64,000 nt of DNA from contig NC_136008.1 of NCBI RefSeq assembly GCF_048128805.1, positions 17,153,572 through 17,217,571 on the forward strand. The letters run 5' to 3'. The translations under genes and the position numbers were made by a program. Numbering within the stretch: the stretch's first letter is position 1; the number at the start of each line of letters is the position of its first letter. A model generated the notes under the pieces. That model had not been told where the DNA came from, ran no database searches, and saw only the letters and a program-made list of their open reading frames with translations. Source of the stretch: Centroberyx gerrardi (lineage: Eukaryota > Chordata > Actinopteri > Beryciformes > Berycidae). Below are positions 1-64,000 of this stretch, in pieces.

Positions 1-93
1 TGGTGCTGTAATCATAGCTTCATTTTGGCAACAAGAACTGAAAGAATGAACTGTTCTTGGTACAATCTTTCAAATCTTCTCCTGTTTCCACAG

Positions 94-2839
94 ACCAGCA
101 TGAGAATCTGCAGTGTTTTCAGTGCTTTATCACATTCTGCAGTGCCAAAGCCAAGGAAAGGCACATGAAAAAGAGCCACCGGGAAGAGTATAAGCAGCAG
201 CTTCAGCAGGTAAACTTCACAATATCTGCTGTCTTACATAACACTGGCAACACTAGAAAGGGTGATGTGTTTTTTTTGTCATTTACAAATTCTGTGTGTC
301 CAATGACAGCCTGTGTTACTTAAGATTTGGAGGAACTGGGAGAGAAAGTAAGCTCAACTGATTAGCCAGCCAATCTGCCTCTTGATGGAAGTTGTTAAAA
401 CACTCCCTCAGGTTGACAATGCAGATGTGCATTTATGATGTTTGAATATCCGTTGTTTTGGAAAGAGGATTAGTGCCTCAGTAATGGTATTGTATCTGAG
501 TAAAACATAATACTTGTGTCCATTGCTAATTGGCAGCTGACAAAGCATGAAAATGGGGCAGGGACGTTTCTTTTCGGTGCTCATGTAATATATGTTTAAA
601 TTGTAATTGGTGTTCATGACAAGTTTTCCTGTAATTTTCCTGCCAGTGTTTTCAACCCCATGTGGTGAAATCCAGAAAGGGGGATAAGGGAAAAGACAGG
701 CCAATCTTTGACAAGACCTTTCTTGATATTGCAGTATCCATTCTTTCTCGCACTTGAGGTGAATTTCTTCTGCCCCTGAAGGTGCACAAAGTAGTTACAG
801 AAGCAAGCTTTTTATGCTTTAAGTAGGCATCATTTTCTAGTAAATGCAGCACACCTAGGCCAAAGGTACCATCTGCAGAATTTTGTCATTATTATATTGC
901 TGTCAAGTCAGTGGTATTCCAATGGAAGCAAAATTGTAGCCGCAATAGTCATAGTCAGTAGCGCAAGTAATATGCTATGTGCTTTCATGTGGTACAGTTT
1001 GAGTTTTAGGTCAATTATTCTGTAAAGTCATATGTTTATTTGATAGCCTAGGCCTATAGCTTAATTATCTATGTTTATTTTTTTATGCTACTTGAATACA
1101 TGTGACAGAATGCAGACTGTATATGTCTTGTACCATGTTACTGTGTTAGATCAATATCAATATAACCCTATGCCAATGTCACCGAGACAAATTCCTGTAC
1201 ATTGCTTGTACTTGGCGAATAAAGTGAATCTGATAAACTATTGTTCAGCATTTCAAAATTTAGCCTTTGTCTCGTATTGTTTTAAATTTGTCTCATCAGG
1301 TCTTTATTTTTCCTTCACAGGGAAATACATTGTTCACCTGCTATGTGTGTGATCGCTCTTTTCCATCATCTGAGGAACTGACACAGCACCAGCCGACACA
1401 CAGCAAGGAAGACAAGCCCTTCAAATGTGTTCACTGCAAGGAGAGCTTCAGAATCTTCTCTGAAGTGAGTGTTAAAGTATGTGATGTGAGTGTTGCCAGT
1501 GGAATCCAACTGGTGATCAGGGGCAATTTGCAATCAAGTCTCTGCACTGCACTCATGTTAACCTTCTGAGTGTTGAGCAGTGTTATAAATCTCTGATTAA
1601 AAAGTATCAAGTTACTGTTTACAAATACCATTACTAACACGTGCCAGTTTGGAGCAAATTGTGGAATGTTAAGTTTCACTTTTGTTTTCACAACGGGAGG
1701 CTCTGTCAGATTGAGTGCAGTGCTGCTGATTACTGGTCTATGCATCACCAAATGACAAACATGATGTGATGTACACATTAGGTGCAGCATTAGAGATAGA
1801 TTTAGATCAGTTTCTATACATTGACCAACTTTTTATTTTGTGGTGGCCGTGCTGATATTGTGGTGGTCCGTCTATGTATGGGGAAACACTGAATAGTGTA
1901 ACTATGCTACAGTTGCTTCAGATATTGTGCACATTCTAGTCTTTCATCTAATTATTCTGTTGCATTTTCTACCTCTGTCCCTCTCAGCTCACAACCCATA
2001 GAAGACAGGTGTGTCCAGAGAGACAGTTTGCATGTAAAGATTGCAACGAAACCTTCCGGAGCGCTGCGCTGCTGCGTACTCACCGCCTGGCCCAGCACCC
2101 TCGCCCAGAAGGGGAGGCTGGAGAGCAGCCAGAAGACCCCACCAAGACCCATCGCTGTAGGAAGTGTGGTCAGGGCTTTGAAACCGAATCGGAGCTGGTG
2201 GTGCACCAGGAGAAGTACTCGACGGGTGAGCAGTGCAACGGCAGCGCCTCATCTGTCAAGAAACGTGGACGGCCCCCCAAAACCGAAGACCCAGCAGGTG
2301 CTGAGAAGAAGGGAAAGCGGAAAAAGAAGGAGGATGGTGAGGGTGAGGAAGCAGAGGAGGCAGTGAAGGGCAGCAGCACATCGGTCGAGTCGGGAGCAGC
2401 TCCAGTGGAGGAAAAGGGAAAAGCAAGTGCCGCAAAGCGTGGCCGTCCTCCTAAGGTGGCAGCAAAATCAACAATGGCAGACAAGAAGAGTCCTGCAGAT
2501 GATAGTCAAGCTCAAACAAAGGAGAAGAAGCCTAAAGCGGCTCCTGTCCCGCCCCGCCAACTCCCCTGTCCCGAATGTGACCTCACCTTCCCCGGCTTGG
2601 GTCAGCTCCGCGCCCACAAGAAGGAGAAGCACGCCCCTCGGAAAGCCCATCCCTGTGAGGAATGTGAAGAGAGCTTCACCCGTCCTGAGCAGCTAGAGGC
2701 CCACAAGGCGCGGGCTCACACCGCAGGCCGCTTTGCCTGCCCAACCTGCGGCAAGAGCTTTGGTCGAGAGCGCACCATGAAAGCTCACCAGAAAAGCCAC
2801 TCGGAGGAGCAGCTTGAAAACCCGAATATGAACAGATAA
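94..2839 (+). CDS. C2H2 zinc-finger / AT-hook protein, ZNF576-like, 5' partial
   Basis: The visible coding exons are 94-209, 1321-1464 and 1988-2839 (stop). The first begins mid-codon after a tttccacag acceptor, so the gene starts upstream of the window. Junctions are cag/gtaaac, tccttcacag/gga, gaa/gtgagt and ctctcag/ctc, all in frame, giving 369 visible residues. There are about eight zinc fingers: two in the first two exons, a C2HC-like one spanning the 1464/1988 junction, two early in the last exon, and three near the C-terminus. Two AT-hook cores (RGRPP at nt 2264-2278 and 2438-2452) lie in a Lys/Glu-rich linker. The first two fingers resemble my recollection of ZNF576 (ITF...ERHMK, then a finger with RSFPSS), but mammalian ZNF576 is shorter and I do not recall AT-hooks in it. 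A nuclear DNA-binding role is likely; the targets are unknown. The fingers and exon joins are seen in sequence, while the family link is from memory. Confidence 0.85.
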
Positions 2840-3214
2840 TTGAGGGATGAAAGTCTTTGGTAAAGGCATGGGGGACTAGCAGAAAGTGTATGGTTTTGAA
2901 GATTTTAGCCAGGATTTTTTTTATTTTAAATTGGAGATCTGATGCTTGAGATCAGACTGTTTTTAGAAGAGTTTGGAATGTTTTGAGAAGGAATTTTAGC
3001 GAGACATTTTAGCAAGATTTTGATTTTAAATTGAGGTTTTTAACTTCACAGCATTGCAATTTTGGTCATTGGCTGTTAAAATTGTGGAGAAGTGGACACA
3101 TCACTTAAATTGACTAACCAAAAGTTGTTAAACCCATCTATTACATCTTTTGTCATGATGCCTATTATGTTTGTAAAAAAAAAAATGTTTTAACTTCTTT
3201 TAAATGATCTGTTT

Positions 3215-3217
<3 letters not shown>

Positions 3218-3250
<33 letters not shown>
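3218..3250 (+). repeat. poly(T) homopolymer, 33 nt
   Basis: An uninterrupted T run lies in the 3' UTR, so it would be a poly(U) tract in the transcript. It is likely to vary in length and be prone to sequencing error. Confidence 0.9.
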
Positions 3251-3254
<4 letters not shown>

Positions 3255-3874
3255 AGTTGAAGTGTGAAACTTGTGTGGTATGACTTCTATACTTACTGTC
3301 TTGAGTTGTTAAACTCATTTTGTGGTAAACTGTTTTTATTTTTTTGTTTTTTTCCTCAAAATGGCTTGTTTTTTCCAAAATGGATTGGGTAAGTAAATAT
3401 TTTGAAGCAAATTAGATGTCTAATAGTGATACTATGTTCGAATGTTTAGATGCAGTTTGTCAAAAGAAATGTATTGTGTACAGCTTCTGATTCATATTGT
3501 GTATTTTTTACACTTGATGTTTTGATTGAGTTAATTTCTAAATTAAGTTGCAGAAGGCACAGAATTTTAAAGTAACATGATCTAAGTTTGTTGAAGAGTT
3601 TGTTTTGGCTCAGTGCTTCAGATTCACTGCAAACACAGTTTGGTGTGTGGACAGAAATGATCCACCGCAATCCAGATTTCTTATATTAAACCTTAGTACT
3701 TTATTTTTTAATCTATTAGAATAATATGTAATGTCTTAAATATTTCTTGAATGCAAAACATGGATCTTTATTGCCATAGAGCCCTGCAAGGAACTGTAAA
3801 TCAAGTGTTCTTATTCATTGATTGGATTGTTTCTCTCCCCACTGCAACATGTCTGGACACTGCAACTATGTAAT

Positions 3875-3880
3875 AATAAA
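3875..3880 (+). terminator. poly(A) signal AATAAA, first zinc-finger gene
   Basis: A canonical hexamer lies about 1.04 kb after the stop codon. It is the first strong signal seen downstream of this gene. Confidence 0.55.
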
Positions 3881-4564
3881 AAATGCTATCCCAAGGGAGG
3901 CTGCTGAAGAAATAATTTGCCTTTGTGTCATTGTTCTCACCTCTAATTCAAGAGTAATTCTTGTTTAGAGGTACTGTATATCTGTAAATTCTAGTGCATT
4001 TTACATGACATTCCCATGATTTATACTGTCAGGATTAGACACACACTGTGTGCCCATTGTGCTAGATTTAGGCTATTCTCACCTCATCTGCTAAACTTTC
4101 AATTTTGAGATCAGTCTTTCCTACCTAGCAACAACACAAACAAATGAAATGCTGGAGGAGAATTGTGTTGTATTGATTTGGCAAGGCAAGAGGAACCTCA
4201 TTGAAGCTTGGTACATACTGTTAGATGTTAGGTAGCCACTAGTTAATGTGTTCCAGCACCCTCTTAAAAGACATGCTGATGTTGGGTAAGCCTATGTTAG
4301 AATTGTGCCTATCCTGGGAAGCTCGATTTGACTTATTTGCTGTGAATTATACTTCGTCACAGGGCAAGAATATTGACCATGTAACTCAAAAACATTTTGA
4401 CTAAGCTTCCAAGTGGGCTGTTCTCCCTCACTGATCTTCATACTTTATGCTATAAACTCCATTCCATTCCTGCTTAAGCATTGCATATTTTTTGAGACAA
4501 TGGTGCTATTATTTGTCTCCTCATAGTCTTAATATGTAAATAAGATACTTTTATATTTAATTAT

Positions 4565-4568
<4 letters not shown>

Positions 4569-4596
<28 letters not shown>
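4569..4596. repeat. (CA)n microsatellite
   Basis: This is an uninterrupted CA dinucleotide run of 14 units. Confidence 0.95.
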
Positions 4597-4598
<2 letters not shown>

Positions 4599-4843
4599 AT
4601 GGTGGGATGCTCAGATGAGCTTGAGTGGAGGAGGCAGATGATGTCACAGTTCACTGTAGCAGGAGCTGTGAAATAATGGTCAATGGGCTGAGAACTCCAT
4701 TGTGTTTGTCAAGTCAGTTGATTGTTGTACTGATACTCTTAACATTCCACTAAAAATCTGTCTTTGTGTGACCTACTCATACGTACATTTTGATTAAAGT
4801 AGAAATTTCATTAAGCTTAGGCATTGTGTTGTGTGATTAAAAA

Positions 4844-5123
4844 CTGCACATTTTTGAGTGGCCTTTTATTGTGACCAGTCCAAGGCACACCTGTGCAATA
4901 ATCATGCTGTTTAATAAGCATCTTGATATGCCACACCTGTCAGGTGGATGGATTATCTTGGCAAAGGAGAAGTGCTCACTAACACAGATTTAAACAAATT
5001 TGTGAACAAAATTTGAGAGAAATAAGCCTTTTGTGTGCATAGAAAAAGTCTTAGATCTTTTATTTCAACTCATGAAAAATGGGAGCAAAAACAAGTGTTG
5101 CGTTTATATTTTTGTTCAGTATA
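4844..5123. mobile_element. Teleost DNA-transposon-like interspersed repeat, truncated copy
   Basis: This segment matches a high-copy fish repeat I recognise from memory. It has the phrases 'gtggccttttattgtgacc', 'cacacctgtgcaataatcat' and 'ggtggatggattatcttgg', and ends 'tttttgttcagtata'. The other strand therefore begins 'tatactgaacaaaaatataa', the usual terminus. The partner terminus and a target duplication were not found, so the copy is probably truncated on its left. It has no coding capacity. The superfamily is not assigned here. Confidence 0.7.
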
Positions 5124-5580
5124 GCTTCCACTGACGTACTGAGTTTTAGAGCTTTTAGCTCCCTTCACTTCCATGTTATAGAAAACTTTCTTTCTTCCTC
5201 AATGCAAAGTTTTGCAAATTAGGTTAGATTTTTCCTCAAATTATACTGATACAATGCCAATAAAAGGCCTACCATAAGTACAATAAAATGTACGTATTCT
5301 GGTGACCTTCTGCAGTTTTCAACTGGGCCATTTCATCATCTTTACTAGCAATTATGAACCCCTTGTAAAAATATTAAAGCTTTACTTATTCTGACTTTAC
5401 TTAAATGCCTGATAGTGTTTGCATGCAGCAGTTTATCATTCGCAGTTATGCTGTGAACAGTCCTACGTTTTTTTTTGCATGTAATACCACTCCAAGACAC
5501 TGTGTGCTCGCGTGTGTACCTGGTGCCTGTACACAGCCCTCCTTTCCCTGCTATACTTCCTTTATTTGTTTTTGTTTGCA

Positions 5581-5971
5581 ACGAGGCAAGTGAGTTTGCC
5601 GCTTGCTAATCGCCAAATCGTAACCGCGCTGTTTTCACATCGTGTTGATAAAGCTTGTTGGTAAGTCTTTTGTCGTACTTATAACATTAATTTTCTCTTA
5701 GATAAGAAGCTAACGTCGAGGATGTAGTTATTATCTAGTTGTTCAGAAGTCTCACCTTGCCATCATTTTGCCTCCAGGACAATGAGGTAGCACCTTGTCA
5801 TTATTGAATTCCCATAGATACGTTGTTTGCTAACCGCTATAAAAATTAAAGGAAGACGAAAAAGAAGAGTTTCCGTAGATTCACGTAGATATGGTGAATT
5901 GTTAATTTTATCAAATGCTTCTTGAACACCTGCACCTTGTCTATGTGTAATAATCCCAACTGACTTTACAG
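5581..5971 (+). promoter_or_regulatory. Probable 5' UTR exon, promoter and first intron of the second zinc-finger gene
   Basis: A donor gttg/gtaagt at 5660/5661 and an acceptor tgactttacag ending at 5971, 12 bases before the ATG at 5984, suggest a non-coding first exon ending at 5660 and a 311-bp 5' UTR intron. The sequence before 5660 contains several CpGs. The transcription start cannot be placed without transcript ends. Confidence 0.5.
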
Positions 5972-5983
5972 CCAGCAGTCACC

Positions 5984-8900
5984 ATGTCCTCAGAATACAC
6001 CATTGATATCCAGCTGACAGAGTTGGGATTTCCTGACATCCTGCAGCCATCAGAGACACATGTGAGACAGACACCGTGTGTTTTGGCATCATCCGACGCC
6101 TCACTCTCACACAGCCATTCTACAGAAAGAAAAGTGATCAGAGGCAACCAGTCAGTTGTTGAAGATCCTGCTGCCGTAACACAGAATGTGCACATTGAAC
6201 AAACCACAGAGATTTCTGAGACATCACAGACATTACCATGTACACCTCTACAACCGACTCCAAGTGTACAAGATAAACAAGCTGCCAGTAGGGGTCCTGT
6301 TGATGCTGGCGCTGTACTTCCTGTATTGCCTAAGCCCTCGATAAGTTGTCCAACCACTGAACTAGGAACCACTGAAACTCCACTGCTGGCAACGGAACAG
6401 AAAATAGGGGATGCTGAGTCTGAAAATGGACAGAAAGATCTTGATGATGGACAAGAAGCGAAGGGAAATTCAACAGAAGCGAAGCAGGGTGTGGAGAATG
6501 AGTCAGATGACAGTGAGGTGTCGGTGACAGATGAGGAAGAGGAGGAAGACGATGAGGAAGAAGAAGGGCTAGACAATGGTATGGTTGATTTCGTTTTGAA
6601 TCTCTTAAGCATACATGTGTCTGGTGCTGTGTCCCTCTGGATTTGGTAATGGGCAACAAATAGGACCCAGACTATGTGGCGCCTCTGGATTTGTCTAAAA
6701 AGTCTACCTCAACTGAGTCTGAGTTTGTTGACAAAGTCTTTCTGAGCTACTAATATCCTGTGGCAATTTAATTATACCTAATATTTGCACTTTCAATTCT
6801 TTTCCTGGCTGGTGCCTGGTGAGTGATATGTCTTTTTTGATGATTAAGCTATTATCACGCTTGAGATTTCCCTTTCCTATTTCCCACAGAGTCTAGTAAT
6901 TCAGGGGATTACCGCTGCAGCTTCTGTGAACTTCAACTTCCCTCGAACCTCAAGCTGCAAGAGCATATGAACCTGCACACTGGAGCACGCCCGTACCGTT
7001 GTGCTGAATGTGGCAAACGCTTCTGCCAGATTGACAACTACCGTGCCCACCTGCGCACGCATGCCCAGGCCAGACTGGATCCTCTCCTCTGCCGCATCTG
7101 TCTGACCGTCTTTAAGTCACAGGAAGGCTTGAGGGACCACCTGTCAACAACTCACTTTGAGAAGAAGTTTTACGAGTGTGACCTGTGCAAGCGTGTATTC
7201 ACTGACCTGAAAGTGTGTGAATGGCATGTGGAGTGGCACAAGCGCACCCTGGGCAACTTTGTATGCGAGTCATGTGGCCGCATTTTCTCCCTTCAAAAGT
7301 CCCTCACACGCCACCGGAATAAAAAGTGCCATCGCAGCTACAATTGCACAGACTGTACAAAGAGCTTTACCAGGAAGAACGCTCTCCTGAAACACAGCTT
7401 CTCCCATCTAGGTTTGTTGCCTTACACCTGCATACGATGCCGCAGCCACTTCCGCCTGGCAAAACTGTACCGCCAACACAAGTGTGAACCTCAGCGTATT
7501 CACTGTGTGGCCTGTCTGAGAGTGTTTCTCAGCCAGGCGGACTTCCAGAAGCACAAAAAGGATACAGGCTGCTGGGGCCACCAGGGGCCCAAAGGGGATG
7601 AGATCCGCTGTTTGGAATGTGGCCAAAGTTTTGCCACGGCAGAAGAGCTGAAGAAGCATGCTGGGGCTCACCAGAAGGTGCTGACCTGCGCGGAGTGTGG
7701 AAAGGGGTTCCGGTCAGCCTTGCTGTTAATGTCCCACATGGGCGGCCATGCTGGCCAGACGCCCTGCCTGTGTCAGAGGTGTGGACTGGGCTTTCCCCAC
7801 CAGCAGAGCTATGATAGCCACCTCAACAACTGTGGACATACACCCCATCCTTCGGTGAGTTTTCCGCATTATGGTGACATGAGATTTTTAAGAACTACCT
7901 ACATTGATAATTTCTAGTTTCTTTGGCAAATTCTGTCGCACTTCTGGGTTTTGTAACTTGTGTGATTGAGATATTTGTTTTCCCATTTTAGAGTGCTCTT
8001 AAGAAACGTACGGCCACAAAGAACTCTCCTCCGCCTGTGAAACGCATGCCCCAGCCAAGCACAAACCTTTCATTGCCAACAAAAAACCCTACAAATACAT
8101 CAAACACAACAGTCACTATCCCTGCTGATGTTTCAAACATCCCTGCTGCACCAGTGGAGGAATCTGGTAGTCCAAAGAATGTGACAGGGGGAGCGTCCAA
8201 CGGGTCCGGTCCAGCAGAAGCGGTGTGGCAGCTAACGCTCGACAAACGGCCGCCTCCTGGGGTTAAACTTGTCTTGTTTGTTCCTGTGAGCTCATCTCTA
8301 GCCAATGGCCTGGCATTCCCATCTACTGTCCCTCAGGCTCCACCAGTTCCAGATATCCAGGTCCAGCCTCATGTGGCTCTCCCACCTGCTCCAAGAGGTG
8401 AACTGAGATTGCACAAGTCTAGCTCGCACCTTGGTCCGAGTTCTGTTCCAGGAACGCGGCTACGTTTAGATGTCCCTCTGGATTTGGTAATGGGCAACAA
8501 ACAGGACCCAGACTATGTGGCGCCTCTGGATTTGTCTAAAAAGTCTACCTCAACTGTGTCTGCTCTGACCATTTGTCCTCTTCCTGTTAAAATTGAGCCA
8601 GAAGACCCAGAGTTCTCAGAAGAGGCTCGTAGTATTCAAGGAGAAGCATTCCAAAGGGTTGATAGTAAAGAGACTATCTTAAAGGTTAAGAGAGAACAAT
8701 GGGTAACAAGTTTGGAGAATACAGCAGAGAGAGATAAATATACTACAGTGAAGCGGTTGAAATTAGATCCCATGGATCTCTCACCTCTTAATTTTAGTAC
8801 AACCTCTTCTGGCCTAGTAATGGATATTAAGAAAGAGCCTCAGACTCCTGGTTCTGACTTTAACTTGTTGCCATCCAAATCCTGCCAGCTGACAGCATGG

Positions 8901-8990
8901 AGGCCGGAGAGAGAAATGAAGATGGAGGATGATGGGCCAAGCCCTTCCTGTCCTGATGCTCATGTTGATCCTCTTAGTTTGTCCAACTAA
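5984..8990 (+). CDS. Zinc-finger protein with 11 mixed C2H2/C2HC fingers, PxDLS motifs and SUMO-consensus sites
   Basis: Coding exons are 5984-6578, 6890-7854 and 7992-8990: 2,559 nt, 852 residues. The junctions aatg/gtatgg, cccacag/agtc, tcg/gtgagt and ttttag/agt all keep frame. The start sits in gtcaccATG, a good context. Residues 1-198 are polar and end in an Asp/Glu run (about 183-196). Residues about 202-515 carry 11 fingers, of which four (5th, 7th, 8th and 11th) end in Cys instead of the last His. The C-terminal part holds PLDLV (682), PLDLS (698) and PMDLS (780), which fit the PxDLS motif recognised by CtBP corepressors. It also holds SUMO-type VKIE, VKRE, IKKE and MKME. I infer a nuclear sequence-specific repressor; I do not recognise the orthologue. 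A nearly exact copy of the PLDLS-coding stretch lies in intron 1. Confidence 0.9.
6630..6721 (+). repeat. Intronic copy of an exon 3 coding segment of the same gene
   Basis: These 92 bases match 8471-8562 with two substitutions (90/92), in the same orientation, 1,841 bp upstream and inside intron 1. In the exon's reading frame one substitution turns CAG into TAG, so the copy could not extend the protein if read that way. It encodes the PLDLV...PLDLS stretch. It has no flanking acceptor/donor pair. Confidence 0.9.
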
Positions 8991-10124
8991 GAATGAAGAG
9001 GGCTTTAACAGTGGACAGAAAGAGATTTTGAGCGAGGGCAGATTAAGGAGGAGAATAAAACTCAACCTGTGGTCAAATTCCCCCACTGAAAGATATACTT
9101 AAACACTACAAAGGACACGCTTACCATTTTGTTGTACCTCTAGCCACTTAAACCCTGAGTGTAGGTGATATTCTACAGCCAGAATGATATACTAATGAAT
9201 ATTGTATATATTTCTGTAATCAGTTTACCTACCAACGGCCTGTTATGACAAAGCAGAATATACCTACCAATATACCCACTTTTCCACTAGTGTAAATAGG
9301 CTCTTAATGAAAAGGCTGACATCTGGTGTGCCTCCTAGCAGTGGTGGACTGCTTGACAATGACGTTTAGTTTAGAACAGGAAAGATTTTTTAAATTTCTG
9401 TTTATTTCTGTAGTTCACGCTTTGTACTCTAATTGCACAGAAGATGCTGTTGTTGCAGAAACTGGGAAGATAACCATTCCATCCGGTGTAGTTCTTATAG
9501 CCACTTTTTTTTAGCACAATTTGGCACAGAGCTGTGAAATTTGTTCAGTTTTCATTTTAGGTTAGACTTTTGGTTTATTAGCTTCTCTACAGCTGTACGT
9601 TTCTTATATGAAAAGCCTGCCTGGGCAATCAGAGCAAAATTAACCACACCTGGTGAACCCATTGTCAACAGGACACAATAGGTCTACTCTACATAATGGT
9701 AGCCATAAACCCTATGCAATATGGTACAAAGGAAGAGCTTTCACAGCATTAAAAACATTCTTGACCACTATCTGTATGTCCTTGTTTGTGTGGCAATTGA
9801 ATAATTGTTTTAGCCTTCATGATTTGTCAAACATCACTTGAATCTAATTGTTTTCTATATTTTGAACCAGGACATTGGTTTTAACAGAAGATTTTGAGTG
9901 ATGTGCAACTTTGTACCTCTCTAGTGTTTGAATCTTCTGGGTGCATCCGTAACACATTTATATGTGTGTGGGTGCTTGATTTTTGAGAGTTAGTGCTACG
10001 TTTAGTATAGAGGCAAATCAAGGTACTGTTGAACTCTGTCACCTTAATCATTTATTAGATCATATTGTGTTTTGTTGAAAAATTGCAGGTATGTACTGAT
10101 GTTTTTCTAAAGGTTGAAAATAAA
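8991..10124 (+). other. 3' UTR of the second zinc-finger gene, with poly(A) signal
   Basis: AT-rich non-coding sequence runs from the stop to AATAAA at 10119-10124. No competing gene is seen. Short open frames here have no splice or family support. Confidence 0.55.
10119..10124 (+). terminator. poly(A) signal AATAAA, second zinc-finger gene
   Basis: A canonical hexamer about 1.13 kb after the stop is followed by a T/GT-rich stretch, the usual arrangement downstream of a cleavage site. Confidence 0.55.
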
Positions 10125-10980
10125 TATTTATACTTGATGCTATATCAATCTTCATGTCAATGTCTTTTGCTGATTCAAGCCTTTAGGTGTGTGTGGTAAC
10201 CTGATACTAACCCATTGTTGTCTTGTTTGGCCTTGTGTGCACATATTCTGGAGAATCTCAACATGGATTGCTTGAAAATGTGAACTGAGAATCATTGTTT
10301 CAAACTCACAAGTAAGGATAATGCAACAGAACTGATTTCAACTGATTTGAACATATCCGTAGATTCAGATGAATATTTTGCAGGCTGGTGAATATTTTTT
10401 ATAAAAGTAAAATCTGAAATCTAAAATCTGTCCCTTTGAAATGTATATGAGATTTCTAGGCCTATATATCCACATCACATCTATTTTGACAGATAATTGG
10501 CTGAAAAATCACTATAATAACCTATTCCTTTAATATTCCTGTAAGAATTTAGTGTGTCTCTGTGTGTGGCTATATCACGATAATAATCCTATTATAGGCC
10601 TAGTATTCCAAAAGGATATAATTGATCTGCTGTGGTATTTGCTCAGCATGCTTTTTAAATATTTTGGGTTGACTATAGGGTATTTTAAGAGGATTTAGAA
10701 CTTGTTTTGTTTACGAAAATCAATAGAAAAGCTCAATCAGTGGAAGAGGATGAAAAGACTACAAGTGTTGTCACATGGTATGAAGCCCCGGAAATACATT
10801 GTCCGCTCAATGACGATATTTTTACGGGAGCACAGTAGGGATGTGATAATGTGAGCGAGCTTTTGCGCTATTTTTAACAAGTTTCTAGCAGTTTACGAAT
10901 ACCAGTGTGTGAATAATTTAAAACGATGACATATAGGTCCTTGATCCAGCGCCAGCACTAGCCTACGTGTGTTTTACTTC
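10125..10980. other. Intergenic, leading into the promoter of the third zinc-finger gene
   Basis: Mostly AT-rich unique sequence with nothing recognisable. The last 200 bases contain more CpG and lead into the probable first exon of the next gene. Confidence 0.5.
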
Positions 10981-13158
10981 ATGGACAAAGACAAGTGCGC
11001 TGACGCTGTAAGTAGGCGAGTCCTTTATTTGATTTAAAATTATTTGAATCAATCGATTTTTCTTGGGGTCTCTACTCTAAAATCTGTAGCATGTAGCATT
11101 TAAGTCAAAATGTCCCACAGCCACCAACTGCCACAAGCAACGCTGTGGTTACTGATATAGCGAATGGCAGCTATTCTATTGATTCCCTATAACTTATTAT
11201 TGCAGCATGGTCAGTGTTCCTGGATGGAGATGCATCAGTTCATTGGTGACCTTATCACATCTGGAAACGCCTCCAGTCAGTTACTGAAGGAGCAGCCAGA
11301 TGTCCTTCACGTTGCATGGGGGGTGGCTGGAGGTGATGCTCTGGGGCTCAAAGGTGCCCCACTCGAACCCTTACCCCACCCCAGACCAGCCCTGGACAAG
11401 CCAGATCCAGGACACGGCCGGCAGATTCTGGAGAGGAGGGGAGAGGTCAGAGACAGAAGGGAAGGTGAGAGTGCATGATAAATATTCAAAATAAAGGATG
11501 CTGGCAGTGATTTCACTCATTGCTTCATTTTACTGCAAACAAATCTTAGCTTTCAATTCATTGCAACCTATTTTTCTTTACGCATAGATATGCATCATGC
11601 CTGCACCTGCCCCGGCTGCCCTTATTCCACTTCTCCTTCCTTTGAGACTTTAAAACCCAGACAGTCTTCATCCTCGCAGCCACGCTTAGACACAGTATGC
11701 AACCCCAAAGACCTTAGCAGCACTGCTCCCATGAGCCTGAGCCTGTGCTTACCAGGAGAGGACACCGCTGAACCCAGCAGCACCACCACATCTGACTTAG
11801 AGCCCAGGCTGTCCAGGCAGCCCCAGAGGCAGGACAAAGAGAGGGGGGGTCAGAGCCCTAGCCCAGACCCCAACTCTGACACCCCTCCCTCCAGAGGCTC
11901 CCCAGGCTCCTTGTCCCACCTCCCCATGTTTCCCTGTCTGTGCTGCCACCGCGGCCTCCAGACCTGCGCCCAGATACTGAGTCAGCAGGAAGGAGCAGAC
12001 TCCCCCTTTTCTCACACCCACGCCCATCATCATTTCCATCATCACCACTGCCCTCTAACCTCTTGTTTACCCTGCCCTCAGCTCGCCCACTCCCACCCCC
12101 ACTCCACGCAGCTCCCTGGCCCTTTTCCCTGCTTGTCTTGCCAGCATTCCTTTCCTACCTGTGCTCAGGTGTGCCACCACCAGCATGGCCAAGCACACAC
12201 TCAGCAACAAGAGGAGAGGGGCAGGAGCGCCGTGGCCTTGTCGTCGCACCACCCATGTATGCATTGCTCTGCCTCCTTTTCCCGGCCCTCCCAGCTGCTG
12301 CAGCACCAGCGCTCTGAGCACGCCCACAAACCAGCCGGCTTCCTCTGTACAGAGTGCGGCAGGGCCTTCAACTCGCACAGCAACCTCCGCATCCACCTCA
12401 ATGTGCACACTGGTGCCCGGCCCTACACCTGCTCTGACTGTGGGAAGAGTTTTAGCCAATCGGGGGCTCTGAAGATCCACAGGCGGATCCACACGGGTGA
12501 AAGGCCCTATTCCTGTGCCTTCTGCGGCAGGGGGTTCCCCCATTTGGCGGGGGTCCGGGCCCACCAGAGGATCCACACAGGAGAGAAGCCCTATCGCTGC
12601 AGCCAGTGTGGGAAAAGTTTTACCCAGTCGGGGGCTCTGAAGATCCACACCCGCATCCACACAGGAGAGAGGCCTTTTATCTGTAGCCTCTGTGGGAAAG
12701 GCTTCTCCAACCGCTCCGGGATCCGCTTCCACCACCGCACAGTCCACGGACTGGCCCCCGAACATGGTGGAGGAGCCGGGCGTCCCAGGACTGGTCCTCC
12801 CGCCAGCATTGGGTTAAATACACGCGGTAGCCCAGAGAGCGACTCCCATGCTGCCCTCAGTTCCATTGTTCCACCTGCTTCGAGTGCAGCTCATCATGGA
12901 TCTGCTTTCCTCGGCAGACCAGGTAGCAAGTCCCAGTCTGAGAGAGCAAACCCAGGCAGTCACAGGGACGGGCTGCTGTATGAGTGTGAGGACTGCGGCC
13001 TGCGCTTTAAGGACGCCCCCTCCAGGAACAGACACCAGCTCCTGGAACACTACTCCTCTGAAGGGGAAGAGGGGGACATGCAAGAGGAGGGACACAGGAA
13101 AAGGTTAACTGCAAAGGGGAGGGTGCAGGATAATAGTGGAGTTGGAAAAGTGATTTAA
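10981..13158 (+). CDS. C2H2 zinc-finger protein with His-rich N-terminal region
   Basis: Proposed coding exons are 10981-11007, 11206-11464 and 11588-13158: 1,857 nt, 618 residues. The first exon encodes only MDKDKCADA before a strong gct/gtaagt donor. It joins in frame to the attattgcag/cat acceptor, then gaag/gtgaga joins to gcatag/at. An alternative start at ATG 11164 would read through that acceptor and seems less likely. Residues 96-320 are rich in His, Ser and Pro, with degenerate CxxC units (CPGC, CLCC, CLSC) that may be decayed fingers. Then come one isolated finger (PCMHC...), five tandem classical fingers joined by TGERP-type linkers, a low-complexity spacer, and a last finger (YECEDC...) near the C-terminus. 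The third and fifth of the six clustered fingers share the same recognition-helix residues (QSGALKIH). A nuclear DNA-binding regulator is likely. I do not recognise the orthologue. Confidence 0.85.
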
Positions 13159-14399
13159 TGTTTTTGTGAGGGAGAGATGGGGAAATGAGAGATAGGACAG
13201 TATGGGGCTGAACCTCGGAAAATCCACATACCAGAGTGAATGGTAGTTTAAAATGCATTGTTAAATTACACGTGAAATATATTCATTAGTTTATTGTTGT
13301 TCTTTTCCAATTGTAGAACCATTCTTTGATAATGTATAATACATTTCCAAGCTGTTATATGGACTGAAATTCATATGTTAAATTACAAGTTAAATTTCTC
13401 TGCCACCCTTAAGGATTTTAAGGAGACATTCTATCTAGCTTATATGCAGAATCTGCACTCATGTCTGTTGACTCTGCATTCGTGTCTGTTGAATACTGTA
13501 ACAGAATAGACGTGTGGCAGGTTTCTTTATTTAGCACATTAATGATAAAGGGCAATGCTAATATTTTTGTCATAATACATAATATTTTATGTTTCCCTTG
13601 ATATGAGTTAATATCATAAGCTGTTTGACATTTTTTTTCCATTATTGGGCTATTTGCTAGCCTTTTTTGTGCTGATTCATCACTGCTACAGTCTTTCAGT
13701 GTATCTTACAACAAACTTAAACACCTTGCTAACCCACCACAATCACATGCCATGCCAACCAAAGTATCACTTTTACCTAAAAAATTGCTCCATTGTGCCT
13801 TATCCATCATTGGAAGTGGATGCACTTCCCTAGCTGTATTATAGCATAATGGAGCAATCACAAAATGTGACACGTCAAAGCTAGTAAGGTATTTTCATCA
13901 AATTTGGTCATTTTTGTTTAAGTTACCACTGCCACCTGCCACTTATTATACAGAATGCCTTGCAAAAAAACATTAGGTTTCTTGTTAAATACATATTTTT
14001 TGTATTTTTCTTCTAGGGTGATGATAAGTGAGAACACAGTTATGAATCAAATTAAAACCTATTTTCACATACGAAAGGCAGATTGGAATAGAATTTCTAT
14101 TAAATAGAAACAATCTAAAAAAGTCAAAAGTAGGGGATACACAGGACATAGCCTTAAGATATTTTTCGTGCTGCATCATTGGAGTGTCCAGCACTCACAC
14201 AGTGTTTGTGTGTTGCAACATTGATTAATCTGCTTCAAATTACTTCTGTATATCTCAACTGTGGAAACAGATGCTGTGTAATGGTCTGAGGTATTTCATT
14301 CTAACAAGTCAAGAACGTTGCATACCCATATGTCACAAACACTGGCATTGTCTTTTAATGTGTCTTTTTTGTGATTCTCAATCCCTCGAAGGAGAAATG

Positions 14400-14590
14400 A
14401 ATCTTTCTATTTGCCCCCTCTGAGGAGAGGTCAAAGGTCAGGGTCATCTACAGAACAGCACCCCTAGAGCTGGTGAGGATTCAGTTTCTTGCTCAAGGAC
14501 ACTTCAGTGGGTTGGATGCTTGCGATCACAGGGGCTTGACCCCCGCCTTCTGTTTGAAGAACAGTCTCTCTAGTCACTACGCCACCTTGC
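14400..14590. repeat. Teleost interspersed repeat (SINE-like), degenerate
   Basis: The order 'aggtcaaaggtcagggtcat', 'cagcacccctagagc', 'cttgctcaaggacac', 'ggggcttgacccccgcc' and 'agtcactacgccacc' is a signature I recognise from many fish introns. The family name and boundaries are not certain. It has no coding content. Confidence 0.55.
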
Positions 14591-14624
14591 TTGTTGTGCC
14601 TTTGTATCTAATATAATTTCAGCA

Positions 14625-14630
14625 TTTATT
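14625..14630 (-). terminator. Candidate poly(A) signal of the DCBLD1-like gene
   Basis: Plus-strand tttatt gives AATAAA on the minus strand, about 0.77 kb after the stop codon. It is the first canonical hexamer seen on that strand downstream of the stop. Confidence 0.35.
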
Positions 14631-15393
14631 TTAAATCAATGTCTGTTCGTTTGTTTCATTATGTATGTTAAAATGCAGTGACAAACACCATTGAGAGTAA
14701 GGACCAATGGAGAAATATTAGACAATGCATTGTTGTGAAATGTTTATAGCTCAATAGAGCCATCTAGTGGTCATATATAATCACAGCAATTACATATCGA
14801 CCACTTTGTTATAACATGTCCTATGCTTCCAATATGTTGTATGAAAAACATATTATTGTTTTGTCTTATTATACAATGACCTGCCAATTATATATTGTGA
14901 AGACAAAAAGTTAGATGATGGTGATACATATTCAATGCATTTTTATCCTATTAATCTATTAAATAGATTATTATCCTGAAGCATACATTGCTGTATTTGA
15001 GTTCTCTGAAAGTGCAGTCTGTGGTAAAACAGTAACATTTCATCAATAAACAGTATCTCTGAGACATTGCTATACCTGCATTTTCTTTGTGCAGCATAGA
15101 GTATTTCAAAGCAAAATGTACAACTGTAAGACCTGGAAGAAAGTATTTGTCCATATGGCTCTCAGATCACTGTGTGCTGTAAGTGTACCCTCATTTATGC
15201 ATAGTGGTCCAAAATGACTCCTCATCATTGGTTACATCACTTACTGGAAGGTCAGCTCTATCAGCATTAGTAAAGTCTGGATAACATTGTCCCAGTCCAG
15301 CGTCCACTTGAGAACATACTAAGTGCCTCTCCGGTCCAAACACACAGTCTAGCTCAAGAGAGTCTTTTCTCTCCCTGTTTGAGCTTGCTGTAT

Positions 15394-18300
15394 TCAGAAA
15401 GGCTCCTCATATGTGTGTGTCTGTAGTAATGAGTCAGAGGACTGGGGCTCAGCGTAGATAACACTGGCTGGCCGTGGGCCATTGGCATGAAGGGAAGGGG
15501 CGCAGTAGCCATTGGACAACGCTCTGTGTGTGGGACAGTCATACTGAGCATGGGTGGATGTTGTCCTGGTACCACTGGTGGGCGTTGGCATAGGAAGGCC
15601 ATGTGTCTTGTTGTGAGCAATCCCCGGTGGGCCTGGCAGGCTGGAGTCTGAGGGCTGCTCACTGAATGGAGTGGCATACTCTGGCTCTGGGGGGAGTGGC
15701 TCGGCATACTCTGGCAGGTTGCCAGGGGTGTCATAATGGTTGAAGGTGAAGGGGGTGGTGTAGCCCTCATCTGTGGTGGGCCGAAACGTCGACCCCATCT
15801 TCTGTCCGATAGCTGCAACACCCGGCTCAGCATAGTCTGGAGAGATTAAAAAACAGGAAAGAAATATAAAAAATAATTCAAATCAGTGATGTAGCGACAA
15901 CCGTCATGCTATGACTGCATTACTGTGATAAAAAGTAAATGTTATCAAGCTAACATGAAAGCACCAACTGCATTGCATAACAGCATGTCTATTCACTAGC
16001 GGAAAAAAATCCTTTAAGATTCCATTGTTCGTTTGTATCTTTCGCTGCAATGTCTCGGTCATGCCTCCTTCATACTCAATAGCCAGTCTCATACCAGGCC
16101 ACTGTTGAGCCCCTGCATGAGCTAACTGGCCACCAACAATGTGTTTTCTAATGACAGGGATGGGGGCTGGCAGCGGAGCACTCAGTCAGACCCAGTCAGA
16201 CCACTTGCCCCAGCAGAAGAGGTTGGGGTGTGGGGGGACATAGACCCTGCCCAAGAGCCCACAGGGGGCGTCAGAGCCAGAGCTATTTTAATTAGACGGG
16301 CTTTAGTGAGGGCTTTGATTGTCTTACCATTGACCCTCTGTCCTGTTTATCACTGGACCTCTCAGTGAAGGGCCCCCTTGCCGGGGGAAGGGATGGGGGG
16401 AGGCAGAGGGGAGGCTGGGGAGAGTAGGCTGAGTGCCCTTTATCGAGCTCCAATTAAAGGGTCTCTTTCAGAGAGGCTCTGTGGACCAAAGAAAGGAATG
16501 TTTATACTGCAACTGGGTGACGGGCTGAGCCAGGGGAAAGAATGGACGGCCCATGGAGAAAGCTGTTTGCCTGTCAAGGCTGGTCTGAGCTCCTCAAACT
16601 GACCAGTGAAGCCAGAGGCTGTTAGGGAAGGAAAGAGGGAGGAGGGGAGGCAGAGCTGAGAGCTGATCAGTTAACTTAACATGGCTCTTGTGGGCCTCTC
16701 AATTTTAGGCTCTGAAAAAATAAAACATCTTTTTGGATCAAGTACTACAGTGGATTAGAACACCATATCTGACGAACAAAAAGGCAACATCCGATAATAA
16801 CTGGTTGAAATGCTGAGGTGCATGGTTTCTTTCTAGTTCTCTTTTTATTGTACTTTTTTTCAGTGTGCTCTGTTAAAAAGGACAAATTGTTTGTGCAGTC
16901 ATACCATTGAGAGGGGGGTTAGGCAGAGCGTCATGGACACTTCGCTCCAGAGGGTAGGAGATAAGCTCTGACTGTGGGCAGGGGAGACTCTTCCCCTGGA
17001 AACTCTGACAACCTACTGGACACACAGACACAGACACACACACACACACACACACAGACACACACACACACACACACACGGAACACACTCTGTCAGAGGC
17101 TTCCTAACAGAAGAGTGGAAAACATTGCAAAATGGCTACTTGTACTTGGCTTACCTTTGGGTAAGGAGGAGTTCTTCATTTGTGCATCTTTTTTCCTATA
17201 TGGATAAGGAAAAGAACCACAAGCATTAAAGTATTAAAAATACTAATTACTGTACCATTAACACAATGTGTTATGTCAATGCATCATTCTGATTTACGAT
17301 CAGCATCTTTGGTAGCAACCAAAACAACTTACGCAGCAATACAGGACTAGCTAACATTTTGATGCCTGGGGACAGTACTACATGTGTTATATGACCAGTG
17401 CCATTAGAAAAGTGTGTGCAGTATTTATTGATACTGTACCTTCGCTTCCACCAGACTCCAGCCAACAGACAACTGGCACACATTATCAGCCCCAGGACCA
17501 CTCCCACTGCCACTATTACTGGCTGACTGGAGCCTACAGGGGGATAAGTGAACCAATGAGAGTGCTGGTCAGAGTAAGTAAATAGTTAAGAGGAAGGAAT
17601 GCACTTCATTGCAATGTAAACAATGTGAATGTGCATTGCTGTTATGGAAGGGACCTTTGATATCTATGCTGAAATAGATGCATTAATTTTTAATGTCCAT
17701 GTACGATGCAGATGAATTACAGAGGGGGTGATACAGGTACATACTCAGTCTTGTGTCCTTCACAAAAATTGGGCCCTCTGTGGGAGCGGAGCTGGGGCGC
17801 GTTGTACCGATGTTAACTTTGAGGGAGGGAGATTCTGTAGAACCAGTAGCAGGACAGGACATCATAACATCAAGAATACTGACATGAAGACACAATGCTA
17901 GACAAAATCATACAAAGAGAAGTTAATTCTAGAAAAACTGTGTGACTTGTGACTAGTGCCCACCTCCAGATGAGCGGGACCTTGGGGTGACCCTGGCGAC
18001 AGGACAGCCCAGGACGTGCACCTGAGCTGAAGCTCTGCCATGCCAGCTCAGCGGCTGCAGCCGGACAAACCGAGCCACCACAGGAGGAAACAGGCTGTTG
18101 AGAACCCTCAGATGGCCATCAGAATGGGCCCCAAACACCTGTACACCATTTAGGCCAAGTTACTCATTCACAGAGAACACTGTCTTAACTTATAAAATCA
18201 CTTCTCAGTTCTACTGCCTCCCACAGTTGCTATATCAGCTCAGGACTGTTGGGCCCTCAGCGATATGAAGCATCAATTGAACGGCAGTGAAAACAGTGCA

Positions 18301-21164
18301 ACGCCTACCTTTTTCTCTTTGCTGAGCGCACCTTTGTAAACCTTCCAATTCTTTCTGTCTTTGCTGAAAAGAAGAATGTAGGATTCTACGTAGAGCTCAT
18401 TTGATCCCATTGTTATTATTCCTGAGAATACAGAGCATGCAGTTTTCAATGCAACATTTGAGACATAATACGAGTGGTTTCAGCAAAATACAGCAAGACA
18501 CTGATGGATGTTAAGTGAGGTATTGATCTGACGCTGAAACTCAGCTGAAGCAGTGTTTTGAATTGAGTGGAAATTAATTGAGTCTAAGATTGACTTTTTA
18601 ATCTTTTAACTAACCTGTGACAGTGCTTTTATCAATCAGCTCCAGCTCCAGCCAGGGATTCGGATCATTATTGCCTGCTGCCCAGGGTGGGAACTCTCCA
18701 CCAGAACCCATGTTTCCGGGGGACCAGTACATTATCTGCTCTCGACTGTCCGTTTTGTCCCAGAAAGATGAGGCATTTAAACCAGAAACAGCCAGGTTGC
18801 TGTTGCAATCTGTTGAAGGTGAGAGGAGAGGACAAGGGCTCATCACCATGACACAGCACTATAAAAAACATTTTGTGGCATCTCACTGAGATATACTGCA
18901 TCACTTGACTATTTTGGTGGAAAGAGTTAATTATGTATCAAGATTTGCTTAAAAAATCTTCACCATTAGAGATAAATCTGATGTTTGTGTTATATATAAG
19001 CTGTTTCATACCTCGGCTGAAGAGCAGCTTCTTTTCAGATAACGATCCCCTGTGAAAAGATGATGACCAAAACAGTCAGTATTCCTTCATCCAGTCAAAA
19101 ACAAACCAGAGAAGAGCTTCATTCTGAACAATTCTGAGCTTAGATTTAGATTTAGATTTGTTTTTTTCTGTAGTGACAGCAAACGCACATCTTGGACAGG
19201 ATTCCATTGGCAAAGGTGGACTCATAGAGCGTGAGGCTTCTCCCACGGGTCACAGTGACGCGCCCTCCCAGACTGTCAGATGCCACTCCAGCATGGACTG
19301 CAGACTTGCACAGCACTGACGTCTGTAGGAGAGGGGACATGTCGAACATTTTCACTGATTAATTTAATTAGCAACTAGCCCTGATAATTCCTCGAGCCTC
19401 TGACACATCTTGACATGCAGCCAAATGAAAAGCAGTACGATAAGATCAGTGGTGGCACACTTACATCTCTGTAACCCTGTTCAGAGTTCCCCCAAATGTC
19501 CCCTGTCACGTTCTTACAGCCGGCAGGACAGTACACACTGAGGAACAGCACAGTGACATGTGAGAGGCTTTCACTGTTCCACTGAAACGGCTAGTCTGTG
19601 TTCTGGGGAATGAAGAAGTTACCCACTTACCTAAAAAGCTGTGAGATAAAATGAGATCCTCGTTGTACACAAGAAATGAACTCTGTAATAGCAAGATAAG
19701 ACAGACGTCCATTAACATTAACACTCTAGAGAATGAATTTAAACTTTCTTAAATAGTGTGTACAGATGAACTCAAACTGAATTGAAATGTAAAAAGCAGG
19801 GATGGGACGATCTGCTTATCTAACGATACGATTCGATACGCTATATGGGGTTCACGATTCGATACAACTGCGATACGATGGAATAAATAAAAGTTCAGTG
19901 ACAACAAAGTCTGACTGTGCAGAATTATGTTTATTTCTGAGCCACAAATCATTCTAGAAATGGCACTGGCTTGCTAGAATGTAAACAACAATTTAAAAAT
20001 GTCATTACAAAGTGCAAATAATCTAATTTCGATGGAGAGTTTGTGAAATTGTGATGGGCAAGCCGTCTCATTTATGATTACAACAGCAGAATAAAATGTT
20101 GCTAATATGGCGATTCATTTTTCTGCCCCATGATACGTATTGTCACATTTTTGTACTGCAATATATTGAATTTCGATATATCGTCCCGTCCCTAGTAAAA
20201 AGTGAGTATGGCGTAGGAGTGTCTTGGGCTTAGCTAATACCCTTCCATAACCCCCCCCCACTCCCTCCAACACACCAACACACACAAACCCAGATGCTGT
20301 GTGTGTGTGTGATGCTGTGTGAGACGCTCCTCTGCTCCCTGCATGCTATATTGGGGGACAAGTGGTCATCACTGTTGATGTGACTAAGCCCTTTGTTGCT
20401 GTGACTTTGTCCCAGTTCACGAGTACAGTGAACGATCACACGTAACAGAGAGCGATCTGTATGTCCGAACACAGGCCTCGCTCCGGACGCTGCAGCATTT
20501 CATAAACAACTCAGTAAAAAACAGGAAACTAGGATACATACAGACCACTTCAGTCAGAGGAAAGGAAACTATGTCTAAGTATATCATACCATCCAGCTAA
20601 AGATTACAGTCCACTTGGGTATATAAGTGATATATCTGAATAATTTAAACTTTTATATCATTATATCATTGCACCTCAATCACTGTGTACTCACCACACA
20701 ATATTCTCATCCCATAATTTATCTTTATGTCATAATTTAGGCTTTAATGCCTGCATACACTGGAGTACACACCGTAACAGCTTGCGGTTGTATTGGTAAA
20801 GGGAGAGTAATGATGATGTAGTGCATTTGTGGACTAAATATTTGCTAATTCACTAACTCACAACTCCTCTGGGTTGAGATGCCTTACGGATGCAGCACCA
20901 AAAATGGGTTTGAGAGTGGGCTTGCAATGGTTAACAGGCTGTTGATGTGCCTTAGCGGAGGAGGAGGAGGAGGAGGAGGAGGAGGAGGAGGAGTAGGAGT
21001 GAAAAAGAACATAGCTATCCAACCACTCAGAGCGGCAGACTGAAGCCCGAGGCCTCTCTCCATTCAGCCTGGGAGAAGGAGCCGGCTCTCCTGCTTTCTG
21101 AGCAAACACTCTGGAGCAGAGATACAGATGGAGGATGCATGCCAATAAGCAGTGACTCGTGCAT

Positions 21165-21222
<58 letters not shown>

Positions 21223-24200
21223 GGGCAATCATTCATGCATAGACCGGTGTTGACATTACCCTGGTGTAAACATGTAAGTGAAAAAATTTCCGAAATTCAA
21301 TTTAAACTGTGAATCAATCATTTCTACAGTTAGAGCTACATCTAAGTAATGACTGTTTATGTCCCTTTTCTTGTTGAGCTGAACTGCGGTGTGACCACAG
21401 ATGTCAACAATAAACGGCATATACTTATGAATAACTGAGCACTTTACAAATAGTAATCGACCAGTCACAAACAGTTGACCAGCACTGCTTACATCAGAGG
21501 GAGTCAGGGGTCATACCTGGGTGCTGGTCTGTGGCGTAGGACAACAGAAACCCTCGTCCTGAGCGGTGCGGACCTGACTTGAAGGCTATGGTCACTTCAT
21601 TGCTGTTAAGTGTCACATTCTTCTCTGAAGCATCAAGATTCCCACACATTGGACCTGTGAACATACAGACCCACATACAGCATTCATTAAAACACATAAA
21701 ACACATAAAACACAAATACACACACAACTCTTCCAGCTTATTTCCAGATACATATGCACGTGCCCACATACACAACCACAGAAGGTGCTAGACTCTGGAA
21801 ATGAGAACACATGTAATGATTTCATTGAGTCAGATGAAAAAATTAAGACCGCAGTCATATGCTCTTTTTTTTTTTGTCCAAAATGTCAGCATATGTACTA
21901 CCAGATGTGGATGAGCCAAGTCAGTCTGGCTTCACTAAATGATTTCCTGTCATGTTTCTATCCCATAACTACAACTTTACAGTAGAGAGCAAGGCTGTGT
22001 AGACTGAGACGCAGAAAATATGCTTGTAAGAACACCTGACCTGGAGTGACAAACTAAAAAATCATGAGCTAGGCGCTTTGGAATCTGATAATAAACACAA
22101 TATAATGAGCAAGGTAACTGAATAGTTCTGTCTCCTGGATCTGCCACCCCGTATCTTGGTGTGTCGTCAAATCTTTACGCCCTCAAGATATGACTTGATA
22201 CACCTGGTTGGAAGACATGCATCTGTTGTGAAATTTGGTTTGTCTCCTGCGTCAGTGGAATGGCATCCCCCTGTCTGTAATCCACAATAATGGCCAAGAT
22301 AATGGCAGAGATCACGCGGAACACCAGAAGTTCATCAGAGAGGATCACAGTGTATTAGATGAGGATATGGAAGACATGAGAACACCGCTGTAATGTCCAA
22401 AAGTCTGGACAATCAGCCGTCAATGTGATGCCAAATCATCAATGTTCGAATGCATTTGAAGAAAACCCACAGCATTCTGTCAATGAGCAAGCTCACCCAG
22501 GCTGGCTGCCCCGTTGTTGGCTGTGATCACAAGAGAGCCGTTACTGCAGTCCGGACTGCTCTCGATGTCAAAATCCCCAAACAGTAGGCGCAGCGTCCGC
22601 CCTGGCGGCACACGAAGCCTCCACCTACACCAGGTGTCCATGGGATAGGTGCCTGGGTAGTTCTGAGAGGCCAAGGTCCCAGACTCTGTGCCCAGCACTG
22701 TATGCCCACAGCCATTACCTGAAATGTGGAGAAATGGTGAAAACTGATAATGTACTGGTAATAAGTGCAGTGAGGAGGATAATCAACATGATAAACTTTA
22801 CTTTCCCGGTAGCAAAAATAGATATATAGATATGTAGCATTTTGGAATGAAACCTTCATATAATAACCCTTCATTTCTTACAATTAGGAGCCAGACTAGA
22901 CAATTTGGATGCTAAAATGCAGTTTTCTTACACTGTAAATCCTGTTCAAGGGCAATGACAAACACTTTAATATGTATTTGTCATAGCTGTTAAATAGCAG
23001 GAAATTCTTGACTACTTGGATCTTTGCTGACAAAAACTTCCCCTTGTTGTGTGGGTGTGAGAAGTGAATGCACGGTTATCAGCTGAGCAGCTTGAGGTTA
23101 GGGCACGGCCAAAATCACACAGTTATTTACCCTAGACAGTTTCGCCATTAATTATCTTCATTAAATACACAGAGTATTAAGGGCTTTGTTAATGCTAGGC
23201 TCCATTTCAGGAAAGGTGAGTAACAAATGTCTGCTTTGAGTACGCACAACAGAGCAGGGCATGTTTATACTCTTCGGATCATAGTCGCGACATGACACAA
23301 TTGCCAGCCTCAGCCCCAACCACTGCTACCTGTATGTACACTGGATATATTTCAAAAGAAAGTCCAAGGTACTCTTTTTAGATTAAACATAACATGTTGA
23401 CAGTGCATAAACAGATGAGAAAACTGGATAAAATGGATGAAAACTTTGTTAAATATTTAATTAGGATTTTCTTTCCTTGTGAATATTGCTGTCTCAAACA
23501 TTGATTCATCCTTACATCCTCTGATCTGCGGTTGCTGTGACTAATACTCAGATTAGAATGGAAAAACACAAATATTTAGCTAGAGACCTTCTGAAATCCC
23601 TGTGGGCCATGAGTCAAGTCTGTCAGCGGTCACAGAGGTGAGAGCTGTGGGGGTGGCAGTTCAAAACCCACTCACAAAAAGTGAAGTGGTGGCGGGTTCC
23701 CAGAATGGTCAAAACCTGAAAAGGGAACCAGCCTAGACATAGTCCCCCCTGCTTATCTTCCATATAAGGGCACTGGTGATGTGGTGTGGGTGAACTGGAG
23801 GATATCCTTCCACTCACCCAGTGTCACACACCAGCCATCCCCACACTGCCCAGCGGCTCTTCAACTGGGCCTCTTTCTAATACCATAAACTTTTGGCTGT
23901 TGATGCCCCTCCTCATGTCCCCCAGGATTCCCTGGAAATGCCACAGCGACATGCTGTAGCCGTGGGCAACAGAGCGTGGATCTGTGTCACCTTCCGCTGG
24001 GAGGCCGCAGCAGCAGCATTCCTGGTGCTGCTGGGGAAGTTCTGGGTGGCTGCTAATCTTCCCCTGCTCTCTGAGCCGTCTCACACCTACAGCCTGTCTG
24101 CCTGCCGGACTATCGGTTAGTTTCATCCAGTGAGGGATATCATAGTTTTTTCCAGTGTTTGGAGATGAAATCTAATCAGTGGTTCCTCACGTTAACTTTG

Positions 24201-25799
24201 ATTATACTACAAACCACTAACCCCTTAAAATAGCCTCATATATTAATTTCCATTAATTCATGGTCATTAATTCAGTTATTAATGGAGGACACCCCATCGA
24301 AACCCCATCAAACGCCCCCTTAATTTTTGACTGCTTACTTTCTAATATAATGAAAAATTCAGGAAGACAAGAAATGTCCATTAATAACTCTGTAAACCAT
24401 TCACAAAAAGCATAACAAAAATCCCATAATTATTAGTGCCTCCATGAATCAACCCATGAATAGATCCCTTTAAAAACCAATGAAAGTAACCCTTACTTTT
24501 TTAAAGCTGTTATTTTTAATGGATAATTAATGTTTATGTGATGGAGAAGTTAAGGACATTTCAGGGATAAAATTAAGGGGTTTGGTTTCTGTCCTATTTG
24601 TTCTCACCACCCAGCCTCTCCTGACTAGTTTAGAAAGTGTAAGTATAATTGTTTTGCATTACAGAAAAGCACTGGAGTCCAGCTGGGTGGGGGGGATAGC
24701 AGACAGTCAATCAAACGCACCTCAACAACACTGTTTTCCATCTGAGGGCTTGCTGGCAGGTCCTTACAGGTCCACACTAGCAGACAGGATGCTCACCTGT
24801 GTTACCTGTCACTACAGTGCCTCATGCTGTTGTGTCAGTCACAACATTACAACACATTCCCTCATTAACTGTGAGGCTGAAATGTTCCCCCTGTGTTCCT
24901 GCCCTGCCCTGGCCGGCTGCTTCTTTCCCAGCTACGACCAAGTGATTCACAATAAATAATTGACCCCGGACTTAATCATCTTCCTTTGTGAGGACACTAA
25001 AGCCCCAGAGCCACAGAAAAACAGCACAAATATTTGTGGTATGTCTGACTATTGGAGTCACAGTCTGCAGAGGAATAAACTGTTGTTGTATCAGTCTGTG
25101 TGTATGTATGGTCAGTGTGACTCATACCGATGACTTCCTGACACTGGCACTTAACATGGTCAATACAGGCCAGGGTATGGACTGGACTGTTGTGCTGAAA
25201 AACCTGTGGGAAAGACAAGCTGATAGCTGGGCTCAGTAGGTAAACATGGACAAGGGGAGAGTATCTAAGGTATGCTACCATGACATCACGGTCGACCTTT
25301 GAACCTACATTTTCATTCTGAATTATTTTGCCACTGGTCTACAAACACAAGACGTTTGCATAGGATACATGTAACAGCCCATACCGTAAAACTATCACTG
25401 ATCTGAACTATCATTTCAAAGCTGCCAGGACTTCTGTATCATGTTGCTGATCATAAAGTTAGTATGCTGTAGGCCAAATTCAATAAATGGTACTTTTATA
25501 ATAATAACAATAACACACTATCACCAAAAGAAACCAAAAGACAATAGCAAATAAAAGGCAAATATTTCTCCGTTAAACAGACTTGGGTGAACATCTAAAT
25601 CTTCGCTCATGATAAGCTGACATGATGTTAGAAATAAAGGCTCACTTAAACGATTGTCTTTCATCAAAAAACGTCACAAAATAAACTGTGTCTTACCCTC
25701 CTGGCCGTGGACAGTTAAAGAACAGACACTAACAGTGATCCACAAACTGGCAACAAGAGACTTCACAGCATCCCCGATATTTTCAGGCTTTGCAAGCAT
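15394..25799 (-). CDS. dcbld1: Discoidin, CUB and LCCL domain transmembrane receptor, DCBLD1-like
   Basis: Fifteen coding exons on the minus strand: 25799-25697, 22718-22497, 21654-21517, 19682-19631, 19537-19465, 19322-19189, 19049-19012, 18809-18615, 18421-18309, 18138-17964, 17834-17745, 17533-17440, 17195-17155, 17012-16905 and 15836-15394. They sum to 2,019 nt, 672 residues, with every phase consistent. Residues 1-33 are a signal peptide. A CUB domain follows (about 36-153, four Cys). Next are an LCCL domain (about 165-250; YCPAGC, GYRD, HAG), a discoidin (F5/8 C) domain (about 254-412), a transmembrane helix (about 449-471) followed by WWKRRKK, and a tail with nine YxxP motifs. Such motifs, when phosphorylated, bind CRK-family SH2 domains, as known for DCBLD proteins. 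It would act at the plasma membrane as a scaffold-type receptor. The LCCL region and tail fit DCBLD1 better than DCBLD2 from memory, but a third fish paralogue is possible. The exon 6 donor (GAT/GTGCGT) and the choice of acceptor for the exon starting at 17012 are the least certain joins. Confidence 0.93.
17020..17079. repeat. Interrupted (CA)n microsatellite next to a coding exon
   Basis: CA repeats interrupted by CAGA units lie within 10 bases of the acceptor of the exon starting at 17012 on the minus strand. In the transcript this is a GU-rich stretch immediately upstream of that 3' splice site. Confidence 0.9.
19141..19158. repeat. (TTTAGA)n short tandem repeat
   Basis: Three copies of a six-base unit lie in an intron of the DCBLD1-like gene, 30 bases from a splice donor. 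Confidence 0.8.
19789..20202. mobile_element. Non-autonomous hAT-type DNA transposon (MITE) with 8-bp target duplication
   Basis: The element spans 19797-20194 (398 bp) between two copies of gtaaaaag at 19789-19796 and 20195-20202. Its ends are cagggatgggacgat and atcgtcccgtcccta, inverted with 13 of 15 matches. The 8-bp duplication and CAGGG-like end are hallmarks of the hAT superfamily. There is no transposase reading frame. It contains repeated gatacgat units near its left end and lies in intron 3 of the DCBLD1-like gene. Confidence 0.9.
20957..20994. repeat. (GGA)n trinucleotide repeat
   Basis: About 12 GGA/GAG units lie in an intron of the DCBLD1-like gene. On the transcript strand it is a (UCC)n tract. 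Confidence 0.9.
21167..21221. repeat. (CA)n microsatellite, about 27 units
   Basis: A long uninterrupted CA run lies about 300 bp from the CUB-encoding exon 21517-21654. It reads (TG)n on the transcript strand of the DCBLD1-like gene. Confidence 0.95.
23926..24115 (+). other. Exon-like open segment of unknown origin in DCBLD1-like intron 1
   Basis: This GC-rich 190-bp stretch is bounded by a cccctcctcatgtcccccag acceptor-like sequence and a cg/gttagt donor-like sequence on the plus strand. It is open throughout in one frame (DSLEMPQ... to ...SACRTI) and also sits inside a 100-codon open frame on the minus strand. I recognise no domain. It could be a decayed exon, an exon of a nested gene, or conserved regulatory DNA. 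Confidence 0.3.
24216..24580. repeat. Possible short inverted-repeat element
   Basis: The left end accccttaa and right end ttaaggggt are inverted copies about 360 bp apart, enclosing AT-rich sequence with repeated attaat units. No matching target duplication was found, so this may be a degenerate MITE or chance. Confidence 0.3.
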
Positions 25800-25892
25800 G
25801 ATTTCCAGAGCTGAAAAGCAAGGTGCAAGCCCCGATGGCTCGAGGTTCTCGCTTCTGTAAAAGTTCTAACTACAAAGTATTGAATATTTACT

Positions 25893-25928
25893 ATTGGCCA
25901 CCGAGACATCAACTCGGCTTCCTATTGG
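25893..25928 (-). promoter_or_regulatory. Two CCAAT boxes upstream of the DCBLD1-like start
   Basis: Plus-strand attgg at 25893-25897 and 25924-25928 reads CCAAT on the minus strand, 94 and 125 bases upstream of the ATG. Paired CCAAT boxes at this distance are typical of NF-Y-dependent promoters. The start site itself is not defined. Confidence 0.45.
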
Positions 25929-25929
25929 C

Positions 25930-26725
25930 TCTTCGCGTGTGTCAATCGAAGAATCTCAAGCATTCCATTTCCAAATAAGGGTGAGCTGGGGTGTAGGTGA
26001 CTGCTGATCTGAGGCCAGCTGGTGGGCCATTGTAATCCAATTTACTGTCATTTGCAAAGTTGACAGCACTGAACCTGGATCTCCATTCTTCTCTGCAAAC
26101 TGCTACACAAATTCATAAAGCAGTGTAAAAAGTTTAAAACAGGCATTTCGGCTTTGTTGAATAGCATGTCGTGTAAATTATTTAAAGTCAGACCAACATA
26201 AAATTCCTTCATGAAATATCTCGGTCTACTTATCGACACACCTACATTTCTACCCTCAAACTAACTCCTGCCACCTTGTGGTGAAATAGCCTACACGCAA
26301 CAACAAAAACAGAGAACAGCGGATTTGGATTGGACAGCGTTTATACCTTGATAAATCAATAAGAAAAACCTACCCAATGGCCCGTGCCACAACAAAATGA
26401 CTGGATGATAAGCTTACGGGATATCATAATAAGGGAACTATTACTTTTTATTAATTTAATTGTGTCCTTTGTAGCAAAAACCAGTATGTTTCAGTCCCTG
26501 TACTGCTGTGGCTCACAGGCGCTCAAAGCAAGCCGTGCACTCTCACATAAGAGCAGTTTGACCGATTTACACATCGCGTGCGAACTAACCGCTTCTCGTG
26601 ACAGCGGGACAGATGCTTCTCAGGCAAATGCTGCCTTCACTGCAGGAAGTGTAACGAAGCAGCACGGCGCATGCTCTTGTACCTCTCTTACAAGCGAAGG
26701 ATGAATGATTCCCTGCTGTAAAACG
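25930..26725. promoter_or_regulatory. Shared upstream region between the DCBLD1-like gene (-) and gmeb1 (+)
   Basis: The minus-strand gene starts at 25799 and the plus-strand gene's probable non-coding first exon ends at 26725 (acg/gtaagt), so the two promoters are less than 1 kb apart and point away from each other. CpG content rises over the right half (about 26520-26880). No coding sequence is supported between them. Confidence 0.5.
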
Positions 26726-28119
26726 GTAAGTAAACCCCCCAAATATTGAGTTAAAGTAGCGCGCTGTATGGTTTAGAGTTATTGTGGAGATCGGGTGGTG
26801 TTTTGTGCACCTCCTCTGGAACAGAGGCGCGCGCCGTCGCACCGTTGTTGGTAAGGGTGTGCGTGCTGTCGCACCAACAGACGTCAGTTTGAGTGGGTGA
26901 AGGAGGGTGAGAAGGCACGCAACTGTCCGTGTAGGAGTTGGTGATCCAGCAGGGCTACTTGATAATGTAGAATACGTTGATCAGGTTACTGTAGTCTTCT
27001 CTAAAAGCGCATTTGGTCGCTCAAACATGGAGTAGCACGACCAGACAGTTTGTATAAATGCATTCTATTCTATTCTTTTCCTTTCTGTCTTATTGAGAAA
27101 CATGTTGTCGCCCAGTGCTGTTATCACATTTCTTTAGAGTAATGCTTCAGCTTCTGCTATTTCTGAAGGGCTGAAAGTGTGTTATGGATCGACTCACATT
27201 CAAATCAGTGTAGTGACCATATGTCAGTCCTTTACCTGTAACTGTTTACTGAGGGGAAAATTGTACATTTCATTTTTTCAATTGAACATTCGTATGACAG
27301 TAATGCAGAATGGATTGGGAATAGGCTACTGTATTGTACAAGTGGACAGTTTATTCACATTTTGATCTATTCAGCTGCTTTGCCCTACAGTACCTGTAGT
27401 ACCAATTATTAACGTAAGGAAGTAAGGAGTAAGGAAAACCAGTCAGTTTACAATTTATCTGTAAGCATACTTTACAGAAATATATACCTAAACCTTACCA
27501 TGATATGATAACAAACAAAATCCACATTAACAATTTCTCTGGAGAATTATATTACCTGGGCTTTGATGATTTGGTTAGTTTGACTTTGTAACACAATTAT
27601 GTCAGAACAGATTCTGTTCAACAGGTATTTCAGTTTAGTCATAGGATTGTATTTGTGGTACAAATACAGGCCTAAATGCAGCAAGGCTACGTTACATAGT
27701 AGTAATACTGGTGTAATTTGAGGATTTCAGTCTCTGAATGAACTGAAAACATTTAGGACAAGCTTAGTTTCACCTGTTGAATCTTCTAGGCTATTCAGCA
27801 CCATCTTTACAGTTCAGTCTATAGTTTCTCTCTACTCTATGTAAGCCTTCTTCCCATCATCTAAGATATTCACAGAAATCTGCATTCTCCGCAGCCTTGT
27901 AGCAACCGCGCTCTGCCTGTGTGAGGATTATGTCATCATAAGCCCAGTATGGATTCATTCTCATTACAATTGCATGTCAGAAGAGACCCACCGTTGGGGC
28001 TAGCTTTCATCGACCTTTTTATGCATTGAGTATCGTTGGTGCGTGCATGTGTGTGAGCTGGCTGCTGATGTTAACATGCATGCTCGGCCTTCCCTGTGTG
28101 CAGCTCTGTGAGGAGGGCG

Positions 28120-31100
28120 ATGGCGGGTGCTGAGGTCACTGTGTCTTCAGCGGATGTAATGATGGTGAAGCAAGAGGAGGGAGAGTCCAGCGGCAACCAT
28201 AAGACTCAAGTCATCCTGCACCTGCAGCCCATCCTGCACGGGTAATGGGATACTTTGTGTGTTGGATTTACTGTGCCACAAGACAGCAAGGCAGAACAAA
28301 TAAGTGTGTCTATTGGAAATGATATAATACCACAGGGTGTGTGCATAGTATGATTTTCAGTATGATAATAATGAGTTTCCTGCTCTGTTCTTCATTCTAC
28401 CTCAAAGCTATTCATATCCAGTTTAGCTCAAGTTCAGACGGCTGTGTGAAGTAAAAGAAAAACATACTTTAATTTCACAGGGCTTAGAAATATAGTGGCT
28501 AGTCATTTATGTTTCTGTTAATTGGAGGAGAACCTCTATTCAACAGTAGAAGCTGAAAGAGCTCTCAGGAAATGATTGTTATGTGATATGGGGGAATCTG
28601 TCGCCCTCTGCAGGGTAAATGATGACATTGCTGACACTGGCACTACAGTCTTGGCCATAGAGACACACCATGGTAAGTAAGATAGACACATCTGCCTTAC
28701 CTGCTTACACAAATAAATGTAAAGTCTGAGATATTAATGCAGCAACTTATTTAATACAATCTGTGAATTGCGTCCAATAATGTATTTCCCACAATATAGT
28801 CCTTTTTGTTTCCACAAATGGAAGATGAATGAACTTGCGGTTGCTTTGGTGTTCATTGTGTACCATAACACAGAGTGCACATTGTAGTGTTGCAGATATT
28901 TCATATTCATCTTTTTCGGCCTGTAATCTTTAGACGACAATCAAGCAGAAGGAGAGGAGATCGAGTACGGCTACCCCATCACCTGTGGAGACAGCAGAGC
29001 AGTCCTGCTGTTTAAGAAGTTTGTTTGCCCCGGAATCAACGTCAGATGTGTCAAGGTAAGTTGATGCAAACATGTAATGTAATCAAATATTATTACGTGG
29101 TGACTGTGAGCAGCATTTGCAAGTTCTTCTTAACCTTTCTCCCTCAACCAACCATGATTACCTTCGTATTCTGGTTACCTCTGTCTGTCTCTATGAATTT
29201 ACAAGAGCTTTTACGACCACTTCAGTTGAACTGAAACAGACAGTGTGTCTGTGCAGTATTTCTTAACTCTGTGTTGTCTTCTTCTTCTTCTACAGTTCAA
29301 TGACCAGCTCATCAGTCCGAAGCAGTTTGTGCACCTGGCAGGGAAAGCCACACTGAAGGACTGGAAAAGGGCCATCCGACTGGGAGGCGTTATGCTCAGG
29401 TAGAGTCCTGATGATGGGAGTGAGACAGACACTGGTCTGTTTGTCCTCGTTGTCATAGCTGATGGGGAGACTGTGGCGTGCTAACTGTCAATCTGAATGC
29501 ACATTAAGGGATTCCTTCAGCTTATTCTGTTGCATTGGGGTTAAAACATAAGAATTAAAACTGCTTACACCCAGTGTTTTACAATCAGCGCCGTATCTCA
29601 TTGATATAATTTGCGCTTGCTCTGAGGCTCTGTCTGTGTCGGGGTTTGCCAGTACATTCCAGAAGTAGTCGGTAAGCAGCGTTATTGTGGTAGTAGGATC
29701 AAATAACACGCAAGCCATCTGCTGAGTGATGGATCTCACCCCTTTTTCATGTTTGCACTTGTTCTTGCTGTTACTGTGAGTCAATATACCAACTCAAGGC
29801 TTTAGCTGTTCCTCGCCCTTACACCTCTGCAGGTCAAATCATTGCCTTTTGTGTCAAGCAAACCTCTGGAAAACTGATTGTTCAACAAGTTCAATCCATC
29901 CTTAAACGTCTCTCAGCAGCATTGTAACAACAGATGTTGATGGATACTCTGTAATGTCCTTTTAACCTGCTTTTCTCCATGCAGGAAAATGATGGACTCC
30001 GGCCAGATAGATTTCTACCAGCATGACACTGTGTGCACCAACACCTGCCGCAGCACTAAATTTGATGTGCTGATCAACAGCACACGGCTCCCTCCAGGGA
30101 GCTCAGTGCAGCCCCCCCCCTCATGTCTGGCTGGTGACCCTCTTGGAGGACAGCTGGCAGCCCTACCAGGTAGATTTCAACTGGCAATTACAGTTTTCTA
30201 TAGACATTTCTATAGACATTTCTCACACACATGCTTGAGCTGCAGTATTGTGTACACACCATTGAGATGAATCACAGAAAAAAACACTTTTAGAAATCAC
30301 CTGGATGTAATTTATCTGAGATAATTAACAGATAAGAGTAATTTATGATGCATGCTCTAGAGAGTCAAGGAAAACGTCGTATTAGGAAATTAGCTAAACT
30401 TTAAAGAAAAGTCTGCCATCAAGAGCAGACAGCTCCCTTTGATGTTGCACCAATTTCCTCACTGACCGACCTCTGCACAGGAACTAGATTAAAATCTAGA
30501 GATAAGGAAAACAGTTGGATGACCTTGGCAGTCTTCCCTCTGCCTAACACTGATTATAACCCCTACAACAGTATGAGAATGTTTGGTGGTAATATGAGAT
30601 GTTTACATGCTGTATATATTTGTTGTTTATTTCATCTCAGGAGAGCTTGTGCATGATGCAGCAGAGGTGGAGGAGCCTTGTGAGGATAAGTTCAGTGCAA
30701 CAGCTGAGTGGAGTCCTGGACCGGCCCCGCCTGCAAACCCCACTAAAGCCAACGGGCACGTGACCAAGAGAAAGAGGGCCGACATGCCCGGTGAGTACAG
30801 GGAAAGGTGTACAGACGCATGTTCAAACTAGGCAGGGACATACAAAAGCTTGTTTGGTTGAAGGATGAAGAGGAACAGCGGAGGCGAAGGAGATGCAGAA
30901 GTGGCGAAAGATGAGAGAGAAGGCAGATGAATAGTAGAGGTGAAAACGGAGGGGATGAAGGGCAAGCAGGGGGGAGGAATGAGATGAATCAAGACAAACA
31001 TAAAGAAAGTAGACAGAGAGCGGAGGAGGGATGGATGTGAATGAAGAAAAAGGAAGGGAGATATCCAACTGTATGCAGAACATGGGTGAGTGAACGAGGT

Positions 31101-33613
31101 GCTTAAAGATGGCCGAGTCCTGGTCATGACCTCGTTCCTGCGGTACAAAGCACAAGGACATCAGCGTGTTTGAAAATATTTAGAAAAGAAAGGCTGAAAG
31201 CAGAACAAGATGAAGAAACTTGAACTTAGATAAACGCATTGCACCTAGCAGCCCAGTCTCTGTGCTTACACTTGATATATGACCCTTAAGTGTCCACAAA
31301 ACCTTAACCCCCCCTTCACACACATACACACACACAGAACGTATTGCAATAAACCCTAGCATAAATCTCTCTCTCTCTCCAAGAAAATAAAGCATTCAAT
31401 ACACACACACACACACACACACACATGTATTCCAGACATGGGGAAAGAGTTCAATCTAGCTTCAAACAGCTCCAAATGGGGTTTAGAATATTTTCACTAG
31501 GTTTGTCGCATTTATCTCGACAGACATTTAAACAAACTCAAAAGTGGATGCATCACTGGTGAGATAAGATATTGAGCACCTCTGACATTTTATCACTCTA
31601 AATACACTCAAGTACTATTTCGCCCAGGTCTGTACAGTTCCCAACCAATCTCTCACTCTCTCCAATCTGCCCCCCTCCTCCTCCTCTTTCTCTTTTTATA
31701 GCACCCACTCCGTTCCCCCATTTCCTTACTCTTCCCTCTCTGCCTCTGTCACCCATTTAACATCCCCCCCTCTCCACCTCTCCCCCCTTTTCTCTATCTC
31801 TTCTCATATTTTTTCTCCATTGTTTCTCCAAGCCCTGACACCTCCTCCTTCCATTTCCTCCGCACTTTATTACCCTCTCTTTCAGTCCTTTGACTCTTCA
31901 AATCTCACCCCACAGACATTTCCCTGCCTCCCTACTCCATCTCTTTTATCCCACATGCCGCCTGTGTTTTTCTTTTCTCCCTTTTCTGTCCAATCTCTTT
32001 AACCAACACCCCCCCCTCCCCACACACACACACCCACACACACATACGCATGGATGCCTGCACACGCACAAATCACCTCTGCGTCCTTACCTATACTACT
32101 TCTCTCTCTCAGACACACACATACACACTAATTAGCTCTTAATAAACTCTGTCTAGGTGGGATACTGAGCCTGTGGAAGGGCGTGGCAGACATTGGGCTG
32201 ATGGGTGAGGTCCTGTCCAGCATCCAGACTGAATTATTGGCCGCTCTTAACGGAGTGGAGGTCCGCAGTGAGAAGGCCAACCTGCAGGAAACAGGTGAGC
32301 TCTCACACTGGGACCCAGCTGGGGAAAACGCTCACTTTCATTTCAGTCAAACCTTAATCAAGTTAAAAAATGTAAATCGAGTTTTAAAAAAAACCCTGAT
32401 TGTCAGTTAAGCATCCGCTGGCTAAATCTGGTTTTATTAAGCAATTTCCATGGAAATTGATGTTTGGAAGTGATTTCTAATCCGGCACTTAAGAATCTGT
32501 CTTGGACAATTTCTTAGAAATTGATAAAGAATAGGATTAATCATTTAGCATGAAATACCCTAGTAGCTATACTTAGGGGACTGGCTTAGTATGACTTTGA
32601 TTATTTTGCATTGTCAGATGCCATGATGCTTAATTCTCTGTGTGAGATGTTTGGGCTGCTCGACTCTGTGAAGCAAGCTCTGGACCTGAGGCGCAGTCAG
32701 AAGGAGGAGAACAAAGTCCACAGCGCGCTTTACGGTGAGAGTACATCCAGTGATATCCTGTTTGGAAGGTGATTTTTATCCAGTACGTTCAAGTTCAAGT
32801 TTGTTTATTTATATAGCCCTTTATCACAAGCATGTCTCAAAGGAAGAGAATAAGCCTAACTAGATCTAACTGATCAACAATCAGCCATAGAACAGAATGA
32901 TATCGGGCAAACATCAGGAAGAGCACAAGACACAAAAACAGATTATAGCAATAACCTACCTATTCTACATAGCGAAACCTACCCGGCACCGCCAGCCTTA
33001 GACCCTCAATGCATACAAGGAAAAACTCCCAAGAAAATAACATGGAAGAAACCTTGGGCGGGCCGAGTCACAGAGGGATCCCCCATCGGGACGGCTGAGC
33101 GTGCAATAGGTGCAATAGATGTACGGTAGTGGATTGTATTAACTGAAATCCTCTTTCTCCTCAGTGCTGGACGAGACCTTGGAGGAACAGAGGAAGCAGG
33201 GTTGTGATAAAAGTACCGTGTCGTTGAAACGCCAGCGACCGCAGCGTCACAGCCCCTCCAGCAGCCACACCCAGTCCCAGCATCAGGCTGGCCAGAACAT
33301 GCCGTCGCCCCTCGCCACCTGCCCGGTCATCCAGCCCCTCACTGCGACAGGCTCAGCTCCGGCATCTCTCGCTCAGCTCACCGCCAGCCAGAGGGAGCAG
33401 GAGGTCGGCGAGACGGGACGCCGGGAGAGGCTCCACAGGCCGGAAGAAGAGGACGCCTCAGGGATCCACCACGAGCTCGCAACGAGGACTGTAGGGGCCC
33501 GAGAAGAAGACCCCCACCTCGGAGGAGAGGAGGCGGAGGAGACGGAGAGGTCGCGTGACGTCGACAAGGCGGCTGTAGGGAGAAAGGCATCAAAGAAACA
33601 TAAAACCAAGTGA
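28120..33613 (+). CDS. gmeb1: Glucocorticoid modulatory element-binding protein 1 (SAND-domain transcription factor)
   Basis: Nine coding exons: 28120-28241, 28614-28672, 28934-29055, 29296-29399, 29985-30169, 30641-30790, 32157-32294, 32618-32734 and 33165-33613. They sum to 1,446 nt, 481 residues, with all phases consistent. The start has a strong context (gggcgATGg), and the upstream acceptor ctgtgtgcag places it 16 bases into its exon. The N-terminal KTQVIL-LQP motif matches GMEB1 and not GMEB2. A SAND domain (about residues 70-165) has YPITCG, FVCPGINV, the KDWK DNA-binding core and a C-terminal YQHD...CxxTC zinc-type motif. A WKGVADIGLM region and a short coiled coil (LEEQRKQG) follow. 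GMEB proteins bind glucocorticoid modulatory elements as homo- or hetero-oligomers in the nucleus. The C-terminus is shorter than the mammalian protein (about 570 residues) and is a basic, Ser/Gln-rich tail ending KKHKTK. A non-coding first exon probably ends at 26725. Confidence 0.95.
30845..31075. repeat. Purine-rich low-complexity tract in gmeb1 intron
   Basis: Plus-strand sequence is dominated by G and A (gaggaacagcggaggcgaag and similar) within the intron 30791-32156. It lies upstream of a pyrimidine-rich tract in the same intron. Confidence 0.7.
31401..31425. repeat. (CA)n microsatellite
   Basis: A 12-unit CA run lies in the same gmeb1 intron, between the purine-rich and pyrimidine-rich tracts. 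Confidence 0.9.
31620..32010. repeat. Pyrimidine-rich low-complexity tract in gmeb1 intron
   Basis: Nearly 400 bases are dominated by C and T, with runs such as ctcctcctcctctttctc. It lies upstream of the exon starting at 32157. It has no coding content; the open frames in it are low-complexity artefacts. Confidence 0.8.
32785..33100. repeat. Teleost interspersed repeat (retroelement-like) in last gmeb1 intron
   Basis: It starts with 'gtttgtttatttatatagcc' and later has 'caaggaaaaactccc' and 'gaagaaaccttgggc', then 'cagagggatcccccatc'. This order is a high-copy fish repeat signature known to me from many introns and 3' UTRs. The family name is not assigned. It ends about 65 bases before the acceptor of the last coding exon. 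Confidence 0.65.
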
Positions 33614-34556
33614 GAGACAGAGAGAGCCGACCCCAGAGGGAAGCTGTAGAATGCAGTGAGGGAATGTGCCTGTTTTGAAAGAGAGGAAAAGATAAAAAAA
33701 AACAATATTTCTTTGTCTAACTGTATTATTTTTTCATGTAAGCCTCATGTACTTTGATTACTTTTGGTGGTGTTAAAGGCACAGATTCGTTCTTGCATCA
33801 GGGTTTTAAATTACACAATTGAGAAGACCATTTTTAGACGTTTTTATAACATTTTAACAAAGTTATAGCCCAAAGTTTTTGCTTGATTATTGGACCTACT
33901 GTTAGAAACCCTGGTACTGGTGAGAGTACTATATGTAAATATTTTTAAATTTCAGTCTAAAGAGTCAACTTTCAGATGTCTGTATATATATTTGTTTCTA
34001 TTTATGGTTTGTAGTGACAACCTTTTCCCTTGTCTAGAGGTAGGTGGCAAATTTGTCAAGTATTTGTGACAAATGTGTATTTTCCCATATCATTTTATAA
34101 TTATATTTCTTATGATATTTGTAGTGGATTGAAATACTTATTTTGTGGATTGCACTTGTGTTTGGCATTTTATAAAACTAGTTCAATTGGATTTAGAGAA
34201 ATATATTTCACTCAGGTTTGTATTTAGGTTCTTGTTAAAATGCCTAAGAACCTATTTCACCTATGCACTAAACACTCACTGCCCGAAGTTTATAAATTAA
34301 CATTGATGTTTGACAACAGTATATGAATATTGTGGCTGTTGAAATGTGCTGTTGTTTTAAACAGGGAACCATTCAGAAACATGTGCTGCAAATACATGTC
34401 TTTCTTCATCTTGTTACTTTACTTTCTCTTCCTTTACCATGGAACAATTGTAAAGAAAGAAAATGTATCGAAATATTATAGCACATGACATTTTGATAAT
34501 AAGAGCACTACTTGTCTAAAAAGACCCTGTAAGACAATGAAAAACTCTTAAATAAA
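33614..34556 (+). other. 3' UTR of gmeb1, with poly(A) signal
   Basis: AT-rich non-coding sequence follows the stop, ending at AATAAA 34551-34556. No competing gene is seen. Confidence 0.65.
34551..34556 (+). terminator. poly(A) signal AATAAA, gmeb1
   Basis: A canonical hexamer lies about 0.94 kb after the gmeb1 stop codon. Confidence 0.65.
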
Positions 34557-34559
34557 ATC

Positions 34560-36680
34560 CTTCAAGTTTTAAATTACAACTGTGGATATTTTTTAGATTC
34601 TAGTAGGTGCTTTACTAGATAGTACACAGTGGCGAATGACAGGAAAGATTAGAAAAAAGAGAGGGGTTGGCATGCGAAAATCATTGTTATTTAAATCATT
34701 GTGAACTTAGAATAGCTAATTTTGCATCACTGGATCCATACTGTGAGTCATTCTTTAGTTTTTGTCAGTGTGTAGATGGGAACTATAGAGCCACTGATGC
34801 TTCGGTGACGGCAGACAGACAGGAACAACACTTACTGCAGCAGGTTAACATATGAGACACAGGTTTTATTTGAAATTTCTTTATAGTTTTTCATCTGAGA
34901 GGCATGTTGGTGTTCATCCATCCCCTCACCTCTCTTATAGTGGGGTTCAGCTGACGTGAAATCCCGCCGCTGCAGTGGGAAATGACCTCTCTGATCTGAT
35001 TAGGGCGACGGCTGTTTCCTCAGTTGCATCCTTGGGGCTGAAGTGAGGCTGAGTAACAGTTTAACACCTTGCCGCATGACTGGAGCCATGTGGGAGACAG
35101 TGCTGGCTTGAGAGCCGGCTGTTGCCAACTTCCCCGAGAATTGCAATGATTATTAGACTATTAGAGATTAGTGCTCAACGCGATGTGCAGATGAAGTTGT
35201 TTATGAGGGGTTACGAGTGGCAGCTGTCATTGGTGCTAATATTGATAAGAATGACTCTCATCAGCCGCAGCACAGCTGTCAGCGTCCCTGCTAACACCTG
35301 TCCTGGTGCTGGATTTGAAAACCATTGTGTACCACCCTGTTACCTTTCCGGCAAATTAAACTATCATGCAGTTGAATGGGTTCGGGTCAAAAGAGTCCCT
35401 AGTTTAAATAAATTGCCACTCTGTGCCTTCACTGCCATGCATCAAGCAGGTGTGATTACAGGTGTTAGCTTGACAAACGCTTAGCTCCTTCGGTCAAATT
35501 AGGTAATTTGCTGAGCAATCCATCGTTCATCTGTCATTCGGGGCTAACAACATTAGAGACTGGGATGTGGGCTCCTGTTGGAAGCCTTGGATGTCTCGCT
35601 GCAGGGGCGTGCGTCTGTTGCCCCCCTTTAATTTAATCCACAGCTCTAATGTCCACACGGGACAACAAAATGAATGATGAACAGCCTGCATAATGGCACC
35701 TTGATCCAATTGGGCTTTCTGGAGCCGTAGCTATTTATGTCAGCCCAACCATGTTTTAACACTACCTTGGATCATTCCGGGAGGTGGCTGCTGCAACATC
35801 AGCACTTTAGCAAGATGTTCAATTGGAATGATGAATCTCAAAGCCCATGTAATGCCATAATAAATAGGAGAGGACACCTTGCAGCATGTGACTAGTATCC
35901 AACAATTCATGATCAAATACATAACTGTAATGTTTTTACCCTTTATAGTGCCATCACATACACAGAGAAGCTGGCAAATAAGAGTATGTGTAGATGTCAT
36001 GACTCATCACAGTGGCTTTTCAAGCATACTGGTTAAAAGCAGTCTTTCTATGTAGTTACACTTGTAATGTTTATTCTGCAATACATTTGTTTTTTTAGAT
36101 TATGCATTGCATAAAATCCATGAGTCGTTTTTGCCAGGTATACTGCAACAGCTATGAGTACGGAAAAATGTAAGCTCGTCAAATAAAGGCTGTAAATGTA
36201 ATGCACATAACATTAGAGACTGCATATTTTATGGAGAAATGTGTGAAGGCATAGACTACTTACTTGTCTGTCCTTAAAAATGGGTTGAATCTGAGAATAG
36301 CATATATCACTGTTCACAGACACAATTCAAGCTGTTAAATTAAACGATTTAATGAGTGAATATCTCCCCACTGACTCTCCTCTCTGTCTGTGATGGCATG
36401 GCCATGCAGAGGTTAGTTGATCCACGGTGCTTCCATTCATGGCCCAGCAGAGGTGTGCTCTTTTGTGGTGTGCTAAAAGGATAAAGGACACAAAGGATAA
36501 GCCTACATACAGTGCGAGAGAACGTAGAGCCTGCTTGGATAATGAATATTTTCTCCAGACTGCATCCATTGTTGTCGAACTGATAATCCTACTGTACCTG
36601 TGCTAAGAGCTGCTGGGCAGTGAAGAGCAAGCCATTTCTCATTAAAATTCAACCAAATGGATTTGAGAGAGAGAGAGATC
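34560..36680. other. Intergenic region between gmeb1 and the next gene; possible conserved non-coding block
   Basis: No open frame with support. About 34930-35760 is repeat-free, of balanced composition and rich in homeobox-like attag/taatc/attat cores, unlike the surrounding AT-rich DNA. This is the look of a conserved non-coding element, but conservation cannot be judged from one sequence. Confidence 0.35.
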
Positions 36681-36689
36681 AGCACCCTT

Positions 36690-36705
36690 GCTCTCTCTCT
36701 CTCCC

Positions 36706-36783
<78 letters not shown>
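36690..36783. repeat. (CT)n microsatellite, about 45 units, near a promoter
   Basis: A long CT/GA run with a few CCC interruptions is followed by cgcaca repeats. It ends about 360 bp upstream of the ATG at 37145. GA/CT tracts of this kind can form triplex DNA or bind GAGA-type factors. Confidence 0.95.
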
Positions 36784-36785
<2 letters not shown>

Positions 36786-36971
36786 GCACACGCACACGCA
36801 CACCAGAGTCTACACTGGCATTCCTGAGGGTTTTACTTTGCCAATATTTGAACTCCACGGCGTCGTTACCGATGAGCGCCACTTGGAGGCGCCCGGCCCA
36901 TATGTTCTGGCTCTGCAGCCCGGGTAGGAAAGTATGCCTGTGCGAGAAATCTCTGTGTGAACTGTTTACCC

Positions 36972-36979
36972 TGACGTCA
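36972..36979. promoter_or_regulatory. Perfect palindromic cAMP-response element (TGACGTCA)
   Basis: The full 8-base CRE lies 166 bp upstream of the ATG at 37145, in a stretch with raised CpG content, consistent with a proximal promoter or 5' UTR. CREB/ATF binding is inferred from the motif only. Confidence 0.5.
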
Positions 36980-37144
36980 GTTTGCAGGACTGGCTCTGCC
37001 CTGTCTCCCTCAGTGTCTCTGAAACTCCACTCAGTAAGAATTGGGGAATAGATGGGCTCGGCACAACAACTTGCGCGCCGGACCTTGCGGAGTCAGTGAA
37101 ATGATTTCTTCTGCACATTTAAAGTGGACTAAAACAGCAACACG

Positions 37145-37214
37145 ATGAACACCTGCGCCTTTCTGTTGATTTTGACTGTTCAGATCTACGCCGATGGCAT
37201 TGAGGGGCCAACAG
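37145..37214 (+). CDS. First coding exon (signal peptide) of a secreted or membrane protein, 3' partial
   Basis: ATG at 37145 has A at -3. The frame encodes MNTCAFLLILTVQIYADGI followed by EGPT, a classic signal peptide with a hydrophobic core at residues 5-16. It ends in phase 1 at acag/gtaagg (donor at 37215). No second exon is recognised in the remaining 26.8 kb, so intron 1 extends beyond the window. The phase-1 exit just after a signal peptide fits many receptors, including the MAM-type receptor tyrosine phosphatases. PTPRU lies near GMEB1 in human, so it is a possible identity, but this is inference and I give no symbol. Confidence 0.6.
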
Positions 37215-38605
37215 GTAAGGAACATTTCCCCCTCGATCTCGTAAACGCAGCTGGGAAGTTTTGCATGTGGATTAAAGTGGGAAAGCATCCTCGGAGCGAG
37301 TCTAATGGGGATGCCAACTTTATATCCCAACATATTGCTGCGTTTATCTGCGGCTTGCTGCTCCTGCTTTAACAGTCCTGAATTATATGGGACAATATTA
37401 ATCCTTCGAGCAGAAAATAAGAACAATTTCCCGTCATAACTTTGGTAGAAGGATTATTAACTTTTCTTAGTGGAAATGTCCCGCAAAACAAGCCGTATTG
37501 TTTATTTGGGGAGGCTTGTGGTTTTGCCTGGGTGTTCTGGGAAAAGCTCCCATTTCCCTCTTCCCAAAACAACAGAGGAATCCACTGCGCTACAGTGTAT
37601 CTCGTTTTTGTTGTTGCTCAGCCATATTTAAAGGCGCCAGGTAGTCTAAAACATGTTTGACAATTGTAAGCCAAGGTCTTAGATCACTTCATTCAGACCC
37701 GGTTCTCCCTGAAACAGAATGGACCGGGCGCTCCTGTGACCTTTAGACAGTTAGATCAATATTTGTGAGCATGAACATCTCAATCCCAAGAATCAGAAAC
37801 CAGAGAGCCAGAGATCTGTGATGACATCAGGAGACCAAACCTGGAGCTGCTCCATTGGCACTGGGTTGGATGATGACTCAGACTGACTCTTTAAAAAGTT
37901 TATCCAAATGGAGTTTCGTTTATTGTAACACTAACAGTTCTAAACCCAAGAATGTGGCCATATCCTCATAACACTGTGTGCAGGAAATTAGTCTTATTCA
38001 TTTCCAAGTGCAGTCCTGGATTTTTCTAGTGCTGTGGCCATGGCCTTGCCTCTCTTGGGTCTTCAAGCTTTAAAAGACATATTTATGCTCATGAATCCAG
38101 ACTGAATTATCCAAGATAAGGAAAAAATATATATGGGAAATCTGTTGAGTAGGCTTTCCCTGTAAAAAAAATTATTAACTCCTTATTTCTGTTTAATGGG
38201 CAAACATGAAGAGCTTGTAACAGCATCTTTCTGTGATAAAATGACTGAAATTCTGTCATTCCCTTATTTGTTCCTTGTTGTTGACTTTTTCCCCCTCCAT
38301 TTGGCATTAGTATTTCAGTAGGGTAAATATATCCTTCCAAAATACAAACTCTCATATCAGAGGGAGGTAGAGAGAGAGAGGTAAAAATAGAAGTACATCC
38401 TATTTCAATGAATATGATCCACACGTTGTCATATTCATTTTTAAGAGTCTGTTTTACTTGATTTAGACAGTAAATTTACTGCTCCGTAATTCTGACCTTT
38501 TTTTTTTTGTCAAAAAGCTACAATGATTTTGGCCTGGAATTTGTGTAACTATGCAGAGACTATCTTTCTTAGTCTCTTTGTCTCACAAAATCGTCCTCTT
38601 TCTCA

Positions 38606-38641
<36 letters not shown>

Positions 38642-41600
38642 TGCATACACTCAGATAACATTTACCACTGTCCTTCACTTAAAGGTTATAAAACCAGTCC
38701 AATAAGGCAGTAATAATAGAAACAATTACACTGCAGGCTGCTTCAGCATGGAATAACAATGTGACACAGTGCTTGTCACATGCATTCGCAAAAAGATTCA
38801 TTATGGCATGAGCAGGAGTAGATTTTACTAAATACTTTTCATATTGAAATATAAGAAAAACTACCATGTCAGTATTCCATAGTTGGGGTTTTATTTTAAA
38901 ACACAGCACTTGGCTAATGGTTGTATTCCTCATTGACTGCACTGTTGTGAATAATGGGAAAACCTCTCAATGCTAAGTTAGGAGAGGCAACACCGTAGTG
39001 TATAACAAAACCAAAAAAACAACAAATACATGCAAACAGAATGTGTATTGTCAAGAGATGAATGGAGCAGATCATTAAGAGGAATGGGCTGAGACATAAG
39101 AAGGATTAAATCACACACAGGTAATTAAAAGAGCTCAATGGAACAGTGACGCTTCACTAAGGATGTGTACGAGTGTCAACAAAAATGTTAGGTTTTTTTA
39201 GTTTGTTAACTGGAGTGTTGCAAGCCTCACCATCTGCACTGTTACCTTCCCATTAGCCAATAATAGTTATGCTGGCGGTTTTTGTGGCTTCTGTTCTGCG
39301 TGACTGAGCCCCTGCCCTGACTCCCTTCACGCTTCTCCAAGTGTGTTCGCTGCCAACATCATACAGCCGGAGAAATTAACAGTTGTCAAGGCAGCCTTGA
39401 CTCCAACAATCTACAGCAGGTCTCCTTTGACTATGCACTCTGCTTTTATTGCTTTGATTGTGCTATACCTTAACTTTAGTATGAATGGCAGTTAAGACTC
39501 TGCCCACTATACATTCGCTCAATGGGCCATTTCTGCCCCAATTCACCCGATCAAATCCATATTTTCCATATCCAGTGCTTGCGCCTTGGTCAGCCCGGAC
39601 TGCCAGTTCAGTGGAAATAAAATTGATAGAGGCAATGAAATATGTAGCCTCTCTGCTGCATTGGACTGACTCTGTAGTGCGGTTGATGTGAGAAAAAATA
39701 TCACATTTGTTCAGGCAGCACAGAGGGGTTATGGACATGAAAGACCACTGTTGCCGGGTGTATTTCTATGTGATTTTAATGGTGTAAGGCCCAGTCTGAC
39801 ACTTTTACTCCTCTGTCCAATCTTCTGGGAATAGAATGGATGTTCACTTACCATCTGTCCCTTCTATTAGCGTCGAATGTTATCAACTGAGTAGTGTAAT
39901 CTGGGCCAATTATCCTGTGTCACATGACTCATTTCCCAGTTTCATCTAAAGTTGAGACAGAATATCCCCTCCCTTATTTCAGTGTTGAGTAAGATAACGC
40001 TTGGATCAAGATGAAAAGGAATATGAAGCCTGTCTGGTGATGGAATGTATAATACTGTAGGGCAGAGCATTTACATTGTATAAACATCAGCAGTGACATT
40101 GGGAAACAACATATAGGACCAGACACACAGGCATGGATAGTAGTAGATAGACCTGACATGCAGAAAAAAAAAATACAAACAGATACACTGACAAACTGAT
40201 ACAAGCATGCATGCACAAGTATATAGAGGGGACACCTATGAGTTCAAATGGGGCGTGGAGGAAAGGTGCAGCTCTGCTGTGTGTGACAATAAAAGCAGAT
40301 CTATTAATTACATGAAACACAATTGTATTTAATCCAAAGCAGTTGGTTCAAAAGAGTTGTCTTGACACCATTTAAATGTGCTCTCAGTAGCTATTGAAAT
40401 GTTTTATTTGAAAGGTTGATTGTACGTTACATTATTCATGTCATGGCTCCTATTTGTAGCTGTTACATTTTTGTTCTCGAGAGTCCATTAGATGTGTTTG
40501 TGTTGACTGTAATAGGCACTTAACTGAATGGACAAATGGGCATTCACCAAGTGAATTATCTGTCGGCCTGAGATGCATTTACGAAATAGCGTACGTAAAA
40601 AAATATTCCTTCGTGTCAAAAATGTTGCCTTGGACAATAGTGCTGCAAATCCACAGAGTGGAAATGTTCCCTGCAGGAGCCAGGCCACCATCTGTGGATA
40701 GAGGGTAAGGAGCAGGAGGGATTGGGCCTAAATCAGACTGTCTCCTCCTGAAAGATTGGTTGATTTCCATCTTTGTGGGATCATGGGCAGTATTACTGAG
40801 AGCAGATGGAAAACTTTCCAGCAAGGGGGGTGGGGGAAGAAAAGTGAGAGAATGATGTAGAGAGAGAAAGGCAGAGAGAGAATGAGAGAGGGATTCATTC
40901 GGATAGATGGTCAGGATGTTTTGTTTTCAGCTGAGGCCACAGCAGGACTTTGTTGGCTTGTGGGTGCCGTCCATTCTGCCTTCAGCAGTTCTGTGTGATT
41001 AAACAGGGCGCTTATGAGAGGAGTGCTCTGCTCTGCAGCCTGTCTCCTTCCGTTTCTCTCTCTGATCTATTGTAATGTGGGATTATGTGGAGGAGAGCCA
41101 GCCCCCAATTGGCTTACTCATCTCACAAGTCTGGAAAATGAAACATATCCATCTGTGTGTTTAAGGAATTCTGCTGGGTGCCAAGGACCATGATTTGTAC
41201 TCCTCATCACTGTGAGCACATCTCCAGCCAGGGGGCTCCTATGTCTTGAGCTGGTCTCTTTTGCCTTGATGCATCTCACCTTGGTTTGTCCTTGTGCAGT
41301 TCAAGAAATGATCCTAGGCTGAGAATACATTACAGTCTTTATGGTGTATTGCAGCGTACATACTGTACATCTTGTGATTGTTGTACTTAATTAATGCTGG
41401 GAAGCATTTTGCTGTTTCATTGATCATGGGTGTTAGTTTTCTGTCCCTGAATCAATTCTCAGTAGAAAGTCCCAACTCTTTTCTTTTCTGTTAATGGCTC
41501 TGTGAGTTGTGGCCTAGTCGGGGCCTCTTGGAGGATTGTTTGCTCTTCAGAAAGGTCAAGTACAGGGTGGGAGCCATGTTTGTGAGGCAGAGAAAGAGCA

Positions 41601-42999
41601 TGCTGCTGCCTCTGAGTGTAGGGTAATGCCCAAGAGCGGGATCATTTCTGCTGTGTGTCTCCTCTGCCATTCAGCCCGGCCCTGCTCTTTGTGCCTGCGC
41701 TCCGTCATATCAAAGCCCAGTGGCCGATTCTGTAGTCCAACAAAGAGCTATGAAAGGAACCACTCTAAGGGAGAACTAGGGAGACAGGGGAGATAATTAT
41801 ACATGACACTTATTATCCCGTCAAGGTCTCTTTCATTGTAAGTGTATTATTAAGAGGTCAGGAATCAAGACCAGTCCATAGGACCAACAAGTGGGGAACC
41901 AAAAAACTAATTTTCGTCTTTAGAAAATAGTTAAATGACCGTGAAATATTAGCCAGTGAGACACTTAGGAATTAGCATGGCAACACTTCACCTATGCACA
42001 TTTCCCCGGTGTGTATCAAGACCTTTCGCTGAGCATTAAGGTGAAAAAGACTCATTTATTCAAACTCAATGGCTTGAATGCTCATATCTTAGTTCTTCAT
42101 TTCGATGTTTGACTGAACATTTGACAAAGAATCTTTTTTCTTTTCTTCCACTTGCGTGGTGATTCCGTTTTTTGTTACACTGTTTTTTTGGCCAGGCTCT
42201 TCGAATGTGATTTATGCATATTCTGTTTTTTGCAAGCGATGCATAGACCACTTACTATTTTCATTTGGAACTTGCTCTCTGTGTCGTGTGCTATGAATGT
42301 TTTAGCATATTGATGAAAATGTATTACTGTGTGTGCAGTGCCTTTACATTGGTGCGTATGTGTGTGTTAATCAGCATCCTTGTTTAGCAGTGTCTTTGCA
42401 TGCAGCGTGGAGTAAGCAGAGGAAATCAGGCATGATCTGGCCGTGCAGGGGGGCCCTGTGGTGCTGTGTGATTCAGCCCTGACACTGATGCTAGCAGGGG
42501 CTGCTGTGACTCCTTCCTCTTCCCTGGAAGAGACGCCAAGCCTGAAAGATTTACAGTCAGTGGCCTGTCTTGGCCTGTCCCTTCCTTTCCACTCCACAGG
42601 AACAGCCAGAGAGCCGGCCTCTCGGCTCCCCCACCCAGGTGATATTAATGTGGTATCGATCTGTCAAGCTCCGGCAAGTCCATTTTACTTAGATTTCATC
42701 AAAGTGGCATCCAGTGTGTGACCCGCAAGTTTGATGTAGGAGTGCGAGTTTGCCATCCAGGCAGGAGTTGCGTGACCTAAGCACATGCTAGCTGCTGGGT
42801 TTTGCAGAAGTGGAATGTTACCAATATTGTACAGAGCAGAGTACAGAAGGGTCTGAGAAAAGTAGAAATCCTCTCAAACATCAAAGAGTGAGCTAGACAC
42901 TCTCATTTCCATAAAAAGCCTGTATATATTACAAATAAGCCACTGTGTACTTCACAGCATGATGAAATATACTGTGGATGTACTGGTCTAAAATGACAG
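37215..42999 (+). other. Giant first intron, part 1
   Basis: No exon, repeat family or RNA gene is recognised here apart from a (CT)n/(CA)n microsatellite at 38599-38642. The open frames lack splice sites and family resemblance. Most of the sequence is unique-looking and AT-rich. Confidence 0.5.
38599..38642. repeat. Compound (CT)n(CA)n microsatellite
   Basis: About 11 CT units are followed directly by about 9 CA units. Confidence 0.9.
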
Positions 43000-43150
43000 G
43001 ACTATTATAGTTATTATATCACTTAAAAGTTTATGTTTTACTTCAATAATTGACATGGAAATGTATCATTCAACATAGATGAGCCAGTGTTAACAGTCTG
43101 CATATGTGGGAAATGAAACTGTGTAGAACAGTAGTATGTGTGTGTGCTGA

Positions 43151-43151
<1 letters not shown>

Positions 43152-43179
<28 letters not shown>
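43152..43179. repeat. (CA)n microsatellite
   Basis: A 14-unit CA run. Confidence 0.95.
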
Positions 43180-43181
<2 letters not shown>

Positions 43182-43790
43182 TACTGTATGTAATCCTCCA
43201 ACAAAGGAAAAGGCTGGGTTCTCAGTTGCAGCCGTCTCAGTCTCTCTGTTTTTCTCCCCGAGGTAGCGAGCTCCAGTCTGCAGAAAGTGGGTCTGCAAGA
43301 CTGATGCTGCGAGCGCTGCTCCTCATCCCTACCCTGAGGAGAGAGAGTCTCCGGTGCAGTTTATATTTAGCCCATTGGCCGTATTTCAGTTCTTTACCTT
43401 TGTCTGTTTCCACAAGCCAGATTCTTTACCCTACTGCTCTGGTTGACTCTGTTCTGAACGCCCAGGTCAGTGAAGTCTTAGGCCAGGACTGCAGTGTCGA
43501 GGTCTGACCTGTTGTTGCCTGTAGCTGTGGCACAAGATACCACCAGTGAAATCTGAACCGCTCACTCTCTTCAGAAAGTCAAAACAGTCTCTTCAGGCCT
43601 CTTCTTTCCCCCTGTCGATATAATGGACGCGGGTCTTAGTTGTCTTTGTGTGATGATGCCTGTTCTCTTAGGGGAGGTGGTGTTTCTGGTCTGACTGGCC
43701 CCTTTGGGCAAAGAAATATCCTCTCTGAGACCCAGACATGAACCCTGTCTTCACTAACACTTATCACACTGATGTATCTCCCACTTTTTA

Positions 43791-43791
<1 letters not shown>

Positions 43792-43834
<43 letters not shown>
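43792..43834. repeat. (CA)n microsatellite, about 21 units
   Basis: An uninterrupted CA run. Confidence 0.95.
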
Positions 43835-43835
<1 letters not shown>

Positions 43836-46800
43836 TAACTTTATTAAAAGATAGCAGAAGCTGAATAACATTAAAGTGTAACAGCATGGATAATGTCTAG
43901 TGTGTTAACTTCCAAGAGTGCAGTATTTATGTCTTCAAAGCATAAAAAAAATCTCAGCAACTACAACTAAGCTCTGTTAATCCATGCCACATTTGATCAG
44001 TGATTTAGCTTTTACCCTGCAATACTTCTCCCTTGTATGTTCCTTACTATTAACTTTCTGAAATGAATCTGTGTTGTCTTTCCCTCCCTGTGGCAGAGCC
44101 TCATGGTGCAGTGTGGTGACACTCAGCTGTGACAGCTGTTGCTGGTGGGTTATGGGTAGGTCATGACAGCTGTGGTAGCATAGGTGCCAGCTGGCAGTAA
44201 ATCACTGTCACCTGATTAAACCTGTTGATCACACATAAGACGTAAGAGGTAAACTTATATCTCCAACATGTCATTTTTTCAGGAACTCAGGAAGACAGCC
44301 TTGTTTTTAGCTTGATGATAATGCATTTTTTTTTTTGCATTATCTAACAGATTTTCAAAAAGACTTTCATAAGCCCAAGATGTCGGGAGAATTTTCTCAA
44401 CCCATATGGACCGTGAAATCCTTTAGTTGAAGTTAAAACATGAAATTCACCAAAATTGGAGTTACAAGGTTTTCACACGACGACAGTGATGAAGACTGTT
44501 GCATGCAGTTTCATCACAGTTCCATGCAGGAGAAATAACATAGAACAGTTTTTCTAGAAAAGTGTACAGTTATTTTTGTAATTATTGCAAAATGCATGCA
44601 ATAATTATCCTATGCTGGACTGCAGGGGCATTGCATCAATATCTTATTAAATTGTAAATAGAGACAGTGGAAATGCGGTGAGGGAAAGTGTGCTATGATA
44701 TGCTAGCACATTGGCTTCTGACCGCCAGTTGAGTTGAAAAGCTTTTGTCAAGTGATGTTAGTAAAGAGAGTTCGAGAACTCAGGCGGCCTCAGTAGCTTT
44801 GTTCTGATTCAGGTGTTGAAGTGAGACAGAACAAAGGCAGAGCCTATTGATTTCTCAAACACAGCCTGTCACAGCCAGCTTATTGTCTTCTTCCTCTTGA
44901 AACTCTCCTCTCGATCCTACATGACCTCCCATCACAATCCTCTTCACTTTGACATGCCTCCATTTCAGCAGTCGCTCAGGGGATCATGTGGAGTAGCTTT
45001 TCATAAAAAAAAATCCCTTTACCCCTTGATACATGTTACTCTGTGTATGGTTGTAAGGCATTTCAGGGACAACACAGTTCAGGGTTTGCCCTTCTTCTCT
45101 ATCCCTCTCGTGTCACAGTGTGCAGTACGCACTGATGCAAGAGCAGTGGTCACTCATAAACAGCTGATTCATGAAAAACTGTGTATTATTCATTTTTTTG
45201 ACAAGGTGGCAGAATTGCCGGAGGGCTGAAAGATGAATCTCTATTTGTTGCCCAGTGTATTTAGACACTGTGAGTCAGTTTTGCAGTGACACTAATGAGG
45301 AGGGATAGCTCCTGACCAGGAAAATATGTGCCCTTTATCTTCGGATCACCGATACTGTACTATTATTGTGTAGCTCAGAAACCGGTACAACACAAAGCCT
45401 CATAATGCCCTTATATGGCTGTGATTTTTATACCCGCAGCAGATGTATATGTACGCTCTTACCAAAAGCCCAGGTAAGGCTATAGGCGGCCTTGACGAAC
45501 TGGCAGGCCGGCAAGCGGACAGACGGAGCCTTCCAGGACGCTGCTCTCCTTCAGAGCACCGCGACCCTCCAGGGCCTGGGATTGCTCAGCTGCCTGGCGT
45601 TCCAAATAGACAGCTCGTCAAACAGTTTCAAAGACTTTGTTTGTTCCTCTCCTGCCTGCCTGACTCAGCCCACCAGCTGAGGGAAGGGTTGGGGAGGGGC
45701 AGGTGATTGCTCTAGGAGACACGGGGCTTATGGGTGGATTGAGGTGGGCACCAGCATGTCCCGGCGCCTCGGTGTGAAGAGCCCGGCCAGCTCTGTTTCA
45801 TGTCGCCTTCTACAGTAGAACCAAGGCAGAGCGCCGTTTGTGTATCTTGCATTAGCACAAAGCCAGAAATACGCCAGAATGCCCAGGGAGCCCACCGGGT
45901 GTCGTTAACAAAGAGCTTAATTCAGAACCACAGACAAGATTATAATTATTGCCGGGCCTTACTATGTGTGTGTGTATGTGTGTGGGTGGGTGCGTGGATG
46001 TGCGTATGCATATGTGCATTTCTGTGTATGTGCGTGTGTGTGTTTTGTATATGTGGAAGGGCCAGATTGTTGATTGTTCCCACCTGATTATATGTAAATA
46101 TTTGCAGAACTCCTTTGGCCATTTTGAACTTATATAAATCACAGCCATGTGGATTATAGGCTTTGTTCGCTTTATTTTTTTCAGTGTAAAATTGCTAATG
46201 AAAAAATTAGCATACTGTACTTACATATTCCTCTGATGATAAATACATTGCCTTGCTAAGATCAAACAAGTAGTGCTTTGCCATAGAAACAGCCTCAGAT
46301 ACTGGAGCCGGTCTATCTTTAGAGAGTGGTTAGAGAACACGATGTGTCGGAGACCTCGGAGCAGGCATGTGTCTTGGCCTTTGTCCGTTCGGTCAGCCAG
46401 GGTAATTAAGAATCAGCTTAGGCTGGGATTATGGCTGGAAGTAGGCTGATCACAGGGGACAGGAGAAAAGGCATTAGTAGGAGAATGGTGGTTAATATGG
46501 GTATTACTCTGCTCAGCAGCGGTATCTTGTGACAATAAGGCAACTGACAATGGAAGCCTGTTGATGCTGAGATCTCCAGTTCTCCCCTAATAGGCTTTGC
46601 TGCAGATAGCTTTGTTTACACACACACACACTGTGCTACGCTCTACCTTCTTGCTTTATCTTCCTTCCTCACACATTAAAATTTTTATAATTTGTCCCAA
46701 CCCTAATTAGAACATGGTAATATTTTGCTCTACTCTTCCCTGAGGTATTTTAGCAGTGTTCAAAAGTGTTTGCCTTACACCAGCACCTTTGAAACGAAAC

Positions 46801-49011
46801 ATGCGGGATTGTTCATCTCTCTTGTGAATGCACACACGCACGCACACACACTTGCTATTTTTGAGATATTTTTGTGGAATGTAATTAATGTTCTCATTAA
46901 CTGAGTGAACGAGCTGCAAGGCAGAACTAAAAGCCTGATACCCTTGGGGTGCTTGTCGGTTGAGGCCCTCTTCCACATTAGGAATACATGTTGCTGAAAT
47001 AGATAGCCTGTGTTTGGCACGAGACACAAAGAGTTGTAGGACACCCATTTTCTAGTTAGTCCAGCCTTTTATTGTGATCCGCATGCAGAGGTAACCCGAT
47101 CCTCATAGCCTCTGCACCACCTCCATAAGTGAAGCTATTTCTTGCCCTTTAAAAAGGATATGGAACCAGGCCAATGTGAATAATAAAGATCCAGGGAGAG
47201 GGTTTATCCAAACACAGAAAGGTTACATCAAATGACCCACCTAATTCTTCTCATTACTCTTATTTACAATGAACCAGTACATTTTTTCCTCATATCAGCA
47301 TCTCATACATTAGAAAACAATAGTGCAGATGGATAATTGCCAGTCTTATCAGTGCGTGACGTAACAGCACAGCCTTTGACGTTGTTTTGAATTGTTTTCC
47401 ACAGTCAGTCTTTTAAAGCTAATCCCATCAGAGGGACTGCACAGTGTGGAGAGCTAACTCAGTCACCTCTGAGGCAGCGCTGCCAGAACAAGAGGCAGAC
47501 AGGAATGTGTTTGTCTGGCTAACTTGGCTTTATTCACTGCAGGCTGCACTGGAAAAGCAAAGGAGGAAAACTCCTTCCAGACAACTTGACTTCTTAATTC
47601 CTCTTTCTGAGCTGGGATAGGGAGATGGAGTCTGACACCGCGAGGCCGTATGTGTCAGCGGGAAGAGGAGAGAACTTTTGATTGGGATTCAGTTGTGGTG
47701 GTCTGGGGAGATGTATGGCGGCTCAGACTGTCATTATAGCAGATGAATTAACTAGGTTTTACCTCTCAGACAAGGGCTACTCGCTCCACTGGCCGTCTGT
47801 TGGCTTGGTTAGGCCCATGTTCTCCTGGGGGAACGGGCTCATTCAGTGGTGAGACCGTGGAACTGAGGATTTATCCCAGTCCAGTGGGTCCCTCTGGCGC
47901 CATGAGCTCCCGCTGAAGGATTTAAGATTGGCCTGTCCGTCTGTCTGTCTTTCTCCACAGAGATGGAAAAGAAAGATTTTTTCATTCGTAATAAATGCCT
48001 GTGGTGGCTGTTCCCCTGGCTCACATGTGGTAGAAATTCATAATGGGAGACGTGTGGGAGAAAGGTGGGCTTGACAGGAGGTGTGGTTGAGACGAAAGTG
48101 TGGTTTTCATACGTGATGACACAGTGATGGCATGCTCCTCCAAGTGTAAAATGGGTTTAGAAATCCCTAACACCACTTTCCTCTGGATATTTTACACGAG
48201 TATGGCCACTTTCATATGATGCCTTACATGACACTGTACCATGCTTTCTGTAACTTAGACAATCCATTTCATTTATACGCCCCAATATGACAAACCCTTC
48301 AAGAATTCCTCATTTAAACCCAGGCTGATACGCATGACATCATTTCCATATGAAAATTCTGGATTTCAGATAAAACTAGATTTCACATATAAGCTTTCCC
48401 CTTGGGTATCTGGGAATGTGGAGCGAGGTTGCACCCAAGGGATCCCATGGTCACAGCGCTGAGCTACACTAAAGGATCATCCGCAGGGTCTTTCACGCCC
48501 TTCCCCTTTTCAAGGTTCTTTTCCCTTTTGTTCTTAATTTCTGTGTCTTCATTGCTCCGTCTTTCCCTTCTGTGTGTTTCGGTAGGCTCTGTTTTTCCCT
48601 CTCCGTCTTTGTCCTTGTCCTCTCAGCCTTAGGGCTTCTCGGGGAGCTACACTACACACGAGTGTTTCTGGGAAGGGTTGAGTATTCCAGGCAGGAGGAG
48701 CATGAGCTCAAAGCAGACCTGTCTTTGTGTGTGTGTGTCTGCCTACCTCCCCAGGCACTCATTAAGCGAGTGTGTGAAGGTGTGTGTTTCCGGAGGCTGC
48801 GGGGGGAAACACGCGCGCATTCGGAGGTTAAAAGGCCCCCGACGGAGACATAATTTCCCAGCCTGGGGCGATGGGAGAAGGTAACTTCATTAGCCAGTTC
48901 CCGCTACAGATTAACTTGATTATACTAACCAAGTCTCGATGGCGACAGCGGTGCAGAGTGCACATGTCACACCTGGAACTAAGATGCTTTTTTAGCAGTG
49001 TGTCAGTGTCA

Positions 49012-49016
<5 letters not shown>

Positions 49017-49044
<28 letters not shown>
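49017..49044. repeat. (TG)n microsatellite
   Basis: A 14-unit TG run, immediately before a G-rich tandem repeat. Confidence 0.9.
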
Positions 49045-49070
49045 GTCGGATGTGTGGGTGGGTTTGTGCG

Positions 49071-49112
49071 AGGGAGGGAGGGAGGGAGGGAGGGAGGGAG
49101 AGGAGGAGGGTC
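49071..49112 (+). repeat. (AGGG)n tandem repeat with G-quadruplex potential
   Basis: Seven GGG runs separated by single A residues are followed by a G/A-rich tail. Four or more G3 runs with one-base loops is the classic strong intramolecular G-quadruplex pattern, here on the plus (non-template) strand. Confidence 0.9.
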
Positions 49113-49272
49113 AATTGACACACCTGGGACATTTCGCTGCTCTGTAATTTGTGAAGAGACTGATCTTCAGATAATGAGCAGGTACTGTTCTAGGAACTCC
49201 TTTCTGTAATTTGGTTGATGGAAGTCACACTCCTGCTTTAATGCACAAAAGCAGATTCACACACGGCCGTGT

Positions 49273-49279
<7 letters not shown>

Positions 49280-49337
<58 letters not shown>
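49280..49337. repeat. (CA)n microsatellite, about 28 units
   Basis: A long CA run preceded by an alternating purine-pyrimidine gtacgcgcgc stretch, together favourable for Z-DNA. Confidence 0.95.
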
Positions 49338-50187
49338 GTACGCATAGACAGGATTTTTCTGTTTTTCTTTAAGATTTCAGTTATATTGGACACACATCTA
49401 GTCTCTAAAGGGAGATTACTGTTCCTGTTTTTTCCCCTTTTTAACATTCCTGACAGGCTTCCCCGCCCAAAGCACATCAACAATCAGTTCTTTCCACTGA
49501 GTCCTATCTACAATATCTATTAACATATCACATTTCCTTTTCACATAATATGCACAAACATTTGCAGTCATGTGCACCCACTCACTTGCCCTTTTATTAA
49601 AGGGAGGGCAAACAACATTAACCTCTTTTAACCTGAATTGATCCACAGCACCTCTTGACGTTACTCGCTCCTCATTAGGTGATGGGATTGGCACAGATTG
49701 TGGTTGTGTTGGTGTGCTCTGCGCCCCATGAGGCGCACCTAGAGCGAGGATATTAGCAAGATAAGGTCATATCAGTCGGGGAAAGCAGTTCACTGAAACA
49801 ATAAGTCACTTGCCATATCCTCATGACTATTTTGGGAGTCCTGTTCTTCCTTTTTTTAAGACTTTATTGACCGGAATGAGCTGGGATTTTGTTTCCTCGG
49901 GCCGGATAGATTAGAATTGTCTAAGCCTTCCACCTGATGCTGTGTGCCTCAGATTAAACACTTTAAATCCTTTAAGGGAGTCAACGTGAAGGCCACTTTC
50001 ATGAATAGCTGTGCCTCTTATCCTGTAATGCATAGTAATGGAGTTAGCCTTTGTGTCTGCACTCACCTGTTGAAACAGAATGTTTTTTACGCTGTGCATG
50101 TGTTTGTTTGTGTGAGTGTGTGTGTGTGTGTCTGAATGTTTTCTCCACAAGCAGGATGCTATAATACAACATTCATAAGAAAGGCTT

Positions 50188-50272
50188 TAGCTCCTAACCA
50201 GACTAAAAAGTATGCCTGAGCCCCTGTCAGACTCCCAGTGAAGCAATTTTTCTGACCTACAAAACACTTCAC

Positions 50273-50306
<34 letters not shown>
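50188..50306. repeat. Interspersed repeat copy A with CA-rich tail
   Basis: The run 'gctcctaaccagactaaaa', then 'gtatgcctgagcccc', 'agtgaagcaattttt', 'tgacctacaaaac' and a CA tail is shared with 54152-54291. The pair is roughly 80% identical by eye over about 80 bases. A short retroposon-like or MITE fragment is the likely source. Confidence 0.75.
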
Positions 50307-50308
<2 letters not shown>

Positions 50309-51398
50309 CACACACACACTGACACATACACACACACACTGGCTTGTCAGCTCCCCAGTCATGTATCCTGGTCAAGGTGAAGGACTGTGAAGGGGCAGCT
50401 GAAACTGGGGAAATGCAGACACATGGAGATGAGAGGAGGGATCGGGGGGGAAGAAAACACACCACCTCACATGTCCTGCCGACAGCAGCCCTGTTATTGT
50501 CAGTCTCAAGCTGACAGACCAGAATCACTGGGATCCTGGGGAGCGGCCGCTTGGATAAAATGTTTTTAGGAAATGAAAAACACTGAGCTGACTCTTACCT
50601 CTGGCTTTAAAGAGACAAAACATGATACTCATGAAAATGAAGTTGTCCTGGCAACGATCGCGTGAATATTACTTGAACCGTATTTCATCAGTCACTGCCC
50701 AGCAAACGTGGAGATAACGCACTCTGGTGCCGCGAGGTAAATCAGCACATGCACACGTATACGTGTACAAGCACAGAATGTAATTTCAGGAAAATTACAG
50801 CTTTTGAATTCCTCCGGTCGTATCCATTATCAAGTCAGTGTGTATGGCACAGGTTCACAGTGGAGCCACCCGGCACCAGCAAACCCAGACAAAGGCAGTC
50901 GCACAGGCAGATCATTAGTGGTTATATCAACACAAAGGCTCATACCACACCGTGTTATGTTATTATCTCAGCAACCACTGTACCCACCGTGTTTTGGCCT
51001 CTAGCAGCAGGTAGGGTGGAGTCTTTCCTGTCACAGGTTCGCTCTTGTTTTCCGAGCCACCTCTTTTAGGGCCGGGATCAGCCGCCTGCGTGGAGAAATA
51101 CTGCCCTTCCTCCGTGCTCTTTGATCAAATCGTCCACGCCATGAGAAGTAACTGCTCTCTCGAGGTAGAGCTGGAAATGGTCACATGATCAGGATCAGCT
51201 TTTCTCTGCCGCCTGGATATAGATTCATATTAGCAGAGCAGGGGCTGGGATTCAGAGAGGGCTTCAACAGCAGATTGGACAAGTGACCTTTTGGCTTGTC
51301 ATGCTACCGGGGCTAAGGGGTTCAACTCTGCTGGGGATATCGGATACGTAACGACACCGAGGCACGTCAGCACACAACGGCACATGCTGTACACAGAC

Positions 51399-51423
51399 TC
51401 TCTCTCTCTCTCTCTCTCTCTCA
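51399..51423. repeat. (CT)n microsatellite
   Basis: A 12-unit CT run in the giant intron. Confidence 0.9.
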
Positions 51424-51724
51424 GTGATGGCAAAGCATACAGAATTTGTGTTCAAGCAGAGCGGTGCGTTTAGTTTGTGCTTGGAGGAGCTGGATTGTTA
51501 TGAGGATATCGCCGTGTGCTGCTTTTGGTGGAAGGTTCTCAGCCGCTCTCTCTGCATTGTGCACACTTGGTCTCATAGCTTCTTTTAACTCGACTCTCGC
51601 TCCAAGGTGCTCAGTTGAAAGTCACTTACACCTTGAGGAGGAATAAGCAGCAGTGGGGGGGGTGGGTTAGACGAGGTGGTAATGTCGTTGTGACTCATCA
51701 AGCTTTAGCTCTGTTTGTCATGCT

Positions 51725-51742
51725 TTTTTTTTTTTTTTTTTT
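51725..51742. repeat. poly(T) run
   Basis: A T homopolymer of about 18 bases. Confidence 0.85.
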
Positions 51743-52185
51743 GTCATGCAGGGACACCATTCATCCCCCAAACCATTCGTATCTCCATCCATCCATCCGT
51801 CCATCCACCCTCCCGCCTACCAGCCCTCTGCTCCCACAGCTCTCAGTGGCCTCGGGCTGCGTGTTCACTGGGGACCGCTCTTTACACGGCTGGCTCCTTT
51901 TTTCTCATTATTTTCAGTGGAAAAGATGTGCTGTGGCATGTTCTTGGCAGCGGCGAGAACTTTGCATGTCTTTAGCGCCCAGAGCACTAGCCGTTGAAAA
52001 TATTTCTTCTTCTTCTTTTTTTTTGTGTTTTTTTTCTTTTTTTTTTTAGCAAAATAGCGCCACGCTTCATATGAGTTTTCAGTATTCTCAAAGCAACAGC
52101 GGCAGCCACGACCGGCACTTCTCGTACGCATCTGTTTAGTGCTGCTGTAGCTAAAAAAGAGCTGCCCGGTCAACACGGGCTTATT

Positions 52186-52995
52186 CCCCAGATCCCTCTC
52201 CCTCTCCCTCCGCCTCTCCTCCTGCTCCTTCTCCATCTCTTTTCCCCATCTCTGTCTCCCTCTCCTTCCCCCTCTCCTTCTCCCTCTCCTTGCACTCTTT
52301 CTCCCTCTCCTTCCTCCCCCCATCTTCTTCTTCCTTCTTCTTCCTCCCGCTCCCATTCATTATACCTCTCCTTCTCTCTCTCCTTCACTCTCCTATATTC
52401 TCATTCCTCCTCCATCATTCTCCCTCTATCTTCCTCTCCCTCTCATTCTACCTTTCCCATTCATTCTCCCTCTCCCTCCCTCTCTAACCCTCTTTCCTTC
52501 TACCTCTCCTTCTCCTCCACTCTTCTCTCTCCCTCTCTCTTCTTTCCCCTCTCCTTTACCTTCCTCCTGTCCCTCTCCCTCTCCCTCTCCCTCTCCTCCC
52601 TCCTCTCTTTCCCCATCTCCTCATCTCCTATCTCTCCCATTCATTCTCCCATCCTTCCTGCTCTCCTTTCCTCTCTAATTCCCTTTCCTTCTACCTCTCC
52701 TACTGTCTTTCCTTCTCCTCCCGTCTTCTCCCTCTCCTACTCACGTTCTGTCTCCCTTCTCTCTCTCTTCTTTCCCCTCTCATTTACCTTCTTCCCATCC
52801 CTCTCACTCTCCCTCTCCGCCCCCCTCTCGTTCCCCATCTCCTTCTCCTTCTTGCCCTCCCTCATCTCCTACTACCTCTCCCATCCTTCGCCCTCTCCCT
52901 CCTCTCGTCTCCCGCTCCTACTCTTGTTCTTCCTCCATCATTCTCCCTCTCTCTTCTTCTCCTCCTCTCTCTTCTTCTCCCTCTCGCTCATTTTG
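52186..52995. repeat. Very long polypyrimidine (CTCCCT/CTTCTC-type) tract, about 800 bp
   Basis: The plus strand is almost entirely C and T for about 800 bases, built from degenerate ctccctctcc, ccttctcc and cccattcattctccct units. It resembles a decayed minisatellite. The purine strand is G/A only, giving strong potential for triplex (H-DNA). Open frames here are low-complexity artefacts. Confidence 0.95.
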
Positions 52996-53162
52996 TGCCT
53001 CTGCTCTGTGGGGGCTCACGCTTTCCTGTGTGAAGCCTCAAATCAACGCCAGCAGCAAGACCGGGCAGAGCCGGTGTCGTCCCCCAGCAAGGCCACACAG
53101 CAGCAGTGTGAGATTGACGGGCTGTGTAGCTGGATGCTTTCCGCTTCACTGCGCTATGCGGG

Positions 53163-53199
53163 GTGTGTGTGTGTGGGTGTGTGTGTGTGTGTGTGTGTT
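53163..53199. repeat. (TG)n microsatellite
   Basis: An imperfect TG run of about 18 units with one gggtg interruption. Confidence 0.9.
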
Positions 53200-54151
53200 G
53201 TGGGAGGGAGGGATGTAGAGAGAGAGAATGCGAGAAAGAAGATAGAGGACAGGGGAACCAGCTTTGCTTTTGTTGAGTTTACATAATTAATGTTTTGTTA
53301 AACAGTTCTGTGTCTACACACAGTATCGGCTCTGATCACACACACGCAAATATTGTCAAGAGGACGAGTGTGGTAAACAATCTCCAAATGCGTCCCGATG
53401 ATCTAAACGGAGCTTCCAAACACATTTATTACTCCGGTGGATATATATGTAAATGAATAAAAGGTAATGTAGAGCCGAGAACACTAATTACTTTTTCTCA
53501 CAACCACTCAGGTGTTTTTGAAGCTCTGCATGAATTTGCCACCAGCTCTTTGTATGAGTCATGACTTCACCAAATAATAATAATAGTACAAAAAAACAGT
53601 GTTTTATTATTTCATCAGTTCTTTATTCTCTGTCACCCCTTGTGACAAATTTGTTTGTTAAAACGGGTTTATGAATAAATTTGATGCGACTTAACTTGAT
53701 CATTAACAGTAGGGCCAGTAGTAATGAAACCAGTGCTTTGAGGGCTGTGTGTGTTTTTCTCCTGCGAGGGGGTTAGAGGTGTTTGTCATTCAGAGGCAGA
53801 AAGGCTCCAGAGAAACCACCGTGATTAGCCTCAGGCCCATGGGACCATATAGCTTTCCAGGACCTGCTCTGTCAGCACCAAGCAGGACATTTATCACACA
53901 CTCCTCCTCACTCCTGGTAACTCGCACAGTATGGAAGCAAGCTCACATACACACAGACACACATATATACTGTATATATACTGTATATATGTAGGCAGAT
54001 ATACAAAGACAAATGTAGACACATACAGACATAATGCATATGTGTATGTTCACTGTGGAAGAATAGTAAATGTTGACCGGACTGTATATATTAAATCCTA
54101 CTGATATTACATTTACACACACACACACACAGACATACATAGACAAACAGA

Positions 54152-54236
54152 GCTCCTCCTAGCCAGACTAAAATGTATGCCTGAGCCCATCTAAGATTCC
54201 CAATGAAGCAATTTGGTTGACCTACAAACAGTCCCA

Positions 54237-54291
<55 letters not shown>
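54152..54291. repeat. Interspersed repeat copy B with long (CA)n tail
   Basis: The run 'gctcctcctagccagacta', then 'tgtatgcctgagccca', 'aatgaagcaatttgg', 'tgacctacaaac' and (CA)25 at 54241-54290 matches copy A at 50188-50306 in order and orientation. Confidence 0.75.
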
Positions 54292-54295
<4 letters not shown>

Positions 54296-54440
54296 CACAT
54301 GTGTATATGTCACGGTCAATGCATGGTGAATGTATACATGGGGAAGGAGGTGGTAATCATAGCTGGGCGAGGCTCTCTCACAGTTCTCGAATTACATGTC
54401 GCCTGTATGCCTGTAGCATGGTGGCTGTATGTCGTGTGTA

Positions 54441-54520
54441 GGGCTGCAACAAATGATTTTATAAAATAAATGATTATTCTGACAGTTATTCTACTGATTA
54501 ATCTGTTAGGCAGCTCAAGA
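54441..54520. mobile_element. hAT-type MITE fragment
   Basis: The run 'tagggctgcaacaaatgatt' followed by 'ctgattaatctgttagg' is the start of a high-copy fish hAT element family known to me. The opposite terminus was not found, so only a fragment is called. Confidence 0.55.
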
Positions 54521-54944
54521 AAAAACAGTGTCATTGTGTTTCCATCTTCACGCCAGACTGAAACTGACCTTACAGATAGTATAGGCTACTTCACTGTAGC
54601 CTACATTGACGAGAGAGAGAACTCAGAGCTTGCACTTATGTTATTCGTTTAATAGCTAATGAAATTTGAGCAAATTAACAGTAGGCCAAGAGTGTTTACA
54701 AAACATTACTATAAATGACAATTTCATAAACCGGTCTGTGTAGTTTTGCATCTGCAGTTTTCATTTTTTTTTGTGAACAGACATCACTACATATTTAAGG
54801 CAATGATGTTGAACCAAAGCACAAGAAAACTTCTGTGAGGAGATGAATGACAATCTGTAGTTTTACTGGTTAATATGGCTGGAAACCTCCTGATTTTACT
54901 ATACATATGTACACATACATAATATGCATATGTACACACCATAT

Positions 54945-54945
<1 letters not shown>

Positions 54946-54981
<36 letters not shown>
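54946..54981. repeat. (CA)n microsatellite
   Basis: An 18-unit CA run. Confidence 0.95.
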
Positions 54982-54985
<4 letters not shown>

Positions 54986-55723
54986 AAGAACAGCCGAGCC
55001 CGCTGCAGTCTGACTCACTGGACTCTATGTCATCTGACTGTAATTCAGCCTCAGAGCTCCATAAGTCATATCCATAATGCACGGCATGCAATCGCATAGC
55101 GCTAGTTAATACACTGAATCACTATGATTAATAATGGTAGATGTAATGGCTTTAATGTGGTTCTGACTTATTGTTTGGCGGTTCACAATAACCCTCTTGG
55201 AAGCACGCACTGGGCCGATACCGTGCTGCCTGCTGGGTACAATGTACAATGCCATTAAAGGGCAACACATTTTGCCTTTATTCTCTGCAGCTCGCTTAAG
55301 TATACCTTTTTAAATTACAATACCACTTAAAAATATATCACTGTAATCTCCCGCCCTAAATTTAGAAAGGCGTTATCTCATCTTAATAACCAGGCTCTGT
55401 CTGTCCTTGAGTGTATTGGCTTTTCAGTAACAGTTACATGCCAGCAGATAAGAGCATGGCTCAAATAGCCTGTTATGTTGATTGATTTTCTATTTTGTAA
55501 AACATTGGAGTGTTTCTAATTGCATTTTGGGTTACTTGGTGTTAGGAGTTTCCATTAAACACAGCTCTAAAACATGTCTATATATATATGTCGAGTTGTT
55601 CTAATGATTTCCCCGATCCTCAAGCTGTCACGCTGCTGTGTGTCAATTATATCTTGCCCGTCATTAGCTCGAGGGTATAAACAGGATTGGATGATCGATA
55701 CTTTAACCCACTGCCGCAATCTC

Positions 55724-55726
<3 letters not shown>

Positions 55727-55757
<31 letters not shown>
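55727..55757. repeat. (CT)n microsatellite
   Basis: A 15-unit CT run. Confidence 0.9.
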
Positions 55758-55759
<2 letters not shown>

Positions 55760-56388
55760 ATCTCTTCCTCTCTCTGAAGTATAGCGGCTCTCAAGATAGT
55801 GTAATTCTATGTCCGGCTGGTTGAATCTGAGTGAAGTCAATAACACATTTGTAAGAAGCAGGCTCGGCCCCACAAGAGGGACCGCTCTGGGTTCATCATT
55901 GGCTTATTAGACATACGTTTGTCTCCTATCGACCTGTGAGGCCTGCCGCGCGATCCGGAGCCCCCTCCTCTCCGCCCTCGTGCCGTTTTTTATCTCTGGC
56001 CGTCCTACTGACAGCTTGCTGTTCATACATAAAAGTGGCACACCGACTGACAGCAAATTTGTCTCGCTGAGGTTTTGGCTGTAATTGTGCCTGGAGATAT
56101 GATGACCCAGTTTGAGGCAATGAGGTGATAAGTGACTCAATACAAACTGTGAATTTGCTTTATGGCAAGCAAGGACATATGCAAATGGTGATCCTTAAAT
56201 GATTCCATCAGTTTGAATGAATTTGGGCCTCTTTTGACATTGTAATGATTTAATTGAGAATTGAGGCAATAATTTTAGTTATAGTTATTACTGCCCATTA
56301 ATTTGTTCTTGCATATTTCTCCCTTCACCTTATCGTTAGTGAGAGGTGTCACTACATAACACATCATTTCATTTCACCCACACAGATG

Positions 56389-56391
<3 letters not shown>

Positions 56392-56444
<53 letters not shown>
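56392..56444. repeat. (CA)n microsatellite, about 26 units
   Basis: An uninterrupted CA run. Confidence 0.95.
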
Positions 56445-56447
<3 letters not shown>

Positions 56448-59346
56448 TCTGGTTGTAAGTCCAGTCTGGGGAGAGGGATCCATCATTCTCCCAGACAGTT
56501 GACTGGCAAAGTGGCAGTGCCTCTCAAAGGTGCATAGGCATTTAAAAAGTGTGTTTACTATGCTTTATCTATGTATGTCTTTCTGTGTAATTTGTGCTTG
56601 AATGCCTTTTTACTGCTTTAGAAGATCCATCCGTGCGATTGCTCTTGATTCGTTTTCTCTTTCATGCTCAGAGGACTGGCAAAGCTACTGAAAAGCATTG
56701 TCAAAATACAAATAACCAACCATCCAGAGTTGTTGGAATTGTTTGGAAGTCATTTTTTGGCTGCGTTTGAGAGATGATGGGCCCTTTAATGGCCAAATTG
56801 GCTGACTGTCATTTTCTCAAATCTTGAGATATTGCTGTCAAGATGGTCCGCATAAATGCCTCACTCAAAGTAGAACAGAAAAACAAGTTTAATGTAAGGA
56901 CAAAACTAATGCTGTAAGGTTTTTTTTAGGCAAACACATGATTAAATCTTTCTGCAGTAATTTCTCCAGGGTTCTGTAAGTTTGATAGCAATGCTATTTC
57001 TAAAAATCAGACAAGACACGAACAGATATGCTCTTCAGGACTAATTGCCTCTGGAGAAAGCCCCTTCTCACATGTGCAGTTAGTGGAGTTATTATTATTA
57101 CCTCTCCAGGCTTATGATGGGTTCAGGTCTCAGGTGACTGGAGGCAGCACCTCTTTGCAGTAAGTAGAGAGGGAATTATTCGCCGTCTATCTGTGGCTGG
57201 CAGGGAGATGGTTAGGGTTAGTGTACTTTCAAGGGCCTGTTCCACCCATTAGGTCCCCGGCTCTGTGTTTCTGTGCTCTGCTGGGCCCAGACACAATGCT
57301 AATTACCTCTGATAATGGGTAGAAAGGGAGAGACAAACACAAACCAATCAAGAGTGGCAAGTGTCAAATGGGTGTACATAAATTTACATTTGTGAAGAAT
57401 TCTGTCTCTCTCTCAAACAGACTGTTCTCACTGTGCGTGAAGACTGCCAAGGGCTTGTGTTTATAGTGAGCTGGAACTGCCACAGGCAAGATGGTAGCTG
57501 CTATTTAAGTTCAAAGACATCGGCTGTGATTGAGAAGACACATTGCTCTTTGATTTACCGGTGTGTATGAGTGTGCTCGCCTTAATGCTGCTACTGCACC
57601 ATCCACAGCGCTCACATCATTAGGGACTGTCCATGGGAAGACTACCTGTTACAACATGCCATGTATGCCAACGGTGGTCTAGCTAGTCCTCTCTCTCCAG
57701 ATTTACCTTGTCTGATGTTGTAGTCTGCTCTGTAGTTCTGCTACTCTGTGTTCACATCACTAGCAGCAAGATTGTGGTGCGACTGTATGATGGTTGGTGT
57801 AAGCTAGATTATTGCTATCTGTTGTGTCAGTGGTGTTGCAGCCGGTGATGTTGTGGTAATATTAAAAGGAAGGTAACCGGCAACTGGAGCTCATGCATTA
57901 TACAAACGAAAAGGCTAGACTGTTTGGAAGACTATTTACCTTAATCACTGTGATACTGTGGAACATATAGCATGTGACTGGATGCTAATGGACTATATCG
58001 CCCAAAAGTTGATCTGCTGCCAACTTCTCCTCTGTGACAAATGAAGAAATGAGGCAACCATGATTAACATGTGCTGACATTTCTATGATTGTATAATGTG
58101 AAAGGACTCCCTGCAGTTGGTGTCTGTCAGTTGTCTGCAGTGTGAGTTTGTAAGGTAACATGCTGTTAACATGCTATTTTATGCTTTGTTTTGTTTCCTC
58201 GTGTTCTATTTTGTTGCATGCTGTTGCATATTAGTTAGATCTAGGTATGCTGTATAAGGGTTATACAGTATAAATATACCTGACTTGACTTAAGGTAAAA
58301 ATACTATAGTACTACTCACTGGCAAGCACCTCTTGTTATTTTAGGTCTTTTCTGGTTCTATTAATTCTAGACAGACTGAAGGCAGCACTCGCGCCGGAGT
58401 GAGTCAAAGTGCAACCATAAACAAAGTGAAGAGAAATCAATTACAGCTATAAATAGGCATAATATATTTTTAAATCAGACAGCTCCACATTTTGGCTAAC
58501 AACCTTAGGTGCAGAGGGTAGCAATTTAAAGATTCTCAAAATTAATTGGACAAAGTAGCCTACCTTGTTCTGATAAAGTCAGCTCATTAAATCATTTTGT
58601 ATCACTCCTTTGAGAAAAGTGTGGTCATTTTGATTTTGCTCCAAATTATAGTAATTTTCTTTTGGAGAAATTAAAAACAACTTTCACTATAACACATTTC
58701 CAACTAATGAGGGTTACACTGAATTTCTTAGCTACTCTAATACCAAGACAATGTGCAGCTACAATGCACTGTATACAGTAGATTTGGATCAAACAGCTCT
58801 GCTTTGAAATGGAGACACGTTGAAGAGACACACTGGATCTTTGTGAACGTTTTGTGCATTTTTATCGCACCATTAACCTTTTCTCCTCCACTCTTCTCTC
58901 CTGAGCTCTGGAACATCATTGCGCTCGGACCACACTGCTTATGGGCAAGCCTGTGCTTGCTCATGACTGACAAACATCCCCTCTCCCTTCCTCAAAGGGG
59001 TCGGGGTCGGGTTGAGAATAGTAATTCCTAAGGACATATTTTCTCTGCATCTGAATACAGCAATGGGTATTCTTTTTGATCTTGATAATGAAACAGTGAC
59101 TCATTTTATGAAAGTGCAATGTTAACATTAATCTGAAGTGAAGTTTTCAATGGGTTGTTTATTGAGTTTAGTTATCATACAACACAGACAGGAGTGTTGT
59201 TGAAGTCTATTAAGGAGATTTTGTCTATTACCTCTCACCATGAACATCAAACAGGATACAAGACTGTAACCTTGCAGAACAGAAAAAATCAAAGCACTGA
59301 CCAAACTGATTACCCTTGTGCTCACCTTGTGATCTGATAGCTCTGT

Positions 59347-59349
<3 letters not shown>

Positions 59350-59403
<54 letters not shown>

Positions 59404-59410
59404 AAGAGAG
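59350..59410. repeat. (GA)n microsatellite, about 30 units
   Basis: A GA run with two AAAG interruptions. Confidence 0.95.
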
Positions 59411-60530
59411 CACAGGAAAGGCTGGTTGTAATCTCTCTGACGAGAGGATATGATACTTTTTATGCAGATTTCATGCAGAGTATTTTTAACCATGCAAACT
59501 CTGGTGGATAACAAATTGTTTGTTTTGGGGCTTTGACACTTTGTTTGAATATGTAAATATTACAGAGGGAAAATGCAGGAAGAGAGGGAGGGAAGGGAGA
59601 GATAACACTGCTCATTTGCAATCAAGACTTGAGATTAGATGATGGAGCACTTGTTGGTAACAGTGCAATAGGTGGAGATTAGAGCACTTAGCCTCTTCAG
59701 ACTGGATGCATGCGACGCCTGCCTACTCGCGGACTATTCCTGGCCAACTCCAATTAAGAACATTCTGAGGTTATGCACATCCGCCCCCTCATATCCTCCC
59801 CTCACATCCACCTCTCCCCCGTGTTCATGGTCTAAAATCAGCCTAATTTTGGAGGTGACCTGCTGCTCCCAAGATTAAGTTATGTATCATTCTCCTAATC
59901 CTTGCTGACAAGTGTGTGAGTGGTGAAGCCAACTTCTGCAGCATGTCATCCACTAACAGATGGCATAAATCATTCTCTTAAACGCTGCATTAAGTATTAA
60001 TCATTCTCAGTGCTGTCACTGTCACACTGCTCGGTGGGCCGCGGGCGTGCAAAGTGTGATTAATGGAGGTGGAGATTTAAGGAGCCACATTCGAGCCCCC
60101 ACCCCTTTTACCTAGCATCCCCTATCGGCTGCGGCAGGACTGATGGGGCACCTACCCTTCCACAACAATGACCTCGCCGAAGTGGCCAGATGGATCATAG
60201 GGGATAATTTGCTCCCCGGTTTGGCTCTACCCCCACTGTCTCATCTGGGACGGATAGAGCAGTAGAGCTGAGGTACCATCATCATTTGTCACGATTGGTG
60301 TGAAGTTATGTTTCAGCCGGCTTTTTCAGAGAGTTCACTCGCCTTTGTTTTTTTAAATTGAGACAGACAGAAGAAGAAGAGAGTCTCAACCTCACTGGGC
60401 GCTACATGTAATATTCAGTTGTTTGGGGAAGAGGACCAGATTGTCATGGAATTATCTTTCTCAGATGAATCTCAATTTCTTTGACAAAACTCAATGGAAC
60501 AAGAAATTGTATTTTTGTAACATTTTGACA

Positions 60531-60908
60531 GTCCAGATTGGAGCTGAACAATTAATTGAAGAAAAAAAAAAAGTTGAAATCGCAATATGAACTTCTGCAA
60601 TTTCCAAACCACAGAGGCTGCAATCAAATGCTTAAGAGAGAGGGGCGTACAAAATTGATTTCTGTGTTTTAGAGCTCCAGGTAATCTTTGGTCCATGAAT
60701 CAAGTTCAATATTGGTGAAAACCTTTCATCATACTCAAACTCAGTAAATCCTGCACACTGACAGCTATTTTTTTTTTTTAAACAAAATCACTTTTCTTTA
60801 AACAATTTTAAAGTTCTAAAAAATGTATGACAAGAAAAACTTAAAATCGCAACTGTCAAATAATCGCAATTAGATCTTTTGTCAATATCTTTCAGCCCTA
60901 GCCCAGAT
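60531..60908. mobile_element. Non-autonomous hAT-type MITE with 8-bp target duplication
   Basis: The element spans 60539-60900 (362 bp). Flanks are gtccagat (60531-60538) and gcccagat (60901-60908), 7 of 8 identical. The ends tggagctgaacaatt and aatatctttcagcccta are imperfect inverted repeats. Internal 'aaatcgcaa' copies occur near both ends. There is no transposase frame. Confidence 0.8.
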
Positions 60909-62337
60909 CTTTCATTGTATGCTTTCTCTATGATGACATCGTCGTCTTTCTGAAATCCCTAGTGGGGAATTTCCCCGGCCTGTTAACTAAACTAAGTTGA
61001 TTGGTTTATATAAGTGCTGTCATATTGCCGGGCTCCACGCTCCTACAGCTGGACCCTCCAAGCCTCTGCTCCTGTTGCTTTTCTAATCCTCACATTTCAT
61101 TGACGTCTTTGCTGTCCACATCCTTTGTCATCAAAGAAATTAGTAATGTAGCTCAGTGATATTAGTTTTTAGTACAAACCTAATCCTCTCTGGAGTGAAC
61201 AGATTTCTCTTCATCACATTTCAAATACCTAAAATGTCCTTCCAGTGATGTGCAGTGGCAGCGCCTGGCTTTAACATTAACATGCTCTTCTGTTTCTCCC
61301 CACACTCGTTTGCCACCCTTGCCCCTTGGTGCCTTAGCTCGTGCTCTTTTTGCCAGTGCCCTTAATCTGATGTTGATGCAAAGTGAAAGACCACTGGCGC
61401 TCCTCCGACATCCCTACTCTGCCCCCTCTGTGTCTCCTCTCCAATATACTGCCTTTGCATTCCATTTGCCTAGCTCCGGGCTCCAAGCTTTCCCCCCGAC
61501 CCTCCGCTCCCCCCTCAGCTCCGCTGCTGCTGGAATGCTGGACCCTGAGCTGCAGCTGATGTGGTTTGGCGAGCCGGAAGAAGTGAGATACAGTGCATAA
61601 TTATGTTGTCCGAGGACATCATGATGGAAACATCTCCGTCCTAGACACAGCAGCGGGATTGTATCTCTCTGCATCCTTCTTTGTGCAGAATTAGTGAAAT
61701 CGAGGCTTATCCTGTCCGTGAAGTACTGACTGCAGCTGATGGCAGCTGGAGGAAGTGAGTTAGTGCTTGTTTTGTCCAATCGGAACTGTTCTCTCCTCAA
61801 AATAGCTTGCTAGAGAGATTCTGACAAGATGTTCTCTTGCATGCAATGCTCAAGATTACTATAGTGGAGGTATTTTTGGGTGTTATGCTACAAAACCCTA
61901 TTAAGTCTCCAGCTTTGGTGTCAGGGTTCTTCCTCAGGATCGTGTACACAGCTCTCACCGTGGTCTCAAACCTCGTGTGGATGTTGAATCAAATTAATGG
62001 ATAAAGTTAAGACATGTTCTACCAGCATCCCACAGTTCTCTTAGCAATTAACCTTGAAAGATAACCCCGGGAAAGTTATTGGACATTATTTCTCTCCCTC
62101 AATCTGTTTCTCTGAATGTACATTTGTGCAGTTAGGCCATGAACACGTTAATCAGTTTGTGGTTGAGCTTCACAAGTTGTGCTGCCTCACAACTTCCAGC
62201 TGGATGAAATTGCCAGTAAACGTGACGGTGCCAGGCTGTGTCTTGATGTGCCATTAAAGACAACTAATTTTGTCAGTGGCACCAGGCTGCACACACGTGA
62301 CTCGGAACAATGGGGGAGACGCAGATGCATGCGTGTG

Positions 62338-62375
62338 CACACATACACACACACACACACATACACACACACACA
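62338..62375. repeat. (CA)n microsatellite with CATA interruptions
   Basis: A CA run interrupted twice by CATA units. Confidence 0.9.
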
Positions 62376-64000
62376 AATAAAAACACTAGGGACCATAAAC
62401 AATTACACAAACAGTATGAATGACGCTTGCATTTACAAAAGATACACATTCCATCAACACCTGCGTTCAAAGCTGGAGTGAAATTGCAATTTCATGGAAC
62501 TCGCCAGACATAACAATAGCAGTCCAATTCCAGCATAATTAGATTTATAATTAGAAGACGAATGGATCTCTCTTAACATCTTTCTGAACATAAGCTAGAC
62601 AGACGCATGCTGAGAAAATGTGAAGCATGCCAGCAGGGGCTCCACCTATACGGAAGTGAATGGGATGGCGGAAGGGGGATATTAGAGAAGCAAGACTCAT
62701 TAAAAGCCGCGCAGACCCCAGGTCAGCCTGATGCCAGGTGTCCCCCGGTCTCTCGACCTTTCATCTTCTCAGTGAGGGGCCTTAAACCGCTTGATCACTG
62801 ATTAAGACCCTTAACTCATTTTAGTTTACCTGTGTAATGAGGCTGTAAAAGTCCCAGTGTTGAGACTGGTAGTAAAATGGCCCTTTAGAAACTATGCCAT
62901 TGTGTTATGTATGTTCTAAAATATACCTCTAAAAGTATAGATGCTATTGACTGTGCACAATTGTTAGAAATTCATTATTAATGAAATGTATTTAAACTGC
63001 AAATTAGAAAGTTAGAGACTCTACAGAGGATTGAGTGTCCATGTATATTTAATGTTTTGAATAAGCTTTATTCTGGAGTTTGACAATTTTCCTGCTCCCA
63101 ACAATTCATTTTCCTAAACTACCTCCCGTCTAAGACTTTGGAGAGGCACGGTTATACCTTCATGGAAGATATTATTACAGAAATTGTGCTATTTATGAGA
63201 GGTAAAAAAAGGAAGCTGCAAGTAGACATCTCATGAAAGGATTGGATTATTTTCTGACCTTTTAGTAAATCGGATTGGTCTTTAAAAGCAGTTAAGACCT
63301 TTCACAATGTGCCACCATGAAAATGTACATTTGTGGGGCATTTATGATTTGTGGAAAATGATCCCCACTTTTAAGCTGTAGTGACTAGGGGAGTGCTGAT
63401 TCATTTCTACTCCAAATAATTACCCAAAAGCAGTGTTGGATTTTGAACAGATATTCTAGAAAAAACAGTAATTGCTTTTTGCTTAGCTATTGTTATTGTG
63501 TCAAAGCACACAATCTCTGAATATATGGAGGTAAATGCATATTTCTATTCCTATCAGCTGGATAATTTAAAAATAAAAAATTGATAAATTAAAAATTTGG
63601 AGATGTAAAACCATTGCAATCTGAAATGATTTCCCTTAGAAAACAAATACCATCTGTATCCATCTGTTTTATGAAGTGATATGCTGTATATTTGAAAGTG
63701 GGCATTTATTTTAATGTTACACTCAAAAGAGAATGCCCTCTAACAATTAGGTTCAGCTGTAAAATGAAAGCCTGTACATACAGGTACATTGACACATTCA
63801 AGACATTGACACATGACATGGACATGCCTCATATGCATAAGATTAGCTATGTGCTTCGTCATTGCATGTGATATATGAAAACTTAAAGTGAAAATAGCAT
63901 GATTCCACTATGGAGAGGTCTCAGGGTAAATGAGAGGCAATCAGAGGCAATGATGATCACAGGAGAATGGCCTAAGCAACTAGACAAGGAAGTGACATTT

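Follow-up and report, generated by a model that had tools for sequence, protein, structure and literature searches.

The copy and its likely donor within the zinc-finger gene

Intron 1 of a predicted C2H2 zinc-finger gene of Centroberyx gerrardi holds a 92-base copy of an internal piece of exon 3 of the same gene. We consider it likely that this patch is a neutral germline templated insertion, produced by an MMBIR-like template switch or by end joining of the polymerase-theta type; its germline origin, the exon-to-intron direction, the pathway, the recency and the neutrality are what we infer from the two sequences. The gene lies in a stretch of 64 kb (the window), where its model was predicted from GT/AG sites and an uninterrupted frame, with no RNA. 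The features that matter here are as follows.

5984 (ATG) to 6578, + strand: exon 1, coding part, acidic end (predicted)
6579 to 6889, + strand: intron 1, 311 bases, of which the copy makes up 30% (predicted)
6616 to 6623, + strand: TGTGTCTG in the left intron flank, the same word as the right edge of the donor; perhaps a second microhomology, perhaps what is left of a duplicated target, or else a chance match
6630 to 6721, + strand: copy in the intron, 92 bases long, with a core of 84 bases (6630-6713) that differs from the donor at one position
6714 to 6721, + strand: right edge of the copy, TGAGTCTG, identical at 7 of 8 bases to donor TGTGTCTG at 8555-8562; possible imperfect microhomology at the return junction
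6890 to 7854, + strand: exon 2, C2H2 zinc-finger array (predicted)
7992 to 8990, + strand: exon 3, C-terminal part with PLDLV, PLDLS, PMDLS, PLNFS, PLSLS and the stop codon (predicted)
8471 to 8562, + strand: likely donor within exon 3, encoding VPLDLVMGNKQDPDYVAPLDLSKKSTSTVS

When 6630-6721 was compared directly with 8471-8562, 90 of the 92 bases were identical on the same strand with a start-to-start distance of 1841 bases, and the identity ended sharply on both sides where the flanks are unrelated, all of which bears out the match, the unlike flanks, the shared orientation and the 1.84-kb spacing reported in the initial annotation. The random expectation for such a pair in 64 kb of matched composition is about 1.5e-41. 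The two differences are C at 8502, which is T at 6661, and T at 8557, which is A at 6716; the first of these turns CAG into TAG in the donor frame, again as had been reported. Because the frame of exon 3 is open and the copy has TAG in place of CAG, exon 3 is the likely source, and the sequences thus suggest a direction from exon to intron. The divergence is 1/84 or 1.2% (interval 0.03-6.5%) if only the core is counted and 2/92 or 2.2% (0.3-7.6%) over the full length, so that in sequence terms the copy is probably fairly young.

The predicted product has 852 amino acids in three coding exons and no internal stop. Its exon 3 carries PxDLS-like motifs, which are putative CtBP-binding sites. The donor is internal to this exon, 479 bases past its start and 428 ahead of its end, and the copy sits, in predicted coordinates, 51 bases past the start of intron 1 and 168 ahead of exon 2. 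It had been proposed that precisely the part encoding the motifs was copied. PLDLV and PLDLS do lie inside the copied piece, but PMDLS, PLNFS and PLSLS lie further along exon 3 and outside it, so the choice of this piece has no special meaning. It had also been thought unusual that the fragment was copied without its introns; this does not hold, since the donor lies within one exon and contains no intron boundary that could have been lost, and the absence of introns therefore carries no information.

When the copy with its flanks was searched against the genome (779 Mb), two places were found, 6630-6721 and 8471-8562, and the exon 3 protein likewise found itself and the copy, with no third place at E up to 10 and no paralogue useful for comparison. 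The genome search scores best candidates only and its counts are lower bounds; within them, the copy is neither a mobile repeat nor a member of a widespread family. The donor is intact, and the intronic piece is an extra copy of a unique donor, which is a feature of class 2 templated sequence insertions. A 3.8-kb query for other fragments of the gene found its own place alone, a weak result as this search also missed the known internal pair.

The finger array gave 44 matches at E up to 1e-10 among the 124 of 1001 candidates that were scored, namely itself and 43 others at 30-40% identity, and these paralogues are of no use as a guide to the intron. Against solved structures the fingers match 159 distinct sequences, with C2H2 proteins among the 60 shown, and for exon 3 there was no match up to E 10. 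In the collections of prokaryote and viral sequence, 135 stretches fit the pattern of the exon 3 protein with none confirmed as a relative, and for the finger array there was no pattern match. Two more C2H2 zinc-finger reading frames flank the gene, at 1952-2839 upstream, called from Pfam, and at 11482-13158 downstream, called from the look of its translation and an 84-base repeat offset; together the three may form a small zinc-finger cluster.

The edges of the copy

At the left edge the intron reads GGTGCTG followed by TGTCCC, and the donor reads TTTAGA followed by TGTCCC. At the right edge the intron reads TGAGTCTG followed by AGTTTG and the donor reads TGTGTCTG followed by CTCTGA; here the mismatch at 6716 is followed by five matches. 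This arrangement fits copying through the edge with a later change, and it equally fits rejoining at a one-mismatch microhomology that was already present in the intron. The second difference may thus be a junction rather than a mutation, in which case the core counts 84 bases and differs at one of them. On the 84-base form, the intron before insertion would have read GGTGCTG and then TGAGTCTGAGTTTG, with the return at a mismatched 7-of-8 homology.

Apart from the match at the 1841 offset, the only word of 8-10 bases common to the flanks (6580-6640 and 6700-6760) and the donor region (8371-8662) is the donor-edge word at 6616-6623, six bases ahead of the copy. This word occurred in 158 of 100000 first-order Markov intron 30-mers and one of its three registers in 283 of 100000, but since the test was made post hoc and some 8-mer of the 292-base donor region turned up in 416 of 5000 Markov 30-mers, its presence near the left edge is an after-the-fact hint only. 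The longest exact word common to both flanks is five bases, GTCTG (6619 and 6717), which belongs to the 7-of-8 word pair 6616-6623 and 6714-6721 and does not abut the left edge; insertions of class 2 should lack a target-site duplication of 5 bp or more at their junctions. That pair could be read as a decayed target duplication, and on such a form the intron before insertion would have read ACATGTGTCTG and then AGTTTG, with a 6-base filler. No poly(A) was seen after the copy and no TTTT/A at its edges.

Duplications in the neighbourhood

Self-comparison of a 264-kb block round the window, with 5,000 N in it, gave 20 matches, nine of which were at least 40 bases long at at least 90% identity. 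These nine pairs are the 92-base pair, four clustered direct copies of 171-2551 bases, a 56-base direct copy, two near-tandem copies and one inverted copy; from nine pairs in 264 kb no rate for coding patches follows. Below the 90% cut lies a same-strand pair of 136 bases, 50191-50326 and 54156-54290, which is 86% identical, 3965 bases apart and partly a CA repeat. It too was found at two places in the genome (a lower bound), so local copies are not unique to the zinc-finger gene, and it may be an earlier local copy of broadly the same type.

The longest of the direct copies is a segment of 2551 bases present as two identical copies about 0.4 kb apart, at window coordinates -21123 to -18573 and -18156 to -15606, whose spacer of 419 bases (-18575 to -18157) is repeated identically about 5 kb further on, at -13120 to -12702. 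This layout is like that of a duplication whose middle part stayed single, and either a complex rearrangement of very recent date or a false duplication in the assembly could account for it. Further upstream, between -48064 and -43043, two more direct pairs occur, one of 789 bases at 99.7% identity and one of 171 bases at 98.2%. Part of a trypsin domain (Pfam PF00089) is encoded in one member of the 171-base pair, pointing to tandem trypsin genes. None of these upstream duplications is evidently linked to the patch. Downstream, exactly 5000 N occupy window coordinates 67001-72000, which would be a fixed-size gap in the assembly or else masked sequence.

Origin of the copy

Of the three causes offered in the initial annotation, namely replication template switching, a short retro-copied patch and assembly error, the first fits best with the single intact donor, the strand, the size and the short imperfect homology. 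In such an event a stalled fork or a double-strand break would arise in intron 1, the free 3' end would find a few matching bases 1.84 kb away, in this gene's own exon 3, and anneal there, about 84-92 bases would be copied, and the end would then come off and rejoin the intron at the imperfect microhomology, leaving a neutral patch on the same strand that would later gain one or two changes. What speaks against a local templated insertion is that a direct copy with its donor at 1.84 kb departs from the patterns of the closest published searches. A stable hairpin round the donor was rejected as a cause: 8440-8600 folded as DNA gave a z of 0.82, and 161 of 200 shuffles folded at least as well. 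There was no Rfam match in the 64-kb window at the gathering threshold.

The template could also have been RNA, if reverse transcription of a pre-mRNA or mRNA fragment from this gene supplied the DNA that mended a break in intron 1, as in class 2 templated sequence insertions. The donor is wholly exonic and the copy is in the sense strand of the gene, and, according to the available part of PMC5110952, experimental inserts are enriched for transcribed sequence and become fewer with reverse-transcriptase inhibitors. However, the copy has no exon-exon junction, no poly(A), no TTTT/A target and no clear target-site duplication, and its donor and target are parts of one gene with 1.84 kb between them, in contrast to the distant sources in the experiments covered by that part of the review. 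The sequence by itself cannot separate an RNA from a DNA template because no intron boundary is crossed; on balance we regard the RNA route as unlikely. The narrower proposition that the nascent transcript of the gene itself templated germline repair of a break in its own intron is very unlikely, and if true, repair templated by a transcript would have left a legible mark in the gene that produced it. With regard to the retro-copied patch named above, its LINE-mediated form (class 1) is not supported, since poly(A), TTTT/A and a clear target-site duplication are missing, the 7-of-8 word pair being the sole possible trace, while an RNA-templated patch that needs no such marks has the low probability just given.

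If about 1.84 kb running from intron 1 into exon 3 had been duplicated in tandem and the first copy then deleted except for the 92 bases, the result would show the order and strand that are seen, with 8562-6722 as the duplication junction and 6629-8471 as the deletion junction, and larger near-identical direct duplications do occur in the 264-kb neighbourhood. We nevertheless hold this course to be quite unlikely, as two successive events would be required, passing through an intermediate whose exon order is broken, and comparing the 64 kb with itself revealed no further trace of a duplicated block of the gene. That the intronic copy is absent from the animal and is an artefact of assembly is least credible of all. 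The identical 2.5-kb copies, 15.6-21.1 kb ahead of the first base of the window, could be a sign that the region is imperfectly assembled, but the flanks of the patch are unique, the two copies differ at two positions, the window contains no N and it lies 17.16 Mb into a 32.3-Mb contig. A miscopied 92-base piece is not the usual error of an assembler. The suggestion of assembly error thus appears improbable, as judged from sequence evidence.

Comparison with known templated insertions

The comparisons made here are with the available portions of the cited papers. The local templated insertion that we favor belongs with a class known in people under the names of templated sequence insertions and MMBIR-linked templated insertions. 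At induced breaks the templated insertions of Onozawa and Aplan span 73-414 bp, a range that takes in the length of the present copy (PMC5110952). The polymorphisms assigned to class 2 in that paper are like the present case in being short patches with the donor kept and no poly(A), and their junction microhomology has a possible counterpart at the right edge here, but their donors are distant whereas here the donor is in the same gene at 1.84 kb. Insertions linked to MMBIR (MMB-TI; PMC8421209) share the local template and probably the germline occurrence, with a possible parallel in junction microhomology, and a microhomology with one mismatch is what that paper calls "microhomeology" at the insertion junctions, germline ones included; in the portion available, however, MMBSearch seeks inverted copies within 100 bp and forward copying appears in complex events, unlike the direct copy from 1.84 kb seen here. 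Polymerase theta also copies another template with minimal or mismatched homology (PMC5068794; for mismatch tolerance, PMC13015775), and its inserts come mostly from a few bases off the junction with some from distant sites, but they are described near the break and with deletions (PMC5068794), in contrast to the 84-92 bases from 1.84 kb away seen here.

Introns are enriched for, and coding sequence is depleted of, the short-range template switches recorded in great apes, which accords with selection (PMC7954356). The patch is like these in being local and intronic but unlike them in being a direct copy, since theirs are reverse-complement copies whose median length is 12 bases and which do not exceed 128. 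Because a direct copy at 1.84 kb lies outside the patterns described in the available text of PMC8421209 and PMC7954356, the patch fits these systems in kind and not in every feature. Exonize, which finds intragenic exon duplications, likewise deals with coding sequence that recurs in an intron of its own gene, but it needs the exon to align with the intron past a coverage cutoff, and here 92 of the 999 bases of exon 3 were copied (PMC12343006). Among titles and abstract starts on same-gene and intragenic short copies, a body of literature in which subscription journals were mostly outside the scope, there was no report of this locus and no named class of exon-to-intron patches. The patch is well described by a known mutational process, that of templated insertion.

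Consequences for the gene

Exon 1 and the copy are in different frames, and a reading frame carried on through intron 1 ends at 6647, within the copied piece. Retention of intron 1 would therefore not add CtBP-like motifs, and a functional alternative exon that continues these motifs is not supported in view of the TAG in the donor frame, the other frame relative to exon 1 and the stop at 6647. The patch shows no sign of function and is probably neutral. As to the proposal that recombination between the two copies could delete most of the finger array, such an event would remove 6630-8470 (1841 bases) and with it the whole of exon 2 and its finger array, so that "most" understates the loss.

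Alone, the patch changes nothing demonstrable about the gene. As a clean trace of local template switching from one donor, and probably a young one, it is useful as an example from a non-human animal, and such same-gene patches, if counted across related species, could measure how frequently coding sequence is copied into introns.
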